A stretch of 64,000 bases of DNA from contig JADYZN010000024.1 of the NCBI GenBank assembly GCA_020853095.1, positions 1 to 64,000 of the forward strand, written 5' to 3'. Position numbers and translations under genes: made by a program. Under the pieces are notes generated by a model, which was not told where the DNA came from, made no database searches, and was given only the letters and a program-made list of their open reading frames with translations. Shown here piece by piece: positions 1 to 64,000 of this stretch (position 1 is its first letter; each line of letters starts with the position of its first letter). Source of the DNA: Phycisphaerales bacterium (GTDB lineage Bacteria; Planctomycetota; Phycisphaerae; Tepidisphaerales; Tepidisphaeraceae).

Positions 1-2
1 GT

Positions 3-191
3 TCGACCGTGAACAGCCTGGGCGTCGCCTATGAGAACGTGTCGGCTTCCGAAAGCGCGATCCGTGATACGGACTTCGCCGAGGAAACCGCCGCCCTCAC
101 GCGGTCGCAAATCCTGTCCCAGGCGGCCACAACCGTCCTGGCCCAGGCCAACGCGGCCCCTCAGGCGGCCTTAAGCCTCCTGCGCGCCTAA
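3..191 (+). CDS. Flagellin, C-terminal fragment (runs off the left edge)
   Basis: The frame is open to the window edge, so this is the 3' end of a longer gene. The visible 62 residues match the conserved C-terminal D1/D0 helix of bacterial flagellin: an [11 protein letters not shown] segment, then [11 protein letters not shown], then LAQANAAPQ, ending near LSLLR. This part packs in the core of the filament and carries export and polymerisation determinants. Two hairpin terminators follow directly. The codon at position 9 is GTG but is internal. It shows that the organism makes flagella; no other flagellar gene is in the window. Confidence 0.93.
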
Positions 192-200
192 GGCCTTTTC

Positions 201-230
201 CGAGGATCGCTTTGAACTGATCCTCGTTTT
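201..230 (+). terminator. Rho-independent terminator of the flagellin gene
   Basis: An 8-bp perfect stem (CGAGGATC at 201-208 with GATCCTCG at 219-226) has a 10-nt loop and is followed by TTTT. It starts 9 nt after the flagellin stop codon. Confidence 0.8.
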
Positions 231-248
231 CTCACAAGTCCACCCCCA

Positions 249-276
249 CCCCCGGCTCACAACGCCGGGGGTTTTC
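249..276 (+). terminator. Second, tandem rho-independent terminator
   Basis: A second perfect 8-bp stem (CCCCCGGC at 249-256 with GCCGGGGG at 264-271) has a 7-nt loop and is followed by TTTTC. It backs up the first terminator, as expected behind a strongly expressed flagellin gene, and shields the convergent gene that ends at 294. Confidence 0.75.
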
Positions 277-293
277 ATTTAACGCTCTGTTGA

Positions 294-1430
294 TCAATCG
301 ACCGGCTCAAAAAGCCTCAACTGCCCCGACAAATCCGGCCGGCGAAAATGGGCGGCCGACAGCGGGCGGATGTCGCGGTTCAGGCCGTACTTGCGGGTAA
401 AAACGTCAAACGTCCGCGACAACTGTTCGGCCAGATGTCCCCGCCCCCGGCGCCGGGTGTCGTAGGCGGATTCATACAATTTGCCGCCGCGGGATTGGCG
501 GATGAGCGATTCAACCTTGCGCGCCCGGTCCGGATGGACCGAACGTTTGAGCCAGTCAAGAAACAGGTCTTTGAGCTGGTACGGCAGCCGAAGCATGACC
601 CATGCCGCCTGTTTGGCCCCCGCCTCGGAGATCGCCTCCAGGATGTTCGGCAGTTCGGCATCGGTCAGGCCGGGGATGATGGGGGCGATGTTGACCGTGA
701 CCGGCACACCGGCGGCCGTCAATTCGCGGATCACCCGCAATCGACCGGCCGGGGATGAGGCGCGCGGCTCCAGTTTTTGCGCCAAATCCGAATCCATCGT
801 CACCAGCGTGATCGTCACCCGGCCGGCATGGATTTTGGCCAGCCGGGACCACAAATCGGTGTCCCGCAACACCAGCGCGCTCTTGGTCATGGTCGCCACC
901 GGCTGGCCACATTCGGCCATCACCTCCAGGCATCGGCGGGCGATGCGCATCTTGTGTTCGATCGGCTGATAGATGTCGGTGATGGCCGACATGATGATCG
1001 GCCTTGGCTCCCAGCGACGGGAGGCCAGCTCGCGTCGTAACAGCCGGGGGGCATCCGGCTTGGCCATCAGTTTGGTTTCAAAATCCAACCCGCAACTGAA
1101 ACCCAGAAATTCATGGTATGGCCGTGCAAAGCAATAGATGCACCCATGCTCGCAGCCGCGATACGGATTCAAGGTAAAGTCGAACGGCACATCCGCCGTC
1201 GAGGACACCTGATTGATGATTCGCCCCGTCCGGTCAAAAAACACCTGACGTTCGACACGTTGCAGCTTCCCATCGGCCTCCTGATGTTCCACCCACTGGC
1301 GATCCAGCTCCTCCCCCAGGACGTGCAGACGAATCGATTCAAAACGATTGCCCGGATTGATCCCCGCCCCGCGACGATGCGCCAAGCCTTGCGGCAGGGC
1401 ATCCCGATAAGAAAATTCTCGTTCTTCCAT
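294..1430 (-). CDS. PA0069/SplB-like radical SAM protein
   Basis: 378 residues. The radical SAM cluster motif is C93-x3-C97-x2-C100 within NPYRGCEHGCIYCFARP, a signature of the PA0069 / Rv2578c group related to spore photoproduct lyase. FETKLMAKPDAP and IMSAITDIYQPIE are further family blocks. Members bind a [4Fe-4S] cluster and cleave S-adenosylmethionine to a 5'-deoxyadenosyl radical; the substrate of this group is not established. The start at 1430 lacks a clear Shine-Dalgarno. It is the last gene of a minus-strand run and ends convergent to the flagellin terminators. Family assignment is firm; the reaction is unknown. Confidence 0.88.
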   Translation of the reverse strand: MEEREFSYRDALPQGLAHRRGAGINPGNRFESIRLHVLGEELDRQWVEHQEADGKLQRVERQVFFDRTGRIINQVSSTADVPFDFTLNPYRGCEHGCIYCFARPYHEFLGFSCGLDFETKLMAKPDAPRLLRRELASRRWEPRPIIMSAITDIYQPIEHKMRIARRCLEVMAECGQPVATMTKSALVLRDTDLWSRLAKIHAGRVTITLVTMDSDLAQKLEPRASSPAGRLRVIRELTAAGVPVTVNIAPIIPGLTDAELPNILEAISEAGAKQAAWVMLRLPYQLKDLFLDWLKRSVHPDRARKVESLIRQSRGGKLYESAYDTRRRGRGHLAEQLSRTFDVFTRKYGLNRDIRPLSAAHFRRPDLSGQLRLFEPVD

Positions 1431-1530
1431 GCCGAACAGTTTGCGAACAAACAGAGTGGTTCGGCAAGGACAACCCTCGCGGAATTGTTAGTTGAAAAAA
1501 CGACAACCAGCCGGCCGGATATTCACATAA

Positions 1531-2469
1531 CTATTTGCAAATACTTTCTTTACGGCACGCATACTGATTGAAATATCGTCGCTGGTCAATCAAATTAAAA
1601 CGTTTGATCACTTCCTGCATGGTCAAATCGGGCGAGCGGGATTCGACGATAAACAGACAATTGGGCTGGTCGAATCGAACGGCGATTTTTGCGCCGTAGG
1701 TTTGCTGCATCTCGACGATTTTTTCCTGGTTGTGATTGGCGTACAGCACCACCCGATCAAAGTTGATCGAGGCGAGGATGACCGGCGAGCCAAAACCGAA
1801 ACGGAGCGTTTCATTGCGATAGCCTCCGCCGGCCAATTCGCGGCCATCCAGGTCGATGATCCGGCTGTAGGCGGGATAGGCCAGGACGATGGGTGTGGAA
1901 TTTTTCAGAGCGGCGTAATTCAGATGGTCGCCGCCGGGGGTCAGGCTGGGCATCAGAAAAATCTGAGCGCCGGCATCGGCCTGACGGCTGAAAACCTCCG
2001 GAAAATAGCAGTCAAAACAGATCGCCCCGCCGATTTTGATCCCCTCCCATTCGATCAAGGGCGAATTGCCCGGAACCATGCCGGCATCGAGTTCTTCATG
2101 GGTTGGGCATTGCTTGTCGTATCGCCCCAGAACGTTGCCGTTTTTATCCACTAGATAAAAACAATTCAGCAGCCGGCCTTCCTTGTGGGCGATGACCGGC
2201 ACGGTGATCGCCACCTGGTTTCGGATGGCCGACTCGATCAACGGGCGGGTTTGAAGTTGCCAATCATCCAGCGCCGCCTCCGCCAGTGAGGGCATGTGAT
2301 CGACATCCCCATCGCCAAAATACAGGTTCAACGACTCCGGCAACACCACCAGCCTGGCCCCCTGGCGGGCCGCGAAATCCACCCATCGAACGGCCTCCTC
2401 CAGCTTGGCGGCGAAGGTCGGATAATCTTTATTATTCAAGGCGATTGACGCGAAAGTTATGACGTTCAT
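1531..2469 (-). CDS. Nitrilase-superfamily amidohydrolase
   Basis: 312 residues with the Glu-Lys-Cys triad of the carbon-nitrogen hydrolase fold: E45 in VVLPESLN, K119 in GRYDKQCP, and C151 in GGAICFDCYFPE. These enzymes hydrolyse amides, carbamoyl groups or nitriles through a thioester on the cysteine. The residues after the cysteine (FDCYFPE) resemble omega-amidase and deaminated-glutathione amidase type proteins more than true nitrilases, but the substrate cannot be read. It is separated by 100 nt from the radical SAM gene on the same strand and is divergent from the PEP-CTERM gene. A second superfamily member sits at 34231-35178. Confidence 0.85.
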   Translation of the reverse strand: MNVITFASIALNNKDYPTFAAKLEEAVRWVDFAARQGARLVVLPESLNLYFGDGDVDHMPSLAEAALDDWQLQTRPLIESAIRNQVAITVPVIAHKEGRLLNCFYLVDKNGNVLGRYDKQCPTHEELDAGMVPGNSPLIEWEGIKIGGAICFDCYFPEVFSRQADAGAQIFLMPSLTPGGDHLNYAALKNSTPIVLAYPAYSRIIDLDGRELAGGGYRNETLRFGFGSPVILASINFDRVVLYANHNQEKIVEMQQTYGAKIAVRFDQPNCLFIVESRSPDLTMQEVIKRFNLIDQRRYFNQYACRKESICK

Positions 2470-2522
2470 TGGAGTTAGGAGAGTTTATCCCAAGTTTTTC
2501 CCAAGAGTACAGAAAAATTTTC

Positions 2523-2550
2523 TTGCATTATCAAATATTAGAGTTATAAC
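2523..2550 (+). promoter_or_regulatory. Predicted sigma-70 type promoter for the PEP-CTERM gene
   Basis: TTGCAT (2523-2528), a 16-bp spacer and TATAAC (2545-2550) lie in a markedly AT-rich patch, 47 nt before the ATG at 2598. A second TATAAC follows immediately (2551-2556). The AT-rich patch stands out from the GC-rich surroundings. Confidence 0.45.
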
Positions 2551-2597
2551 TATAACCAGTTAAGTTGTCGAACCAATTCACTTTTTTGGAGGTCGGT

Positions 2598-3779
2598 ATG
2601 AACGCGTTGAATCGAGTCCTGGTACTGGCGGGTATGGCGGGGATGTCTTTGGCGCTGGCCGGTCAGGCATCGGCCGCGGTGGATACGTATGGGCTGGAGT
2701 TGTTTCTGGGAAGCGGGAGTAGCATTGGGCTGAATGACCCGGGACGGTTTTGGGATTATCGGTTTACACCGAATCAGACAGTGACAGTGAATAGTGTGTT
2801 GACAAAGTTAAATGCCGTGGTCGGAAGTCCCAATTTGCAAGTAGGTATCCAAGCGGATGATGGATTTGGCAATGCCAGTGGAGTGGACCTGGCGTATGCC
2901 TCCTGGTCGCCTGGAACAGGTGTGGTGACATCCACGCTGAACGTCGCGATCACGTTAAACAGCGGTTCGACTTATCATTTTGTCCAGCGGGTTCCAAATG
3001 GAGATGCCAATAACGTCGCCTATGTGGCCGATCGCTCTCCATCGTTGTTGCAGTCGCACGTACAGGATGGAACGCCGGACACCAGCTACTCGGCCCGGTA
3101 TAGCAGCAACGGCGGCTCCAGTTGGAGCGACTATACGGACACCGAAGTCTGGGGCCTGTACAACAACAGTTCAACCGATGCGGTGGGACAGCCATATACA
3201 CAGACGAATTTCCGCACGATCGGTCAGGATGTCTGGCAAGGGCAGTCGTTTACGTTCACCGGCTGGGGGAGCAACACCGGCGTCGATCAGATCGCGATGA
3301 AAGTCTACAAGGGCGCCGCATCGGCGGCGGATGATCTGAGACTTCATTTGTATGATGTCAGTACGCAATCGGATTTGTGGTCGGGCAAGATTTTGGACAA
3401 AAATGCCGCCATCACCGGCGGGGCTGGAGATGTCATTACCGTTAGCCTGGGCGGTCCCGTGACGCTTGTATCAGGAAACAAGTATGTTCTGGCATTGGAA
3501 TCATTTGGAACGACCGCTGATGGCACGTATCAATTGAACGTCAACTATGCTGTCGATACGCCATTGAGGGGGATTAACTTCCAGGAAGCGAATGGCTCGA
3601 GCTATGTTTATGCGTTCAAGGATTCGTTGCCGTCGGCGTTTACCAGCGGTGATTCGTCTGGAATCAGTCAGGATGCGTATTTCACGCTGCACACCGTGGC
3701 GGTTCCGGAGCCGGCGAGTCTGTCGCTGATCGCGCTGGGCGCGCTGGCGCTGTACAGGCGCCGTGGATGCAGGATTTGA
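2598..3779 (+). CDS. Exported PEP-CTERM anchored protein
   Basis: 393 residues from the ATG at 2598, chosen because GGAGG sits at 2588-2592. Residues 1-27 form a signal peptide ending in GQASA. The C-terminus has the PEP-CTERM tripartite signal: VPEPAS, a hydrophobic helix, then the basic tail YRRRG. Such proteins are exported and processed by an exosortase; no exosortase gene is in the window. The body is rich in Ser, Thr, Gly and Asn and looks like two beta-sandwich modules (about 30-165 and 185-350), each with a Y/W-rich core and an x-G-x-x-Y end. No enzymatic motif is seen. The next gene, an exported peptidase, begins 10 nt after its stop. Confidence 0.88.
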   Translation: MNALNRVLVLAGMAGMSLALAGQASAAVDTYGLELFLGSGSSIGLNDPGRFWDYRFTPNQTVTVNSVLTKLNAVVGSPNLQVGIQADDGFGNASGVDLAYASWSPGTGVVTSTLNVAITLNSGSTYHFVQRVPNGDANNVAYVADRSPSLLQSHVQDGTPDTSYSARYSSNGGSSWSDYTDTEVWGLYNNSSTDAVGQPYTQTNFRTIGQDVWQGQSFTFTGWGSNTGVDQIAMKVYKGAASAADDLRLHLYDVSTQSDLWSGKILDKNAAITGGAGDVITVSLGGPVTLVSGNKYVLALESFGTTADGTYQLNVNYAVDTPLRGINFQEANGSSYVYAFKDSLPSAFTSGDSSGISQDAYFTLHTVAVPEPASLSLIALGALALYRRRGCRI

Positions 3780-3789
3780 AAACGGTGGA

Positions 3790-4794
3790 ATGACTCGCAT
3801 GTTAAAACGATTTTTCCCGCGCGGCGGAGCGGCATGTTCCGCCGCGTTCATTTTGGGTATTCTCCCCGCCATGACCCTGGCACAAACGCACGTTGTCAAG
3901 CTGTACAATGAACAGGAAATGCGGCATTTTCGAGTGCCGCAGACGTGGGAAAAATACAAGGACAAGCTGACCTGGGGCCGCGGGCAGACGATGGCGATCC
4001 TGGACGATGGATGTGATCTGACCGTCCCCGAATGGCGCGCCACCTTGCCGTGGGGCGCGCCAAAAGTCGTCGCGGGGTATGACAGCATCGATCACGATGA
4101 CGATCCCACGCCCGTGCCGCCGGGATATCATGGGACCACCGTGGGTTATCCTTCAAGTCTGTTTTATGAAGGCACTTGTGGCGTTGCGTACAACAATCAG
4201 ACGGCGCAGATTCGAGGCGTGTCAATCGTTCATCTGAAGCGGGATGAGTCCCGGACGATGGCGGAGGGGTTGCAGTGGGTGATCGACAATCATCAAAAGT
4301 ACAACATCACCGCCGTCAACCTTTCGCCGCTGGATGACCTGGCTCATCAGAAGCCGGTGCCAACGGCGATTGATGAAAAACTGGCAACATTGCGACAACT
4401 CAACATCTGGGTCGGCGCGCCCTGCGGCAACAACGGACATACCAACGGCATTTCATGGCCGGCGTGCCAGCCGGATTGCTTTGCCATCGGGGCGGCCAAG
4501 CCGGGGGAGGAGGAGGCGATCAACGACCGCTGGGCGAATACGGACATCCTGGTGCCGGCCAGCGCCACCTCCAGTTCCAACGCCTACGCGGCCGGTTGCT
4601 CGATGATTTTGCGCGAGGCGATAGAAAAAACCGGGTATGACTGGCACAAGGATGGAGCAAACCTGCCGGAAGCGATGATGGCGATTTTCAAGCGAACCGG
4701 CGTGGAGGTGAACGACCCGCCATCGGGGCGGAAGTTCAAACGATTGGATCTGCTGAACGCCGTGGATGCGGTCTTCGCCAACGCGGGCGGATAG
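3790..4794 (+). CDS. Exported subtilisin-like (S8) peptidase with a divergent serine motif
   Basis: 334 residues from ATG 3790 (GGTGGA just upstream; ATG 3799 is the alternative). Residues 1-31 look like a signal peptide ending TLAQ. Catalytic triad candidates: D72 in AILDDGCD, H114 in GYHGTTVG, and S261 in ATSSSNAYAAG, where the family norm is GTSMAAP. The oxyanion Asn region is PCGNNG (around 214). All three catalytic residues can be placed, so it may be active, but the serine block and short length differ from typical subtilases and no pro-domain is obvious. It is probably co-transcribed with the preceding PEP-CTERM gene, which might be its substrate or partner (inference). Confidence 0.75.
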   Translation: MTRMLKRFFPRGGAACSAAFILGILPAMTLAQTHVVKLYNEQEMRHFRVPQTWEKYKDKLTWGRGQTMAILDDGCDLTVPEWRATLPWGAPKVVAGYDSIDHDDDPTPVPPGYHGTTVGYPSSLFYEGTCGVAYNNQTAQIRGVSIVHLKRDESRTMAEGLQWVIDNHQKYNITAVNLSPLDDLAHQKPVPTAIDEKLATLRQLNIWVGAPCGNNGHTNGISWPACQPDCFAIGAAKPGEEEAINDRWANTDILVPASATSSSNAYAAGCSMILREAIEKTGYDWHKDGANLPEAMMAIFKRTGVEVNDPPSGRKFKRLDLLNAVDAVFANAGG

Positions 4795-4870
4795 CACCGG
4801 CGTGAAGGCCGCCGTCATTCATTGCGGGCTGCATTTGGACCCCGGACATCGGGGGATTTGCAAATTTTAA

Positions 4871-5263
4871 TTATTTCGAGGCCAGTTGCTGTTTGGCGCG
4901 GGCGCGGTTCAATTGGCGCTGGCGTTGTTCTTGAGTGGCCGGGTCGGTGGCGCGCCGGGCGGTGGCTTCGGCGAACTCGGCGCGGGCCGTTTCGGCGTCG
5001 ATTTCGGAGGCGGGGATCGCCTCGTTGGTCAGGATGGTCAGCTTGTTGTCCTTCATCTGGGCGATGCCCCCTTCGATGAAGAAGTACTGTTTTTGCCCGT
5101 TGGCCAGGTCCAGGCGAAGGGGGCCGACGCCGATTTTCACCAGCAGCGGGGCGCGATCGGTCAAAATGCCCACCAGCCCATCGTGCGCCGGGATGATCGC
5201 CTGGGCGATGGTTTCGTTGAGGGCTTGTTGTTCGGGGGTGACGACCACGCAATTAAAGGCCAT
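4871..5263 (-). CDS. atpC: F-type ATP synthase epsilon subunit
   Basis: 130 residues. The start is ATG 5263 with GGAGC about 6 nt upstream; the frame stays open upstream but the family begins at MAFNCVVVTPEQ. The N-terminal beta-sandwich carries IIPAHDGLVGIL, DRAPLL and the FFIEGG block; the C-terminal helical hairpin holds EFAEATARRATDP. The epsilon subunit sits on the central stalk of F1 and regulates ATP hydrolysis. It normally ends the atp operon after atpD, but here it stands alone: the neighbours are a convergent peptidase and divergent greA. The other subunits must lie elsewhere. Confidence 0.93.
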   Translation of the reverse strand: MAFNCVVVTPEQQALNETIAQAIIPAHDGLVGILTDRAPLLVKIGVGPLRLDLANGQKQYFFIEGGIAQMKDNKLTILTNEAIPASEIDAETARAEFAEATARRATDPATQEQRQRQLNRARAKQQLASK

Positions 5264-5516
5264 ACGTTGCTCCGGCTGAAAAACAGGTCCAAAGAGTGTA
5301 CCGATGGCGGCGAAGGCGTCAATCAGAGCAAAAAATTGCCAAAATCCCCGCCGGCCGGCCGGTTGCCAAACCCGGTGGATGGGATATGATTCAAAGTTGA
5401 CCGCAGAATCCGCCACCGCGCCAACCGCGCGGTGGTTCGTGTTTTTGTATGGATGCTTTTGTCATGTTGGCATGGAAGCGGCCCGCCCGGGCTGGACGTT
5501 TAAGGAGTTGTACATC

Positions 5517-5987
5517 ATGCAGATTGTCAGTGCGGCGGAAAAAGCGGAATTGGAACGAAAGCGTGAAGATCTTTACCGGCAGAAGATCGACGTGCAGGAA
5601 CGCATCCGCAAGGCGGCGAGCCTGGGCGATCTGTCGGAAAACGCCGAATATCACTTCGCCAAGGAGGAAAACCGCCAGATCGAACGCGACCTGGCGGAAC
5701 TGGAGGCGAAGATCAAAAATCTGGCGGTGGTCTCCAACGAACACGTGCCGGAGGATGTCGTTTTCCTGGGACACACCGTCAAGCTGCTGGACCTGGATGA
5801 CGACAGCGAGCAACTTGTCCGGCTGGTGGGGGAGGCGCAGCCCCCGTCCGCCGACAGCGATGTCCTGCCGGTGTCGGCCAACAGCCCCATGGGCGAAGCG
5901 CTCATGAAGGCGCGCATCGGCGATACGGTCAAAGTCAAAGCCCCGCGCGGGACGATGGAATTTAAGATTCTGGAGATCGTGCAGTAG
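5517..5987 (+). CDS. greA: Transcript cleavage factor GreA
   Basis: 156 residues from ATG 5517, preceded by AAGGAG at 5502-5507. The N-terminal half is an antiparallel coiled coil with the conserved tip LGDLSENAEYHFAKEE (about residues 35-50), whose acidic residues enter the RNA polymerase secondary channel and stimulate cleavage of backtracked RNA. The C-terminal FKBP-like half has DTVKVKAPRGTMEFKIL. The linker around 100-125 (PPSADSDVLPVSANSPMG) is a little longer than usual. A tRNA-Thr gene begins 7 nt after the stop codon with no terminator between, so the two may share a transcript. GreB is less likely because the basic patch is weak. Confidence 0.92.
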   Translation: MQIVSAAEKAELERKREDLYRQKIDVQERIRKAASLGDLSENAEYHFAKEENRQIERDLAELEAKIKNLAVVSNEHVPEDVVFLGHTVKLLDLDDDSEQLVRLVGEAQPPSADSDVLPVSANSPMGEALMKARIGDTVKVKAPRGTMEFKILEIVQ

Positions 5988-5994
5988 TTTGATC

Positions 5995-6067
5995 GCCACC
6001 TTAGCTCAATTGGCAGAGCACCAGTTTTGTAAACTGGGGGTTCCGGGTTCGATTCCCGGAGGTGGCT
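5995..6067 (+). tRNA. tRNA-Thr (anticodon UGU)
   Basis: Full cloverleaf by eye: acceptor GCCACCT/AGGTGGC with discriminator T at 6067, D arm with AGCTCAATTGGCAGAGC, anticodon stem CCAGT/ACTGG with 7-nt loop TTTGTAA (anticodon TGT), and T arm CCGGGTTCGATTCCCGG. No CCA is encoded. It lies between greA (7 nt upstream) and the convergent end of the ubiD-type gene (7 nt downstream). Confidence 0.95.
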
Positions 6068-6074
6068 GTCCCGG

Positions 6075-7634
6075 TTACAGGCCGTATTCCTTCCAACGGC
6101 GCGTGACCAAGTCGCGGGTGGGCTGATCCATTTGCAATTCGGCGGGCCATGGACGCACCTTCCCTTCGGCGGGGGTCTTGGCGGTGGCGTCAAATCCGAT
6201 TTTCGATCCCGCGCCGGTGTCCGGTGCGGCGTGGTCCAGGATGTCCACCGGCCCATAGGCGATTTCACTGTCGCGGGCCGGATCGCAGTTGCTGAATAAA
6301 TGGAACAGCACATCCTGCTCGTTGTGCACGTCCACGTGCTCATCCACCACGATGATGAACTTGGTCAGCGCCATCTGTCCGGCCCCCCAGATCGCGTGCA
6401 TCACCCGGCGGGCCTGGAAGGGGTATTCCTTGCGGATTTTGACGAACGCGCAATTGTGAAACACCCCGCTGATCGGCAGCGAATAATCGAGGATGTCCGG
6501 GATGACCATCCGCAGCAGCGGCAGGAAAATCCGCTCGGTCGCCTTGCCCAGAAAATAATCCTCCATCGGCGGCTTGCCCACGATCGTCGTCGGATAAATC
6601 GGGTCGCGACGGTGCGTGATGGCGGTGACGTGAAACGCCGGATACCAGTGGGCCAGCGAATAAAAGCCGGTGTGATCGCCAAACGGACCTTCCATCAGCC
6701 GTTGATCCGGATCGACGTATCCTTCGATGACGATTTCCGCGTTGGCCGGCACGTTCAGGTCGATGGTTTTGCACGGGACCAGCTCGATGCCCGTGCCGTT
6801 GAGAAATCCGGCGAACAGCAATTCCTCCACTCCCGGCGGCAATGGGGCGGTGGCGGCATACGGCAGCACCGACTCGCCCCCCAGCACGATCGCCAGGGGC
6901 ATCTTCTTTCCCTTGCGTTTCCAGAGCCGGTAATGCCTCGCCCCGTCGTGATGCATGTGCCAGTGCATGGCCGCCAGCCGCGGGCCAAACTGCTGCACGC
7001 GGTACATGCCGATGTTGCGGGAGCCATCTTCGGGGTTGATGGTGTGGATACCCGCCAGGGTGATGTACCGGCCGGAACCTCGCTGGTCGACGTGTTGGAT
7101 CTGATCCGGCTCCAACACCTGCCCCGAATCCAGATTGCCATCCAGAGGCCAGCATTGAATGATCGGCAGGCGGGTCAGGTCGGCCTTGTCCCCTTCGAGT
7201 ACCACCTGCTGACAAATTCCATTTCGGACGATTTTCGGTGGAATGCTGCCCATCTTGATCAGGTCGGGCAGTTTTTTCATCTTTTCCAGCAGCGTGGTGG
7301 GGATTTCCGGTTTGATCAGTTGTTGCACCCGGCCGGCGAGCGCTTCGAGGTTGGCAGTGCCCAACGCCTTGTTGATGCGCCAATAGCTGCCAAAGGTGTT
7401 GATGGCGACCGGCATGTCCGAACCTTGGACGTTTTCAAAGAGCAATGCCCGCCCGCCCAGGCTGGCCGCCGGCGAACGATCCAGCTCCTGATGGGGATGC
7501 GGGGCGGGGGATTTGCTGATGCGGTCGCAAATTTCTGATATTTCAAGGATCGGCGAAACCGGCGCGGCGATGCGGGCCAGTTCGCCTTCGCGTTGCAGCG
7601 TGTCGATGAAGTCGCGGAAGGTGGGGGTTCCCAT
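6075..7634 (-). CDS. UbiD-family prenylated-FMN decarboxylase
   Basis: 519 residues from ATG 7634; upstream in-frame ATGs are possible, but the family N-terminus (FRDFIDTLQREGELARI) fits this start. UbiD enzymes use prenyl-FMN to decarboxylate aromatic or unsaturated acids. The catalytic region MEGPFGDHTGFYS is intact, as is VDEHVDVHNEQDV. In planctomycetes such genes usually serve menaquinone (futalosine route) or ubiquinone-like pathways; without neighbours of either pathway the substrate is uncertain. No UbiX prenyltransferase gene is in the window. No Shine-Dalgarno is seen; a TACCAT hexamer ends 8 nt before the start. Confidence 0.9.
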   Translation of the reverse strand: MGTPTFRDFIDTLQREGELARIAAPVSPILEISEICDRISKSPAPHPHQELDRSPAASLGGRALLFENVQGSDMPVAINTFGSYWRINKALGTANLEALAGRVQQLIKPEIPTTLLEKMKKLPDLIKMGSIPPKIVRNGICQQVVLEGDKADLTRLPIIQCWPLDGNLDSGQVLEPDQIQHVDQRGSGRYITLAGIHTINPEDGSRNIGMYRVQQFGPRLAAMHWHMHHDGARHYRLWKRKGKKMPLAIVLGGESVLPYAATAPLPPGVEELLFAGFLNGTGIELVPCKTIDLNVPANAEIVIEGYVDPDQRLMEGPFGDHTGFYSLAHWYPAFHVTAITHRRDPIYPTTIVGKPPMEDYFLGKATERIFLPLLRMVIPDILDYSLPISGVFHNCAFVKIRKEYPFQARRVMHAIWGAGQMALTKFIIVVDEHVDVHNEQDVLFHLFSNCDPARDSEIAYGPVDILDHAAPDTGAGSKIGFDATAKTPAEGKVRPWPAELQMDQPTRDLVTRRWKEYGL

Positions 7635-7642
7635 GGTTGCCG

Positions 7643-7648
7643 ATGGTA
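7643..7648 (-). promoter_or_regulatory. Candidate -10 box for a leaderless ubiD-type transcript
   Basis: On the minus strand TACCAT is followed by exactly 8 nt and the ATG at 7634. This would put the transcription start at or next to the start codon. Confidence 0.4.
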
Positions 7649-7809
7649 CGGCGGGGGGCACGGCATGACAAACCATCCTCCAGCGCAATTGACGCGGGGG
7701 AAAGCCGGTGGCATATTGCGCCGATTCATCGGCCACGGATGGCCGAAACGGGGTTGGAGGCGGTCCGGATTGATCCGGAACTTTCAGGTTGACCCATCGT
7801 CTAAAACCA

Positions 7810-8475
7810 ATGTCGAGCCTGAGCCATACACAAGATGAGGCCGACCTGCCCGATGCGATTTCGGGCGATCCGGCACTTATGGCTCGCCTGATGCGGCAGG
7901 CCCGCGAAGGGGACCGCGCCGCCTATGGTCAGATCGTCCGGGCCTGTCAGGACCGGCTGTACAACGCGGTGCTCCGGCTGGTGGGCGACCGCGAAGAAGC
8001 GCAAGAGCTGACGCAGGAAGCCTTTACGCGCGGTTTGATGAAAATCGAGAGTTTTCGTGGCGAGGCCGGCCCATACACCTGGCTGTTTCGCATCGCGATG
8101 AACCTGGCGATCAGCCAGTTGCGCAAGGTTCGACGGCACCGGGTTTTCTCGTTGGACCGACCCGCCGCCACCAAGGGATCGCCGAGGCTGGTTGAGTCGG
8201 ATGATCAGGCGGCGAGCCTCTTGGATCGGGTGGCCCGCGACCCGGCCCCCTTGCCGTCCGAACAGTTGGAACAGCGCGAGCGTGACCAGCAGGTTCTGGC
8301 GGCTTTGGGCCGGCTTGAAGCCGATTATCGCGCGGTGCTGGTGATGCGGGACATCGAAGGATTCGACTATCAACAGATGGCCGACATCCTGGAGATGCCG
8401 CTGGGAACGTTAAAAAGCAGGTTGTTCCGGGCGCGGTTGGCGCTGCGGGAACAACTCAAAGGATGCGATCTGTAG
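7810..8475 (+). CDS. ECF-type RNA polymerase sigma factor
   Basis: 221 residues from ATG 7810 (a TTG at 7789 is an alternative). Region 2 spans about residues 35-110 with AVLRLVGDREEAQELTQEAF (region 2.2-like) and TWLFRIAMNLAISQLRK (2.4-like). Region 4 is at about 165-218 with RAVLVMRDIEGFDYQQMADIL and LGTLKSRLFRARLALRE, the helix-turn-helix that reads the -35 element. Regions 1 and 3 are absent, as in group 4 sigma factors. A membrane anti-sigma-like gene follows 58 nt downstream, the usual arrangement for signal-controlled ECF factors. The signal and target promoters are unknown. Confidence 0.92.
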   Translation: MSSLSHTQDEADLPDAISGDPALMARLMRQAREGDRAAYGQIVRACQDRLYNAVLRLVGDREEAQELTQEAFTRGLMKIESFRGEAGPYTWLFRIAMNLAISQLRKVRRHRVFSLDRPAATKGSPRLVESDDQAASLLDRVARDPAPLPSEQLEQRERDQQVLAALGRLEADYRAVLVMRDIEGFDYQQMADILEMPLGTLKSRLFRARLALREQLKGCDL

Positions 8476-8533
8476 GGTCCGCACCCCGTGCGGGCGATGC
8501 GGGACTCGAAGTGATGGCCGGTTGCGGCGGTCG

Positions 8534-10051
8534 ATGAACATGGCACAAAACGCGGAAAACATCGAAGCCAAGCTGTGTGCTTATGTCGATGGCGAGCTGG
8601 ATGCCAAGGGGCGCGCCGAGATCGAAAAGCACCTGCAAAGCAATCCGCAGCATCGAAAGCTGCTGGAGGCGCTCTCCCGGACGCATCGTTTCGTCGCCGA
8701 GCTGCCGCGCGAAAAAGCGCCGCCGGAAATCCTTGAAAATCTTCAGAGCCAGCTTGAGCGGGCGGTGTTGTTGGGAGATGTGGGGGATGAGGAGTCCGAT
8801 GGTGTCCCGCGTATCAGCCGCTGGCCGCAGATCATGTCTCTGGCGGCGATCGTGTTGCTGACGGTGGGGTTGGGGGTGATTTTATATTTCATGCTCCCGC
8901 CGCTGGGTCGTCAGGTCGATTCGTATTCCATTGTTCAGGATGCGCCGGTGGCCACAAGGCCGGCCGAGATGCCGCAGCCCGCATTGCAGGAAGCCGCGGC
9001 CGTCCCGAAGGACAATGCGAAGGAGGGGAGCGCTGCGCGATCGGCGCTGTCGGCGCGCAACACCAACATCTCGCCGACCCATCCCAGGCAGGATGAAATC
9101 GACGTGATTCAAGTTGTGCGACGACGACTGTCGGCCGCCGCCAACGAAACAGGATCGCCCAATGCCCAGCCTCATGTCCTGCTGGTGGTCAATACCGATG
9201 ATCCATCCACCACGCAGCGACAGTTGGTGGGTTATCTGCAAAACAATCAGATTCAATGGAAGGCCGTTGGCCAGGAAATCGCGACCACCCGGCCGGATCA
9301 ATCGGCGGCCGGGATGGAACAATCTTTTGCCGCGCCGGCCTCTCCCACAACCACCACCGCTCAGGAGTTGGAGGCCACCACCCAGCCGGCGGAGCCTTCC
9401 AAGGTCGCCCATGACCAGAACCAGATGGCCGAGTCGGATGATCTGATTGTCTGTCCGAACATGACCATCCAGCAGGCCAACGAACTGGCCGGCGCCCTGC
9501 CCATGTGGCGGCAAGGGCAGCGGGCGTTGGTGGTGAGCTATTTCGATGCCGTGCCGGCGCCGGCCGATTCGCAACCGACCTCCGCGCCGTCGCCGGAGCC
9601 GATTCCATCCGCCGTCATGACCGAACAACAGGTGCAAACCACTCAACCGGCCGGGCCAACCACCCTGCCGGCGACGGTGGTTGAGCCGCGCATCCTTCAA
9701 ACGGGCGATCGCGTGCATATTCAGATTGCTCTGGAGGCGGATCTGGAATTGAAAAAGGAGATTCCCATCGGCCAGGGCGGCACGATCATCCTGCCGCTGG
9801 TTGGTGAGATTCAGGCGGTTGGCCAGACCGAAGCCCAACTGGCCGAAGCCATCGCCGAGGCGTATCGCACGCGCAACATCTCCCAGCAACCGCGGGTGAA
9901 GGTGAGTTATCTCGACCCGGCCGACCAGCCGCCGCCGGTCGCGGTGGCGATCTATCTGCAAAACGAGATCGTCCAGCCAACCCCATCCGCGGAGCAGCCG
10001 ACCACATCGCCCTCCGAGCCAACCACCGCGCCGGCAGAGCCAACGCCATGA
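8534..10051 (+). CDS. Anti-sigma-like membrane protein fused to a polysaccharide-export domain
   Basis: About 505 residues (ATG 8534; ATG 8540 also possible). Residues 10-75 resemble the cytoplasmic anti-sigma domain (LCAYVDGELDAKGRAEIEKHL) but lack the His-Cys-Cys zinc ligands. One transmembrane helix lies at about 99-121 (IMSLAAIVLLTVGLGVILYFM). The outer part has Pro/Thr/Gln-rich linkers, a conserved-looking block at about 195-330, and from 382 a Wza-type polysaccharide export module (RILQTGDRVHIQI, GTIILPLVGEIQAVGQTEAQLAEAI, RVKVSYL). The tail is Pro/Thr-rich. Context suggests it restrains the upstream ECF factor; the export-like domain could be the sensor. The fusion is unusual. Confidence 0.75.
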   Translation: MNMAQNAENIEAKLCAYVDGELDAKGRAEIEKHLQSNPQHRKLLEALSRTHRFVAELPREKAPPEILENLQSQLERAVLLGDVGDEESDGVPRISRWPQIMSLAAIVLLTVGLGVILYFMLPPLGRQVDSYSIVQDAPVATRPAEMPQPALQEAAAVPKDNAKEGSAARSALSARNTNISPTHPRQDEIDVIQVVRRRLSAAANETGSPNAQPHVLLVVNTDDPSTTQRQLVGYLQNNQIQWKAVGQEIATTRPDQSAAGMEQSFAAPASPTTTTAQELEATTQPAEPSKVAHDQNQMAESDDLIVCPNMTIQQANELAGALPMWRQGQRALVVSYFDAVPAPADSQPTSAPSPEPIPSAVMTEQQVQTTQPAGPTTLPATVVEPRILQTGDRVHIQIALEADLELKKEIPIGQGGTIILPLVGEIQAVGQTEAQLAEAIAEAYRTRNISQQPRVKVSYLDPADQPPPVAVAIYLQNEIVQPTPSAEQPTTSPSEPTTAPAEPTP

Positions 10052-10083
10052 GCAGCCGGTGGCCAAGATCAACCGGCCGGAGG

Positions 10084-10470
10084 TTAGGATAACATTATTG
10101 CGAAACAGGCGCCGATCAACAGGAAAAGGATGCACTGGCCGATCCAGAAACCGATCGCCAGCCCCCGCATGGTGTTGGTTCGGAAGATGAAGATGGAACC
10201 GATGTTGAACAGCGCCAGGAACGTTCCGCCGACGGCGAAGAATGCCACATTGGATCGAATTATATCACTGGTCATGAGGATCAGGATGACCGTGGTAAAC
10301 AGGGCGCCGCCCGCCAGGACCATGCCGACAAAAACCTGCCAGATGGCGATGTGCCGGGGGGCCAGGTCCGGTACGCCATAATTCAACAGACGAGGCCGTG
10401 GCGGGGGCAACGGCGGCGGCGTCGAGGAGGGTTCGAGTGGTCGAAGCGGGATGGGATCTTCTTCGTTCAT
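10084..10470 (-). CDS. Small membrane protein, third gene of the Tes-like/Lgt-like operon
   Basis: 128 residues of unknown function. The N-terminal 40 residues are Pro-rich and cytosol-like (PPPLPPPRPR); then come about three hydrophobic helices (about 43-68, 74-95, 104-127) with small spacers. The start codon lies 4 nt beyond the stop of the radical SAM gene, so translation is probably coupled. It has no recognisable catalytic residues. Given its neighbours it might scaffold a membrane-bound lipid-modifying enzyme, which is inference only. Confidence 0.7.
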   Translation of the reverse strand: MNEEDPIPLRPLEPSSTPPPLPPPRPRLLNYGVPDLAPRHIAIWQVFVGMVLAGGALFTTVILILMTSDIIRSNVAFFAVGGTFLALFNIGSIFIFRTNTMRGLAIGFWIGQCILFLLIGACFAIMLS

Positions 10471-10474
10471 TGAA

Positions 10475-11884
10475 TCACCTTAATCCGCTGAGATTGCGCA
10501 GCGGCGTGAGTCGCTGTTGTTCCTTGTCGTCGCGATAGAACAGGTTGTAGGTGTCGAAGGGGATGATTCGTCCATCGGGATGGGCGATGTGGACGCAGGT
10601 TTTTTTGACGCTGCGGATGTCCATGTCGTAGGCATCCAGAAACTTCATGATGATGATGCGGAAGACGTTGTCGTAGGTGATCGATTCGGGGACATCGACC
10701 AGCGGCAGGCAGCAGAGGAGCTGTTTGAGGCTGGTGGCGGCGCTGGCGGGGGAATGTCCTGTGGAAAAGGTGGCGAAGAGCCGATCGCGCAAAGCCTGGT
10801 TTTTTTCGTAGACGATCGTGCTGCCTTCGCTTTGCAGCAGCACCTCCCGCGGGATCAGGCCGGTCAGGGGAAGGACCGTGTCGCCGAGTTTCAGGGCGTA
10901 GGCCATCGCCAGGCAATCGGGGTGGCAGGGGACGGGGATGACGTCGGCCTCGCCGAAGACGGTGGTTTGCTGGAGGATTTTCCGTCGGACTTCGGTCAAC
11001 GTCAGGCGGTCGGTGGCCGGATCGTACGAATCCAGCCGGCCGGCGACCTGGATGGGCTGGAACGTGACGCCCCGCACGCAGCGTTGTTTGAGGGCGAAGT
11101 CGATGATCGGGCCGATCTCATCGTCGTTCAAACCCTTTTTGAGCGTGACCACCAGCGTGGTGGAGACGTTGAAGCGGTTGAGGTGTTCCAGCGCCCGTTG
11201 ACGGGTGGTTCGCAGGTCCTCGCCGCGCAGTTCGCGCAGCGGATGTTCCTTTGACGAATCCCATTGCAGGTAGACCTCGAATCCTGGCATGTAGGAGCAG
11301 AGTCGCCGGGCGAAGTCGGGATCGGCGGCGATCTTGACGCCGTTGGTGTTCAGCATCAGGTGCTTGATCGGGCGGCGTTTGGCGGCGTCGAGGATGTCCC
11401 AGAACCGCGGATGGATCGTCGGCTCGCCGCCGCTGATCTGCACGACGTCCGGTTCGCCTTCGTTGCGGACGATGCAGTCGAGCATGAATTCGATCTGTTC
11501 CATCGTGCGGTGCTGGTGCATCCGCGCGGGCGAGGAATCGGAATAGCAGACCGGGCAGGTCAAATTACACCCATCGGTGACTTCCAGCAGCGTCAGGCAG
11601 GAGTGCTGTTCGTGATCCGGGCACAGGCCGCAATCGTAGGGGCAGCCGTATCGGATGGGGGAATTGAACTTCAGCGGCATCTGGCTGGGTTTGAGAAACC
11701 GGCGGGTCATCTGCCAGTAATCCGCATCGTCGGCGATCAATACCTTTTCCTGGCGATGCTCCGGGCACCATTTCTGCAAATAGACCCGGCCGTTCTCGAT
11801 CAACACCTTGGCTTCCACCTTGCGCAGGCATTTGGAACACAGGGCGTTGGTCAGCTCAACGAACAGATAAGGGCGGTCGGGCAT
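10475..11884 (-). CDS. Tes-like radical SAM protein (tetraether lipid synthase family)
   Basis: 469 residues. Cysteine layout in order: N-terminal C16-x2-C19 with C40; C81-x3-C85-x2-C88 with C96 (YGCPYDCGLCPDHEQHSC); the radical SAM motif C106-x3-C110-x2-C113 (TDGCNLTCPVCY); GGEPT at 152-156; and a C-terminal set C320, C324, C391-C392 and C430 (KKTCVHIAHPDGRIIPFDTYN). This multi-cluster plan is that of archaeal Tes/GDGT-MAS and its bacterial homologues, which join lipid tails by C-C bonds between unactivated carbons. The start overlaps the end of an Lgt-like gene by 29 nt. Membrane-lipid tail coupling is the leading hypothesis, but many bacterial homologues are uncharacterised, so the substrate is open. 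Confidence 0.82.
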   Translation of the reverse strand: MPDRPYLFVELTNALCSKCLRKVEAKVLIENGRVYLQKWCPEHRQEKVLIADDADYWQMTRRFLKPSQMPLKFNSPIRYGCPYDCGLCPDHEQHSCLTLLEVTDGCNLTCPVCYSDSSPARMHQHRTMEQIEFMLDCIVRNEGEPDVVQISGGEPTIHPRFWDILDAAKRRPIKHLMLNTNGVKIAADPDFARRLCSYMPGFEVYLQWDSSKEHPLRELRGEDLRTTRQRALEHLNRFNVSTTLVVTLKKGLNDDEIGPIIDFALKQRCVRGVTFQPIQVAGRLDSYDPATDRLTLTEVRRKILQQTTVFGEADVIPVPCHPDCLAMAYALKLGDTVLPLTGLIPREVLLQSEGSTIVYEKNQALRDRLFATFSTGHSPASAATSLKQLLCCLPLVDVPESITYDNVFRIIIMKFLDAYDMDIRSVKKTCVHIAHPDGRIIPFDTYNLFYRDDKEQQRLTPLRNLSGLR

Positions 11885-12641
11885 AGGGGGTTCCCATGAA
11901 TTGTCTTGTCAATCCGATGCCGCACGCGGCGACGCCCGCCAGCGAGGCAAGCTGGATGGCGCTGAGATTGAACGCGATGGTTTCGCGCGGCTTGATGAAT
12001 TCAACGCCGAATCGCCACATAAGATATCCGAGCATGAACAGTCGAAACAACCGGCCGGTGTTTCCCAATCGCCGCCGAAGCGCGAACAACCCCGCCGCCA
12101 GGGCCATCAGGAAGACGATCTCGTATAGCTGGGTCGGATGCCGGATGATCCCATCGCCAAAATTCACCCCCCACGGCAGCGACGTGGCGACGCCGTAGGT
12201 GTGGTCATTCAGGCCGGTCAAAAAACAGCCAACCCGGCCGACGGCGATGCCGAAAATCAGGGGAAAGACCATCAGGTCGCCGGTGGAATGGTTGATTCCC
12301 AGCCGTCGTTTGGCGATTTCAACGCCGATCCACCCTCCCAGCAGCCCGCCGACGATGGTTTTGCCTCCCATCCAGATGCGCGGGTCGTTCCAGTGGGGCC
12401 GGTAATAATGGAAGGATTCGGCCCAGGCCAATGATTTTGACCCCACGACCGCTCCCATCACCACCGCGACGATGATCCAGAGATTGGCCTCCAACCCCAG
12501 CACATCGGCCCGGCCGGCCATGCGGGCGCGCCGGCGAAGCATTCGATAGAGCCAGAACCCGCCGCTGTAGGCGATCAGTTCCATCACCAGATGCGCGGGC
12601 AACCGATGGCCAAACAGCGAAAATTCAACCGGAAAGGTCAC
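11856..12641 (-). CDS. Lgt-like (prolipoprotein diacylglyceryl transferase family) membrane protein
   Basis: 261 residues, polytopic, GTG start at 12641. Lgt family blocks: GGKTIVGGLLGGWIG (93-106), GRVGCFLTGLNDHTYG (135-150), IRHPTQLYE (166-174) and MWRFGVEFIKPRE (208-220). Lgt moves diacylglycerol from phosphatidylglycerol to the lipobox Cys. Here the essential His of the HGG motif is V98, and the acidic residue after GR-x-G-x-x-x-x-G is missing, while the HPxQLYE His and the final R/E pair remain. It overlaps the Tes-like gene by 29 nt and is probably co-transcribed. It may bind a phosphatidylglycerol-like substrate without being the housekeeping Lgt; that last point is inference. Confidence 0.8.
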   Translation of the reverse strand: MTFPVEFSLFGHRLPAHLVMELIAYSGGFWLYRMLRRRARMAGRADVLGLEANLWIIVAVVMGAVVGSKSLAWAESFHYYRPHWNDPRIWMGGKTIVGGLLGGWIGVEIAKRRLGINHSTGDLMVFPLIFGIAVGRVGCFLTGLNDHTYGVATSLPWGVNFGDGIIRHPTQLYEIVFLMALAAGLFALRRRLGNTGRLFRLFMLGYLMWRFGVEFIKPRETIAFNLSAIQLASLAGVAACGIGLTRQFMGTPYARPPLSVR

Positions 12642-12649
12642 GTCGGGGT

Positions 12650-12655
12650 AAAGTA
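12650..12655 (-). promoter_or_regulatory. Candidate -10 box for the Lgt-like/Tes-like operon
   Basis: TACTTT on the minus strand is followed by exactly 8 nt and the GTG start at 12641. No Shine-Dalgarno is present. This supports the GTG start and a leaderless operon transcript. Confidence 0.4.
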
Positions 12656-12683
12656 GCAGATGCTTGCCGGATTTCCCAAAAAC

Positions 12684-13022
12684 TTACGCCGTTTCCGGCT
12701 CGATGATGACGGCGGTTCCATAGCAGAGGACTTCGGTGGCGGCGAATTTTCCGCCGATTTCGGAGGCGTCGTAACGCAGGCCGATGATGGCGTTGGCGCC
12801 GATGGCGCGGGCATGGTCGATCAGCAGTTCATATGCCTGCTGGCGGGTTTGTTCGCACATTTCGGTGTAGGCGCCGATGTGGCCGCCGATGATCGATTTG
12901 AGGCCTCCCATGAACCCCTGGGCGATGGTGGGGGAGCGGACGATGATCCCGCGGGCGATGCCGAGGTATTGTCGGATGCGGTATCCTTCGATGGTGAACG
13001 TTGTCGTGACGGGAAAGGACAT
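12684..13022 (-). CDS. YbjQ/UPF0145 family protein
   Basis: 112 residues from ATG 13022, preceded by AGGAGA. Family blocks are GYRIRQYLGIARGIIVRSP, a GGHIGAYTEMCEQTRQQA helix, and HARAIGANAIIGLRYDASE followed by EVLCYGTAVII. The fold is a small pentamer-forming beta/alpha protein formerly labelled a heavy-metal-binding domain; its cellular role is not established. Length matches the family (about 105-115). It stands 42 nt upstream of the Lgt-like start on the same strand and might be co-transcribed with that operon, although the operon has its own candidate promoter in the gap. Confidence 0.88.
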   Translation of the reverse strand: MSFPVTTTFTIEGYRIRQYLGIARGIIVRSPTIAQGFMGGLKSIIGGHIGAYTEMCEQTRQQAYELLIDHARAIGANAIIGLRYDASEIGGKFAATEVLCYGTAVIIEPETA

Positions 13023-13352
13023 GGCCCGGTTCTCCTGGTGGTCAATCAGGTTATCGCCTCCGCATGAGTCCGGCAACCATTTGCCACTGCGTTGGGATCG
13101 ACCGGCTGAGACAGGGGGAAAGCCGGCGTAAAAATCGTATTTTTCGGGTTGAATTGTCTTGAAAAGAGGGTGGATCGGTCGCACAATATGGGATGGTTGC
13201 AGGCCGGATGGGATGACCGATAAATCGGACATCGGGCGTGTGACAGCATTGATTGATCGTCGGCCGATGGAGTGGCCGATAGTCCGACCAGGTGGCGGCG
13301 TTTTTGGCCGCAGGTGATGTGTCGGGCCTGTAAAGGCTCAAGGATGGGCAAA
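13023..13352. other. Divergent intergenic region between the ybjQ-like gene and murA
   Basis: 330 nt without a convincing gene. A weak promoter candidate for murA is TTGAAA (13159-13164), an 18-nt spacer and ACAATA (13183-13188), about 165 nt before the murA start. No terminator or riboswitch-like structure was recognised. Confidence 0.4.
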
Positions 13353-14663
13353 ATGGACAGCTTCCTCATTCGCGGCGGTAATCGACTCAAAGGTAAAATC
13401 GAAATCAGCGGCAGCAAGAACAGCGCCCTGCCGATTCTGGCGGCCTGTTTGATGGCCGAGGGCAAAACCACGCTCAAAGGGGTGCCGCGGCTGAGCGACA
13501 TCGACTCGATGTCCAAGCTGATCGGCGAGCTGGGTTGTCACGTCTTTCGGCATGAGCCGGCCGAGGCGGAACGATCGACCGATGGACCGATCCTGGATGG
13601 CCCGCTGGACATCACCGTTCACGATGAGTCGATGTGCGAGGCCCGTTACGACATTGTCAAGACCATGCGCGCCAGCATCTGCGTGCTGGGGCCGCTGCTG
13701 GCCAAGAGGGGCAAGGCGATCGTTTCGATTCCCGGCGGGTGCGCGATCGGCGACCGGCCGGTGGATCTGCACGTCCGCGGGTTGCAAAAGCTGGGCGCCC
13801 AATTCCGCACGGAAAACGGCAACATCGTCGGCGAAGTTCGCGGGCGGTTGAAGGGGTGCCACATGTACCTGGGCGGTGCCCAGGGGCCGACGGTGCTGGG
13901 GACGATCAACGTCCTGTGCGCCGCGGCGCTGGCCGAGGGTGAAACGGTGCTGGTGGGGGCGGCCTGCGAGCCGGAGGTGCTGGATTGCGCCGAACTGCTC
14001 ATCAAGATGGGGGCGAATATCAAAGGGCACGGCACGCCTGAAATCCGCATCGAAGGAGTGGACAAACTGACCGGGTGCGAACATCGGATCATCCCAGACC
14101 GCATCGAGTGCGGCACGTTCATGATCGCCGCCGCCATCACCAATGGCGAGCTGGAATTGAGGCATTGCAATCTGGATCACCTGATCGCCGTCACCGACCG
14201 CCTGGAAGAGGTGGGCGTTCGCATCGAACGGCAAAACGGCACGGTGTTCGTCTCATCCTCCCGCCGGTTGAATCCGGTCGAGATGACCACCCAGCCCTAT
14301 CCGGGTTTCCCGACTGATTTGCAGGCCCAGCTCATGGCGCTGCTGTGTCTGGCGGATGGGATCAGCGTCGTGACGGAGCGGATTTTCCCCGATCGGTTCC
14401 TGCACGTCGGCGAATTGAACCGCATGGGGGGGCGGGTGCGAAAGGAAGGGGCCACCGCGATTGTTCAGGGCGTCAAGGAGATGCAGGGGGCCAGCGTCAT
14501 GGCCAGCGACCTGCGCGCCTCGGCCGGCCTGGTGCTGGCGGGCCTGGTCGCCAAGGGAACCACCCGCATCGACCGGATTTACCACATCGACCGGGGATAC
14601 GAGAAGATCGAACAGAAACTCTGTGCGGTGGGGGCGGACATCGAGCGGGTCAAGGAAAAGTAA
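13353..14663 (+). CDS. murA: UDP-N-acetylglucosamine 1-carboxyvinyltransferase MurA
   Basis: 436 residues from ATG 13353 (AAGGATG 7 nt upstream; ATG 13344 also in frame). The enzyme transfers enolpyruvate from PEP to UDP-GlcNAc, the first committed step of peptidoglycan synthesis. The K22-N23 pair in [12 protein letters not shown] contacts substrate, and C130 in [13 protein letters not shown] corresponds to the catalytic, fosfomycin-reactive cysteine. The duplicated inside-out alpha/beta barrel repeats are visible (LPILAACL early, FPTDLQAQ late). A cysteine rather than aspartate at that position predicts fosfomycin sensitivity. Its presence indicates peptidoglycan synthesis. No other cell-wall genes are adjacent. 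Confidence 0.95.
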
Positions 14664-14714
14664 CCGATCTCCCGCAGGTCAATTGACCATGGAAAGGACT
14701 CGCCATCCATGGAG

Positions 14715-14734
14715 GGCGGCAGTCCTCTGCCGCC
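14715..14734. repeat. Hairpin just ahead of repeat copy 1
   Basis: GGCGGCAG (14715-14722) pairs perfectly with CTGCCGCC (14727-14734) around a 4-nt loop. It lies 52 nt after the murA stop and next to the REP-like repeat at 14747, in a context (GGAGGGCGGC) resembling dispersed extragenic palindromes. There is no T-run, so it is not a classical terminator. Confidence 0.5.
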
Positions 14735-14746
14735 GGATTTCTCCAA

Positions 14747-14838
14747 CAATCGCGGCGTCGCGGAGCGACGCCCTCCAGATAGACCTTCGCTGCATCAAGT
14801 GGACCCATTGGCCATCAGCATTGGCGGACCCCGGTGCG
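14747..14838. repeat. REP-like 92-bp repeat, copy 1
   Basis: This 92-nt segment matches 16091-16182 in the same orientation with 10 mismatches and no gaps. The first 35 nt are identical and contain a hairpin: GGCGTCGC (14754-14761), loop GGA, GCGACGCC (14765-14772). The two copies bracket the GH172 gene. No transposase is nearby. Confidence 0.8.
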
Positions 14839-14942
14839 TTTGTTTCTCAGTTCAGGTTTTTTCAGCAAGGCCAAGGCAATACCTTCCGCATGGCAATGAT
14901 GGCTGCCGCTATAATGTTGTGGTCGGACACCTCGCGATCAGA

Positions 14943-16022
14943 TCAGCAGATTTCCAGATAATCCGCATCCGGCAATGGCGGAAACGACGCAGTCGGCAGG
15001 GTCTGGTACCAATAGGCCACCGAGGCGATGTCATCCTGAAGCGGCAGGTATCGCCTGTCATTTCGCCATCCCAACGCCTGAATCGTCACCCGCAAATCCT
15101 TCTCGAAGCGAACTGGATCGGTGATATGCCAGCGGTAAAGGCCAAAACGGGTTTGTGATTGATACACGCCATCCGGGCGAATGACATGCGATAGCCCGGC
15201 GTAGGGCGTCGTGAACTCTTGATATTGGCGGGTCTGCTTATTTTCGAAATTATAGGAACCGCAGAAATAATCCTCGGTGCCCGTGCCGCAGATGGTCGGC
15301 CACTGATCGCCATCCATGTAGAACTTGATCTCCCCCTCGCCCCACCAGCCGTTGTTGTTGACGCCCCAGCACATGGCCGTGCCGACGTATTGACCTTGCC
15401 CCTTGATGCCGTCGATGATCGTGTATACCTCCTTGTACGGCAGCGGGTTGACCCGCCGGAACTGGGCGTGGAAATAGGCGCAATCGGCCGGTACTTCCGT
15501 CAGCGTATAGTTGATCTGATAATAGAGCCACATCTCCTCCACGCCACGATTTTCCATCGTGATTCGACAGCGGTTGCGGAAAGGCATTTCCCAATAGCAG
15601 TTGAAAGCACTGCCGGGATTGACGCATACCGCCAAGCTGGAAATCGGGGAGAACTGGCCCCAGCCGCAGGCAAAAAAATCGCCCACCGGACACTCGACAC
15701 TCGGAATTGTCTGATCATCCCAATAAATGCGCAGAATGCAGTCGCGCCAACGTGCCGCCGGCGTCATCCATATCTGCTGAATTGCCCCCATGCCCACGAT
15801 GTTCGCCAGCTCGAACGTCTGTCCCGCTACGATGCGGATTGACGGTGAGACTTTCCATCCCTGCCCCAACTCGCGCGCGTGCTTGGCACCGGTGCCATCG
15901 GTCGCCATGCCGCCGCATCCCTTTTCGCCGGTAAAATTTTCCGGTGAAATCGAGCGGCTTTTCGCCTTTGACAACCGGCAGAGATTACCCATGGTCATGC
16001 CCAGTCCATTAAAACCATCCAT
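14943..16022 (-). CDS. DUF2961 / glycoside hydrolase family 172 protein
   Basis: 359 residues from ATG 16022. GH172 members include difructose-anhydride I synthase/hydrolase and arabinofuranosidases and form jelly-roll assemblies. Two acidic residues spaced 21 apart fit the catalytic pair: one in WWGEGEIKFYMDGD and one in GTGTEDYFCGSYN. Other family blocks are WRDCILRIYWDDQ, PVGDFFACGWG and LYRWHITDPVRFE. There is no obvious signal peptide, so it may be cytosolic. It is a single gene with no sugar transporter beside it, bracketed by two copies of a 92-bp repeat, with a 16-nt inverted repeat 39 nt upstream of the start. The substrate cannot be predicted. Confidence 0.88.
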   Translation of the reverse strand: MDGFNGLGMTMGNLCRLSKAKSRSISPENFTGEKGCGGMATDGTGAKHARELGQGWKVSPSIRIVAGQTFELANIVGMGAIQQIWMTPAARWRDCILRIYWDDQTIPSVECPVGDFFACGWGQFSPISSLAVCVNPGSAFNCYWEMPFRNRCRITMENRGVEEMWLYYQINYTLTEVPADCAYFHAQFRRVNPLPYKEVYTIIDGIKGQGQYVGTAMCWGVNNNGWWGEGEIKFYMDGDQWPTICGTGTEDYFCGSYNFENKQTRQYQEFTTPYAGLSHVIRPDGVYQSQTRFGLYRWHITDPVRFEKDLRVTIQALGWRNDRRYLPLQDDIASVAYWYQTLPTASFPPLPDADYLEIC

Positions 16023-16060
16023 ATTGATCAAATCCTTTGCTTTTGGCGGTTATATCTGCC

Positions 16061-16076
16061 ATGTGATTGTTCACAT
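16061..16076. promoter_or_regulatory. Perfect inverted repeat upstream of the GH172 gene (possible operator)
   Basis: ATGTGA (16061-16066), TTGT, TCACAT (16071-16076) is a perfect 6-bp dyad, 39-54 nt before the GH172 start. The half-sites look like TGTGA/TCACA of CRP-type sites, but the spacer is 4 rather than 6 nt. Confidence 0.35.
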
Positions 16077-16090
16077 AGTCATTGCATCTG

Positions 16091-16182
16091 CAATCGCGGC
16101 GTCGCGGAGCGACGCCCTCCAGATATATCTTCGCTTCATCACGTGGACCCTTTGGCCATCAATCTTGGCGGACACCGATGCG
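16091..16182. repeat. REP-like 92-bp repeat, copy 2
   Basis: Direct-repeat partner of 14747-14838, about 89% identical. It holds the same hairpin: GGCGTCGC (16098-16105), GGA, GCGACGCC (16109-16116). It lies in the gap between the GH172 gene and the TPR-YggX gene. Confidence 0.8.
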
Positions 16183-16291
16183 ATTTTTCGGTCGTCGGCA
16201 TGGTTTGTCGGCGGGTGGGGGGATAAGATGTCGGGGGGGTGGGATGAATCCGATTATTTTTTGCCGCCTGAAGCATGGCGGGAGGTTTTTG

Positions 16292-16888
16292 ATGACACAG
16301 CAGAACAGCCGAATTGAGCAGTTTCAGAAGATGGCGCAGGCCGATCCGAACAATGAATTGGGGCATTTTTCGCTTGGCCGGGCGTATGAGGAGGCCGGGC
16401 GGGATCAGGAGGCGGCGGCGGCGTATGAGAAGGCGATTTCGTTAAATGCAAAGCTGAGCAAGGTTTACCAGCTTTTGGGCGGGGTATTGGTGCGGCTGGG
16501 GCGAAAAGATGAGGCGATTTCACGGTGGACCGAGGGGGTGAAGGTGGCCGATGAGCGGGGGGATACGATGCCGCGCGAGGAGATGGTGAAGCTGCTTCGG
16601 GGGCTGGGGGCGCCGTTGCCGACGATTAAATCCTCATCGCCCGCCCCGGCCACGGGCGAGGGGCAGGTGATGTGCAGCCGGTGCGGACAGGTCAAGCCGA
16701 AAATGGCCAGCGCACCTTACAGCAACGCCCAGGGAAAGATGATCTACGAACGGGTTTGCGCCGATTGCTGGCGGGATTGGATACACATGGGGACCAAGGT
16801 GATCAACGAGCTTCGATTGCCCTTGTCCGACCCGCAGGCTCAGAAGGTCTTTGACCAGCACATGATCGAATTTTTGTGCTTGAATTAA
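16292..16888 (+). CDS. TPR domain fused to a YggX-like Fe(II)-trafficking domain
   Basis: 198 residues from ATG 16292 with GGAGG at 16281-16285. Residues 5-100 form two to three tetratricopeptide repeats (LGHFSLGRAYEEAGRDQEAA; VYQLLGGVLVRLGRKDEA). Residues 126-198 resemble YggX: KMIYERV, WRDWIHMGTKVINELRLPLSDPQAQK, then a final aromatic helix. YggX protects Fe-S enzymes from oxidative damage. Stand-alone YggX has a single conserved Cys; here there are two CxxC pairs (C128/C131 and C156/C159), suggesting a bound metal. The fusion implies recruitment to a partner through the TPR part (inference). Confidence 0.82.
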   Translation: MTQQNSRIEQFQKMAQADPNNELGHFSLGRAYEEAGRDQEAAAAYEKAISLNAKLSKVYQLLGGVLVRLGRKDEAISRWTEGVKVADERGDTMPREEMVKLLRGLGAPLPTIKSSSPAPATGEGQVMCSRCGQVKPKMASAPYSNAQGKMIYERVCADCWRDWIHMGTKVINELRLPLSDPQAQKVFDQHMIEFLCLN

Positions 16889-17005
16889 GGGCAGGATCGC
16901 CGAATTGCACCCTTGTCCGGCGGTGATACGATATTGGACCATCAAGCGGGCACGGTGCAACGGCCCGCGTTCGATGGGTTTGTTTTATTTTGGAAATGGA
17001 TTTTT

Positions 17006-18076
17006 ATGTCAGAGTCGTCTTCCGCCGGGTCGGGCCGGCCGTTTCGAGTGGCGTTCATCGGGTCCGGGTTGATCGCGCAGCATCACATGCAACTGCTGAA
17101 GAAGCTGGAGAACGTCCAGATCGTCGCCGCCTCCGACATCAGCGAAAAAACCCTGGCCAAGGTCAAGGAACAGTTCGGCGTCGAAAAGCTGTACACCGAC
17201 TATCATAAGATGCTCAAAGAGGTGAAGGAGATCGACGCGGTCGATGTCTGCACGCCCAACGGCCAGCACGCGACCAACTGCATCGCGGCGTTCGCGGCCG
17301 GCCATCACGTCATGGTCGAAAAGCCGATGGCGATGAACGCCGTCGAAGGGCGGGCCATGCTGGAGGCGGCCAAAAAAGCGGGCAAACAACTGGTGGTGGG
17401 ATTCCAGTATCGATTCGATCCGAAAAGCAAATTGATTAAAGATCAGATCGACTCCGGCGCCTTTGGCAGGATCATGTACGTTCGCGCCCAGGCGCTGCGG
17501 CGGCGGGGGATTCCCAACTGGGGCGTGTTCGGCCGCAAGGATTTACAAGGGGGCGGGCCGATGATCGACATCGGCGTGCACATCCTGGAGATGGCGCACT
17601 ACATCATCGGATCGCCCAGGCCGGTGACGGTCAGCGGCAACACCTGGACGTACAGCGGCAACCAGCCGTGCAACGTGGCCTGTCAATGGCCCAACTGGGA
17701 TCACAAGACGTACACTGTTGAAGACCTGGCGGCGGGGTTGATCCGCTTTGACACCGGGGCGCTGCTGACGATCGAGGCCTCGTTTGTGGCCCATATTGAA
17801 AAGGATGTCTGGAATCTTCAGATCATGGGCGAAAAAGGTGGAGCCAACTGGGAGACGAGCCAGGTTTTCATGGATCAGGGTGGATACATGATGAACCTGA
17901 CGCCGGGATTCCTGCCCCAGAAGGACAACTTTGAATCGAAGATGAAACATTTTGTCGAGGTGTGCCAGGGGTTGCGTCCCAATGAATCTTCCGGGGAACA
18001 GGGTCTGATGGTGCAGAAGATGCTGGATGGCATCTATGCCAGTGCGGATGCGGGGAGCGAGGTGACGGTGGAATAG
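17006..18076 (+). CDS. Gfo/Idh/MocA-family NAD(P)-dependent oxidoreductase
   Basis: 356 residues from ATG 17006. The N-terminal Rossmann fold has FIGSGLIAQHH (about 15-25) and the acidic AASDIS after the second strand. VEKPMAMN (about 105) holds the conserved EKP lysine. The C-terminal alpha/beta domain contains GGGPMIDIGVHILEMAHYIIG, where D-x-G-x-H supplies catalytic residues. These enzymes oxidise or reduce cyclic polyols and sugars; planctomycete genomes carry many paralogues and the substrate cannot be read from sequence. There is no twin-arginine signal, so it is cytosolic. It is a single transcription unit ending tail-to-tail (4 nt) with the sugar kinase. Confidence 0.9.
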   Translation: MSESSSAGSGRPFRVAFIGSGLIAQHHMQLLKKLENVQIVAASDISEKTLAKVKEQFGVEKLYTDYHKMLKEVKEIDAVDVCTPNGQHATNCIAAFAAGHHVMVEKPMAMNAVEGRAMLEAAKKAGKQLVVGFQYRFDPKSKLIKDQIDSGAFGRIMYVRAQALRRRGIPNWGVFGRKDLQGGGPMIDIGVHILEMAHYIIGSPRPVTVSGNTWTYSGNQPCNVACQWPNWDHKTYTVEDLAAGLIRFDTGALLTIEASFVAHIEKDVWNLQIMGEKGGANWETSQVFMDQGGYMMNLTPGFLPQKDNFESKMKHFVEVCQGLRPNESSGEQGLMVQKMLDGIYASADAGSEVTVE

Positions 18077-18080
18077 ATTT

Positions 18081-19010
18081 TCACCACGGCGCAATCTGGA
18101 TTTTTTCGCGTAGTTCCATCGCTTTTTCCGGTTCAACGAATCCGGCCCACATCGTCATGGCGTTGGCGGCGCCACAGGCGGCCGCCAGATGACAGGCGTC
18201 CGGCATCGCCCGGCCGCGTGAAAGTTCCACGGCCAGTCCGGCGGTGAAGGCATCCCCCGAGCCGATGGTGTTCAGGATCGGCACTTTTGGGGTGGAGAGT
18301 GTCCAGAAGGATCGGCCATCGGAGACAATGGCCGGTTTTGGGCCGCGGGTGATGATCGCCCATTGCGCGCCGAGTTCGATCAGCCGGAGGATCGCATTGC
18401 GCAAGTCGGCATCGGTCTGAATGTCCCGCCCGATGGTGGCGGCCAGTTCACTGAGGTTGGGTTTGACGACCGCGGGGCGTTGGGAGAGGGCGCGCATCAG
18501 CGGCTCGCCGCGCGCATCGAGCACCACGGGAAGGTTTCGTTGGTTGGCGATGGCGGTGCATCGGGCGTAAAAGTCGGCCGGCGCATCAGGGACCAGGGAG
18601 CCGGTCATCACCAGCAGGTCGGCTTGTTCCAGATGCCGGCGCAGGGTTTGATAAAGCGATTCCCACGCGGCGGGCTCAACGGGCGAGGCTTCCTCGACCA
18701 GTTCCGTGGAGGTTTCAGTGGCCCGATCGAGCAGGGTGATGCACTGGCGGGTGGGGGGTTTGACGGTGACAAAATCGTGGGGAATGCCGGTTTTGTCCAG
18801 GTCCGTCCGCATGAACCGGCCGCTGTCGCCCCCGAGAAATCCGCTCGCCAGCACCGGCCGGCCCAGTTGATGAATCACGCGGGCAACGTTGATCACCTTG
18901 CCGGAGGCGTAATCGAACACCTCGGTGGCGCGGTTGACCGTGTCGAGCGTGAATCGGCCGAATCGCATCGTGCGTTGCAGCGCCGGCGTGGTCCCCAGGC
19001 AAAGGATCAT
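18081..19010 (-). CDS. PfkB-family sugar kinase (1-phosphofructokinase / tagatose-6-phosphate kinase type)
   Basis: 309 residues from ATG 19010. The start MILCLGTTPALQRTM and GKVINVARVIHQLG match the 1-phosphofructokinase/LacC branch. The signature TIGSGDAFTAGLAVEL near the C-terminus carries the catalytic Asp and anion hole, and VVKPNLSELAATIG is the usual substrate/ATP block. It phosphorylates a sugar phosphate with ATP; fructose-1-P and tagatose-6-P are both possible. No PTS component is nearby. Its start overlaps the stop of the acetyltransferase gene by 4 nt (ATGA), so the two are translationally coupled. Confidence 0.88.
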   Translation of the reverse strand: MILCLGTTPALQRTMRFGRFTLDTVNRATEVFDYASGKVINVARVIHQLGRPVLASGFLGGDSGRFMRTDLDKTGIPHDFVTVKPPTRQCITLLDRATETSTELVEEASPVEPAAWESLYQTLRRHLEQADLLVMTGSLVPDAPADFYARCTAIANQRNLPVVLDARGEPLMRALSQRPAVVKPNLSELAATIGRDIQTDADLRNAILRLIELGAQWAIITRGPKPAIVSDGRSFWTLSTPKVPILNTIGSGDAFTAGLAVELSRGRAMPDACHLAAACGAANAMTMWAGFVEPEKAMELREKIQIAPW

Positions 19011-19525
19011 GGGCGTTGATCTCCATCGAGGGGGGCATCCGGCAGTTTCAGCAGCATCTCCATCGTATCGACACGAAACCCGCAGGCGCGAAACAATTCG
19101 CGTGCCGGCTCGTTGGCGGCGGCGGTGTCCAGACGAACCTGCGGCACGCCGATCCGGACGAATTGCTCGATCGCCCGCATGACCAGTTGCCGGCCGATCC
19201 CTTCGTGGCGATAGGCTTCCTCTACCCACAGATCGTGCAGAAAACCATATTCCTTGAGCTGGTAGATCGGAATTTCGGTTTCGACCGTGCCGATCACAAA
19301 CCCGGTCAGGATGGAAGGTTGCACATCATTGGCTTCGCGCTGGGCGACCAGGAAAACGCTGCGCGGGTCGTCGGCCCGCGTGGTCATCCACCGCCGGTAT
19401 CGCTCCGCGGGCTGGTCGCGAAAGCCATATTTGGCCGGGTCCCAGGCCTGATGCAGCGCGCAGATTTTGGCCACCATCGGCAGCACGGCCGGAACATCCT
19501 CGGTCGTCGCGGGGCGAATGAGCAT
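19007..19525 (-). CDS. GNAT-family N-acetyltransferase
   Basis: 172 residues from ATG 19525. The acetyl-CoA binding motif A reads LHDLWVEEAYRHEGIGRQLVMRAIE (R/Q-x-x-G-x-G/A pattern as RHEGIGRQL), followed by the motif B segment VRLDTAAANEPARELFRACGF. The N-terminal strand-helix is IRPATTEDVPAVLPMVAKI. It transfers an acetyl group from CoA to an unknown amine; the target could be a small molecule or a protein N-terminus or lysine. It is the first gene of a two-gene unit with the sugar kinase. No Shine-Dalgarno is seen; TACAAT ends 8 nt before the ATG. Confidence 0.88.
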   Translation of the reverse strand: MLIRPATTEDVPAVLPMVAKICALHQAWDPAKYGFRDQPAERYRRWMTTRADDPRSVFLVAQREANDVQPSILTGFVIGTVETEIPIYQLKEYGFLHDLWVEEAYRHEGIGRQLVMRAIEQFVRIGVPQVRLDTAAANEPARELFRACGFRVDTMEMLLKLPDAPLDGDQRP

Positions 19526-19533
19526 GGATTGGT

Positions 19534-19539
19534 ATTGTA
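19534..19539 (-). promoter_or_regulatory. Candidate -10 box for a leaderless GNAT-kinase transcript
   Basis: Minus-strand TACAAT followed by exactly 8 nt and the ATG at 19525. Confidence 0.42.
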
Positions 19540-19651
19540 AGAACCTTGCAATGCCATGCCACAGACAGCAAGGCGACGCTGTAATGTTGATCTCCGCCGG
19601 TCGTCGCACCTTGGCGGTGGCGTTTTTTGTGTGGGCGCATAGGCTTAGGGG

Positions 19652-20587
19652 ATGAGCGAGATCAAGATCGGGTTGATTGGCGGGTCGGGGTTGGGGGCGG
19701 CGATGGGTGGGCAGGAAGGGGTGCGGCATGAGGTGGAAACGCCCTTTGGCAGGCCGAGCGATGTGATCATTGAAACGCGATGGTTTGATGTGCCGGTTTT
19801 GATGCTCTCGCGGCATGGACCGGGGCACTTGTTGAACCCCACGCGGGTTCCCTATCGAGCTAACTTGTTTGCCTTAAAGCAGTTGGGGTGTACGCACATC
19901 ATCGCATCGGGCGCGGTGGGGTCGTTGCGCGATGAATTTGGGCCGCGCGATTTGGTGGTGGTGGATCAGATTATTGACAAGACCCATCGGCGGGAGGGGA
20001 GTTTTTATGAAAAGGGGGCGGTTCATGTCGAATTTGCCGAACCCTTTTGCCCGGTGATGCGTCAAATGGTCATGGAGGCGGCGGGGGAGATGATGGCGGA
20101 GGAGTCGGCGGCCGCCGGCACGGCCGAGGTTGGTATGATCAGGCCGATGCGGGTGCATGGGCGGGGGTGTTATGTGTGCATGGAAGGGCCGGCGTTTTCG
20201 ACCCGTGCCGAGAGCCTGATGCACCGGTTGTGGGGGGGTGATCTGATCGGGATGACCGCGATGCCGGAGGCGAAGCTGGCGCGCGAAGCGGAATTGCCCT
20301 ATGTGCTGCTGGCTCTGGTGACGGACTATGATTGTTGGAAGGCCCACGCGGCCGGGACCGAGCCGCAAAAGCTGCTGGAGGAAATCATTGGGAATCTGTC
20401 GGCCGCCGGCGATCACGCGATGCGGTTGATGAGACATGCGGTTCGACTGATGGGATCGCATCCGATGGAGCTGGAGAGTTGTCCTGCGCGGGAGGCGCTG
20501 AAGCTGGCGATCTGGTCGGACAAGAGCCGGATTGGGCCGGATGAGGTGGCACGGTTGCGGCCGTTGTGGGGGAGATATTTTGAGTGA
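19652..20587 (+). CDS. mtnP: S-methyl-5'-thioadenosine phosphorylase (purine nucleoside phosphorylase family)
   Basis: 311 residues. N-terminal IGLIGGSGLG is the phosphate-binding loop; LSRHGPGHLLNPTRVPYRAN is the family signature; CMEGPAFSTRAES and MTAMPEAKLAREAELPY are base/ribose contacts characteristic of MTA phosphorylase rather than generic PNP. It cleaves methylthioadenosine, a by-product of polyamine synthesis, with phosphate to adenine and methylthioribose-1-P. A 15-residue insertion (about 151-165, EESAAAGTAEVGMI) lengthens it slightly. A TAGGCT hexamer ends 6 nt before the ATG. The next gene starts 7 nt after its stop and is probably co-transcribed. Confidence 0.9.
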   Translation: MSEIKIGLIGGSGLGAAMGGQEGVRHEVETPFGRPSDVIIETRWFDVPVLMLSRHGPGHLLNPTRVPYRANLFALKQLGCTHIIASGAVGSLRDEFGPRDLVVVDQIIDKTHRREGSFYEKGAVHVEFAEPFCPVMRQMVMEAAGEMMAEESAAAGTAEVGMIRPMRVHGRGCYVCMEGPAFSTRAESLMHRLWGGDLIGMTAMPEAKLAREAELPYVLLALVTDYDCWKAHAAGTEPQKLLEEIIGNLSAAGDHAMRLMRHAVRLMGSHPMELESCPAREALKLAIWSDKSRIGPDEVARLRPLWGRYFE

Positions 20588-20594
20588 GGTCAGG

Positions 20595-23500
20595 ATGTCG
20601 CTGGCTCGCTGCGGGTTGATTTTGGCGTTGGGGTTGGGGGGTGTCATGGCCCGAGGGGATGATGCGCCGGCGGAACAGCCGCCGGCACAGGGGCTGAATC
20701 CGACCGATTTTTATGGCAAGGAATCGAACCAGGGGGTGTACGTTCGCGATTCGGCCGTGGCGCTGGAGAAATTCGCCCTGGGGCAGCGGATGGAGCGGTT
20801 GAAGGAGTGGAACAAATCGGCGGACGTTTTTCAGGAGATATTGGAAAAATATCCGGATCGGGTCGTGCAGTCGCGCGTGGATGAGGAGGGGAAGATCTGC
20901 CAATACACCAGCGTGGCGATGGCGGTGCGGCAGCGGCTGGCGAAGTGGCCGGCCGAGGGACTGGCGGTTTACAAGGCGCGCTACGAGCCGGTCGCCGAGT
21001 CGATGCTGCGGAAGGCGAAGGTGGATGATTACGCGGCGTTGCACAACGTCTTGTCGATGTATTTCGTGACGGATGCGGCCAGGGCGGCGGGGCTTCGGCT
21101 GGTGGGGTTGTATCTGGAGAGCGGAGATTTCGCGGCGGCGGCGCGGATCGGGGATGAATTGCTGACTTGGCATCCAGCGCTGGTGGTGGAGCGTCCGGAG
21201 CTGCTCTATCGCGTGTCGCTGGCGTATCACCTGTGCGGGGATGAAGCGAAGTCGGCCCGACTGGCGGAGGAGTTGAAGAACAAATTCCCCAACGCCACCG
21301 GCACGATCGCCGGCAGGGATGTGGAGCTGAACCGGTCGCTGGAGACGATGCTGCAAATGGGAGAGCCGGTGCCGCGGGCGGCCGGGAACGACTCATGGCC
21401 GATGTTCATGGGGTCGCCGGATCGTGGCCGGGTCAGCAACGCGGCCGGCCGGCCGGGGGCAAGGATTTTTTCGACGGCGCTGCATCCGGGCAAATGGAGC
21501 GGAGCCTCCATGGAGCAGTTGCGGCAGTTTCAACGTCAGGAGGAGATCAACCGGGCGGCCGGGGCGGCGCTGGGGATTGTTCCATCGGTCGATCACGGGC
21601 AGTTGTTTTTTCAGGATGGCGCGAGGTTGTACGCGGTCAACCTGGAAAGCGGGTTTCCGCTGCCCGGCTGGGCGCAAACCTACGGCGGCGACCGCGACGG
21701 CCAATACATCACCGGCGGATGGGGCGTGCCGCGCGGGCAGCAACTGACGGTGACGGTGACGGATGATGCGGTGCTGGCGGTGATGGGGCAGATGGACCGC
21801 ATGGCGGTCATGATGGGGCAGGCTCAGTCCAAGGACCGTCAGCCGAGGCTGGTGTGTCTGGATCGGCGGACCGGCGCGCAGCGATGGGTGGTCGGCGCGA
21901 ATCAGTTGCCCGATGAGGTCTCAGCGCTGCGCAATTTGAGCCTCAACGGTTCGCCGCTGGTGATCGGCGACAACGTTTTTGTCGCGGCGCGCGGGGGCAA
22001 GGGGGCGCAATTCGAGGATTGTTACATCCTGTGTTTTGATCTGGGCAGCGGCAAATATAAATGGTCGTGTTACATCGCCAGCGCCAACTCCGGCAACATG
22101 ATGTGGGGGGGCGAGGTGCCGCTGCCGTATGAAACCTGCGCTCAACTGGCGTATTCCAGCGGGCGGCTGTACGTGCTGACCAACCTGGGGGCGCTGGCGG
22201 CGGTGGATGCGTATCGGGGATCGATCGCCTGGCTGAGTATTTATCCGCGGAACGTGTCCGAGGACGCCAACATGCGGTTTCGCCGGTTTGGCGGGTCGGC
22301 GGTTCAGAATTTCGTCAAACCCTGGACGCTCAATCCGCTGATTTTGCAGGATGGGCGGTTGTTCGCGTTGCCCAGCGACGCCCAGCACGTCTTGATTTAC
22401 GACGCATCGACCGGTATGGAGCAGAAGCGCATCAACCTGGCCGATGCGTACAACGCCGACACGCTGGTGGGAGTGATGGGTTCGCGGCTGGTGCTGGCGG
22501 GCGAGAGAAGGGTGGTTTGTCTGAACTGGCCGAATTACGATCCGGTGCGATTCACCAGCCAGAACGAGTCGATGGTCCACTGGCTCAGCGCCAACATCGT
22601 CGATCCGCTCCGCGGGCGGCCTTTCATGACGGGGGATTCGGTCTTCGCCTGCACGACCCAGAAACTGCTGAGGTTTGATCTCAAAAGCGGCATGATGGCC
22701 CAGGGGTATCCGGTCGACGGCCAGTGGGATTCAAGCGAAGGACCGGGGAACGTCATCGTCACGTCCGAACACGTGATCGTGGCGGGGGACCGGCGGGTGA
22801 ACGTGTACACCGACATGCAACTGGCCCGCGCCAAGCTGGATGCGGAGGTCGCGGCCGCGCCCGATCAACCCGAACCGCGGCTGCGTTACGCGGAGATGAT
22901 GTTCGCCGCCGGCCAATATCAATTGTCGCTGCAAAAGCTGGACGAGGCGATCGGTCTGCTGGGCGGGTTGAAGGCGATGCGGGCCGGTTCGGCTCGCGAC
23001 CGGGTTTTTGCCGATGCCCTGACGTTTGCCCGGAAACTTGCCCGCGAGCGTGACGGCAAGGCGCAGACGCTGTCGATGGCCGATGCCCTGTATGACCGCG
23101 CCGCCGCCGCCGCGTCGACGCCCGTCCAGCAGGTGCAATATCGCCTCGGCCGCGCCCGGTTCACGCACACCATCCGCGATTTTACGGCCGAGTTGTCCCT
23201 CTATCAGCAGATCCTGGACGACCCGCAATTGCGGCGGGTGACGGTCCATGACGATCAATCCGCCTCGTCCGCCGGCGAGATCGCCGAACGCGCCATCGCC
23301 GATTTGATCCGCAAAAACGGGCCGAAGGTGTATGCCGCGATCGAACAGGCCGCCGTGCGGGCGCTGGCGGCGGCGCGGAGCAACAACCGCCCGGCCGATT
23401 TTGTGGAGGTGGCGCGGCGGTATCCCAATTCGGCGACCGCGCCACAGGCGTTGCTGGCGGCGGCCGATGCGTACGAGACCCTGGGCGACCATCGTTCCGC

Positions 23501-25310
23501 CACGCAGATTCTCCGGCAGCTTTACTTCAAGCATCCCGGCTATCCCAATCAATTTCTGGTGCTCGAATCGCTGGCCCGCAATTACCTGGCGATGCCCAAT
23601 CACCTGGAGGTGGCGATCTCCCGGCTGGCGCAGGCGGACAAACTTCCCGGCGAGCCTCGATTGACCCGCCCCTTGAAACTGCCCGATGGCACGTTGTTGA
23701 ACGACATGACTTTCGCCGAAGCGGTCGATCAGTTGCGGCAATACGCCGCCCGCGTCGGGGTTCACCAGGTTGCGCTGCCCGATCTGCGGTTGCCGGCCCG
23801 CCGGGGAAAATCCGAACCGTTCGCAGCGCAAACGCCCGATTCGATCGTCGCCCCGGTCGCGATGATCGTGCCGCAGAACCCGCGGACGTTTCGTCCTGAT
23901 CGGCTGGTCGCCTGGTCGGACCATTCCACGGTGAACGTTTATGAATCCGGCTCGGCGCGGCCACTGATCCATTGCACGGGTTTTGACGATGCGCCGGTCG
24001 GCGCGGATTGGCTGGGCACGCGCCCGCTGGTGTACGGCGATCATCTGATCGCACTGATCGATCCGGCCGGCGGAAGCATCGCCTGGAAGGTCGATCTGCA
24101 ATCGCTCGCCGCCCCGGCCGATGCCGTCACGGATGAAGGCGAGCCGGAACAACCCGGCGACGAGGGGGCCGTGGCCGATCCGAACATCCTTCAGATTCAG
24201 GATGATCAGCGCATCGTCATCCAGGGCAATCGCCAGGTGATTTTGCGCAATGGCCGGGTGCTTCCCCTCGCCCCACAGCCGCGGCAGATGAATCCGGATG
24301 CGCCCGAGCAGTTCGTGGACGTGCTGGTCACGACCGATCGCATCGTCGCGGCCACCTCCGCCGGCCGGGTGCTGGCGATTGACGCCGCCGATGGGAGCAT
24401 TTGCTGGCAGGCCCGGCTGGTGGATCAAGGCACGGCCGACCGCCTGCTGGTCTCGGAGGATTTCACGGTGGTTCGCGTGACCAACGGATCGACCATCCAA
24501 CTGGTTGTGCTGGATACGTTTGGCGGCCAGATTCTCCATCGCTGGTCGTTCAGCGCCGCGGCGGGGCAGTCGCCGTTGAACATGGCTCTGTCGGCCGATG
24601 GTGTGCTGGTTTACACCCTCCCCGACCGGCTGCGCGGCAAGGATTTGTATGAACCGGCCTTCAACGCGGGACAAGGGTTCACCTGGGAGGTTCGACCCGC
24701 CAATCCCGCCAGGCGGGGGGGCGAACAATTGTTCATCGAGCTGGATCAACCGGACCAGTTGCTGATTTCGCAGGGCCGCGTGATCGCCCTCAGCGACATG
24801 GGTCGATTCGTCCGGATCTATTCGCTGGATGATGGCAAGCCGCTTATCCCGCCCGGTTCGGATGCCGCCGAGGTTCCCTTGAGCACCGGATTTGATCCCG
24901 GATCGGACAGACGAAACGTGGCTTCGGTGTCGTTGCATCCGGCCGGGCCGATGCTCTACATCGCCGGCCCACAGTCGCTTCAGGCGTATAACCTCGACCG
25001 GCCGGGGGAGAAATGGACCGGCCTGCTCCCGGCGCCGGCCAACATCCGCGACATCCTGATCGCCCGACAGGAACTGCTGCTGATCAGCGATCCATCGGTC
25101 GCCGCCAACGTCAACAAGCCGGCCAACATCCTGCAACTGCTGGTTTATTCCCGCCAGCCCACCTCCAGCGGCGAAAGCGGCAAGCTCGTGTTCGATCCCA
25201 TCCTGAACAGTCCCTCATCCATCATCTCCTGGCAACCGGCCGACGGCGGCCTGTATTACCTGACGGCCGACCAGAAGTTGCATTTTCTCAAAGGGGCCGG
25301 AACGAACTGA
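20595..25310 (+). CDS. Very large exported PQQ-like beta-propeller / TPR protein
   Basis: About 1,571 residues from ATG 20595. Residues 1-26 form a signal peptide (GLILALGLGGVMARG). Residues 50-260 look like helical TPR-type repeats (KEWNKSADVFQEILEKYP). Around 350-720 is a BamB-like propeller with blades of the kind RLVCLDRRTGAQRWVV and RLYVLTNLGALAAVDAYRGSIAWL. A second helical stretch (about 730-1060) has TPR-like helices such as QALLAAADAYETLGDHRSA. A second propeller (about 1090-1560) contains GRVLAIDAADGSICWQA. No PQQ-enzyme catalytic residues are evident, so a scaffold or binding role outside the cytoplasm is more likely than dehydrogenase activity. Confidence 0.82.
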   Translation: MSLARCGLILALGLGGVMARGDDAPAEQPPAQGLNPTDFYGKESNQGVYVRDSAVALEKFALGQRMERLKEWNKSADVFQEILEKYPDRVVQSRVDEEGKICQYTSVAMAVRQRLAKWPAEGLAVYKARYEPVAESMLRKAKVDDYAALHNVLSMYFVTDAARAAGLRLVGLYLESGDFAAAARIGDELLTWHPALVVERPELLYRVSLAYHLCGDEAKSARLAEELKNKFPNATGTIAGRDVELNRSLETMLQMGEPVPRAAGNDSWPMFMGSPDRGRVSNAAGRPGARIFSTALHPGKWSGASMEQLRQFQRQEEINRAAGAALGIVPSVDHGQLFFQDGARLYAVNLESGFPLPGWAQTYGGDRDGQYITGGWGVPRGQQLTVTVTDDAVLAVMGQMDRMAVMMGQAQSKDRQPRLVCLDRRTGAQRWVVGANQLPDEVSALRNLSLNGSPLVIGDNVFVAARGGKGAQFEDCYILCFDLGSGKYKWSCYIASANSGNMMWGGEVPLPYETCAQLAYSSGRLYVLTNLGALAAVDAYRGSIAWLSIYPRNVSEDANMRFRRFGGSAVQNFVKPWTLNPLILQDGRLFALPSDAQHVLIYDASTGMEQKRINLADAYNADTLVGVMGSRLVLAGERRVVCLNWPNYDPVRFTSQNESMVHWLSANIVDPLRGRPFMTGDSVFACTTQKLLRFDLKSGMMAQGYPVDGQWDSSEGPGNVIVTSEHVIVAGDRRVNVYTDMQLARAKLDAEVAAAPDQPEPRLRYAEMMFAAGQYQLSLQKLDEAIGLLGGLKAMRAGSARDRVFADALTFARKLARERDGKAQTLSMADALYDRAAAAASTPVQQVQYRLGRARFTHTIRDFTAELSLYQQILDDPQLRRVTVHDDQSASSAGEIAERAIADLIRKNGPKVYAAIEQAAVRALAAARSNNRPADFVEVARRYPNSATAPQALLAAADAYETLGDHRSATQILRQLYFKHPGYPNQFLVLESLARNYLAMPNHLEVAISRLAQADKLPGEPRLTRPLKLPDGTLLNDMTFAEAVDQLRQYAARVGVHQVALPDLRLPARRGKSEPFAAQTPDSIVAPVAMIVPQNPRTFRPDRLVAWSDHSTVNVYESGSARPLIHCTGFDDAPVGADWLGTRPLVYGDHLIALIDPAGGSIAWKVDLQSLAAPADAVTDEGEPEQPGDEGAVADPNILQIQDDQRIVIQGNRQVILRNGRVLPLAPQPRQMNPDAPEQFVDVLVTTDRIVAATSAGRVLAIDAADGSICWQARLVDQGTADRLLVSEDFTVVRVTNGSTIQLVVLDTFGGQILHRWSFSAAAGQSPLNMALSADGVLVYTLPDRLRGKDLYEPAFNAGQGFTWEVRPANPARRGGEQLFIELDQPDQLLISQGRVIALSDMGRFVRIYSLDDGKPLIPPGSDAAEVPLSTGFDPGSDRRNVASVSLHPAGPMLYIAGPQSLQAYNLDRPGEKWTGLLPAPANIRDILIARQELLLISDPSVAANVNKPANILQLLVYSRQPTSSGESGKLVFDPILNSPSSIISWQPADGGLYYLTADQKLHFLKGAGTN

Positions 25311-25378
25311 TGGATTATGAATGCGCGCGATGGATTATCGGCCTTTTCTCCACTTCATTACCTTATTAAACTCTCAAA

Positions 25379-27361
25379 ATGTCTCTTTACACCATCGCCA
25401 CCAACGGGCAACTCGAACCGCATCTGCGACAGGAATGGCTGATCACCAACGGGCTGGGGGCATTCGCCTCCGGGACGGTTGTCGGGTGCAACACGCGCTG
25501 TTACCACGGGCTGTTGTGCGCGGCATCGCTGCCGCCGGTGGGGCGATTGATGATGCTCAACCGGATCGGGGAGGTTCTGGTGGATGTGGCGCATCCGGAG
25601 CATCCGTGCGACTTTTCCATCAACCAGTTCGTCGGGCGGTTTTCCCCGCGGGGCGATCAATATCTGCGGCAGTTTCAGCTCGATGGCATCGTCCGCTTCG
25701 ATTACGAGATCGACGGGACGCACGTGTCAAAGGAAGTGCAACTGTTCTGGATGCGGAACGTCGCCGCCGTGCGGTATGTGATTCGACCGCCGGCGGGCAA
25801 AACCGTTGAACTGCGTTTAAGCCCTTTTGTGAGCCTGCGGGATTTTCATTCGATCCTGCGCGCCGACGGCGTACAGATGCAGGTGCATGGTTCGGGCCAC
25901 GGCGCGGTCGTCCAGCGGGACCAGACCACGCTGCATCTGCAATCGGATGCCGCCGATTTCGTGGAACAGCCGCAATGGTGGAACGGCCACGTTTACGCGA
26001 TGGAGACCGACCGGGGGCTGCCCGATCACGAGGATTTGTTTACGCCCGGACATTTCGTTTTTCAGGCCGACCGCGAATCCCAGGTGATGCTGTGGGCTTC
26101 GTTGGAACCGGTGGAATCGATCGATTTTGACGCCCAGCGGCAGCGCCGTCGCGAGGCGCTGGGCACGGCGCTGTCGGGCGTGGGGTTGGAACGGCCCGGC
26201 ATCGCGCCGCAGCCGCCGGTTCGCTACACCGATGAGCCTTCGATGGCCATTCGCCGGCTGTTGCACGCGGCCGCCGATTTCGTGGTCGATCGCCGCTCGC
26301 CGGATGGGTCCATCGGCAAGACGATTCTCGCCGGTTACCCCTGGTTCGCCGACTGGGGCCGCGACACGATGATCGCGTTGCCCGGATTGCTTTTATGCAC
26401 CGGCCGGTTCGACGATGCCAAAGGCGTCCTGACGTTGTTCGCCCATTACGTCAGCGAGGGGATGATTCCCAACCGGTTCGATGATTACACCAACGAGCCC
26501 AGTTACAACACGGTGGATGCCAGTCTTTGGTTCATTCACGCCGTTCACGAATATCTGCGCTACACCAACGACACAAAGACCTATGAAGATCAATTGCGGC
26601 ATGCCTGCCGGCAGATCATCGACGGTTATCAGCGCGGCACGCGATTTCACATCAAAATGGACCCGGCCGACGGATTGATCACGCAGGGCGACGCCACCAC
26701 GCAGCTCACCTGGATGGACGCCAAACAGGGGGATCGGGTCTTTACGCCGCGCCAGGGCAAGCCGGTGGAGATCAACGCCCTGTGGCATCACGCGCTGAAA
26801 CTGATGGGCGACGACGACCTGGCCGGCCGGGTGGCCGAGAGTTTTCGCAAGGCGTTCTGGATCAGCCCGTTTCGCGGGTTGGCCGACGTCGTGCGCGACG
26901 GCCACCGGGACACCTCGCTGCGCCCCAACCAGATTTTCGCCGCCAGTTTATCCAACAGCCCGTTGACCCTTGACCAGCAGCGCGCCGTGGTCGAGGTGGT
27001 TCGACGCGAGTTGTTGACGCCGGTCGGTCTGCGCAGCCTGGCGATATCCGATCCGGGCTACATTGGCCGATACTCCGGCCCGCCGGTACAGCGGGATGCG
27101 GCCTATCACAACGGCACGATCTGGGGCTGGCTGATCGGACCGTTCCTGGAGGCGTGGCTTCGCACCAACGGCCATTCCTCGCAGGCGGTTGAGCAGGGCC
27201 GGCGGTGGCTGGAGCCGCTGCTGGACAGGATGCACAAGCTGACCATCGCGCAGATCAGCGAATGTTTTGAAGGCGATGAGCCGCATCGGCCGGTCGGATG
27301 CCCGGCCCAAGCATGGAGCGTCGCCGAAGTTCTGCGCATGGCGCTGGAACTGGGTTTGTGA
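25379..27361 (+). CDS. Glycogen debranching enzyme / amylo-alpha-1,6-glucosidase (GH133-like)
   Basis: 660 residues. The N-terminal GDE domain has EWLITNGLGAFASGTVVG and NTRCYHGLLCAA (residues 18-50). The C-terminal (alpha/alpha)6 domain has GYPWFADWGRDTMIALPGLL (319-338), the hallmark of archaeal/bacterial amylo-alpha-1,6-glucosidase, followed by NTVDASLWFIHAV and YHNGTIWGWLIGPF. It removes alpha-1,6-linked glucose from glycogen branch points. No Shine-Dalgarno is seen. A putative membrane protein gene starts 8 nt after its stop. No other glycogen gene is near. Confidence 0.9.
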   Translation: MSLYTIATNGQLEPHLRQEWLITNGLGAFASGTVVGCNTRCYHGLLCAASLPPVGRLMMLNRIGEVLVDVAHPEHPCDFSINQFVGRFSPRGDQYLRQFQLDGIVRFDYEIDGTHVSKEVQLFWMRNVAAVRYVIRPPAGKTVELRLSPFVSLRDFHSILRADGVQMQVHGSGHGAVVQRDQTTLHLQSDAADFVEQPQWWNGHVYAMETDRGLPDHEDLFTPGHFVFQADRESQVMLWASLEPVESIDFDAQRQRRREALGTALSGVGLERPGIAPQPPVRYTDEPSMAIRRLLHAAADFVVDRRSPDGSIGKTILAGYPWFADWGRDTMIALPGLLLCTGRFDDAKGVLTLFAHYVSEGMIPNRFDDYTNEPSYNTVDASLWFIHAVHEYLRYTNDTKTYEDQLRHACRQIIDGYQRGTRFHIKMDPADGLITQGDATTQLTWMDAKQGDRVFTPRQGKPVEINALWHHALKLMGDDDLAGRVAESFRKAFWISPFRGLADVVRDGHRDTSLRPNQIFAASLSNSPLTLDQQRAVVEVVRRELLTPVGLRSLAISDPGYIGRYSGPPVQRDAAYHNGTIWGWLIGPFLEAWLRTNGHSSQAVEQGRRWLEPLLDRMHKLTIAQISECFEGDEPHRPVGCPAQAWSVAEVLRMALELGL

Positions 27362-27369
27362 GCCATCCC

Positions 27370-28596
27370 ATGGCGGCATTGCGGGCCATATTCCTGCTTC
27401 TGTATTTTTCATCCATCACAGTCGCCGGCGTTCAGGTTTCATTTCCATTGCAAGGTTGGCATCGACCCGGCCAATACGTTCCGGTCTGCCTGAAGACCGA
27501 TGGGATGGTTGGCGATTTCACCCTGTCCGCACCCGGCGCGGTTGATACGACCATCCATCTGGACGGCGGCCAGCGCACCCTGGTTGTCCCGTGGCTGATC
27601 CTGCAGGCGAACAGGCAATTGCCGGCATCGACGGATGTTTTTTTGCGGGGTGTGTTTCCCGACCAGCGGTTGGTGGGGGTGGTCGGTTCCATTCCGGCCG
27701 ATCTTCAGCCGCTGTTTCCCAATCAACAGATCATCCCGTTGCCGCTGGATGAATCGGTGGCCCTGGATGGAGAGGCGGTTTGCTGGCAAACGCTCGATGC
27801 CGTGGTGATGGATGCCGGATGGTACGGGAGGATCGGCAGGTCAAAGGTTGAATCGCTGCTGGATGTGGGGCTGATGTTGGTGGTCATCGCGCCTTCCGAT
27901 GCGGTTTTCGGGTCGGAATTTCAATTTCGTGATGGATTGTGGATTGCCCGGCGATCAATTGCCGGCCCCCGTGGCGTGGTCTTGGGGGAGGAGGCTTATC
28001 TGCCCACTTATGGTTGGAAAGCGGACTGGCCGGTTTCGATTCGACGGCAATTGTTCACGTGGGCGGCTGTGTTGTCGTTGGTGATGTTGGCGATCGGCCG
28101 GCTGGGATGGAGATGGAACTGGCTGGTTCCATCCCTGCTGGCGTTGGCCGTCACGGGTGGGCTGACAATCTTCGCATGGCGTCATCCACCCATTTATTCG
28201 ATGCGGGCCGAGCTGCTCATCGGCGATTCCACCCTCACCCAGCACGACACCTGGTCGTATCAAACCGCACGCCAGACCAACATCGGCGGCCTGCGCTGGA
28301 TCGGACCGACCTGGCCGGCGCTGTTCAACTTCAATCAGATTTCACAAACGAAGCTGACTTTGCGATGCGGCTCGGATGGGCTTCCCCTCGCCTTCACCTA
28401 CACATTGTCTCCCAATTCAGCCCTCGCCTTTTGCACCCGCCGATTTTCATCCGTAGAGCCGGTTGCGACCGCTCGATTCGTCCAATCACCGACGCTTGAA
28501 TTGGCACGTCGGCTTTATCCGACGCTCATCCCCACCGGCCAGAGATCCCCATCGGATGCCGATGATCCGCCTGCCCTGATCCTCCGCCCCAGATAG
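27370..28596 (+). CDS. Conserved-looking membrane protein of unknown function
   Basis: 408 residues from ATG 27370. A hydrophobic N-terminus (LRAIFLLLYFSSITVAG) is a probable signal peptide. An extracytoplasmic region of about 210 residues follows, with a beta-rich start (VQVSFPLQGWHRPGQYVPVCLKT). Two transmembrane helices lie at about 233-252 (LFTWAAVLSLVMLAIGRLG) and 256-275 (NWLVPSLLALAVTGGLTIF), then a 130-residue tail. The layout resembles planctomycete membrane proteins that sit beside Bat or DUF4350-type genes, but I do not recognise it. It is co-directional with the debranching enzyme, 8 nt apart, and its end nearly abuts sucC. Confidence 0.7.
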   Translation: MAALRAIFLLLYFSSITVAGVQVSFPLQGWHRPGQYVPVCLKTDGMVGDFTLSAPGAVDTTIHLDGGQRTLVVPWLILQANRQLPASTDVFLRGVFPDQRLVGVVGSIPADLQPLFPNQQIIPLPLDESVALDGEAVCWQTLDAVVMDAGWYGRIGRSKVESLLDVGLMLVVIAPSDAVFGSEFQFRDGLWIARRSIAGPRGVVLGEEAYLPTYGWKADWPVSIRRQLFTWAAVLSLVMLAIGRLGWRWNWLVPSLLALAVTGGLTIFAWRHPPIYSMRAELLIGDSTLTQHDTWSYQTARQTNIGGLRWIGPTWPALFNFNQISQTKLTLRCGSDGLPLAFTYTLSPNSALAFCTRRFSSVEPVATARFVQSPTLELARRLYPTLIPTGQRSPSDADDPPALILRPR

Positions 28597-28597
28597 T

Positions 28598-29767
28598 TCA
28601 GGCCACGGCCGCGACGACTTTTTTGGCCGCGTCGGTCAGATCGGTCGCGGGGATCAGCGTGGGCAGTTCACCCTGCGCGGCCTTGAGGATTTCGCGGGCG
28701 CGGGTCACGTTGGTCCCTTCGAGACGAACCACCACCGGAACCTTGAATCCGACTTCCCGGCCGGCTTTGACCAGCGCTTCGGCGATCAGGTCGCACTTGG
28801 CGATGCCGCCGAAGATGTTGACCAGGATTCCTTTGACCTTGGTGTCGGAGAGGATGATCTTGAAGGCTTCGATGGCCCCCTCGGCCGTCACGCCGCCGCC
28901 AACGTCCAGAAAATTGGCCGGCTCGGCGCCGTGCAGCTTGATGATGTCCATCGTTGACATCGCCAACCCCGCGCCGTTGACCAGGCAGCCGATCGAGCCG
29001 TCCAGCGCGATGTAATTCAAGTTCGCCTTCTTCGCCCGCACATCCAGCGGTCGCTCCTGCGATTCATCGGCCATCGCCTCGATGTTCGGATGACGAAAGA
29101 GGGCGTTGTCGTCGAAATTGATCTTGGCGTCGATCGCCAGCAGTTTCCCATCGGTTGTGACCACCAGCGGGTTGATCTCGGCCAGCGAGGCATCGGTCGA
29201 GATGAACACCTTGGCGAGGTTCATCATCAGTTTGGCCGCCTCGTTTGCCTGTTTGCCCTCGAATCCCAGTTGAATGGCGACATCGCGGGCCTGGTAGGAT
29301 TGCAGTCCGATCAGGGGATGGAACGGGATCTTCAGGACTTTTTCGGGGGATTTTTTGGCGACTTCCTCGATCTCGACGCCCCCCTCGCTGCTGGCGATCA
29401 GGGTGATCGTCTGCCGCGAGCGGTCGATGGTCATGCCCAGGTAATACTCCTTGGCGATCTGCACCCCCGGCGCGACGATCAACACCGAGACCGGCACGCC
29501 TTCGGGGCCGGTCTGGTAGGAGGTCATGCGGTGGGTGAGCATGAATTGCGCGGCCTCGCGGGCCTCGGCTTCGTTGTGAACCAGTTTCACGAATCCGGCC
29601 TTGCCCCGGCCGCCGGCGTAGACCTGCGCCTTGACGACGCACATCTGACCACCGAACTGGCCAAACGCGGCGGCGGCTTCATCCACCGTCCGCACCACCT
29701 GCGCGGGGGGGATGGGAATGCCGTTTTCGGACAAAATCTGACGGGCCTGATATTCGTGTATCTTCAT
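28598..29767 (-). CDS. sucC: Succinate-CoA ligase (ADP-forming) beta subunit
   Basis: 389 residues, normal length for SucC. The ATP-grasp domain has MKIHEYQARQIL, VKAQVYAGGRGKAG, and EINPLVVTTDGKLLAIDAKI (Mg binding). The C-terminal CoA-ligase domain has SIGCLVNGAGLAMSTMDIIK and NIFGGIAKCDLIAEALV. With SucD it makes ATP from succinyl-CoA in the citric acid cycle. SucD normally follows directly, but here the downstream gene is convergent and only 1 nt away, so sucD must lie elsewhere. Upstream, 83 nt separate it from divergent queC. Confidence 0.94.
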   Translation of the reverse strand: MKIHEYQARQILSENGIPIPPAQVVRTVDEAAAAFGQFGGQMCVVKAQVYAGGRGKAGFVKLVHNEAEAREAAQFMLTHRMTSYQTGPEGVPVSVLIVAPGVQIAKEYYLGMTIDRSRQTITLIASSEGGVEIEEVAKKSPEKVLKIPFHPLIGLQSYQARDVAIQLGFEGKQANEAAKLMMNLAKVFISTDASLAEINPLVVTTDGKLLAIDAKINFDDNALFRHPNIEAMADESQERPLDVRAKKANLNYIALDGSIGCLVNGAGLAMSTMDIIKLHGAEPANFLDVGGGVTAEGAIEAFKIILSDTKVKGILVNIFGGIAKCDLIAEALVKAGREVGFKVPVVVRLEGTNVTRAREILKAAQGELPTLIPATDLTDAAKKVVAAVA

Positions 29768-29836
29768 GATGGTTCAGAAGGTTCGGGGAAATCGAAAATC
29801 AAATTACAAAAATCGAAAATTCCGAGTCTGGCACGA

Positions 29837-29842
29837 TACAAT
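29837..29842 (+). promoter_or_regulatory. Candidate -10 box for a leaderless queC transcript
   Basis: TACAAT followed by exactly 8 nt and the queC ATG at 29851. No Shine-Dalgarno. A weak TCGAAA lies 18 nt upstream. Confidence 0.45.
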
Positions 29843-29850
29843 CGACCGCC

Positions 29851-30564
29851 ATGAGACGCAACCACCGCAATGCCATCATCCTGCTCAGCGGAGGGCTGGA
29901 CAGCGCCACCTGCCTGGCGATTGCCCGGGCGCGGGGGTTTGCCCCGCTGTACACGATGGCGTTCGATTATGGCCAGCGGCATCGCCGGGAATTGTCGGCC
30001 GCCGCCGAAATCGCCCATGCGCAGGGCGCCGTCGAACATCGGGTGATCCACATCGACCTGCGGCAGTTCGGCCACAGCGCGCTGACCGACCGGATCGACG
30101 TGCCCAGGGACCGCGACGTCTTGTCGGCCCACGACATCCCCATTACCTACGTCCCCGCTCGCAATACGATCTTTTTAAGCTACGCCATGGCCTGGGCCGA
30201 GGTGCTCGACTGCCGCGACGTCTTCATCGGCGTCAACGCGGTGGACTACAGCGGCTATCCCGACTGCCGGCCGGAATTCATCGCCGCGTTTGAAACCATG
30301 GCCAATCTCGCCACCCGCATCGGCGTGGAAAACAAGACCGACGAAAACCGCTTTCGCATCCATGCGCCGTTGATCCGGATGAGCAAGGCCGAGATCATCC
30401 GCACCGGAATCGATCTGGGGGTGGATTATTCCCTGACCCACAGTTGTTACGACCCCACCGATGCTGGCCTGGCCTGCGGCCATTGCGACAGTTGCCTGTT
30501 GCGCAAAAACGGCTTCGCCGGCGCCGGCGTTCCCGATCCGACGCGCTATGCGCCGGCGCCTTAA
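29851..30564 (+). CDS. queC: 7-cyano-7-deazaguanine synthase QueC
   Basis: 237 residues. The PP-loop ATP-binding motif is [10 protein letters not shown] (11-20), and [14 protein letters not shown] follows. The C-terminal zinc site is in [24 protein letters not shown] (four cysteines). QueC converts 7-carboxy-7-deazaguanine to preQ0 with ATP and ammonia, toward queuosine in tRNA. No queD, queE or queF is adjacent. Its stop overlaps the stop of convergent rny by 4 nt. No preQ1 riboswitch is possible, since the candidate -10 box lies 8 nt from the start. Confidence 0.94.
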
Positions 30565-32111
30565 CGGGCGTATTCGACCGATCGCACCTCGCGGATGAGG
30601 GTGATCTTGATCTCGCCGGGATAGGTCATCTCGTTTTCGATCTTCTTGGCGATGTCGCGGGCGATTTTGGCGCTGATGCGGTCGTCCACCGCCTTGGCGT
30701 CCACGATCACGCGAACCTCCCGGCCGGCCTGGATGGCATACGCCTGTCGAACGCCGTCAAATCCCAGCGCGAGGTCTTCCAAATCCTGCAATCGCTTGAC
30801 GTAACGTTCCAGACTTTCACGCCGCGCGCCCGGCCGGCTGGCGCTGATCGCGTCGGCGGCCATGATGATGGGCGTGTAGGGCGTCGTGGCGGGCACATCC
30901 CCATGATGGGCCAGCGTGGCGTTGAGAACCGCTTCGGATTCGTTGAACCGGCGAAGGAACTCCATGCCGATCTGCGGGTGTCCACCTTCCTGTTCGTGGT
31001 CCATCGCCTTGCCGATGTCGTGCAACATCCCCGCCCGACGGGCGATCAGGCCGTCCAAGCCCAGTTCATCGGCGATCACCTGCGACAGATACGCCACTTC
31101 CAATGAATGTTTCAACACGTTCTGCCCATAGCTGGTGCGATAATGCAGCCGTCCAAGCATCGGCACCACCGGCTTGGCGATGTTGGGCAGATTGGCCTCC
31201 TGCACCGCCTCCTTGCCCAGCTTGATGAGGTTCTCATCCATCTCCTTGCTGACGACGGCGACCACTTCCTCGATCCGCGCGGGGTGAATCCGTCCATCCT
31301 GAACCAGCCGTTCCAGCGACATGCGGGCGATTTCGCGCCGGACGGGGTCAAAACAGCTCACCACCACCAAACCGGGCGTGTCGTCGATGATGACATCGAC
31401 GCCGGTGGCTTTTTCAAAAGCGCGGATGTTGCGGCCTTCGCGGCCGATGACCCGTCCTTTCATGTCGTCGCTGGGGATCACCACCGAGCTGACGGTGTGG
31501 TCGGCGGTCTGTTCAGAGGCGTATCGCTGAATGGCCTGAATGATGATCTGCCGGCTCTTGTCGCGCGCCTCCTCCTGCGATTGGTCGGTGATGCGCTGGA
31601 TCATCGCCCCGCATTCCAGCCGGCATTCGCTTTCCACCCGCTTCAACAGCAATTCCTTGGCCTGTTCGGTCGATAGCCCGCTGACCTGCAACAGCCGGTC
31701 CCGCTGTTCGCGGAGGATGGCTTCCAGTTCCTGTTCCTTGGTGGTGACGGCCTTTTCCCGCTTGTCCACGCGGCTTTCCAGGCCGTCCAGGTGCTTTTCC
31801 TTGACCGCGAGGGTGTCCAGCTTGCGTTCGAGGGTGTCTTCTCGCTTGGTCAGGCGCAACTCCTGATCTTTCAACTCCTTGCGGCTGGCTTCGGTTTCCT
31901 TGTCGAAGGCTTCTTTTTGTCGCAATTGCTCCTGCCGGGCGGCCAGTTCGATCTCCTTGGCCCGGTTTTGCGATTCCTTGAGGGTGTTGTCACGAAGTTG
32001 CTCGGCTTGCAGCCGGGCGCGGGCCACAGTGCTGCGGATGACAAATGTCAACACCATCCATGCGATGACAGCGCCGATAATCAGGCCGATGAACAGGCTG
32101 ATGATCCACAT
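30561..32111 (-). CDS. rny: Ribonuclease Y
   Basis: 516 residues. An N-terminal membrane anchor (about 3-25, [20 protein letters not shown]) is followed by a long coiled coil (about 30-150), a KH RNA-binding domain with [22 protein letters not shown] (218-239), and an HD domain with [13 protein letters not shown] (HD at 364-365) for metal-dependent endonuclease activity. RNase Y initiates mRNA decay at the membrane. Start ATG 32111; GGGGA lies 8 nt upstream. Length and architecture match the family. A 613-nt region of unclear content precedes it. Confidence 0.95.
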
Positions 32112-32724
32112 ATTTTAATCCCCAGTCGGGCGCGGCCGGCAAAGCGATTGGAAAAGCCATCGCCAAACCATTCGCACGGTGCGGAACTAAATGGGGAGGG
32201 TCAATTTGACGCGGCCGGGGAATGGGCCGGGGCAACGCTTATCCACGCCGGGGCGGGATTCGATCCATATCGGTTGCCTGTGGACAGACCGGTGGAGCAC
32301 GGCAGGGAATCGCCGATTGCGGCCAATCCAATGGCCGGACCTTCGCGCGATGGGCCATGGCATGAACCGGCACGGGGCGCAAAGTGGGCGCGGTTGCCGA
32401 ATTCGAGGGCTGGCGTTGCGCCAACCAGGCCAGCAGCAGCATCGCCAACAGTGAACAAAGCGTTAAAACCGCCATCCACATTGTCGGCCATGCGTACGCG
32501 AATTGAACTCCAACGTGTTCCACGATCTTATCAAAACTCTCGGTAGCAAAAGGACTTGCGCCGCGAGAGAGTTGCGTCAAAAGAACCTGTGGCGCGGCGT
32601 CGTCCGCAATCAGACGCCGCCCCCGACCATCACCAGACACAACGCCTGGGAACGGCCATCAATTGTCAATCATAATCATAACCGATCAGGCGGTTTTTGA
32701 CAAGTTTTAACCGTTGGCCGAGGG
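32112..32724. other. Region between rny and the ThuA-like gene
   Basis: 613 nt. The only plausible coding content is the minus-strand frame 32239-32640. The stretch 32641-32700 is AT-rich (TCAATCATAATCATAACC) and could hold a promoter for minus-strand genes. No repeat or RNA structure was recognised. Confidence 0.4.
32239..32640 (-). CDS. Possible small membrane protein upstream of rny
   Basis: 133 residues with a GTG start, doubtful. One strong hydrophobic helix lies at about 52-73 (PTMWMAVLTLCSLLAMLLLAW), with a polar N-terminal half and an Ala/Pro/Arg-rich C-terminal half. No Shine-Dalgarno and no recognisable family. An overlapping frame on the plus strand is also open, so the open frame alone is weak evidence in this GC-rich DNA. 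Translation might instead begin at the internal ATG of MWMAV. Confidence 0.3.
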   Translation of the reverse strand: MSGDGRGRRLIADDAAPQVLLTQLSRGASPFATESFDKIVEHVGVQFAYAWPTMWMAVLTLCSLLAMLLLAWLAQRQPSNSATAPTLRPVPVHAMAHRAKVRPLDWPQSAIPCRAPPVCPQATDMDRIPPRRG

Positions 32725-33477
32725 CTATTTTTTCTCACCCGAGGCCGATGGTTGATCGATCCACCCTTCGAGGCGCTGGCCAAAGGTGTGCTTGGCGGAT
32801 TCAGGGCAGGGGGCGGCCCAATGGACGGCGTTTTCGATGACCCGAAGCACGTTGGGGTTGTAATAGGTCGGGAAGGTTTCGTGTCCGGGGCGGAAATAGG
32901 CGATCTTCCCCTGGCCACGGGTCCAGGTGCAGCCGGAACGGAAGACCTCGCCGCCGCTGAACGAGCTGATCAGGAAGGTTGTTTCCGGTTCGGGGATGTC
33001 GAAGTATTCGCCGTACATCTCCTCTTCGGGGATGATGAAATGGTCGTCGATGCCCTGGACGATCCGGTGGCCGGGCCGGGTGACCCAGAGTATCTCCCGT
33101 TCATTTTTGCGTTCCCGCCATTTCAGGTCGCAGGTGGTTCCCATCAGTTTCCGGAAAATCTTGGAAAAATGTCCCGAATGGAGCACCACCATCCCCATGC
33201 CGGCCAGCACGCGGTGGTAGACGCGCTCGACGACCAGGTCGCGGCATTCGGCATGGGCCATGTGGCCCCACCAGGTGAGGACATCGGTGTTTTTGACCAC
33301 CTCTTCGGTCAGGCCGTGTTCTGTCTCATCGAGTGTCGCGGTGCGGACTTCAAGATTCTTGTTTTTCCGCAGATGGTCGGCGATCACCTCGTGCATCCCC
33401 CTGGGATAGATTTTGATCGCATCGGGGTTGTTCTTTTCGTGGCGGTATTCGCTCCAGATCGTAACGCGGATGGGCAT
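32725..33477 (-). CDS. ThuA-like (trehalose utilisation) domain protein
   Basis: 250 residues from ATG 33477 (GGAG 7 nt upstream). The N-terminus [13 protein letters not shown], the block [15 protein letters not shown], and [19 protein letters not shown] match ThuA-like class I glutamine-amidotransferase-fold proteins; the C-terminus has [31 protein letters not shown]. There is no obvious nucleophilic Cys at the elbow. ThuA supports disaccharide oxidation with a Gfo/Idh partner in rhizobia, but no such partner is adjacent. The exact reaction is unknown. It is divergent from the SGNH gene. Confidence 0.88.
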
Positions 33478-33545
33478 GGGATGGCTCCAGTTGATGGATG
33501 CAGACGGTAGTTGCCGGCGGGGATTTTCTCAAGGGCGCAATCGAG

Positions 33546-33551
33546 TATGAT
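33546..33551 (+). promoter_or_regulatory. Candidate -10 box for a leaderless SGNH hydrolase transcript
   Basis: TATGAT followed by exactly 8 nt and the ATG at 33560. No Shine-Dalgarno is present. Confidence 0.42.
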
Positions 33552-33559
33552 CCGTGCCC

Positions 33560-34222
33560 ATGAACAAGGAACTGGAAAAAATAGAAGCATTGCTGAGCCG
33601 TCCGGACCCCATCAAATGGCTTTTCACCGGCGACAGCATCACGCATGGCGCGCTGCACACCTTTGGGTGGCGGGATTACACCGAGCATTTCAGCGAGCGA
33701 ATCCGTTATGAAATGGCCCGCGTTCGCGATGTGATCCTCAAGACGGCCATCAGCGGCTGGCGAATCAAATTCATTCTCGACGATCTGCAATGGAACGTGC
33801 TGCAATATCAGCCGCACGTCGTCTCCATCGCGGTGGGGATGAACGATTGCAATGACGGCCCGGACGGGCTGGAATCGTTTCAGTCACAGTACCTGGAAGT
33901 GATCGATACGATCCACAAGCAAACCCAGGCGGCGGTGGTGGTGCATACGCCGCCGCGGATTTCGGCTCTGGACACGATCCGCTCGCAACATCTGCCCTCA
34001 TACGTCGATGCGATTCGCCGGATTGCGCAAAAGAGCGGCGCGTTGCTGATCGACGATTACGAACATTGGCAGGCGGCCGAAAAACGGGGCGTGTTGGCGT
34101 ACTGGCTGAGCGATGCCATCCACCCCAACGAGTGCGGCCACCGGGCGATGGCGCATCTGATGCTCCGGAAGCTGAACCTGTGGAAGGATGACAGCTTCGT
34201 CTGCCGGCTGTTTGTGCCGTGA
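33560..34222 (+). CDS. SGNH/GDSL-family hydrolase
   Basis: 220 residues from ATG 33560. Block I: WLFTGDSITHG (nucleophile Ser in GDS, about residue 23). Block II glycine near AISGWRIKF. Block III: VGMND with the oxyanion Asn. Block V: SDAIHPNECGH, giving the Asp-x-x-His pair. All four blocks are intact, so it is probably an active esterase, acting on acetylated sugars, lipids or acyl esters. No signal peptide is seen. It is convergent with the AguB-like gene (8 nt). Confidence 0.88.
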   Translation: MNKELEKIEALLSRPDPIKWLFTGDSITHGALHTFGWRDYTEHFSERIRYEMARVRDVILKTAISGWRIKFILDDLQWNVLQYQPHVVSIAVGMNDCNDGPDGLESFQSQYLEVIDTIHKQTQAAVVVHTPPRISALDTIRSQHLPSYVDAIRRIAQKSGALLIDDYEHWQAAEKRGVLAYWLSDAIHPNECGHRAMAHLMLRKLNLWKDDSFVCRLFVP

Positions 34223-34230
34223 TGGACGAA

Positions 34231-35178
34231 TCAATCGATGAATCGGCGGGTGAGGTTGTCGTAGGCGTCGATTCGGCGGTCGCGCAGGAAAGGCCAGTGG
34301 GTTCGGCTGAACTCCACCCGTTCCAGGTCGCAATCCACGATCATCACTTCCTCGCGATCCATGGATGCGCGCTGGATGACCTGTCCATCGGGGCCGCTGA
34401 CGAACGACTGGCCCCAGAAGAGGATGCCATCTTCGCTGGCCGGCCGGCCGTGGGCATCGGTGATTTTTTCCAGCCCGATGCGGTTGGGCGCGCAGACGAA
34501 ACAGCCGTTGGCGATGCCGTGGCTGCGCTGGATCAATTCCCATGATTCATGCTGGGCGGCGCCGTATTGTTCGCGTTCGCCGGGATGCCAGCCGATGGCG
34601 GTGGGATAAAACAGGATTTCCGCCCCCTGCAGTGCCGTCAGCCGTGCCCCTTCGGGATACCACTGGTCCCAGCAGATCAGCACGCCGATCTTGCCGTAAC
34701 TGGTTTCCCATGCGCGAAAACCAGTGTCGCCGGGGGTGAAATAGAACTTTTCGTAATACAGCGGATCGTCGGGGATGTGCATCTTGCGGTACACCCCTTT
34801 GATCGAGCCGTCGGTCTCCAGCACGACGGCGGTGTTGTGATACAACCCGCTGGCGCGCTTCTCGAACAGCGATGCGACGATGACCATCTTGTGCCGTCGG
34901 GCGATTTTGCCCAGGGCGTCGGTGCTGGGGCCGGGGATGGTTTGGGCCAACTTAAAAAAGCGATGGTCCTCGATCTGGCAGAAGTATTTGGAGCCGAACA
35001 ACTCCTGCGTGCAGAGGATTTGCGCACCTTTTTTGCCGGCCATATCCGCCAGACGAACCTGGTTGGCCAGGTTGGCCTCAAGATCATCCCCGCAGGCCAT
35101 CTGCGTCAGGGCGACCTTGACGATTCGTTGATGGGGACGGGGGGCCGTCGGCCCGGATTGATTCTTGCGTTTTGCCAT
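34231..35178 (-). CDS. N-carbamoylputrescine amidase (AguB-like)
   Basis: 315 residues. The nitrilase triad is E59 (LCTQELFGSKYFCQIED), K132 (YRKMHIPDDP) and C169 (GVLICWDQWYPEGAR). The blocks after E59 and after K132 (YYEKFYFTPGDTGF), and HPGEREQYGAAQHESW, are those of AguB, which hydrolyses N-carbamoylputrescine to putrescine, CO2 and ammonia. The agmatine deiminase AguA that usually accompanies it is not in the window. The first 15 residues are a basic extension. It starts 6 nt after holA on the same strand and is likely co-transcribed. Confidence 0.9.
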   Translation of the reverse strand: MAKRKNQSGPTAPRPHQRIVKVALTQMACGDDLEANLANQVRLADMAGKKGAQILCTQELFGSKYFCQIEDHRFFKLAQTIPGPSTDALGKIARRHKMVIVASLFEKRASGLYHNTAVVLETDGSIKGVYRKMHIPDDPLYYEKFYFTPGDTGFRAWETSYGKIGVLICWDQWYPEGARLTALQGAEILFYPTAIGWHPGEREQYGAAQHESWELIQRSHGIANGCFVCAPNRIGLEKITDAHGRPASEDGILFWGQSFVSGPDGQVIQRASMDREEVMIVDCDLERVEFSRTHWPFLRDRRIDAYDNLTRRFID

Positions 35179-35184
35179 GATGGT

Positions 35185-36114
35185 TTATTTTCCCGCGCCG
35201 ACGGTCAGTAAAAAACGTTCAACGTTGGTGGCCGCTTCGCCGATGCCGCTTTTGCTCTGGCGATCGACCTCGACCAGCATTTCCAGTGCCCGCGCCAAGC
35301 CGGCCTTGCCCAGCTTGCGGGCGTTGGCCGTAAATTGAGGCAGACGGTCCTTGTATCTCCATGGGAGCTTTTGCGTGCCGGGGCCGCCGCACAGCGCCGC
35401 CGTCACATCCTCCAGCCACATCGCCAGCCACGTCACGGCCCGAAACTCGGTGGAGGGGTCGAGCTGCATCAGTTGCCGCCATCGTCGAATGGCCTGCTCA
35501 ACCTGGCCGGTGGCCAGCTCATGGGTCATGTCCTGCATTTCCTGCTCGCGCTGAAAGGCGACGCTCTGCGTGACCTGCGGCACATCCACTTTCGCGTTGT
35601 CGTATTGCAGGGCCAGCTTGGCCAGTTCGTTGTCGATCCGGCCCAGGTCCGCGCCGATCAGTTCCGCCAGCATCCGCGCCGCGGCCGGGGTGATCGACAA
35701 TTTATGCGCCCTGGCCGCCTGATCGGCCGCCCAGCGGGCGATGTCCTTTGGAGGGTTGCAATCTTCGATCCGGCCCGTTTTGGCGATGAGTTTGCTGATC
35801 CGTTCATTGCCCGGCAGCGAAGGAACCCGCAACACCAGGAACGAGCTGTTGGAAGGATGATGCAGATAATCCTCCAACTGTTCGCGAAAGCGGGAGATCA
35901 GCGCCTCGGCGTTGCGCACCACCACGACCTTGGAGCTGCTGAACATGGAGTAGCTGCGCAGCTCATCCAGCAGGTTGGACAACTCGGCCCGTTCGCCATC
36001 GGCGTCGATGCGCTGGGTGTCGGGTGGAAACAAGCTCAGCAGGCTCAGCAGTTTCTGCAATTGCAGAAAAACATCCTCTCCCACCAGCGCATAAACCGGA
36101 AACAAACTGGCCAT
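35185..36114 (-). CDS. holA: DNA polymerase III delta subunit (HolA-like)
   Basis: 309 residues. The N-terminus FPVYALVGEDVFLQLQ matches the xxYLLxGEExxL start of HolA; the region YSMFSSSKVVVVRNAEAL corresponds to the clamp-contacting and strand elements; YLHHPSNSSFLVLRV, TPAAARMLAELIGADLGRIDNELAKLALQ and the C-terminal helical collar with VEQAIRRWRQLM follow. The delta subunit opens the sliding clamp in the clamp loader. Sequence conservation in the family is low, so the call rests on domain order and length. It is first in an operon with the AguB-like gene. Confidence 0.88.
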   Translation of the reverse strand: MASLFPVYALVGEDVFLQLQKLLSLLSLFPPDTQRIDADGERAELSNLLDELRSYSMFSSSKVVVVRNAEALISRFREQLEDYLHHPSNSSFLVLRVPSLPGNERISKLIAKTGRIEDCNPPKDIARWAADQAARAHKLSITPAAARMLAELIGADLGRIDNELAKLALQYDNAKVDVPQVTQSVAFQREQEMQDMTHELATGQVEQAIRRWRQLMQLDPSTEFRAVTWLAMWLEDVTAALCGGPGTQKLPWRYKDRLPQFTANARKLGKAGLARALEMLVEVDRQSKSGIGEAATNVERFLLTVGAGK

Positions 36115-36265
36115 CGGGTTCTTTTGTACGGGCGGGAAAATGACCCGTCAACGAACCGGCGGCCCCGCTCTTTCGTTGTACAAGAAATCGGCTACACTCA
36201 TTCGGGGCAAATAAGCCGATAACATATAAAAGCCTTTGGCTGTATCGGCTTTCAGGGAGACAGGT

Positions 36266-37015
36266 ATGTCCGTTCCGTATTCGGCGTTCTGCGAAGATTT
36301 TTACGTCAACATGCGGCTTGGCTCGCAACTGAATCTGCCGCACCAGCGGGAGACCGTCCTTCACTTTTTCGAGCGCGTGCAGAAGGATTTTCCGCGGATG
36401 ACGCGGTTTCGCAAAAACGACAATGGCGAATACAACATCGAGGAAGACCGCAACAGCGACAGCTATCGCTGGATGAGCTTGGAGAGCCGCCGCCTGTCCA
36501 GCGGATTCGTCAATCCACCCTCCATCGAAGAAGCGCTCAAGCTGCATCGTCTGTTGCTGGAGCTGGCCCCTTACAACCTTGGCGTCAGCCCGATCGAGAT
36601 CGACTACCTCGACGTGTTGTTCGGCTTTGACATGAGTTTCAGCGGCAACCACGATGAGATCGTCGCCGAAAGTCTCTTCGGCGATTCGCCGCTGACCTGC
36701 CTGACCGAGGAAAAAGGGGCCAAGGCGGTCGATTTTCAGCCCACCGTGACGGTGGCGCTCAGCGAAGACTGCCGGTTGCAGGCCCGCATCGACGTCGTCA
36801 CCCGCACCAACAGCTACCAGGTCCGCACGGGCGATTTTTCGGATGATGCCATCAGCATCTACCTGATCCTCCGCCGCTACTGGGGCGACCGTCCGCGCGA
36901 TCCCATGGAAACTCTGCTCACCCAGATGACCACCCGCGCAGAATCGTTGTGCGAAAATTACATCATTCCGCGGATCCTTCGTCCCATCTCCGCCGCCATC
37001 GCATCGCGATCGTGA
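36266..37015 (+). CDS. Conserved-looking protein of unknown function
   Basis: 249 residues from ATG 36266 with AGGGAG about 8 nt upstream. It is soluble, acidic and without signal or membrane segments. Visible features: FFERVQKDFPRMTRFRKNDNGEYNIEED, FVNPPSIEEALKLHRLLLELAPYNLGVSPIEIDYLDVLFGFD, and a C-terminal helix LLTQMTTRAESLCENYIIPRI. The alternating strand pattern around 125-215 suggests an alpha+beta domain. I do not recognise the family; the style matches planctomycete-specific hypothetical proteins. It is a single gene divergent from holA and convergent with the S53 peptidase. Confidence 0.75.
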   Translation: MSVPYSAFCEDFYVNMRLGSQLNLPHQRETVLHFFERVQKDFPRMTRFRKNDNGEYNIEEDRNSDSYRWMSLESRRLSSGFVNPPSIEEALKLHRLLLELAPYNLGVSPIEIDYLDVLFGFDMSFSGNHDEIVAESLFGDSPLTCLTEEKGAKAVDFQPTVTVALSEDCRLQARIDVVTRTNSYQVRTGDFSDDAISIYLILRRYWGDRPRDPMETLLTQMTTRAESLCENYIIPRILRPISAAIASRS

Positions 37016-37050
37016 GTTGATTACGGATGAGTCCGGTCAGACGAGGCGCA

Positions 37051-38289
37051 TCAGGCCGTCGATGGTTCTCCCGTGTCGATTATCTGGTGGGTTGAAAACG
37101 CGAATTCGTGTCGCAATTGCCTCCATGCGCCCAATCGGAACGCCGGCGCAACATGGCTGGGCTGGAGATGGATCGACGGAGTGATGCCGGGCGTCTGAGC
37201 CAGGTCTTCCACCAGCTCGTTGGCGACCGGCGAACCCAAACCTGTCACCAGGTCATAGCCCGGCCGGGCGAAATATCCGTTGTAGCCGCTGGTGATGTCA
37301 TGAAAATCACCGGCCGGCAGGTTGTATATCGCCGGCAACGCTTCCCTTGGACCATCCAGCGATCCTTTGCCATGATATCCGCGCCCCTGATCGGCGATGG
37401 CAACCAGTGCGGCCCACTGCGGCGAGCCGGCGCTCGTACCGCCGACCTGATACCACGGCCCATTGTTCGAGCCGCCGGTGGAGTCGAACACCGAAAATCC
37501 GCTCCGGGGATCGGCATCATACGCCACATCCGGGCTGGCGGTGTTTTCAAACCATGCCAGCCCGCCGCCGCTGCCCGACCAGCCGGTTTCTCCGCGATAT
37601 CGGCCGCCGGGTCCGATGCTCAACGTCGTGCCGCCGACCACCAGCGCGTTGGGCGACACGGCCGGCCAGCCGGCCGGCGCGCTGTTGTCCCCCGATGCGG
37701 TGACAAAGGTCACTCCGCCGCGCAGTCCGAATCCGCCGACGTGCCCGGCCGGCGTTGTAAACGTGCTGTCGAACAGCGATTCAGCGCCAAATTCATCCCC
37801 TCCCCAACTCATCGACACCGCCACCACCCCCGGCCGCCGGCGGGCATAATTCACCGCGGACAACAAGTCCCCCAGGCTCGCGGTTTTGGCTTCCACCAGC
37901 AGCAAATGAGCTTTGGGGGCGACGGCGTGCGCCCACTCCACATCCAGCGATGTCTCCAGCGACCATCCCGCATCGGCCGGCGCTTTGCCCTGCGGCATCA
38001 CCTTGGTCAGCGCAAAACGACCATAACCGTCCAGGTCGCTTAACCCGAACGCGGCGTCAAAGGAGTGCAGATCATTGGCGATGTCGGGCGCATCGTTGGC
38101 GTTGACGATCGCGATGGTCTGCCCGGACCCATCGCCCGCCAGGTGCAACGTCTTGTATTGAAATTGAATCCGGTCGATTTGGTAGGCTTCGCGAACCTCC
38201 GATGGCGTCAATCCGGTGGGCGTATAGCTCAGCAGTTGGCGGGGTTCGAGAGCTTCGATCACGATCTTTCGGCCTGTCATCTGTCCCAT
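37051..38289 (-). CDS. Exported S53 (sedolisin-type) serine-carboxyl peptidase with LEPR-XLL motif
   Basis: 412 residues from ATG 38289 (GGAG 6 nt upstream). Residues 14-21 read LEPRQLLS, the N-terminal LEPR-XLL signal of exported planctomycete proteins. Sedolisin residues: E112 and D116 in WSLETSLDVEWAHAVAP, D201 in VTASGDNSAPAGWPA, and S286 in VGGTSAGSPQWAAL. The calcium-site region has DITSGYNGYFARPGYDLVTGLGSP. No separate pro-domain is visible, unlike many S53 enzymes, so activation may differ. Such peptidases act at acidic pH outside the cell. It is divergent from the S41 peptidase gene, with 178 nt between. Confidence 0.9.
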   Translation of the reverse strand: MGQMTGRKIVIEALEPRQLLSYTPTGLTPSEVREAYQIDRIQFQYKTLHLAGDGSGQTIAIVNANDAPDIANDLHSFDAAFGLSDLDGYGRFALTKVMPQGKAPADAGWSLETSLDVEWAHAVAPKAHLLLVEAKTASLGDLLSAVNYARRRPGVVAVSMSWGGDEFGAESLFDSTFTTPAGHVGGFGLRGGVTFVTASGDNSAPAGWPAVSPNALVVGGTTLSIGPGGRYRGETGWSGSGGGLAWFENTASPDVAYDADPRSGFSVFDSTGGSNNGPWYQVGGTSAGSPQWAALVAIADQGRGYHGKGSLDGPREALPAIYNLPAGDFHDITSGYNGYFARPGYDLVTGLGSPVANELVEDLAQTPGITPSIHLQPSHVAPAFRLGAWRQLRHEFAFSTHQIIDTGEPSTA

Positions 38290-38467
38290 GCGATGCTCCG
38301 GAGAGGATTCGTTGAACCAGATTGACATGCGCAAGCCGGTCCGGAGTTGCACGGGCCATCAATGGATGAGTGGAAAGACCCGATGAATGGAGCCATCCCG
38401 TGTATTCGGGGCGGCCCTTGGCTACAATCCACCGGCAGTCCGAAGTCAATCCACAGTCGGAGAATAG

Positions 38468-39862
38468 ATGAATCGTGAAAAATTCGCATGGATGTTGAGC
38501 CTGGTCCTCATCACGGTCCTGGCGTTTTCGCTGCCGGGGTCGTTTGCACAGCGGGATGATGATTATTCATTTGTCCGCACGCTGGTGGACATTCATCGCC
38601 AGATCGCGGCCAATTACGTCGATCCGGTCAACGAAGCCAAGCTGCGCGAAGGGGCCATCGAGGGGATGATGAGCGAGCTGGACCCTTTCAGCGTCTACGT
38701 GCCCGAAACACAGCAGGAGGCCTTTGATCGACAGCTTGAAGGGTCGTTCAAGGGGGTGGGCATCATGCTCAATCAACTGGAGGATGGGCGGATCGAGGTG
38801 GTGACCCCGATCGACGGCAGCCCGGCTTTTCGGGCGGGCGTCATGGCCGGCGACATCATCCTCAAGGTCAACGGCGATCCGATCAAAGACATGAAATTGA
38901 AGGATGTCGTCGCCAAGGTGGCCGGGCCGGTGGGTTCGCCGGTGACGTTGACGGTTCAACATCTCGACGGCCAGGTGGTCGATCTGACCATGAACCGCGA
39001 GGAGATCATCGTTCCCACGGTCAAAGGATACACCCGCACGGCCGACAACGAATGGGATTATTACGTCAGTCACGATCCGAAAATCGCCTACATCCGCGTG
39101 ACCCAGTTCACGCCCGACACCACCGACAAGCTGAAAACCGCCGTGACGGGCCTTCTGGCAAACGGGATGCAGGGGTTGATTCTGGATTTGCGGTTCAATC
39201 CCGGCGGGCGGCTGGAAGAGGCGGTGCAGATGGTCGATCTGTTCATCTCCAGCGGCAAGATCGTCACCACCAAGGGGCGAAATCGCCCCGAAGACACCAA
39301 GTATGCCAAGGCCGAGGGGACGTTGCCCTGGTTCCCGATGGTGGTGCTGGTCAACGAATATTCCGCCAGCGCCGCCGAGATCGTCGCCGGCAGCCTGATG
39401 GACAATCAGCGCGCGGTCGTCGTCGGCCAGCGCACCTACGGCAAGGGTTCGGTGCAGGAACTGATCCCGCTGGAAGGCAACGGCGGCGAACTGAAATTGA
39501 CGGTCGCCTATTGGTATCTGCCCAGCGGCCGGCTGGTGCATCGCAAGAAGGATGCGACCACCTGGGGCGTTGAGCCGCAGATTCCGGTCGCGGTGGACCC
39601 CGCCGGCGAGCAGAAAATCCTCCAGGAACGTTACCAGATGGAACAGTTCCGCCGGCCGGTGCCGCCTTCCATGACCCAGCCGACCACCGCCACCAACCCT
39701 TCCGAATCGGCCTCCACCCAGCCGGTGGATCCACAGTTGCAGCAGGCGGTGACGATCCTGATCGGGCGGGTCATTCTTCAGGACCAGCCCCGTCCGGCCG
39801 CCGCCACCACGACCGCGCCGGCCACGTCGCCGGTGACGCAGCCGGCGGGAATGCCGGAATAA
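38468..39862 (+). CDS. S41 C-terminal processing peptidase (CtpA-like)
   Basis: 464 residues from ATG 38468 (GGAG just upstream). Signal peptide 1-28 (VLITVLAFSLPGSFAQ). PDZ domain about 90-175 with FKGVGIMLNQ and GSPAFRAGVMAGDIILKVNG. The protease core has LILDLRFNPGG; the Ser-Lys dyad is S301 (NEYSASAAEIVAG) and K326 (RTYGKGSVQ), 25 residues apart as in Prc/CtpA. A Pro/Thr-rich tail (about 395-464) follows. It cleaves C-terminal tails of exported proteins. A hairpin follows the stop. Confidence 0.92.
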   Translation: MNREKFAWMLSLVLITVLAFSLPGSFAQRDDDYSFVRTLVDIHRQIAANYVDPVNEAKLREGAIEGMMSELDPFSVYVPETQQEAFDRQLEGSFKGVGIMLNQLEDGRIEVVTPIDGSPAFRAGVMAGDIILKVNGDPIKDMKLKDVVAKVAGPVGSPVTLTVQHLDGQVVDLTMNREEIIVPTVKGYTRTADNEWDYYVSHDPKIAYIRVTQFTPDTTDKLKTAVTGLLANGMQGLILDLRFNPGGRLEEAVQMVDLFISSGKIVTTKGRNRPEDTKYAKAEGTLPWFPMVVLVNEYSASAAEIVAGSLMDNQRAVVVGQRTYGKGSVQELIPLEGNGGELKLTVAYWYLPSGRLVHRKKDATTWGVEPQIPVAVDPAGEQKILQERYQMEQFRRPVPPSMTQPTTATNPSESASTQPVDPQLQQAVTILIGRVILQDQPRPAAATTTAPATSPVTQPAGMPE

Positions 39863-39873
39863 AATTGAATGCG

Positions 39874-39898
39874 CCACGGAGCGACTGTCTCTCCGTGG
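39874..39898 (+). terminator. Terminator-like hairpin after the S41 peptidase gene
   Basis: CCACGGAG (39874-39881) pairs perfectly with CTCCGTGG (39891-39898), with a 9-nt loop, 12 nt after the stop codon. The following sequence is T-rich but interrupted (TTCAATGATTTCTTT), so termination may be partial. Confidence 0.45.
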
Positions 39899-39918
39899 TT
39901 CAATGATTTCTTTGAACC
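39897..39918. promoter_or_regulatory. Inverted repeat abutting the tsaD start codon
   Basis: GGTTCAA (39897-39903), 8-nt spacer, TTGAACC (39912-39918): a perfect 7-bp dyad ending at the nucleotide before the tsaD ATG. It could hide the ribosome site or serve as an operator. It also shares its first two nucleotides with the preceding hairpin, so the two structures could compete. Confidence 0.35.
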
Positions 39919-40959
39919 ATGCCCCTGATCCTCGGCATTGAATCCACCTGCGATGAAACGGGCGCGGCCATCGTGGCCGACGGGTGGCAGGTGCGCTCCA
40001 ACGTCATCTCCTCGCAGGTGGAGCTGCACGCCAAATATCGCGGGGTGGTCCCGGAGATCGCCAGCCGGGCGCATCTGCAAAACATCCTGCCCGTTTTGCG
40101 CGAAGCCTTGCGGGATGCCGATGCGAAACTGGAACAGGTGGATGCGGTGGCGGTGGCCCATCGGCCGGGGTTGATCGGATCGCTGTTGATCGGCGTGACG
40201 GCCGCCAAATCCCTCGCCTGGGCGTTGCGCAAACCGCTGATCGGGGTCGATCACGTTCACGCCCATCTCTACAGCGTCGTGCTGGAGACCAACAAACAAC
40301 CTCCCATGCCGGCGGTGGGGCTGGTGTGCAGCGGCGGGCATACCGCGCTCTACGCCATGCGGTCGATCGAGGAGGTGTCGCTGATCGGCTCCACCCGCGA
40401 TGATGCGGTGGGGGAGGCGTATGACAAGGTGGCGGCCCTGCTTGGATTGGGATATCCCGGCGGGCCGATCATCGACCAACTGGCCCGGCGGGGCGATCCG
40501 AAGGCGCTGCGCTTTCCGCGCACTTTTCTGCAACGCCAGTCCCTCGACTTTTCATTCAGCGGCCTGAAAACCGCGGTTCTGTATCACGTCCGCGGCGTGC
40601 CGGGAAAAACCCCCGTTGCGCCGACCGAACCGCCGACGGGACAGGCGTTGGCGGATTTGGCCGCCAGTTTTCAGGCGGCCTGTGTCGATGTGCTGATCGA
40701 AAAGCTCCGCCGGGCGGCCGTCCGGACGCAGGCCCAAAGCATCCTCGTCGGTGGCGGCGTGTCGGCCAATGCCGGTTTGCGGGAGGCGTTGCCCCGATTG
40801 AACCTGCCGGTCTTCGTGCCGCCGTTGCGTTATTGCACCGACAACGCCGCCATGACCGCCGGGCTGGCATTTCGTTACTGGCAGTCGGGCCAATTCAGCC
40901 CGCTGGATCTGGACGCGATTCCCTACAGCCGCTTCACAGAACCGCCCGCATCGCGATAA
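39919..40959 (+). CDS. tsaD: tRNA N6-adenosine threonylcarbamoyltransferase TsaD
   Basis: 346 residues. The ASKHA-fold start LILGIESTCDETGAAIV, the metal-binding pair H112-x3-H116 in DHVHAHLYSV, LVCSGGHTALYAM, GEAYDKVAALLGLGYPGGPIID and the late VGGGVSANAGLREAL are all present. TsaD transfers threonylcarbamoyl to A37 of ANN-decoding tRNAs (including the tRNA-Thr here) with TsaB and TsaE, and TsaC supplies the adenylate. None of the partners is adjacent. Its last 107 nt recur at 44001-44107. Confidence 0.95.
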   Translation: MPLILGIESTCDETGAAIVADGWQVRSNVISSQVELHAKYRGVVPEIASRAHLQNILPVLREALRDADAKLEQVDAVAVAHRPGLIGSLLIGVTAAKSLAWALRKPLIGVDHVHAHLYSVVLETNKQPPMPAVGLVCSGGHTALYAMRSIEEVSLIGSTRDDAVGEAYDKVAALLGLGYPGGPIIDQLARRGDPKALRFPRTFLQRQSLDFSFSGLKTAVLYHVRGVPGKTPVAPTEPPTGQALADLAASFQAACVDVLIEKLRRAAVRTQAQSILVGGGVSANAGLREALPRLNLPVFVPPLRYCTDNAAMTAGLAFRYWQSGQFSPLDLDAIPYSRFTEPPASR

Positions 40960-41055
40960 TCACCCCCGTCCGGTTTCAATTCGCTGGCGGGAGGTCAGGA
41001 TGTCAAGATGGATGCCGGTTCTGTTGGCGTGCCTTGCGCTGTGGCTGACCCTCAC
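40853..41055 (+). repeat. Direct repeat, left copy (tsaD 3' end plus start of a truncated gene)
   Basis: Pairs with 44001-44202 at a constant offset of 3,148 nt up to 40983. The 96 nt from 40888 to 40983 are identical to 44036-44131. Before that the two differ mainly in the codons for FRYWQS versus HLALQA. After it they match with a 1-nt net gap and scattered changes until 41055, where the HD-GYP gene begins. Confidence 0.92.
41000..41055 (+). pseudogene. Truncated 5' end of the small exported LTxxQ protein gene
   Basis: From ATG 41000 (GGGAGG upstream) the first 19 codons read MSRWMPVLLACLALWLTLT, near-identical to the start of the intact gene at 44147, including its signal peptide and ribosome site. 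Homology then stops abruptly; the frame runs on to a stop at 41153-41155 antisense to the 3' end of the HD-GYP gene. If translated it would give a 51-residue secreted stub. Confidence 0.8.
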
Positions 41056-42047
41056 GCCGCCGCCGATGACTTATCGGGCAGTTGGACGTTCAGGATTTGC
41101 AGCATCACCTCGACCAGCACGGCGTCCAGATCGCCGGTTTCGCCCTGTTCCTTGAGGATGGCCGCGCATTTTTCCAGTGAAAAGGCCGCCCGATAGGGCC
41201 GGTCGGTGCTGAGGGCGTCAAACACATCCGCCACGGCCGCGATTCGCGGCAGCAGGGGCAGGTCATCGTCTTTTAGGCCATCGGGATATCCCCTGCCGTT
41301 GGGCTTCTCGTGGTGCCAGCGTACAATCGGCAAGACATCCCTGAAACTCCGCAGCGGCTGGAGAATTTCATACCCGATCACCGGGTGCCGCTGCATGATC
41401 TTCATCTCCTCATCGGTCAGTTTTCCCGGCTTGTTGAGGATCGGTTCGGGGATGATCACCTTGCCGATGTCATGGACGATGCCCCCCGTTTTCAGCGCTT
41501 CCAGGCCGGCGGCGTCCAGCCCGATCCGCCGGCCGATCTCCATCGCATACGACCCCACGCGGTCCACATGTCCGCAGGTGTAATGATCCTTGCCCTCGAT
41601 CGCCGTCGCCAGCGAGGTGATCACCGCCGAGGCGTCGTCCAGTGAACGGTTCATTCGTTGCCGGTCCAGCGCCCGTCTCACGCGGATTTCCAGTTCGGCC
41701 TCGCTGGCACCCTCCCAGATGCACTCATCCACCCCCGCGCCATACAGTTCCATGGAATCGTACATGTGTTCCGCCCGCGCCAGGCAGATCACACCGGTGA
41801 GACGGGTGCGCTGGTCAAATTTGATCGACCGGCACAGCTCCACATATTCCTCCACCGTCTCGTTGTACGCCAGCAGCACCAATTCTATGTCCGGCCGGCT
41901 TCGCAAGGCGCGCATCGCTTCCGCGGGAGTTTCCGCGCAAATAAAAGAAATCTGCCGCGACTCAACCAGCGATTCCAATCGCCCCCGCCGCTGTCGCGGA
42001 CCAACCACCAACACCACCCCGATTTCATTCTGACAGGCATCCATCAT
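41052..42047 (-). CDS. Degenerate receiver plus HD-GYP c-di-GMP phosphodiesterase
   Basis: 331 residues. Residues 8-125 are receiver-like, but the phospho-acceptor Asp is missing: the strand ends LVLLAYNE where LVLLD is expected. Residues 140-325 form an HD-GYP domain: H160 in CGHVDRVGSYA, HD at 192-193 in GIVHDIGKVIIPE, HHEKPNGRGYPDGL with GYP at 253-255, and ADVFDALSTDRPYR. All metal ligands are present, so it should hydrolyse c-di-GMP. The stop codon falls inside the left direct repeat, at the junction of the rearrangement. It is divergent from the HDOD-GGDEF gene. Confidence 0.92.
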   Translation of the reverse strand: MMDACQNEIGVVLVVGPRQRRGRLESLVESRQISFICAETPAEAMRALRSRPDIELVLLAYNETVEEYVELCRSIKFDQRTRLTGVICLARAEHMYDSMELYGAGVDECIWEGASEAELEIRVRRALDRQRMNRSLDDASAVITSLATAIEGKDHYTCGHVDRVGSYAMEIGRRIGLDAAGLEALKTGGIVHDIGKVIIPEPILNKPGKLTDEEMKIMQRHPVIGYEILQPLRSFRDVLPIVRWHHEKPNGRGYPDGLKDDDLPLLPRIAAVADVFDALSTDRPYRAAFSLEKCAAILKEQGETGDLDAVLVEVMLQILNVQLPDKSSAAA

Positions 42048-42308
42048 GCACCACCCTTATTTGGTCGTTCCCGGCGAAAGAATGCTCCACCATCATTCCC
42101 GACTTTCATTTATCGGCAAAATCAATCCGCTCCATTTTTATTGACGGGAATTTAAGAAGCACCCCCCTTCGGACGATGAAATAGCCGGATACAAGGGTGG
42201 TTGGTCTGCGCGGCGATGATTGGCCGTACGGGCTTAATCGATGAATTCAGTACGGGTGTGCTGGCGATAAACCCACCCTGATGGTCCTGATTCCGTGGGA
42301 GTATCACA

Positions 42309-43865
42309 ATGTCTCAGTCCGGTAATGTCGGCGTCAAGGGGGCCAACAAGGGCGATCTCGAATCGCAAATTCGCGCCCGAATCAGTTCATTGTCTTACCT
42401 GCCCACCACTGTCGCGGTGGCGATGAAATTTGTCGAGCTGGGCAAGGACCTGGAGGCCGGTCCCGACCAATACTGCAAGGTCATCAGTTCCGACCCCTCC
42501 TTGAGCAGCAAATTGCTGAGCCTGTCCAATTCATCCTGGTTTGGCGTACGCAACCGGGTCACCAAACTCCAGGTGGCGGTCAATTTATTGGGGCTGGGAA
42601 CCGTTCGCACGCTGGCGATCAGTTACTGTCTGACCGGCCTGCACAGCGATCTGAAGCTCTCCGCCGAGGAATCCCGCGCCTTCTGGTCCGCCTCGCTTTG
42701 CAAGGCGGTCATGGCCCGCAAGGTGGCATCTCTCAGTGACAAAAAGCACGCGGATGAGGCATTTACCGCCGCATTGTTCCAGGATTTTGCCCTGCCCGTG
42801 ATGTTCGTCGTCGCCCGCGAGCCGGTCTGGGAAATGCTGGGGGACGTCGATTTGGATTTCCAGGCCCGCCTGCAGAAGGAACGCGATCTGTTTCACCTCG
42901 ATCATGCCGAGGTCGGCCGAAGCATCGCCCAGAAACTCGAATTGCCTGAATTGTACGTCGATGCCGTGGCGTTTCATCATCAGCATCAGAGTTTATGCGA
43001 GTTTGTGGAACACCGGCCCCTGGCAGACGCCCTCCATGCCGCCGCCTTGTGCCCGCATTCGCTGAACATATGGAACCGCGGGGACATGGATCAGCTCGAT
43101 GCGTATTTGCGCTCGCTGGGAGTGGACGATCCAGCCCAATTCCTCAAATCGGTCGAAAAGGAATTCTCCGATGTCTACCGCTACTTTGAGCAGGGAGAAT
43201 GCCCCCAGGCCAACCTGAGCGAATTGATGATCATGGCCACCCGTGAGCTGGCCGACTCCGCCACCCAACTGGTGGGGACGGTGCACAGCATGATGAATCA
43301 GTCCGCGGGAAATGGTCAGGACATTCATCAACTGCTCAACCAGAATCAACAGCTTGAAGTGGCCGCCGCCCGCGATTCCCTGACCGGGACGCTCAACCGC
43401 GACGGCTTCACCCGACGCGGCGCGGACCTGCTGACCAAGGCCGGCCGCTACGGCATGAACATGGCCGTGGTTTACATGGACCTGGACAATTTCAAAAAGC
43501 TCAATGACACCTGCGGCCACGCCGCCGGCGACAAGGCCCTGCGGGAGGTCTCGCGCATCATGCTGGAGACGGTGCGGCAAACCGACCTGGTGGGGCGGTT
43601 CGGCGGGGATGAATTCGTCCTGCTGCTCAATGATTGCTCGCGTGAAAACGCCCATGCCATCGTCGCACGCATTCTGTCGCAGGTCAGCGCGGTATCGATG
43701 CCCGCATCCGCCGCCGGAACTCGCGTTTCGATCACCCTCAGCGCCGGCATCGTATGCCATAACACCAAAGACAGGCCCGCCATGTTGGATACGCTGATCG
43801 CACAGGCGGATGAATTGATGTATCTTGCCAAGCGTACCGGCGGCAACCAGCTCAAGGCCGCATGA
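42309..43865 (+). CDS. HDOD domain plus GGDEF diguanylate cyclase
   Basis: 518 residues from ATG 42309 (GGGAG upstream). Residues 25-225 are an HDOD domain (SSLSYLPTTVAVAMKFVEL; SDPSLSSKLLSLSNSSWFG; AALFQDFALPVMF). A helical linker follows. Residues 350-515 are a GGDEF domain with DSLTGTLNRDGF, MDLDNFKKLND, and the intact active site GGDEF at 432-436. An RxxD inhibitory site (RQTD, 423-426) sits 5 residues upstream, implying product feedback. It probably makes c-di-GMP. With the divergent HD-GYP gene (261 nt apart) it forms a synthesis/degradation pair inside the duplicated region. Confidence 0.93.
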   Translation: MSQSGNVGVKGANKGDLESQIRARISSLSYLPTTVAVAMKFVELGKDLEAGPDQYCKVISSDPSLSSKLLSLSNSSWFGVRNRVTKLQVAVNLLGLGTVRTLAISYCLTGLHSDLKLSAEESRAFWSASLCKAVMARKVASLSDKKHADEAFTAALFQDFALPVMFVVAREPVWEMLGDVDLDFQARLQKERDLFHLDHAEVGRSIAQKLELPELYVDAVAFHHQHQSLCEFVEHRPLADALHAAALCPHSLNIWNRGDMDQLDAYLRSLGVDDPAQFLKSVEKEFSDVYRYFEQGECPQANLSELMIMATRELADSATQLVGTVHSMMNQSAGNGQDIHQLLNQNQQLEVAAARDSLTGTLNRDGFTRRGADLLTKAGRYGMNMAVVYMDLDNFKKLNDTCGHAAGDKALREVSRIMLETVRQTDLVGRFGGDEFVLLLNDCSRENAHAIVARILSQVSAVSMPASAAGTRVSITLSAGIVCHNTKDRPAMLDTLIAQADELMYLAKRTGGNQLKAA

Positions 43866-43931
43866 TCGGAACCCGCGCTGGAAGGTCCGCCCACCGCCTT
43901 GGACGCTCTGATTGAGGAAGGACGATTGTTT

Positions 43932-43991
43932 ATGCCCGCGGCCATTAAACGTATTGGGCTGCTCACTGGCGGCGGCGACTGCCCGGCCTGA
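43932..43991 (+). pseudogene. Stub of a phosphofructokinase gene (first 18 codons)
   Basis: From ATG 43932 (GAGGAAGGA upstream) the codons read MPAAIKRIGLLTGGGDCPA and then stop. The intact pfk gene at 45686 starts MSSPIKRIGLLTGGGDCPG. The shared residues use several different synonymous codons (for example CGT ATT GGG versus CGA ATC GGA), so the stub derives from a diverged copy rather than a recent duplicate of that gene. It joins directly to tsaD-like sequence. Confidence 0.8.
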
Positions 43992-44000
43992 CCGCCGGCC

Positions 44001-44107
44001 TGACCGCCGGCCTGGCTCATCTCGCATTGCAAGCCGGCCAATTCAGCCCGCTGGATCTGGACGCGATTCCCTACAGCCGCTTCACAGAACCGCCCGCATC
44101 GCGATAA
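44001..44107 (+). pseudogene. tsaD 3' remnant from a diverged copy
   Basis: In the tsaD frame it reads TAGLAHLALQAGQFSPLDLDA and on to the same stop codon as tsaD. The real gene has TAGLAFRYWQSGQFSPLDLDA. From 44036 to the stop the DNA is identical to tsaD; before that only the reading frame and part of the residues are kept. It has no start, and upstream is the phosphofructokinase stub. A 12-nt unit (CTGACCGCCGGC) is tandemly doubled at the junction. Confidence 0.82.
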
Positions 44108-44202
44108 TCACCCCCGTCCGGTTTCAATTCGCCGCGGGAGGTTGATATGTCCAGATGGATGCCGGTTCTGCTGGCGGGTCTTGCGCTGTGGCTGACCCTC
44201 AC
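44001..44202 (+). repeat. Direct repeat, right copy
   Basis: Partner of 40853-41055, with 96 identical nt at 44036-44131. This copy leads into the intact small exported protein gene, whereas the left copy leads out of intact tsaD. So each copy preserves one intact gene and one broken one. Confidence 0.92.
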
Positions 44203-44500
44203 CCTGATCGCGCCCGATGCGGCCGAAGGCGCCAAAAAATCGCGTTCCCGCCGATTGGTCAAGCCATGGAGCGAGCTGACCACGCTCAGCGAAGATCAAA
44301 AGACACGGATCATCGACATCCACCAGCAGGCCCTGGAAGATCGCAAAGCCATCGACCGGCGCGAACGCGAGGAGATCGTGACGTTGCTCACCGATGAACA
44401 GCGGACGGAACTGCAGGACCTTGAAGACCGCAAAGCCGCCGACCGCAAATCCAAAGAATCCAAAAAACAAGAGGAAAAGGAGAAGAAGGATCAAGACTGA
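44147..44500 (+). CDS. Small exported LTxxQ (Spy/CpxP-like) protein
   Basis: 117 residues from ATG 44147 with GGGAGG upstream. Signal peptide about 1-27 (PVLLAGLALWLTLTLIA then APDAAEG). The mature part is almost all charged helix with two LTxxQ-like motifs: LSEDQKTRI (about 47-55) and LTDEQRTEL (about 85-93), as in the Spy/CpxP family of periplasmic chaperone or stress proteins. The last 25 residues are a Lys/Glu-rich tail. A truncated copy of its 5' end is at 41000. It originally followed tsaD directly, judging from the repeats. Confidence 0.8.
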   Translation: MSRWMPVLLAGLALWLTLTLIAPDAAEGAKKSRSRRLVKPWSELTTLSEDQKTRIIDIHQQALEDRKAIDRREREEIVTLLTDEQRTELQDLEDRKAADRKSKESKKQEEKEKKDQD

Positions 44501-44597
44501 TGGTTGAAACTGCATGATTTTCACCTGATATTCGCAAGTGGAATGTGGTATAATGGATGCGGGCCGATCATGCCGTACGGCCGGAAGTGGAGAGATC

Positions 44598-45518
44598 ATG
44601 AGGCTTTTGTTGTTCATGCCTCTGGCGTTCGCCGGCGTCGGTTTTGGCGCCGTGACGCAAAGCGGTTGGACTCCCATCTTTCAAGGCATTGATCACGCCA
44701 CCGGCCAGAAGACAAAGGATGGCACGGACAACCACGTCGAAAAAGTGAACGCGATCCGCGTGGACCTGCAATCCCCCGGCATCTCCTTTTATTCCACACC
44801 CCACACCGGCAACAACGAAACCACCCGCCAGACCGCGCGGCAATTCCTTGAACAATACGACCTTCAAGTCGCCGTCAACACCAACTTTTTCGTCGCCGAC
44901 GGCTCGTATTATTCCCCCGGCACGGCCAATCTTTCCGGTCTGGCGATCTCCAGCGGCCAGCTTGTCTCGCCGGCTGAAGCTGGATACATCCAGGCCCTGG
45001 CCATCACCAGCGGCAACGTCGCTTCATTGGTCACCGCCAACGTCGGCTTCAACACCGCCGGCATTTACACGGCCGTCGCCGGTTCGGACATCGTGTTGAG
45101 CAATGGCCAGATCACCACCTTTGCCCCCGCGCAACTCACCCTCGAGCCTCGCACCGGCATGGGTTTGTCGGCCGACGGCCGGTATCTTTACATCGTCACC
45201 ATCGACGGCCGCAACCCGGGTGTCAGCGAAGGGGGAACATACAACGACCTGGGCCGCTGGTTTCAAAACTTCGGAGCCGATGACGCCATCAATTTCGACG
45301 GCGGCGGCTCCACCACCCTCGTCCGCGACGATGGCGCGGGAAACGCGGTCCTCCTGAACACACCTTCCGGCAACACCAGCCAAACCTACCCCGTCGGCAG
45401 CGAACGCTATAACGGCAATCATCTGGGCATTCACGCCACGCCGCTTCCCGAACCATCAATCCTGCTGCCATTTGGATTGGTCGGCTGGTTCACGCTGCGC
45501 AATCGACGTTGCCGTTAA
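44598..45518 (+). CDS. Exported phosphodiester glycosidase-like (NAGPA/DUF2233) protein with PEP-CTERM anchor
   Basis: 306 residues from ATG 44598 (GGAGAG upstream). Signal peptide 1-19. The NAGPA-like domain has VAVNTNFFVADGSYYSPG, GLAISSGQLVSPAE, LYIVTIDGR and the signature AINFDGGGSTTLV (about 232-245), which shapes the active site in the uncovering enzyme family. The C-terminus is LPEPSILLPFGLVGWFTLRNRRCR-like: PEP motif, hydrophobic helix, basic tail. It is thus surface-sorted by an exosortase and likely acts on glycan phosphodiesters or related sugars; the substrate is unknown. Confidence 0.88.
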   Translation: MRLLLFMPLAFAGVGFGAVTQSGWTPIFQGIDHATGQKTKDGTDNHVEKVNAIRVDLQSPGISFYSTPHTGNNETTRQTARQFLEQYDLQVAVNTNFFVADGSYYSPGTANLSGLAISSGQLVSPAEAGYIQALAITSGNVASLVTANVGFNTAGIYTAVAGSDIVLSNGQITTFAPAQLTLEPRTGMGLSADGRYLYIVTIDGRNPGVSEGGTYNDLGRWFQNFGADDAINFDGGGSTTLVRDDGAGNAVLLNTPSGNTSQTYPVGSERYNGNHLGIHATPLPEPSILLPFGLVGWFTLRNRRCR

Positions 45519-45685
45519 TCAAAAATCCACCTGTTCCCCTGAATCTCCTCATCGTTCATGCCGATGAAAGGGTATGTCATGCCTAATGAACCAGCGGCAG
45601 CCGGCCCAGGACGACACGAAAGAGGTCGAACCGTAAGTTCATTTAATACCATGCTTTACGGATGAAATTTTAACGAGGTGTAATC

Positions 45686-46789
45686 ATGTCATCCCCCATT
45701 AAACGAATCGGATTGCTTACCGGCGGCGGCGACTGCCCTGGTCTGAACGCCGTCATCCGCGCTGTCACCAAATCCGCGATTCACCGCTATAAACTGGAAG
45801 TCATCGGCGTCGAGGATGGCTTTCTGGGCCTGATCCAGAACCGCATGCACCCGCTGGGATGGAACGATGTCAGCAACATTCTCACCCTTGGCGGTACCAT
45901 CCTCGGCACCAGCAACCGCGCCAACCCGCAGCGATATCCGGTCAAGGTGAACGGCCAGGATGAATTCGCCGACGTCACCGACCGCGTGATCGAACACGTC
46001 GCCGCCAACCGCCTGGACGCACTGGTCTGCATCGGCGGCGATGGAACCATGTCCGGTGCCGCCAACCTCATCGAGCATGGCATCAACTGCATCGGCGTCC
46101 CCAAAACCATCGACAACGACCTGGTCGGGTGCGAACAAACCTTCGGCTTTGATACCGCCGTCACCACCGCCGCCGAATGTCTGGACAAAATTCATTCCAC
46201 CGCCAAGAGCCATCACCGCGTCATGGTCGTGGAAGTCATGGGCCGCAACGCCGGCTGGGTGGCGCTGCACGCCGGCATGGCCACCGGATGCGACATCATC
46301 CTTCTGCCCGAAATCGACTATGACCTGAACAAAATCTGCGAATTGCTGACCTATCGCAGCCGCACCGGCAAACGATTCAGCATCGTCTGCATCAGTGAAG
46401 GCGCCAAACCGGCCGGCGGAGAACTTTCCGTCTGTCGGCGCGATGAAGTCAGCCCCGACCCCATCCGCCTGGGTGGCATCGCCAACAAACTGGCGGCCGA
46501 CATCGAAACGCGCACCGGCCTGGAAACCCGCGCCACGATCCTTGGCCACATCCAGCGCGGCGGCACGCCCACGCCCTTTGATCGCGTCCTGGCCACCCGA
46601 TTCGGATTTCACGCCCTCGAATTGCTCCTGGATGGAGCCTTTGGAAAACTGGTCGTCTGGAACAAAGGCGGCATCGACCACGTGGACATCCAGCAGGTGG
46701 CCGGCAAACAACGCAAAGTCCCCGTTGACGACCCGCTGATTTCCGCCGCCCGCGCGGTGGGAACAGGATTTGGAGACATCGCCGCCTGA
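45686..46789 (+). CDS. pfkA: 6-phosphofructokinase (mixed-type nucleotide site)
   Basis: 367 residues from ATG 45686 (GAGGTG upstream). GGGDCPGLNAVIR (13-25) binds phosphates; the donor site is CIGGDGTMSGA (G120 predicts ATP rather than PPi); PKTIDNDL (139-146) has the catalytic Asp D143 but Lys140 where classical ATP-dependent enzymes have Gly. MVVEVMGRNAGWVAL and LGHIQRGGTPTPFDR follow. The G/K combination occurs in the ATP-dependent group III enzymes of actinobacteria. A diverged stub of its 5' end is at 43932. The dus gene follows 19 nt downstream. Confidence 0.92.
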   Translation: MSSPIKRIGLLTGGGDCPGLNAVIRAVTKSAIHRYKLEVIGVEDGFLGLIQNRMHPLGWNDVSNILTLGGTILGTSNRANPQRYPVKVNGQDEFADVTDRVIEHVAANRLDALVCIGGDGTMSGAANLIEHGINCIGVPKTIDNDLVGCEQTFGFDTAVTTAAECLDKIHSTAKSHHRVMVVEVMGRNAGWVALHAGMATGCDIILLPEIDYDLNKICELLTYRSRTGKRFSIVCISEGAKPAGGELSVCRRDEVSPDPIRLGGIANKLAADIETRTGLETRATILGHIQRGGTPTPFDRVLATRFGFHALELLLDGAFGKLVVWNKGGIDHVDIQQVAGKQRKVPVDDPLISAARAVGTGFGDIAA

Positions 46790-46795
46790 TGCGGC

Positions 46796-46801
46796 TAAAA
46801 T
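46796..46801 (+). promoter_or_regulatory. Possible -10 box for dus
   Basis: TAAAAT followed by 7 nt and the dus ATG at 46809, with no Shine-Dalgarno. Close to, but one nucleotide off, the 8-nt spacing seen in six other genes. Confidence 0.3.
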
Positions 46802-46808
46802 CGGGCCG

Positions 46809-47870
46809 ATGTCGGTACGAATCGGCCCCATTGTCCTCGATCAACCCATCTGTCAGGCCGGCCTGGCCGGTTACAGTGACCGCGCCATGCGGCTGGTCGC
46901 CCGACGGCACGGCTGTCCCTATGCCGTCACCGAGGCCCTGCTCGACACCATCCTGCTCAATGGCGGACAGGGGCTTCGCAAAAGCCTCGACATCAACGAT
47001 GATGATCATCCCGTCGCCGGCCAGTTGATCGGCGCCGACGCCGATTCCATGGCCGCCGCCGCACGGATCCTGCACCATCACGGTTACGATGTCATCGACC
47101 TGAACTTCGCCTGTCCGGTCAAAAAAATCAAAAACAAGGCCCGTGGTGGCCACATGCTGCTGGATGCGGATCGGGCCATCGATATTTTGAAAGCCGTCCG
47201 CGATGCCCTGCCTCCATCGGCCACCACCACCCTGAGCCTGCGTCGGGGGTTTGATGATTCATCGCAGTCGGCCGATCGTTTTTACCGGATTCTGAACGTC
47301 GCGTGGGAACAGGGCTATGCGGCCGCCCGCGTTCATGGCCGAACGGTGGAACAAAAATACCTCGGCCGCAGCGACTGGGATTTTCTGTCACAGGTCAAGC
47401 GCACTTTTCCCGACCGGGTGATCCTCGGCAGCGGCGACCTGTTTTGCGCCCAGGACGCCGTGCGGATGCTGCGTCAAACCGGTGTGGACATCGTCTGGAT
47501 CGCCCGCGGCGCGATCGGCAACCCGTGGATTTTCCGGGATGTGGCGAAATTGCTGGCCGGCGAACAGGAGTTGTCCCCGCCCACCATCGACGAACAGCGC
47601 CAGGCCCTCGCCGAGCATTTTGCCATCGCCATGCAAATCCACGGCGAACAACTGGCCGGCCGGCGCATGCGCAAGATGGGCATCAAATACGCCCGCTTCC
47701 ACCCCGACGCCCAGCGGGTCAAACAACAATTCATCGAGGTCCGGTCGTTGCGCGACTGGAGCGCCGTTCTGCAACAGTGGTATGCAACCGACGCCCCCGG
47801 CGTCTGGCCGGACGCCGGCGCCGTCGATGAAGTCAACCAATCCGATTTGACCTGTGCCGCAACCGCTTAA
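46809..47870 (+). CDS. dus: tRNA-dihydrouridine synthase
   Basis: 353 residues from ATG 46809. FMN-binding TIM barrel: AGLAGYSDRAMRLVARRHG (17-35), LIGADADSMAAAARIL, the catalytic Cys C102 in IDLNFACPVKKI (canonical N-x-x-CP), RVHGRTVEQKYLGRSDWDF (about 168-186) and IARGAIGNPWIFRD. It reduces uridines in the tRNA D-loop with NADPH. The family block VMxRxG is replaced by TLSLRRGFDD. It lies after pfkA on the same strand, and a small hypothetical gene follows 13 nt downstream. Confidence 0.92.
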   Translation: MSVRIGPIVLDQPICQAGLAGYSDRAMRLVARRHGCPYAVTEALLDTILLNGGQGLRKSLDINDDDHPVAGQLIGADADSMAAAARILHHHGYDVIDLNFACPVKKIKNKARGGHMLLDADRAIDILKAVRDALPPSATTTLSLRRGFDDSSQSADRFYRILNVAWEQGYAAARVHGRTVEQKYLGRSDWDFLSQVKRTFPDRVILGSGDLFCAQDAVRMLRQTGVDIVWIARGAIGNPWIFRDVAKLLAGEQELSPPTIDEQRQALAEHFAIAMQIHGEQLAGRRMRKMGIKYARFHPDAQRVKQQFIEVRSLRDWSAVLQQWYATDAPGVWPDAGAVDEVNQSDLTCAATA

Positions 47871-47883
47871 TCAATCAGGTTTT

Positions 47884-48153
47884 ATGCACTCCAAAACCCC
47901 TCCCCGCAATCGACTGGCCAAGGTTCTTCCCGCCGAATGGCGCAACTGGCTGTTGGATCGCGGCTGCCCCAAACGCAAATACACCGCCGTCTGCCGGGCG
48001 CACCTGGTCGGCGGCCGCATCATCGAAGACCTGATCGTCGAAGAAGGATGGATCATCGCGCTCTCGCGCGACGGTCTGGCAGGCGTTTTCGAGCAGCGCA
48101 TCGACATCGACCCGCGACAAATCACCACGCTTGAATTAAAGCAGGTGGTGTAA
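47884..48153 (+). CDS. Small hypothetical protein downstream of dus
   Basis: 89 residues from ATG 47884, 13 nt after the dus stop, probably co-transcribed. It is basic at the start (HSKTPPRNRLAKVLP) and then alternates strands: YTAVCRAHLVGGRIIEDLIVEEGWIIALS and a final FEQRIDIDPRQITTLEL. No signal or membrane segment, no recognised family. The pattern fits a small beta-barrel or SH3-like fold. Confidence that it is a gene rests on spacing and amino-acid composition. Confidence 0.65.
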   Translation: MHSKTPPRNRLAKVLPAEWRNWLLDRGCPKRKYTAVCRAHLVGGRIIEDLIVEEGWIIALSRDGLAGVFEQRIDIDPRQITTLELKQVV

Positions 48154-48187
48154 CTCATCCGGCATCGATCAGATTTCACGGCAGAGC

Positions 48188-49138
48188 CTAATATCGCACC
48201 GCGTTCAAAAATTCCTTGGCCGCGCCGGTCGGGGCCAGGACCGATGCGAAAACCTGCCCGTGGTTCCACAGGCACAACTGCGCCTTGTTCTTTTTGTTCG
48301 ACAGGATGACCACCTTGCCGACTTCCTGGCCATCCTGCGATCGGACCACCCCTTCCTCATCCTTTTTCCATCCCTGTTTGGTGGCCCCTTCGACGGTGGC
48401 GTCGATGGACTGCTGGGCCTGATCCGCGTCCGGCCATGCGATCAGCAGATGCAGCGCGCCGCTGCCATCGTCCGCCCGATACTCCAGCTTCAGCGCATCG
48501 ACCGCCCCCTGACCGATCGCATCGTTCAACCGCTGGGTCTTCACAAGACGGAAACGACCGACGTTCTTCTGCACCAGTTTGGAAAGCCCGCCTTCCTTGG
48601 GCACGTTCTCGGCAGGATTATTCTTCAATGGGCCGAATCGAGGCTTGTCGGGCTTGTCCGGTTGATCGGGCCTGTCAGGTTGGTCGCCTTGATCACCCTG
48701 TTCACCCTGGTTGCCCTGATCACCTTGATTTGGCTCCTCCGGTTTCTGGGGTGTGTCGCCCGATCCTTCCTCCGAGCCGCCATTGTTGCCGCTGTGACGC
48801 ACCAGCACCACGATGGCGATGATGATGGCCACCACGATCACCAGGCATCCCACTCCGCCGCATCCGGCGATGAGCTTGATGTTCGGGCCGCCCGGTGTCG
48901 CCGGCGATGTACCTGCCGGTGATGGCGTTGAGCTTGTCGCGGCAGTCGAAGGACCCGCCGACAGGGTTGCCGACGGGGGAACGGCCGCGGGCGCCGGGCC
49001 TGCCGGTGGCGGAACCTCCGAATTGCCCGCCGGTGGGTTCGGTTGCCGGTCGGCCACCTTCATCGGCCTGCCGCAATTGGGGCAAAATTTTGATCCCCGT
49101 GCAACTTCCACCCCGCATCCATCACAATGCTGGCTCAT
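48188..49138 (-). CDS. Membrane protein with N-terminal zinc ribbon and repetitive linker
   Basis: 316 residues. N-terminal double-CxxC zinc ribbon: C5, C8, C19, C22 (HCDGCG, KFCPNCGRPM). A Pro/Ala/Ser-rich linker follows, then one transmembrane helix at about 95-113 (VGCLVIVVAIIIAIVVLV). A low-complexity stretch built from GDQ, GEQ, PDQP and PDKP units lies at about 129-170, and a C-terminal domain of about 130 residues ends with VLAPTGAAKEFLNAVRY. The zinc ribbon would be cytoplasmic and the C-terminal domain outside. Function unknown. Its start overlaps the stop of the PrsW-like gene by 4 nt, so the two are coupled. Confidence 0.78.
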   Translation of the reverse strand: MSQHCDGCGVEVARGSKFCPNCGRPMKVADRQPNPPAGNSEVPPPAGPAPAAVPPSATLSAGPSTAATSSTPSPAGTSPATPGGPNIKLIAGCGGVGCLVIVVAIIIAIVVLVRHSGNNGGSEEGSGDTPQKPEEPNQGDQGNQGEQGDQGDQPDRPDQPDKPDKPRFGPLKNNPAENVPKEGGLSKLVQKNVGRFRLVKTQRLNDAIGQGAVDALKLEYRADDGSGALHLLIAWPDADQAQQSIDATVEGATKQGWKKDEEGVVRSQDGQEVGKVVILSNKKNKAQLCLWNHGQVFASVLAPTGAAKEFLNAVRY

Positions 49139-50163
49139 TGAAGGCCTCCTTCTATCCCGCGTGCGATCACCTGTCTTGTCTGGGCGATTGATTGTCGAAG
49201 CGATTGAATCTCCTGCTGAATCATCGCCCGACGGGTGGCATCGGTCTCATTGGCCGCCCGCTGCTTGACCAGCGCCAGCATCACCTGTCGATTGTGCAAC
49301 TGTCGCAATGCCGCCCATCGCGTCCAGTTCATCGAGCCCAATGCGGCCAGGTACATCTTCTGGCGGGCCGACACGCTCTTGAGCGCCTCCAGTTCCTCGA
49401 CCGTGACGGTTCCCCGTCCGCGTTCCTCCTCCAGTTGTCGGCGGATCGTTACTTTTTCACGCCACAACGCATACACCGCCAGCAACACCACCAGCGCCAC
49501 CGGCAGCAGCAGCGCGATCCACATCCGCGTCAATCCCGATTGCCCTCCCAATGCGTTGCCATAGGCCAGTTTGCGATACCCCACATCCGCCGCGAAGGCG
49601 ACCAGCAACCCCAGGATCGGATAAATCAGCCGTTTGGCTTCGGATCGCGTATAAGCGGCCGCTCCAAACCCCGCGCCGGTGATCGCGCCGAACACGCCGT
49701 TGGCCAGTCCGATCAGCGCCGTCGTCCAGAACATTGTCCACAACCCCGCCCGGCCGGCCGGCATCACCATTCCCGTGGCCGACAACTCATGGATAAACGC
49801 GGCCCCCGTTGCGAACCCCAACCCCGCCGCCGCTCCATACACCACGCCATCCATCAGCCCGCTGACTTCCGACCATCCCCGCAACCGGCTGATCGCGGTC
49901 AATGTCCAGAATCCCGCCGCGACCGCCAGGAACAACGCCAGTTGCTCCACCACCGCCGACTCCACCGGCTTTAATTCCAGCATCGTCGAGCTGAACAGCA
50001 GATTCACCACCAGCGCCGCCAGCCCGCCCAACACAAACAGCAGCCCCACGCTCCACCAAGGCTCTTTTTCGTTCATGTCCAGAAAGCGGATAATCAGCAG
50101 GTAAACCGCCGCCACCAGCACCGCCAGCGCCAAGGCATAGCCGTGCCCAGCAAGATCCAGCAT
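49135..50163 (-). CDS. PrsW-like membrane protein lacking catalytic residues
   Basis: 342 residues from ATG 50163 (GGGAG about 8 nt upstream). About eight hydrophobic segments to residue 230, then a cytoplasmic helical tail rich in Arg, Gln and Glu (about 235-342). The core SGLMDGVVYGAAAGLGFATGAAFIHE resembles the PrsW protease region DG-x-x-YG-x-x-x-GLGFA, but the EE-x-x-K and EN metal-site residues are replaced (VVEQLAL, ATGAAF). It may be a pseudoprotease or only distantly related. It forms a two-gene unit with the downstream zinc-ribbon protein. Confidence 0.65.
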   Translation of the reverse strand: MLDLAGHGYALALAVLVAAVYLLIIRFLDMNEKEPWWSVGLLFVLGGLAALVVNLLFSSTMLELKPVESAVVEQLALFLAVAAGFWTLTAISRLRGWSEVSGLMDGVVYGAAAGLGFATGAAFIHELSATGMVMPAGRAGLWTMFWTTALIGLANGVFGAITGAGFGAAAYTRSEAKRLIYPILGLLVAFAADVGYRKLAYGNALGGQSGLTRMWIALLLPVALVVLLAVYALWREKVTIRRQLEEERGRGTVTVEELEALKSVSARQKMYLAALGSMNWTRWAALRQLHNRQVMLALVKQRAANETDATRRAMIQQEIQSLRQSIAQTRQVIARGIEGGLQ

Positions 50164-50342
50164 AACGCTCGCTCCCTTCAACCCCCGATTTGGTCACGTC
50201 CGTGCGACTCGCTCCATCCGTGGGCGATTGTCCGTATCTTAATACAACTGCCAAGGTTATGGAAAATCTTCCGCATTGAATGTCGGGGTGGTCAAGCGGT
50301 TGGTCAATGCGTATGATGAATGGATGGGGGGATTCAACCAAC

Positions 50343-51533
50343 ATGAACGCCGAACAACACACCCCGCGCCGACTCTACATGGACAATGCCGCCACCAGCT
50401 TTCCCAAGCCGCGCGCGGTGCTGGAAGCGATGGTCCATTACACCAACGAGCTGGGCGCCAGCGCCGGCCGGGGCGCCTATGAAGAGGCCATCCGCACCGG
50501 CGGGATGATCGCCGAATGCCGCCGAAGGTTGAACGATTTGTTCAACGGCGAAAGTCCCGATCATTTTATCTTCAACCTCAACTGCACCGACGGCCTCAAC
50601 CAGGCCATCAAAGGGCTTGTCGGTTCCAACCAAACCGGCCACGCGATTTGCACCCAGATCGACCACAATTCCATCCTGCGACCCTTAAATGCTTTGCAGG
50701 ACCAGGGTTATGTCACTCAGTCCCGCGTGCCGGTCGATGCCAAAACCGGCCTGGCGGACCCGGATGAAATTCGTCGATCCATCCGCCCGGACACCCGCTT
50801 GATCGCCATCACCCACGCCAGCAACGTCACCGGCACGGTCCAACCGATCCGCCAGATCGGCCGAATCGCCCGCGAGCATGGCATTCCGTTTGTTGTCGAT
50901 GCCGCCCAGTCGGCCGGCCATCTGCCCATTGACGTGCAGGCCGACTTCATCGACCTGCTGGCCGCCCCCGGCCACAAGGCGTTGATGGGGCCGCTGGGCA
51001 CCGGTATTTTGTACATCCGTCCGGGCTTGGAAAAACAGCTTATTCCGCTCAAAGAGGGGGGCACCGGCTCGATCAGCGAAAACGACCGCCACCCCGAGTT
51101 CATGCCCGACCGCTATGAAAGCGGTTCACACAACGCCATCGGCATCATCGGACTTTCCGAAGGGACAAAGTGGGTGTTGGCACAGGGCGTCGATCAACTG
51201 GCCGAGCGGGAGTTGGACCTGGTTCGCACCTTTATCGACGGTGCGAGCGATATCAAAGGGTTGACCTATTACGGCCCGCAAGGGATTAAAAATCGCCTTG
51301 GCGTCTTTTCCGTGACGTTGGAAGGGTATTCCCCCCACGAGCTGTCGGCCGTCCTCGAAAGCCGATACGGCATTTTGACCCGATCGGGCATTCACTGTGC
51401 CCCGCTGGCTCACCAGGCCATCGGCACCGCCGGGCAGGGGGGGACGACCCGCTTCAGCTTCGGCCCATTTTTATCCAAGCAGGATGTCAAATTCGCCACC
51501 GATGCGCTGGCCGACATCGCCATGGCAACGTGA
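50343..51533 (+). CDS. Class V aminotransferase, cysteine desulfurase family
   Basis: 396 residues from ATG 50343. MDNAATSFPKPRAVLEA starts the fold. The PLP site has H108 in TQIDHNS, D186 and Q189 in VVDAAQSAGH, and the Schiff-base lysine K212 in APGHKALMGPLG. The loop cysteine C352 in RSGIHCAPLAHQ is where cysteine desulfurases carry the persulfide. It would remove sulfur from cysteine (or selenocysteine) as alanine forms. The group differs from housekeeping IscS and SufS, and no suf or isc gene is adjacent. Convergent with recG (12 nt). Confidence 0.9.
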   Translation: MNAEQHTPRRLYMDNAATSFPKPRAVLEAMVHYTNELGASAGRGAYEEAIRTGGMIAECRRRLNDLFNGESPDHFIFNLNCTDGLNQAIKGLVGSNQTGHAICTQIDHNSILRPLNALQDQGYVTQSRVPVDAKTGLADPDEIRRSIRPDTRLIAITHASNVTGTVQPIRQIGRIAREHGIPFVVDAAQSAGHLPIDVQADFIDLLAAPGHKALMGPLGTGILYIRPGLEKQLIPLKEGGTGSISENDRHPEFMPDRYESGSHNAIGIIGLSEGTKWVLAQGVDQLAERELDLVRTFIDGASDIKGLTYYGPQGIKNRLGVFSVTLEGYSPHELSAVLESRYGILTRSGIHCAPLAHQAIGTAGQGGTTRFSFGPFLSKQDVKFATDALADIAMAT

Positions 51534-51545
51534 TGGGAAGCGCGA

Positions 51546-53606
51546 TCATCCAATCTGGGCCAGCATGACATCCCCGCCCAGTTGTTCGGCGAGGGTTTTT
51601 TTCAGCGCCGGATGCTGTTCCAGCTTCGGGTCCCGGCTGAGTATCTCCATCGCATCATCCCTGGCCTGTTGAAGCAGCGCCATTTCGCTGGTGATGTCCG
51701 CCAGTTTGAATTCCGGCAATCCGTGCTGCTGCGTGCCGAAAAAATGGCCCGGGCCGCGCAACTGCAAATCCATCTCCGCGATTTTGAACCCATCGCTGGT
51801 GCGGGTCATCGCGGTCAACCGGCTTTCGGCCTGCGGGTTGGGCGGATCGGCCAGCAGCAGGCAATGGGATTGTTCGCTTCCCCGTCCCACACGCCCGCGC
51901 AACTGATGCAACTGCGACAATCCAAACGCATCGGCATGGTCGATCAGGATGACCGTGGCATTGGGCACGTCGATCCCCACCTCGATGACGGTGGTGGAGA
52001 TCAACACATCCACCTGTCGATCCCGGAACGCGGCCATCGTTTGTTGTTTCTGCTCGGTGATCATCTGCCCATGCAGCATGGACAATCGCAATCCTTTCAA
52101 CGGCCCTTTGGTCAGTGCCTCGTACTGCCGCAACACCGACCGGCTTTCGGCCAGGCCATCATCATCAATTTGCGGCAGCACGATGTATGCCTGATGGCCC
52201 TTGGCGACCTCTTGTCGGATAAACGCATACGCCTGCTGGGCCTCATTTTGTCTCATCCAGCGGGTTTCGATGGGTTGGCGGCCGGGCGGCAAACCCTGGA
52301 TCGTGCTGACGTCAAAATCCGCGAAATAAGACAACGCCAGCGTTCGCGGAATCGGCGTGGCGGTCATCACCAGGTAATGCGGCGACAGTCCCTTGCCTTT
52401 CAACACCGCCCGCTGCCGCACGCCCAGCTTGTGCTGCTCATCGACCACCACCAGCCCCAGGTTGGCGAACTCGATTTTCTCCTGAATCATCGCCTGCGTG
52501 CCGACGGCCAGATGCGCCCGACCTTCGGCCAGGTTTCGCAATGCCGCGCCTTTGGCCAGCTTTCGGGTCCGGTTGGTGATCAATTCAATCGACACGCTGG
52601 AATCGCGCAGCAGGTTGCTCAGGGTCAGGTAATGCTGTTCGGCCAGGACTTCGGTGGGGGCCAGGATGGCCGCCTGCATCCGGTTGGCCACGGCCATCAG
52701 CATGGCATAGACCGCCACGGCCGTCTTGCCGCTGCCGACATCCCCCTGCAACAGTCGATTCATCGGCCGGCCGCTTTGAACGTCCCGGATGATGTCATAC
52801 ACCGCGTTGCGCTGCGGTTCGGTCATGATAAATGGAAACCGCCGTCCTATCCGTTCATCCAGCAGCTTGTCCACCCGCAGCACCGGCGCGGTCAGTCGTC
52901 CATCACGCATCCGTTTGCTGATGCCCAATCCCAGTTGCATCAGCATCAATTCATCGTAAATCAGCCGCCGGCGCGCCCGCATCGCCTGGCGCATGTCCGC
53001 CGGCTGGTGTATCAGCCGATACGCCTCCGCCCTCGGCAACAGCGAACGCGCCTTCAGCAGCGCCGGCTCAAACCATTCCTGAACCGCGCCGACGGCCTGA
53101 TCCAGGTTCTGTTGAATGATCTTCCCGATGATTTCGCTGGTCAGCTTGCCGCTGGCGGGATAAATCGCCCGAAATTGCGACTGGTCGATGGTGGCGGTGC
53201 CGGGATCGACCACTTCCCACTTGGGGTTGGTCATCTGCGGAAGGTTGTGATACATCCGAACCCGCCCCTTGACCCGCAGCAACAACCCGGGATGGATATT
53301 GGTCCGCAGGTAAGACCCGTGAAACCAGACCAAACCGCACTTGCCGGTCCCATCGTCGATGGTGGCTTCAAACCGCGGCCGTGGACGGATCGGGGCGTAA
53401 TTGACCGCCGTCACCTCTCCGCGCGCGGTCTGGATCGGCCCGGAGGTCAAATCGCCAATGGCCAGTTCCGATGATTCAAACTGGTAGTCCCTGGGGAAAT
53501 AGTCCAGCAATCCCCCCAGCGTATGAACCCCCAGCCCATGAAACACCTTCGCCCGCGTTTCGCCGATCCCTTCAAGCGATTCAATGGGCGCGGTGAGTGA
53601 GGACAA
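51546..53606 (-). CDS. recG: ATP-dependent DNA helicase RecG
   Basis: 686 residues. The N-terminal wedge/OB domain (about 60-150) is followed by SF2 motifs: MTEPQRNAV, Walker A GDVGSGKTA (288-296), LAPTEVLAEQH, motif II DEQHKLGVRQR (389-399), MTATPIPRTLAL, then DVLISTTVIEVGIDVPNA and QLRGRVGRGSEQSHCLL. RecG remodels stalled forks and branched DNA. The N-terminal helical extension found in some RecG is absent. Its start is immediately after the pcm stop, so the two are translationally coupled. Confidence 0.95.
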   Translation of the reverse strand: MSSLTAPIESLEGIGETRAKVFHGLGVHTLGGLLDYFPRDYQFESSELAIGDLTSGPIQTARGEVTAVNYAPIRPRPRFEATIDDGTGKCGLVWFHGSYLRTNIHPGLLLRVKGRVRMYHNLPQMTNPKWEVVDPGTATIDQSQFRAIYPASGKLTSEIIGKIIQQNLDQAVGAVQEWFEPALLKARSLLPRAEAYRLIHQPADMRQAMRARRRLIYDELMLMQLGLGISKRMRDGRLTAPVLRVDKLLDERIGRRFPFIMTEPQRNAVYDIIRDVQSGRPMNRLLQGDVGSGKTAVAVYAMLMAVANRMQAAILAPTEVLAEQHYLTLSNLLRDSSVSIELITNRTRKLAKGAALRNLAEGRAHLAVGTQAMIQEKIEFANLGLVVVDEQHKLGVRQRAVLKGKGLSPHYLVMTATPIPRTLALSYFADFDVSTIQGLPPGRQPIETRWMRQNEAQQAYAFIRQEVAKGHQAYIVLPQIDDDGLAESRSVLRQYEALTKGPLKGLRLSMLHGQMITEQKQQTMAAFRDRQVDVLISTTVIEVGIDVPNATVILIDHADAFGLSQLHQLRGRVGRGSEQSHCLLLADPPNPQAESRLTAMTRTSDGFKIAEMDLQLRGPGHFFGTQQHGLPEFKLADITSEMALLQQARDDAMEILSRDPKLEQHPALKKTLAEQLGGDVMLAQIG

Positions 53607-54272
53607 TCAGGCTTTCTCCTCCGGCGCCCACCCTTCCTGGCCGATCAGTTTGACGAATCGGCAGGGGCAGATTTCGCTTTGCGCCAGTTCGTGCCCATTG
53701 CGCTTCACCTGCACCAGCATCTGTTCCTCCTGCGGGCCAACCGGCAGCACGGCGATGCCGCCATCTTTGAGCTGGTTGAGCAGCAGCGCACGGGGCAACT
53801 GCGGCGCGCCGGCCGCGATGAGAATCCGGTCAAACGGGGCCTGCTGCGTCCATCCCATCGTCCCATCCCCCAGTTGCAGGTGGACGTTGCGGATGCCCAA
53901 CTCCATCAATCGCTCGAAAGCCTCATCCAATAAGGGTTTAACGCGCTCGACGCTGTAAATCTCGGCCGCCAGTTGGGCCAGGATCGCGGTCTGATAGCCG
54001 CTGCCGGTCCCGATCTCCAGGATGCGGTGGGTCGGTTCGATCTCCAGCCGCTGGGTCATCAACGCGACGATGTACGGCTGGCTGATGGTCTGGCCATGGC
54101 CGATGGGCGCTGCCCGGTCGGCATACGCATCATCCCTCGAACCGGCGGGGAAAAACCGCTCCCTGGGGATGTGCCGCAGCGCTTCCAGCACCCGTGTCTC
54201 GCGAATGCCGCGATCCACAACCTGCTGTTGAATCATCTGTTCCAACGATGTCGATTCACTCACTGAACTCAT
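53607..54272 (-). CDS. pcm: Protein-L-isoaspartate O-methyltransferase
   Basis: 221 residues from ATG 54272 (ATG 54284 is an alternative). Pcm blocks: VLEALRHIPRERFFP, YADRAAPIGHGQTISQPYIVALM, the SAM-binding motif ILEIGTGSGYQTAILAQLA (about 84-102), YSVERVKPL, GDGTMGW and FDRILIAAGAPQLP. The enzyme methylates isoaspartyl residues in aged proteins so that they can reset. Coupled to recG. It is divergent from the SAM hydrolase gene, another SAM-using enzyme. Confidence 0.93.
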   Translation of the reverse strand: MSSVSESTSLEQMIQQQVVDRGIRETRVLEALRHIPRERFFPAGSRDDAYADRAAPIGHGQTISQPYIVALMTQRLEIEPTHRILEIGTGSGYQTAILAQLAAEIYSVERVKPLLDEAFERLMELGIRNVHLQLGDGTMGWTQQAPFDRILIAAGAPQLPRALLLNQLKDGGIAVLPVGPQEEQMLVQVKRNGHELAQSEICPCRFVKLIGQEGWAPEEKA

Positions 54273-54333
54273 AACTTTCCGCATTGTAGACGAAAATCGC
54301 TGCTGGGACACCAAGGCCGCCGTGGAGTTCTGG

Positions 54334-54339
54334 TACAAT
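54334..54339 (+). promoter_or_regulatory. Candidate extended -10 box for a leaderless SAM hydrolase transcript
   Basis: TACAAT followed by exactly 8 nt and the ATG at 54348. TGG directly upstream makes an extended -10 (TGn). No Shine-Dalgarno is present. Confidence 0.45.
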
Positions 54340-54347
54340 GTCCAATC

Positions 54348-55187
54348 ATGTCCCAGGTGCGGCCCATCATTACCCTGACCAGCGATTTTGGTCAGGAGGA
54401 TTATTACGTCGCGGCGATGAAAGCTGTTCTGCTGCAACTGTGCCCGGGTGCTCAACTTGTGGATGTGACCCACCATGTGCCCCCACAGGATGTATTGAAC
54501 GGCTCGATCATCCTGGAGCGGGCGATTTCATCTTTTCCGGCCGGCACGACCCACCTGGCGGTGGTTGATCCGGGGGTGGGGACTTCGCGGCGGATGCTGG
54601 TGGTGGAAGTTCGCGGGCAGGTGGTCGTCTGCCCGGACAACGGGCTGATCACCTGGGCGTTGCGGCGATTGCAGGGGGCTGCGGAACTGCCAAAATCGCT
54701 GGCCAGTTCGCCGGGCTTGAGGCCAGCCTTGCGAACCCGGTCGGTGGAACACGTTACCGTGTCAGAGCTGGTCTGGCGGCCGCCGCTGGTCAGCCGGGTG
54801 TTTCATGGCCGGGACATCATGGCGCCGGCCGCGGGTCGAATCGCGCGGGGCGATCCGATCAGCACTTTCACCGCGCCGATCCACGATCCGGTTTTATTGA
54901 ATGTTGCCATGGCCGTTCACGGGCGGGTGGGCCAGATCATCCACGTCGATTATTTTGGCAACGCCACCAGCAACATTCCGCAGGAATTGCTTGAACGCGA
55001 AAAGGTGGATCGGATTGTCGCCAGGGGACAAAACGTCGGCCCGCTGCGTCAGAAATACGCGGATGTGGCGACCGGCGAGCCATTGGCGTTGATCGGCAGC
55101 TCCGGTTTGCTGGAAATTGCGGTGCGGGATGGTTCGGCGGCGCGGGTGCTGGGGTTGCGCATCCAGGACCCCGTTGAGTTACATTGA
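54348..55187 (+). CDS. S-adenosyl-L-methionine hydrolase (SAM hydroxide adenosyltransferase, DUF62 family)
   Basis: 279 residues. Family blocks: ITLTSDFGQEDYYVAAMKAVLL (8-29) with the conserved Asp, LVDVTHHVPPQDVLNGSIIL, HLAVVDPGVGTSRRMLVVE, CPDNGLITW, and FHGRDIMAPAAGRIARG with the Arg and catalytic-water residues. The C-terminal barrel has HVDYFGNATSNIP. It splits SAM with water to adenosine and methionine and is related to fluorinases and chlorinases; the loop of the fluorinases is not evident. It is co-directional with bioA, 9 nt apart. Confidence 0.92.
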   Translation: MSQVRPIITLTSDFGQEDYYVAAMKAVLLQLCPGAQLVDVTHHVPPQDVLNGSIILERAISSFPAGTTHLAVVDPGVGTSRRMLVVEVRGQVVVCPDNGLITWALRRLQGAAELPKSLASSPGLRPALRTRSVEHVTVSELVWRPPLVSRVFHGRDIMAPAAGRIARGDPISTFTAPIHDPVLLNVAMAVHGRVGQIIHVDYFGNATSNIPQELLEREKVDRIVARGQNVGPLRQKYADVATGEPLALIGSSGLLEIAVRDGSAARVLGLRIQDPVELH

Positions 55188-55196
55188 TCCACCTCT

Positions 55197-56567
55197 ATGG
55201 AAACGCGTCAGCTTCAGGATTTGGACCATCGCCATTTGTGGCATCCCTTCACGCACATGAAACAGTGGATGGAGGATCCGCCGCTGGTGATCGTGGCGGC
55301 CGAGGGGATGGAACTGATCGACTCCGATGGCAATCGCTATCTGGATGGGATTTCCTCGCTCTGGTGCAACGTACACGGGCATCGGGTGAAACATATCGAC
55401 CAGGCGATTCGCGATCAGTTGGACCGTGTCGCCCACTCCACCATGCTGGGGCTGGCATCGGAGCCGGCGATTTTGCTGGGCGAGAGGCTGATGCGGATCG
55501 TGCCGGGGAATTTGAAGAAGGTCTTCTATTCCGACGCCGGCGCCACCGCCGCGGAGATCGCGTTCAAGCTGGCGGTGCAATACTGGCACAACGTCGGCCG
55601 GCCGGAGAAGAACGAATTTGTCGGCCTGGCCGAGGCGTATCACGGCGACACCACCGGCGCGATGTCGGTGGGGCGGACGACGGCGTTTCACAAGCCGTAT
55701 TTTCCGTTGCTTTTCAAGGCGCATTTCGCTCCCACGCCCTTTGTCTATCGGCCGCCGGCGGGGGTGGATGCGGACGCAACGCCCGATCAGGTGCGGGATT
55801 TTTGCCTGTCGGAACTGGAGCGGATTTTGCGGGAGCATGGCGGGCGCCTCGCGGCGATCGCGGTCGAACCGGTCGTGCAGGGGGCGGCGGGGATGATCGT
55901 TCAGCCGGAGGGATATCTGCGGCAGGTTCGACGGCTGGCCACGCGATATGAGGTGTTGCTGATCTGCGACGAGGTGGCGACCGGTTTTGGTCGAACGGGG
56001 CGGATGTTCGCGGTGGAACACGAACAGGTGCAACCCGATTTGATGTGCGTGGCCAAGGGGATCACCGGCGGTTATCTGCCGCTGGCGGCGACGTTCGCCA
56101 CGCAGAAAATTTTCGATGCGTTTCTGGGACAACCCACGGAAGGCCGAACGTTTTATCATGGCCACACCTACACCGGAAACCCGCTGGCGTGCGCGGCGGC
56201 GCTGGCGAACCTGGATTTGTTTGAGGAACAGAACCTCGTTCATCAGGTGGAACAAAAAGGCGTGGAATTGGGCGGCCTGCTGCAAACATTGCAGCCATTG
56301 AAGCACGTCGGCGACATCCGCCGCAAGGGTTTGATGGTGGGGATCGAGCTGGTCGAGGACAAAGCCAGCCGCAAACCGTTCGATCCGCGCCGGCGAACAG
56401 GGGCGGAGGTCTGCCGGCGGATGCGCTCGCACGGCATCATCCTGCGTCCATTGGCGGACACCCTCGTTCTGATGCCGCCGCTGGCGATGGGGATGGATCA
56501 TCTGCGGCGGATCGTCGATGCGCTGCGGGTGGAAATTCATCGCCTGGAATCATCGGCCCAACCGTGA
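55197..56567 (+). CDS. bioA: Adenosylmethionine-8-amino-7-oxononanoate aminotransferase BioA
   Basis: 456 residues. HLWHPFTHMKQW (13-24) is the BioA N-terminal signature. VFYSDAGATAAEIAFKLA binds PLP phosphate; ICDEVATGFGRTG (256-268) holds D258, and K287 in CVAKGITGGYLPLA forms the Schiff base. BioA uses SAM as amino donor to make 7,8-diaminopelargonate in biotin synthesis. No other bio gene is in the window. It is probably co-transcribed with the SAM hydrolase gene. Confidence 0.94.
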   Translation: METRQLQDLDHRHLWHPFTHMKQWMEDPPLVIVAAEGMELIDSDGNRYLDGISSLWCNVHGHRVKHIDQAIRDQLDRVAHSTMLGLASEPAILLGERLMRIVPGNLKKVFYSDAGATAAEIAFKLAVQYWHNVGRPEKNEFVGLAEAYHGDTTGAMSVGRTTAFHKPYFPLLFKAHFAPTPFVYRPPAGVDADATPDQVRDFCLSELERILREHGGRLAAIAVEPVVQGAAGMIVQPEGYLRQVRRLATRYEVLLICDEVATGFGRTGRMFAVEHEQVQPDLMCVAKGITGGYLPLAATFATQKIFDAFLGQPTEGRTFYHGHTYTGNPLACAAALANLDLFEEQNLVHQVEQKGVELGGLLQTLQPLKHVGDIRRKGLMVGIELVEDKASRKPFDPRRRTGAEVCRRMRSHGIILRPLADTLVLMPPLAMGMDHLRRIVDALRVEIHRLESSAQP

Positions 56568-56613
56568 CATTTGCCGGCGACACCGTTAAAGTCCCACATC
56601 GCAAGGAGCGACT

Positions 56614-57468
56614 ATGCGACAAGTGTTGGCGTGGGCGATGGTCGGGTTGTTGGGCGTCGGGGCGGCGCGGGGGGTGGAGCCGGAGAGCGTCTATGCACCG
56701 CCGGCCCCGCCGCGCGATGATGAGGGAATCAACCAGGGGGGCGTGAACCTGGACCTGACGGTCAAATACCTGACCGATTACGTCTATCGCGGCATCGACC
56801 ACAGCGAGGTGGGGGGCGCGGAAGATGCGCCGAACCTGCAATTCGACGGCTCTTTGAAATTTGACCTGGGGAAACTGCCCCATCCGTTCGTGGGGGTCTT
56901 CTCCAACGTCTTTGATTCCGATCCGCAGTCGCGTTTTCAGGAAATCCGCCCGTACTTCGGCCTGGAATTGCCGTTGCGGCCCTTCACGTTCGCCGGCGGC
57001 AACACCACCTACATCTTTCCCGAACGCGACCAGTTCAACACCGGCGAAGTCTGGGGCAAAATCACGCTCGATGACTCGTTCATCTTCCACACCGAAAAAC
57101 CCGTCTTTCAACCCTATGCCCTGGCGGCGTACGATTACGACCTGAACCACGGATGGTATTTCGAGGTGGGCATCCGGCACGACATGCCGATCGAAGACCT
57201 GGGCATCACCGTCTCGTTCGTGGCGGATGTGGCCTATATCCTGGGGATCGAACAGCAGTTCGGATTTGTCAGCCCGGATGACACCGGCTTTCAGCATTAC
57301 GACGTCGGCCTGATCGGCCGGTATTCGCTCAATTCCCTCATTAACGCACCGCAACGGTACGGCCAGTGGACGCTGGAAGGGTATCTGTTTTACACCGACG
57401 GGATCAACCAGAACGTCTACGCGGACACGCAGTTGTGGGGCGGGATCGGGATCGGGTTCAAGTATTGA
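56614..57468 (+). CDS. Exported porin-like outer-membrane barrel protein
   Basis: 284 residues from ATG 56614 (AAGGAG upstream). Signal peptide 1-20 (WAMVGLLGVGAARG). The segment VNLDLTVKYLTDYVYRGIDHSE resembles the start of TorF/TIGR02001-type putative outer-membrane barrels. Alternating amphipathic strands run to the end, where GGIGIGFKY gives the C-terminal aromatic of outer-membrane proteins. The number of strands cannot be fixed by eye. Function unknown. It follows bioA by 46 nt on the same strand and stands alone otherwise. Confidence 0.8.
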   Translation: MRQVLAWAMVGLLGVGAARGVEPESVYAPPAPPRDDEGINQGGVNLDLTVKYLTDYVYRGIDHSEVGGAEDAPNLQFDGSLKFDLGKLPHPFVGVFSNVFDSDPQSRFQEIRPYFGLELPLRPFTFAGGNTTYIFPERDQFNTGEVWGKITLDDSFIFHTEKPVFQPYALAAYDYDLNHGWYFEVGIRHDMPIEDLGITVSFVADVAYILGIEQQFGFVSPDDTGFQHYDVGLIGRYSLNSLINAPQRYGQWTLEGYLFYTDGINQNVYADTQLWGGIGIGFKY

Positions 57469-57589
57469 TCGCGATCGCGCGGGCGCGACCGGGTGACGAC
57501 CAACCGCCGCGCTGAAAATACATAAAAAATTATTCTTCCCGCTGCAAAACGATTATAACATGCACGGACCATCCAACCTGGGAGGATGT

Positions 57590-59785
57590 ATGTTGCTTCG
57601 TCGGTTCATTTTTGTCGCAGGCATCCTGGTTTCATCCTTGGCGATTGCCCAGCCGCTTGCCGATCGCGTGCCGGCCGACGTGATGGTTTACATCGGCTGG
57701 CAGGGAAGCCGGTCGCTGGCCGGACCGTATCAGGATTCGCACCTGCGGGCGGTGGTGGAATCATCCAACATCCGCAAGGTGTTTGAAGACTTCATCCCCC
57801 AGGCGCTGACCAAAATCGCCGGCGACGATCAGGATGCGGCCGAGGCGATGGTGATCGCCAAAGCCCTGGCCCCGTTGATGTGGCGACACCCTGTTGCGCT
57901 CTATTTCGGGGGCATTGACCTCGAAGACCCGCAAACGCTGGTTGTTCGTTTGGCGCTGATCTGCGAGGCCGGCGATGAGGCGCCGGAGCTGCTCAAACAG
58001 CTCAACATCATCCTCAGCAAGACGCCCCCGACGCCGTTTGAGATCAAGGCAACCCAGCATGGCCGGTTCGTCTGCCTGGCCATCGGCCAAAGCGCTGAAA
58101 TCGACGCCCTGCTCGATGCGCCGGCTGATACGCCGGCGGGCCGGTCGCTGGCCAAAGACGACGATTTCAAAAAGTCCCTGACCCAGGTGCAAACCTCCCC
58201 AGCGGCGGTGGTTTACGTCAACGCCCAGCCCCTCCTTGCGATGATCGGCCGGCAAATCGAAGCGAAAAAAAACGAAGTGATCACCACCCGCTGGACCAAC
58301 ATCCGCGAATCCCTCGGATTGAACGGCCTGCGGCAGATCATCTGGACCTGCGGCTTCGATCAGCGCGACTGGTCCCAGCAGGTCTGGATCGCCGCCCCCT
58401 CGCCCCGACGCGGGTTGCTGGCGATGATCGATCCCCGGCCGATCTCAAAAGAAACCCTGTCGCTGCTGCCCAAGGATGCGTTTCTGGCCGGCGCGCTGTC
58501 GTTCAGCGCTGAACGGCTGGTGACCGAAATTCAACAGGCCCTGGCCACGCTAAGCCCGGATTGGCTGGCCGATTTTGAACAAGGCATGCAGCAGGCCAAC
58601 AAGGCCGTCGGCCTGAACATTCGTCAGGAACTGATCAACAACCTGGGGGATGAATGGGCCTACTATGCCGATCAGTCCATCGGCGGCGAAGGACTCATGG
58701 GGCTGATTTTCGTCAATCGTCTCAAAGACCCGGCCAAAGTCGCCAAGGCGTTGGACCAGCTTGCACAATCGGCCAATCAATTCCTGGCCAAACTGACCAA
58801 TGAGATCACGATCTCGTTTCGCCAAACCCATGCCGGCGACCTGGAGATTCATTATCTGGCCATCCCTGTCGTGGCGCCTTCATGGACGATCAAGGATGGG
58901 GTGTTGTACCTGGGCCTTTATCCGCAGGTCGTCGCCGCCGCGGCGCAGCGGCCGGCCGGCCAAGGATCGATCCTGGACAATCCCAAATACATCTCCCTCA
59001 TCGAACGCCTCGGCCAACCCAGGGCGGGCACGGTGCAGTATCTCGACCTGCCGCACACCGCGCCGCAGGGTTATCAATCGTGGCTGATGTTCACCCGGAC
59101 GGTCCTGGGATTTGGCGACCTGTTCGGCGTCCCCGCGCCGGCGATGGTGGTTCCGCCATTGGACAAACTCATGGCCGAATTGTCGCCGGCGGGATCGGTC
59201 GCCTGGAGCGACGATGAGGGATTCCATGCCAGATCCATCAGCCCCTTCCCCGGCAGCGAAACCCTGGTGATCGACCCGATCAGCGGCATGATGTACAACC
59301 AGACCTCGATCATGGCGGCCGTGTTGATCCCATCATCGAATCGTTCGCGTGAGACGGCCAACCGCGTCAAATGCGCCAGCAACCTGCGGCAACTGGGGCA
59401 GGCGATGCTCCTGTATGCCAATGAAAACAAAGGCAAATACCCGCCGGACCTTGGCACGTTGCTGTTGACGCAGGATATGACCGTGAACGTTTTTGTCTGC
59501 CCCTCCTCCGGAACCCAGATTCCCAAAAATCTCAAAACCCGGGAAGAACAGGCCAAATGGGTCGACCAACACAGCGATTACATCTACGCCGGCGCGGGAC
59601 TGAACACCGATGCGCCGCCTCAGATCATTTTGATCCATGAAAAACAGAACAACCATGACCACGAGGGGATGAATCTTCTGTATGGCGATGGTCACGTTGA
59701 ATTTCAAACGTTGCCCGACGCCCGCCAACAGATCGAATCATCCGGCAAAACCGACCCGAACCTGCCCAACGATGGAGGACTCTAA
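57590..59785 (+). CDS. Exported protein with C-terminal pseudopilin-like (DUF1559-type) core, paralogue 1
   Basis: 731 residues from ATG 57590 (GGAGG at 57581-57585). Signal peptide 1-21 (FIFVAGILVSSLAIAQ). Residues 22-575 form a large extracytoplasmic region with LADRVPADVMVYIGWQGS at its start, which the next gene shares. From about 590 comes a segment like the core of planctomycete pseudopilins: NRVKCASNLRQLGQAMLLYANENKGKYPPDLGTLL, a CPSSG site, and NLLYGDGHVEF at the end. The usual N-terminal type IV pilin helix is absent, so this is not a normal pseudopilin. Function unknown. Confidence 0.8.
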   Translation: MLLRRFIFVAGILVSSLAIAQPLADRVPADVMVYIGWQGSRSLAGPYQDSHLRAVVESSNIRKVFEDFIPQALTKIAGDDQDAAEAMVIAKALAPLMWRHPVALYFGGIDLEDPQTLVVRLALICEAGDEAPELLKQLNIILSKTPPTPFEIKATQHGRFVCLAIGQSAEIDALLDAPADTPAGRSLAKDDDFKKSLTQVQTSPAAVVYVNAQPLLAMIGRQIEAKKNEVITTRWTNIRESLGLNGLRQIIWTCGFDQRDWSQQVWIAAPSPRRGLLAMIDPRPISKETLSLLPKDAFLAGALSFSAERLVTEIQQALATLSPDWLADFEQGMQQANKAVGLNIRQELINNLGDEWAYYADQSIGGEGLMGLIFVNRLKDPAKVAKALDQLAQSANQFLAKLTNEITISFRQTHAGDLEIHYLAIPVVAPSWTIKDGVLYLGLYPQVVAAAAQRPAGQGSILDNPKYISLIERLGQPRAGTVQYLDLPHTAPQGYQSWLMFTRTVLGFGDLFGVPAPAMVVPPLDKLMAELSPAGSVAWSDDEGFHARSISPFPGSETLVIDPISGMMYNQTSIMAAVLIPSSNRSRETANRVKCASNLRQLGQAMLLYANENKGKYPPDLGTLLLTQDMTVNVFVCPSSGTQIPKNLKTREEQAKWVDQHSDYIYAGAGLNTDAPPQIILIHEKQNNHDHEGMNLLYGDGHVEFQTLPDARQQIESSGKTDPNLPNDGGL

Positions 59786-61993
59786 ATGAAACCAGTTTGT
59801 CGATCGATCATCATCGGCCTCGCCTTGTGTCTTTTCGCATCGGTCGCCCTGGCCCAGCCCATGGCCGACCGGATGCCGCCGGACACGCTGGTTTACGTCG
59901 GCTGGTCACCCAACGCCTCGATGCAGGACACCGCGGCCGCGCGGATGCTGGCCGATCAGCGCGTGGTCGCCCCCTGGCGCGCCATCCTCAACGAGATATT
60001 CATCCAGACCGGCGAAGTTCCCGCCTCGGCCGATGAGGTCCTGCCGCTGCTGAAGGATGTCATGCAGTGCGAAGGGTGTTTCGCCATGCTCGACCTGAAC
60101 GTGCAGAAGCGCAAAATCACCGGCCAGTCGGTGGTGGTGATCAACCTCGCCGCCCGCAAAGCCGAATTTGAAAAACAGTTTCAACCCATCCATCAGCGCC
60201 TCAAAGACCGCCTCGGCGACCGGGTGCAGATGATGAAGCTGGAAAATTCATGGCTCTGGGTGGAAGCGGACCACAAAGACCGCCCGCGCTTCGTCTGGGG
60301 ATTTGTCGGAGACCTGTTCGTCGCCTACTGGGGGCAAAACGCCGAGACCTTTTTGCCCACGCTGGTCGGCGCCAAGCCGGAAAAATCCCTGAAAAACTCC
60401 CCCGCGTTCGTGAATGCCATGGCCAAACTCCCCGGTGAGTCGATCGTGACCACCTTCATCGGCGGCCCGGCCGCGCGGGATGTGTTGACCCGGATGCTGG
60501 TCGAGGAATCCTATTCGCCATTCCACGACTTTAAGTCGAATTGGGATCAGGTATTGCTGGCGGCCGGCCTGGATGATGTGCAATCCATCGTCGAAAAAAC
60601 GGTCGTGACCGACGGCCATTTCATCACCCGCACCCTGGCGCACACCGCCACGCGGCCGCATGGATTGATGTCGTTGCTCGACACGCCGCCGGTGGAAGAT
60701 ACGGCCCTGGCGGTCATCCCGCCCGATGCGTATGCCGTCGTGGCGTGGCGACTGGATTTGTCCAAACTGTACGAGCAGGTCAAAACCGCCGCCCGGCTCA
60801 TCGATCCGCATTCCGCCGATCGCACCTTTGAACAAATCGAGGAGGATGTCAAAAACATGGGCCTGCCGCTGAAGGACATTCTCGATCCCGTCGGCGACCA
60901 GTGGGTGATCTACAACGCCCCTTCCACAGGCGGGTTCATCCTGACCGGCTGGACGCTGGTGGGCACGGTGGACGACCCACAGCGTTTTGGCCGCTCATTG
61001 GAAACCCTCGGCAAAATGATCGCCGATGATCTCGGCGGAACCCGCGGCGGGGCGATCCGCGAATTTGATTCCGATGGGGTGACGATCCATTACGTCGATT
61101 CAACCGGCGGCATTCCTTTTTCCGGTTCATGGGCGGTGGTCGGTGACAGGTTCATCGTGGCGCTCTATCCCCAACTGGTCGAGGATGCCGTTCGACAATT
61201 GAAACAAAAAGAAAACATCCTCCAGGATGAGCGTTTCATCGCCGCCCGCACCCGTGTGGCCCAGGCCGGCGGGCCGCTGGTGTACGTCTCCAACCCGCGG
61301 ATCGTTCGCGATGTGTATCCCCTGGCGCTGGTCATCGTCTCCGCTTTCCGGGCTTTTGATCGAAGCATGGTTCCCGGCGATCTGCTGCCATCCATGCAGC
61401 GCCTGCTGAGCTACGTCGGCGGCGATGCCATGTCGATCCACGTCACCGATGATGGCATCCTGCGCACCCAAACCATCGACAATCCGCTCCTGTCCCCCCT
61501 GACCATCACCACGCCGGGGTTGTGGGCGGCCGTCTTCCTGCCGGCGATGCTTCAGGAGAATACCGCCACCGACCAGATGTCCAGCGCCAGCCACCTTCGC
61601 CAGATCGGCCAGGGGCTGCTCTTGTATTCCAACGAGAACCGCGGCAAATACCCGCCCGATCTCAAGGCTTTGCTGACGACCCAGGAGTTGACGGCGGATG
61701 TCCTGCATTCTCCTTTCAGCGAAGACCCCGCCAGCGAGGACATGGTCTATCTCTACTATGAGGGGATGGATCAAAACCTAAACGCCGAAATCGTGGTGGC
61801 TTACGATGGCGCTGCGCTGCTCAGCGAAGGAGCGACCAACGTTCTCTACGGCAACGGCCACGTTCAATGGATAACCTTCGAAGAATTTCGCCGTTCGTTG
61901 GAAACCTCCCGCAATATCGAGCCTCGCAGCGCGACCATCGCGCCCGACTCCCCGGCCGGCCGGATGTTCGGCACTTCGGAGGCCGCCCCGTAA
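59786..61993 (+). CDS. Exported protein with C-terminal pseudopilin-like core, paralogue 2
   Basis: 735 residues; the ATG directly follows the stop codon of paralogue 1. Signal peptide 1-23 (LALCLFASVALAQ). Same plan: MADRMPPDTLVYVGWSPN at the start and a terminal core SSASHLRQIGQGLLLYSNENRGKYPPDLKALL followed by NVLYGNGHVQW. The cysteine found in paralogue 1 (KCASNL) is missing, and DGHV has become NGHV. The middle regions share layout but little sequence by eye. The tandem arrangement suggests a duplication followed by divergence, or two subunits of one complex. Confidence 0.8.
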   Translation: MKPVCRSIIIGLALCLFASVALAQPMADRMPPDTLVYVGWSPNASMQDTAAARMLADQRVVAPWRAILNEIFIQTGEVPASADEVLPLLKDVMQCEGCFAMLDLNVQKRKITGQSVVVINLAARKAEFEKQFQPIHQRLKDRLGDRVQMMKLENSWLWVEADHKDRPRFVWGFVGDLFVAYWGQNAETFLPTLVGAKPEKSLKNSPAFVNAMAKLPGESIVTTFIGGPAARDVLTRMLVEESYSPFHDFKSNWDQVLLAAGLDDVQSIVEKTVVTDGHFITRTLAHTATRPHGLMSLLDTPPVEDTALAVIPPDAYAVVAWRLDLSKLYEQVKTAARLIDPHSADRTFEQIEEDVKNMGLPLKDILDPVGDQWVIYNAPSTGGFILTGWTLVGTVDDPQRFGRSLETLGKMIADDLGGTRGGAIREFDSDGVTIHYVDSTGGIPFSGSWAVVGDRFIVALYPQLVEDAVRQLKQKENILQDERFIAARTRVAQAGGPLVYVSNPRIVRDVYPLALVIVSAFRAFDRSMVPGDLLPSMQRLLSYVGGDAMSIHVTDDGILRTQTIDNPLLSPLTITTPGLWAAVFLPAMLQENTATDQMSSASHLRQIGQGLLLYSNENRGKYPPDLKALLTTQELTADVLHSPFSEDPASEDMVYLYYEGMDQNLNAEIVVAYDGAALLSEGATNVLYGNGHVQWITFEEFRRSLETSRNIEPRSATIAPDSPAGRMFGTSEAAP

Positions 61994-62008
61994 AACGCGG
62001 GATACTCG

Positions 62009-62875
62009 TTATTGCGGCCCGTAATACGTCTCGGCCTCCAGCCCGATCCGGCGCACGCGCGCTCCGATCGCATCAATCGCCGCATCGCTCAGCGGCGTCA
62101 CGGAGGCCTCCGCCGTGGCGCGGGCAACCGTGTAGACCTGCACCCGCTTGATCCGGCAGCCCCGTTCAACCAGTTCCTTCAACCGTTGGACGTACGCGTC
62201 GATTTCCATCTCGTCCGCCGGCCGTCCATTGATGTTGATGAACATGGATTGAATCACGATCGGGCGGTTCCTCCCCGCGATCGCGAGGTTGTCCATGATG
62301 CGCGACATCGGAATGCTGCTTCGCTCCACCTGACGAAAATACGCTTCGCTCCCCGCATCCAGCTTGGCCCAGATTTCGCCCTGGTGATGATCCAGATATT
62401 CCATCGCCTCGGCCACCGGCGTTCGATGCAAAAGCGTGGCGTTGGTGATGACGACGATCTTCACGCCATGCCCGCCGTGCGATTCGAGCAGTTCCGCCAC
62501 CATCCGGCAGACCAGCCCGAATTGCTTGAACGCCGTCGGCTCCCCGTCGCCGCTGAATGCGACATCGCTTAGCTGCCGCAGTTCCCGCGGCGTTTGATCA
62601 AACGGCGGCTGTTCAAAAAGCCGACCGCTCAATGCCAACCCCAGCAGATGATCCAGTTCCGCACGCAATACGTTCAATGAAACGTGCGTGATGTCCGCCG
62701 GCACGGTGCGATCCACGCAACAGTATATACAATCAAAATTGCAGACTTTGTCGGGATTCAGATTAACCCCGATCGACAACCCCTTGCTTCGACGGCTGAT
62801 CACCGGATAGACGTACCGGTTGGTCTGCCACGACCGGCTGTGCTGGGTATAAAGCTTCAGTTTGTCCATCGCCAT
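62009..62875 (-). CDS. Radical SAM protein (COG0731-like)
   Basis: 288 residues. Radical SAM motif C45-x3-C49-x2-C52 in NPDKVCNFDCIYCCVD. Next come DVAFSGDGEPTAFKQF (the glycine/GE SAM-binding motif), IVVITNATLLHRTPV, and QSMFININGRPADEMEI. It resembles the group of small radical SAM proteins related to tRNA wybutosine enzymes (COG0731), with no extra cluster domain visible. Substrate unknown. It starts 10 nt after the quinone oxidoreductase gene on the same strand, so the two probably form an operon. Confidence 0.85.
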   Translation of the reverse strand: MAMDKLKLYTQHSRSWQTNRYVYPVISRRSKGLSIGVNLNPDKVCNFDCIYCCVDRTVPADITHVSLNVLRAELDHLLGLALSGRLFEQPPFDQTPRELRQLSDVAFSGDGEPTAFKQFGLVCRMVAELLESHGGHGVKIVVITNATLLHRTPVAEAMEYLDHHQGEIWAKLDAGSEAYFRQVERSSIPMSRIMDNLAIAGRNRPIVIQSMFININGRPADEMEIDAYVQRLKELVERGCRIKRVQVYTVARATAEASVTPLSDAAIDAIGARVRRIGLEAETYYGPQ

Positions 62876-62885
62876 GAAGATGCCG

Positions 62886-63851
62886 TTATGGCAATAAGAT
62901 GATATTCCCCAACGCGCCCGGTTCCATCACCAGCTTGTGAGCCTCGGCGGCGCTGCTCAGCGGCATCGTGGTGCGAATGATCGGCCGAATCGCGCCGGTG
63001 CTGAGCGAGCTGAATATCGCGGTATGGATCGCCAACAGCTCCGATTCGCTGGCGTTCATGAGTGAAGTTCCGACCACGGAGCTGCCTTTGGACATCAATT
63101 GCCGGGGATCGATCTCAATGCGTCCCCGTGAACCGACAATCACCACCCGGCCGCATCGCCCGACCAACGCAAGGTCATTGTTCAGATTCACGTTGGCCAG
63201 CATCTCGATGATGATGTCATAACCCTTGCCATCCGTGAGACTTAACGCCTTTTGAACATGATCCGCATCATGGTGATTCAGCACATCGTGCGCCCCTTGG
63301 TCCTTGACCAGCTTCAGTCCCGCCTCGGTGCCCGCGGTTCCGACCACCCTCAGACCTGCGGAAACCGCCCATTGGACCGCGGCCGTCCCGACGCCGCCGC
63401 TGGCGCCGTGAATGAGAACCCTTTGCCCGCTGACCGCGCACCCCCGGTCGAACAGGGCATGGTAGGCCGTCACATAAGGGGCATTGACGGCCGCGCCTTG
63501 TTCAAATGTCACCTTGTCGGGCAATGCATGGAGTTGCGATTCGGTGCAAAGGGCTTTCTGGGCATAAGCGCCACTGAGGCTGCCGCCGACGTAAACCCGA
63601 TCGCCCGGTTTGAACTTATGAACGCCCGGCCCAACGGACTCAACCGTGCCGGCGGCGTCGATGCCGGGGGTATAAGGGAGACTTTTTGGGGCGTAATTGT
63701 TCTTTCCCGAACGGATATAGGTGTCCACCGGATTCACGCCCGCCGCCGCGAGTCGGACCACCAACTGGCCCTGGCCGGCCACGGGATCGGGAACGGTTTC
63801 CAGCTTCAATTCTTCCGGCCCGCCGGTCTGATGAACACGAATCGCTTGCAT
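62886..63851 (-). CDS. NADPH:quinone oxidoreductase (zinc-free MDR family)
   Basis: 321 residues from ATG 63851 (AAGGAGCC upstream). N-terminal GroES-like domain with ELKLETVPDPVAGQGQLVVRLAAAGVNPVDTYIR; PGIDAAGTVESVG; the Rossmann motif VLIHGASGGVGTAAVQWA (about 144-161) and a C-terminal Rossmann half. No structural zinc cysteines are present, consistent with quinone oxidoreductase (QOR) and zeta-crystallin types. It reduces quinones or enones with NADPH. It is first gene of a unit with the radical SAM protein. 149 nt to the window edge hold no recognised feature. Confidence 0.9.
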   Translation of the reverse strand: MQAIRVHQTGGPEELKLETVPDPVAGQGQLVVRLAAAGVNPVDTYIRSGKNNYAPKSLPYTPGIDAAGTVESVGPGVHKFKPGDRVYVGGSLSGAYAQKALCTESQLHALPDKVTFEQGAAVNAPYVTAYHALFDRGCAVSGQRVLIHGASGGVGTAAVQWAVSAGLRVVGTAGTEAGLKLVKDQGAHDVLNHHDADHVQKALSLTDGKGYDIIIEMLANVNLNNDLALVGRCGRVVIVGSRGRIEIDPRQLMSKGSSVVGTSLMNASESELLAIHTAIFSSLSTGAIRPIIRTTMPLSSAAEAHKLVMEPGALGNIILLP

Positions 63852-64000
63852 CAATAGGCTCCTTCCAATTTCAGACCCAATTATAGGCGGCCCAAAGGGT
63901 TCACGCGAAGTTTCACGATCGGCAGGAAAGCCGGCGTGGTCCGCACAAAATCACAATAGCCAGATTGCATAATGGGTGACCTGCTTGCGATTGCCCTGAT

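Follow-up and report, generated by a model that had tools for sequence, protein, structure and literature searches.

Among the described enzymes closest to the proteins studied here are the radical SAM enzyme tetraether lipid synthase (Tes) and the membrane enzyme Lgt (phosphatidylglycerol:prolipoprotein diacylglyceryl transferase). The C-terminal cluster of Tes stores the substrate radical as a carbon–sulfur bond, and the function of bacterial Tes homologues is a question posed in the Tes papers. In Lgt, R143 and R239 are essential and sit at the glycerol-phosphate of phosphatidylglycerol (PG), and H103 is tied to binding of the lipobox peptide and to substrate choice (PMC4728403, PMC13251419). 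Y26, H103, and N146 are likewise essential in the E. coli enzyme; the N146C change and changes at H103 are also known in other Lgts (PMC13251419). Here, we describe a conserved bacterial locus that joins a relative of each enzyme to a small membrane protein. A literature search, covering papers outside subscription, found none in which an Lgt and a radical SAM enzyme form one system. The components belong to new families within known superfamilies, and the whole module is undescribed as far as the literature was searched.

The locus lies in a 64,000-nucleotide stretch of a Phycisphaerales genome (contig JADYZN010000024.1, positions 1 to 64,000), hereafter the window. Three open reading frames run back to back on the minus strand: the Lgt-like gene overlaps the radical SAM gene by 29 nt (11856-11884), and a 4-nt gap (10471-10474) separates the latter from the small-protein gene. 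A preliminary description had given this layout, and the exact coordinates agree. It had also called the first product Lgt-like, which Pfam LGT bears out (93.1 bits against a gathering cut-off of 24.9), and the third membrane-embedded; the third product is indeed a small membrane protein and, beyond that, carries a C-terminal Cys found across phyla. The features are as follows.

11856-12641, minus strand: Lgt-like protein, 261 aa, GTG start; a second, non-canonical Lgt paralogue
12360-12362, minus strand: K94, a new invariant residue of the Lgt-like family
12234-12236, minus strand: codon of R136, equivalent to E. coli R143, kept
12225-12227, minus strand: C139 in place of E. coli N146, changed
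12012-12014, minus strand: codon of R210, equivalent to E. coli R239, kept
10475-11884, minus strand: radical SAM enzyme of the Tes superfamily, in a separate family, 469 aa
11756-11839, minus strand: rubredoxin-type site C16-x2-C19-x20-C40-x2-H43, equivalent to Tes C9/C12/C33/H36 (PMC9433317)
11612-11644, minus strand: N-terminal auxiliary cluster C81, C85, C88, and H91, equivalent to Tes C73/C77/C80 plus a conserved His (same source)
11546-11569, minus strand: radical SAM CX3CX2C motif, C106/C110/C113
10913-10927, minus strand: C320 (family-invariant) and C324 (equivalent to Tes C338; Ala or Ser in 26 of 59 members)
10709-10714, minus strand: C391-C392, near-invariant in the family and missing from Tes
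10595-10597, minus strand: C430, family-invariant, adjoining the Tes C455 position, which is mostly Ser or Thr here
10084-10470, minus strand: Cys-tail small membrane protein, 128 aa, with a Pro-rich N-tail, hydrophobic helices, and a C-terminal helix
10378-10380, minus strand: Y31 of the PL.Y-type N-tail motif of planctomycete Cys-tail proteins, invariant in alignment A4
10105-10107, minus strand: C122, the candidate acceptor Cys, invariant in alignment A4 (n=13)

A YbjQ-family gene (12684-13232) lies 42 nt upstream of the Lgt-like gene but is a neighbor only within the same genus, and we rejected it as part of the module because its conservation is so limited. Also in the window, the gene at 8522-10051 encodes a protein that combines an N-terminal anti-sigma zinc finger with a polysaccharide-export (Poly_export) domain; a sigma-factor-like gene (7789-8475) adjoins it.

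Our class sample comprised 298 genomes, with radical SAM orthologues defined by E < 1e-100, a level below which identity drops to about 30%. Orthologues were present in 14 of the 298 genomes, and all 14 also carried the Lgt-like protein; only two further class genomes, both drafts, had the Lgt-like protein at that level without a radical SAM orthologue. The Lgt-like gene was upstream on the same strand at 13 of the 13 other class orthologue loci examined, sometimes with one to several small membrane-protein genes between the two. In three planctomycete loci (L046, L047, and L048), a single reading frame (707 to 782 codons) encodes the Lgt-like and radical SAM proteins as a fusion. In other Planctomycetota, divergent relatives of the radical SAM gene likewise adjoin Lgt-like genes, often in the reverse order. 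From a scan of named genomes, which yielded 537 radical SAM relatives, we took the best 80 (61-90% identity); these span Bacillota, Cyanobacteria, Acidobacteria, Bacteroidota, Planctomycetota, Verrucomicrobia, Pseudomonadota, and candidate phyla. The Lgt-like gene was linked in 73 of these best 80 of 537 (72 upstream; one downstream, L087), and three of the 80 loci end at contig edges. In the genomes with unlinked or contig-edge loci, the Lgt-like protein was found elsewhere, as a weak match (76 bits) in the small genome G533. A plasmid scan revealed the same tight three-gene set in Persicobacter (Bacteroidota); a Mycolicibacterium match from that scan (39%) was rejected as another cluster type, with a methyltransferase. 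A search for viral relatives found none. One record with the module (L097) is labeled Bacillus subtilis DE0224, a label that may be a misidentification. Conservation of the linkage across phyla puts the arrangement far beyond chance. We conclude that the three genes are almost certainly one module, which is retained across about 10 bacterial phyla. The earlier suggestion of a coherent three-gene set not known as a described system therefore holds, both in the conserved linkage and in the outcome of the literature search.

The radical SAM protein matches Pfam Radical_SAM and Zn_ribbon_HMPTM, the latter an HMPTM/Tes-type zinc ribbon at the N-terminus. Its closest solved structure by sequence is M. 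jannaschii Tes (7tol, E 4e-66), and its predicted structure matches GDGT-MAS (7tom) over the full length (Z 48.0, rmsd 2.9, 413 residues), with the next unrelated entry at Z 19.7. Against the Tes profile NCBIfam NF045702 it scored 277.9 bits, below the cut-off of 450, which four planctomycete Tes proteins passed in the same test. The best NCBIfam match, almost full length, was the TrsS profile NF045646, at 310.6 bits against a cut-off of 490 that no planctomycete in the sample passed. In a tree built by a quick search, with some long branches, the window family formed its own clade (SH-aLRT 100), and MJ0619 and planctomycete Tes formed another (100). Filing the protein as Tes or TrsS is thus ruled out by the cut-offs, the tree, and the cluster ligands described next. 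True Tes was found neither in the window genome nor in its sampled family mates and is present in 32 of 120 class genomes. Separately, clusters of the class Phycisphaerae (L049-L054, e.g. L054:2301-5653) contain two tandem Tes/TrsS-like radical SAM genes beside ketoacyl-synthase-like, ketoreductase-like, and more radical SAM genes, with the Lgt-like gene absent; they possibly represent an undescribed fatty-acid pathway.

All 59 family members have the ligands of the rubredoxin, N-terminal, and radical SAM clusters without exception. At the Tes positions C338/C455/C470, by contrast, the family has C/A/S, S/T/A, and D/E, whereas these cysteines are conserved in Tes (9/9) and in divergent relatives; the Tes Tyr459 position is Ile. 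We take C338/C455/C470 to be the probable Tes C-cluster ligands from the conserved columns of the alignment, the PMC9433317 text consulted naming only Met439. Since the Tes C-cluster stores the substrate radical and its ligands are changed here, the chemistry of the window enzyme may differ. The model falls below pLDDT 50 at residues 372-402, too low to place C391 and C392, and a joint cluster of C320, C391, C392, and C430 would therefore be a guess. The multi-cluster Tes plan attributed to this protein in the preliminary description thus stands for three sets of ligands and fails for the C-cluster, which is not fully kept, and its placement in the Tes clade is contradicted by the tree, by the profile score, and by the missing ligands.

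That description had read the locus as membrane-lipid remodeling. In such a module, the radical SAM enzyme would couple or otherwise modify phospholipid tails, with the Lgt-like protein feeding it PG or diacylglycerol and the small protein serving as an accessory subunit. The full-length Tes fold and the shared rubredoxin and N-terminal ligands agree with this account, as does the fusion of the radical SAM enzyme with a PG-binding enzyme, but the family falls in a clade apart from Tes and no longer has the Tes C-cluster ligands. E. coli phospholipids sit in the Tes pockets (PMC9433317), and the literature already notes bacterial Tes homologues of unknown reaction. The hosts of the module, however, include Bacillus, Flavobacterium, and Cyanobacteria. 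To our knowledge, membrane-spanning lipids are not known in these organisms. Nor does remodeling explain why the small protein has a conserved tail Cys or why that tail is associated with the Lgt-like gene (see below); a conserved Cys after the last helix points to protein lipidation and not only to changes in bulk lipid. The interpretation is therefore partly supported, and as an account of the whole module we consider it unlikely.

The Lgt-like protein is not its genome's sole Lgt, a role we rejected because a canonical copy lies elsewhere (G000:C36, 176 bits). It scored 54 bits against the NCBI Lgt equivalog TIGR00544 (cut-off 118.9) and is under the NCBI Lgt cut-offs generally. Its AlphaFold model (pLDDT 88.5) has the Lgt fold, the only Foldseek match below 0.001 being E. 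coli Lgt (5azb, E 1.7e-7, TM 0.65). We compared residues in an alignment of 28 sequences and a residue table that included E. coli Lgt. R136, R210, and G150 (E. coli G154) are invariant in the 28 Lgt-like sequences, and the Y235 equivalent is retained in the window protein. Besides the replacement of N146 by Cys, Y26 is changed to H17, H103 to Val, and R246 to Lys. Retention of the PG-handling arginines together with alteration of the lipobox-linked residues fits a PG-handling enzyme with a different acceptor.

No Pfam or NCBIfam family was found for the window small protein; PRIMA1, DUF4064, and other weak Pfam matches were under their cut-offs and were rejected. The protein ends FLLIGACFAIMLS, its C-terminal helix finishing in ...FLLIGA-C-FAIMLS, and G107 is invariant alongside C122 and Y31 in the planctomycete alignment A4. 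Cys-tail proteins diverge widely and share an end made of basic residues, a glycine-rich hydrophobic helix, and a Cys, which is usually followed by Phe, another aromatic residue, or Gly and then 3 to 15 residues. The four residues before the Cys (-4 to -1) mostly read L-N-[AG]-[AG] or L-x-G-x, with no strict lipobox. By eye, the window protein has a Pro-rich polar N-tail in place of an N-terminal signal peptide with a lipobox. Within the best 80 of 537, a Cys-tail protein lies near the radical SAM gene, downstream or on the same strand, at about 66 of the 80 loci (37/37 in Bacillota, 6/6 in Bacteroidota, and 10/13 in Cyanobacteria). Because the motif was first spotted by eye, we tested its enrichment: it occurs in 33 of 65 hydrophobic small open reading frames just downstream of the radical SAM gene and in 5 of 80 distant ones (p ~8e-10), and in later loci not used to define it in 22 of 34 versus 2 of 36 (p ~1e-7), both p-values being optimistic because the rows are related. 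The tail was not seen in true Tes loci or in the fatty-acid-type clusters, where control reading frames were few. At E < 1e-5, proteins homologous to the planctomycete Cys-tail proteins are almost confined to module-bearing genomes. Positive-inside charge places the K/R loop inside and the tail Cys outside in 66 of 78 proteins, with the opposite in 6. Lgt acts on the outer side of the membrane, which is the predicted side of the tail Cys.

The gene pairings of the small protein at split loci bear on its role. When the two enzymes are encoded apart, the Cys-tail protein adjoins the Lgt-like gene in four of six cases (L206, L213, L149, and L151); it adjoins the radical SAM gene in Nostoc, and none was seen at L207. 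Genome G080 has a fusion whose Lgt part lacks R210, K94, and C139 and, elsewhere, an intact Lgt-like copy followed by four tandem Cys-tail proteins (L151:6038-7891). The split-locus pattern and G080 favor a link of the small protein to the Lgt-like enzyme, as its partner or its substrate. In several Paenibacillaceae, the usual small protein is missing and an upstream zinc-finger protein has the same kind of helix-Cys end. These B-box-like zinc-finger proteins (L095:4802-5113 and those of L075, L079, L080, and L089-L093) have the helix end LLLTIC-GA, and their genes lie directly upstream of the Lgt-like gene.

Could the small protein merely be an anchor, scaffold, or regulator with a structural Cys, the enzymes acting on an unrelated lipid? 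It is helical and without a known domain, and a search of the window genome with the planctomycete profile found one main copy but no broad range of Cys-tail substrates, all of which would suit such a role; yet the recurrence of the tail on unrelated N-terminal domains, the tandem copies, and the association with the Lgt-like gene when the enzymes split make it very unlikely. A RiPP-like maturation would instead have the radical SAM enzyme modify the small protein, for example by forming a thioether at the tail Cys or altering the cytoplasmic N-tail, with the Lgt-like enzyme adding or presenting lipid. Tandem, divergent small proteins that have a short motif in common and are encoded next to a radical SAM gene do resemble substrates, and a RiPP-lipoprotein hybrid that uses Lgt is known in another family, but structurally the nearest match is an enzyme of lipids, not of peptides, and the tail Cys is predicted away from the cytoplasm. 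An N-tail tyrosine motif common to planctomycete members also fits, but it was not seen in those of Bacillota or Bacteroidota. Overall, RiPP-like maturation seems improbable.

We favor, at a probability of roughly one in two, a reading in which the Lgt-like enzyme lipidates the tail Cys and the radical SAM enzyme modifies the lipid or its attachment. The Lgt-like membrane enzyme would take diacylglycerol from PG and attach it to the tail Cys, at the outer end of the small protein's last helix; this Cys would thus be a lipobox-like site, C-terminal instead of N-terminal. On the cytoplasmic side, the radical SAM enzyme might abstract a hydrogen from the lipid chain or the tail, before or after lipidation, for example to cross-link the lipid or functionalize it with sulfur or carbon, or to act on its supply. 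For lipidation of the tail Cys by the Lgt-like enzyme, we put the chances at about even, on the strength of the family's chemistry, the retained residues, the geometry, and the genomic association; the nature of the radical SAM step on the lipid is speculative. Against the lipidation reading, the tail has no strict lipobox, H103 and N146, both essential in E. coli Lgt, are changed in the Lgt-like protein, about 14 of the 80 loci (best 80 of 537) have no Cys-tail protein nearby, and in Nostoc the tail protein keeps to the radical SAM gene. In addition, because the radical SAM enzyme is cytoplasmic and the Cys is predicted to be outside, a direct hand-over requires that the lipid chains reach the enzyme. 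One version, a membrane-spanning lipid anchor in which the radical SAM enzyme would join the chains of the tail-Cys lipid to an inner-leaflet lipid, we regard as quite unlikely.

The module makes the question of bacterial Tes homologues testable, since it supplies a partner enzyme, a candidate substrate, and one candidate atom, the thiol of the tail Cys, and it is carried by growable hosts (Paenibacillus, Flavobacterium, and Cyanobacteria). Lipidation of the tail, if it occurs, would extend lipoprotein modification beyond N-terminal lipoboxes and give some bacterial "second Lgt" genes a function. The module also urges caution with metagenomic data: its enzyme is Tes-like and not Tes, and Tes-like genes need not signal tetraether lipids.

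Compared with Tes/GDGT-MAS (MJ0619, NF045702, 7tol/7tom), the window family has the same fold and the same rubredoxin, N-terminal, and radical SAM cluster ligands but forms a separate clade (277.9 versus 450 bits), swaps C338/C455/C470, gains C320/C391/C392/C430, replaces Tyr459 with Ile, and is joined to an Lgt-like gene. TrsS (NF045646) is the best NCBIfam match, at 310.6 bits over almost the full length, yet the window protein is far under 490 bits and is without Sec. The Lgt-like protein shares with Lgt the fold and the equivalents of R143, R239, Y235, and G154; unlike Lgt, it is a second copy, is linked to a radical SAM gene, and carries Y26H, H103V, N146C, and R246K. Among known systems, the bacterial membrane-spanning lipid synthase Mss, reported to couple fatty-acid tails, compares by its described function. 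The closest published idea to the proposed tail-Cys lipidation is MYXO-CTERM/myxosortase, which also has an invariant Cys by a helix in the C-terminal region and for which lipidation by an Lgt-like enzyme has been proposed. The MYXO-CTERM Cys, however, precedes its helix, a cytoplasmic Arg cluster follows that helix, the C-terminus is cytoplasmic, and no radical SAM enzyme is involved, whereas the Cys-tail protein has the order K/R, helix, Cys, and short tail, with its C-terminus predicted to be outside.
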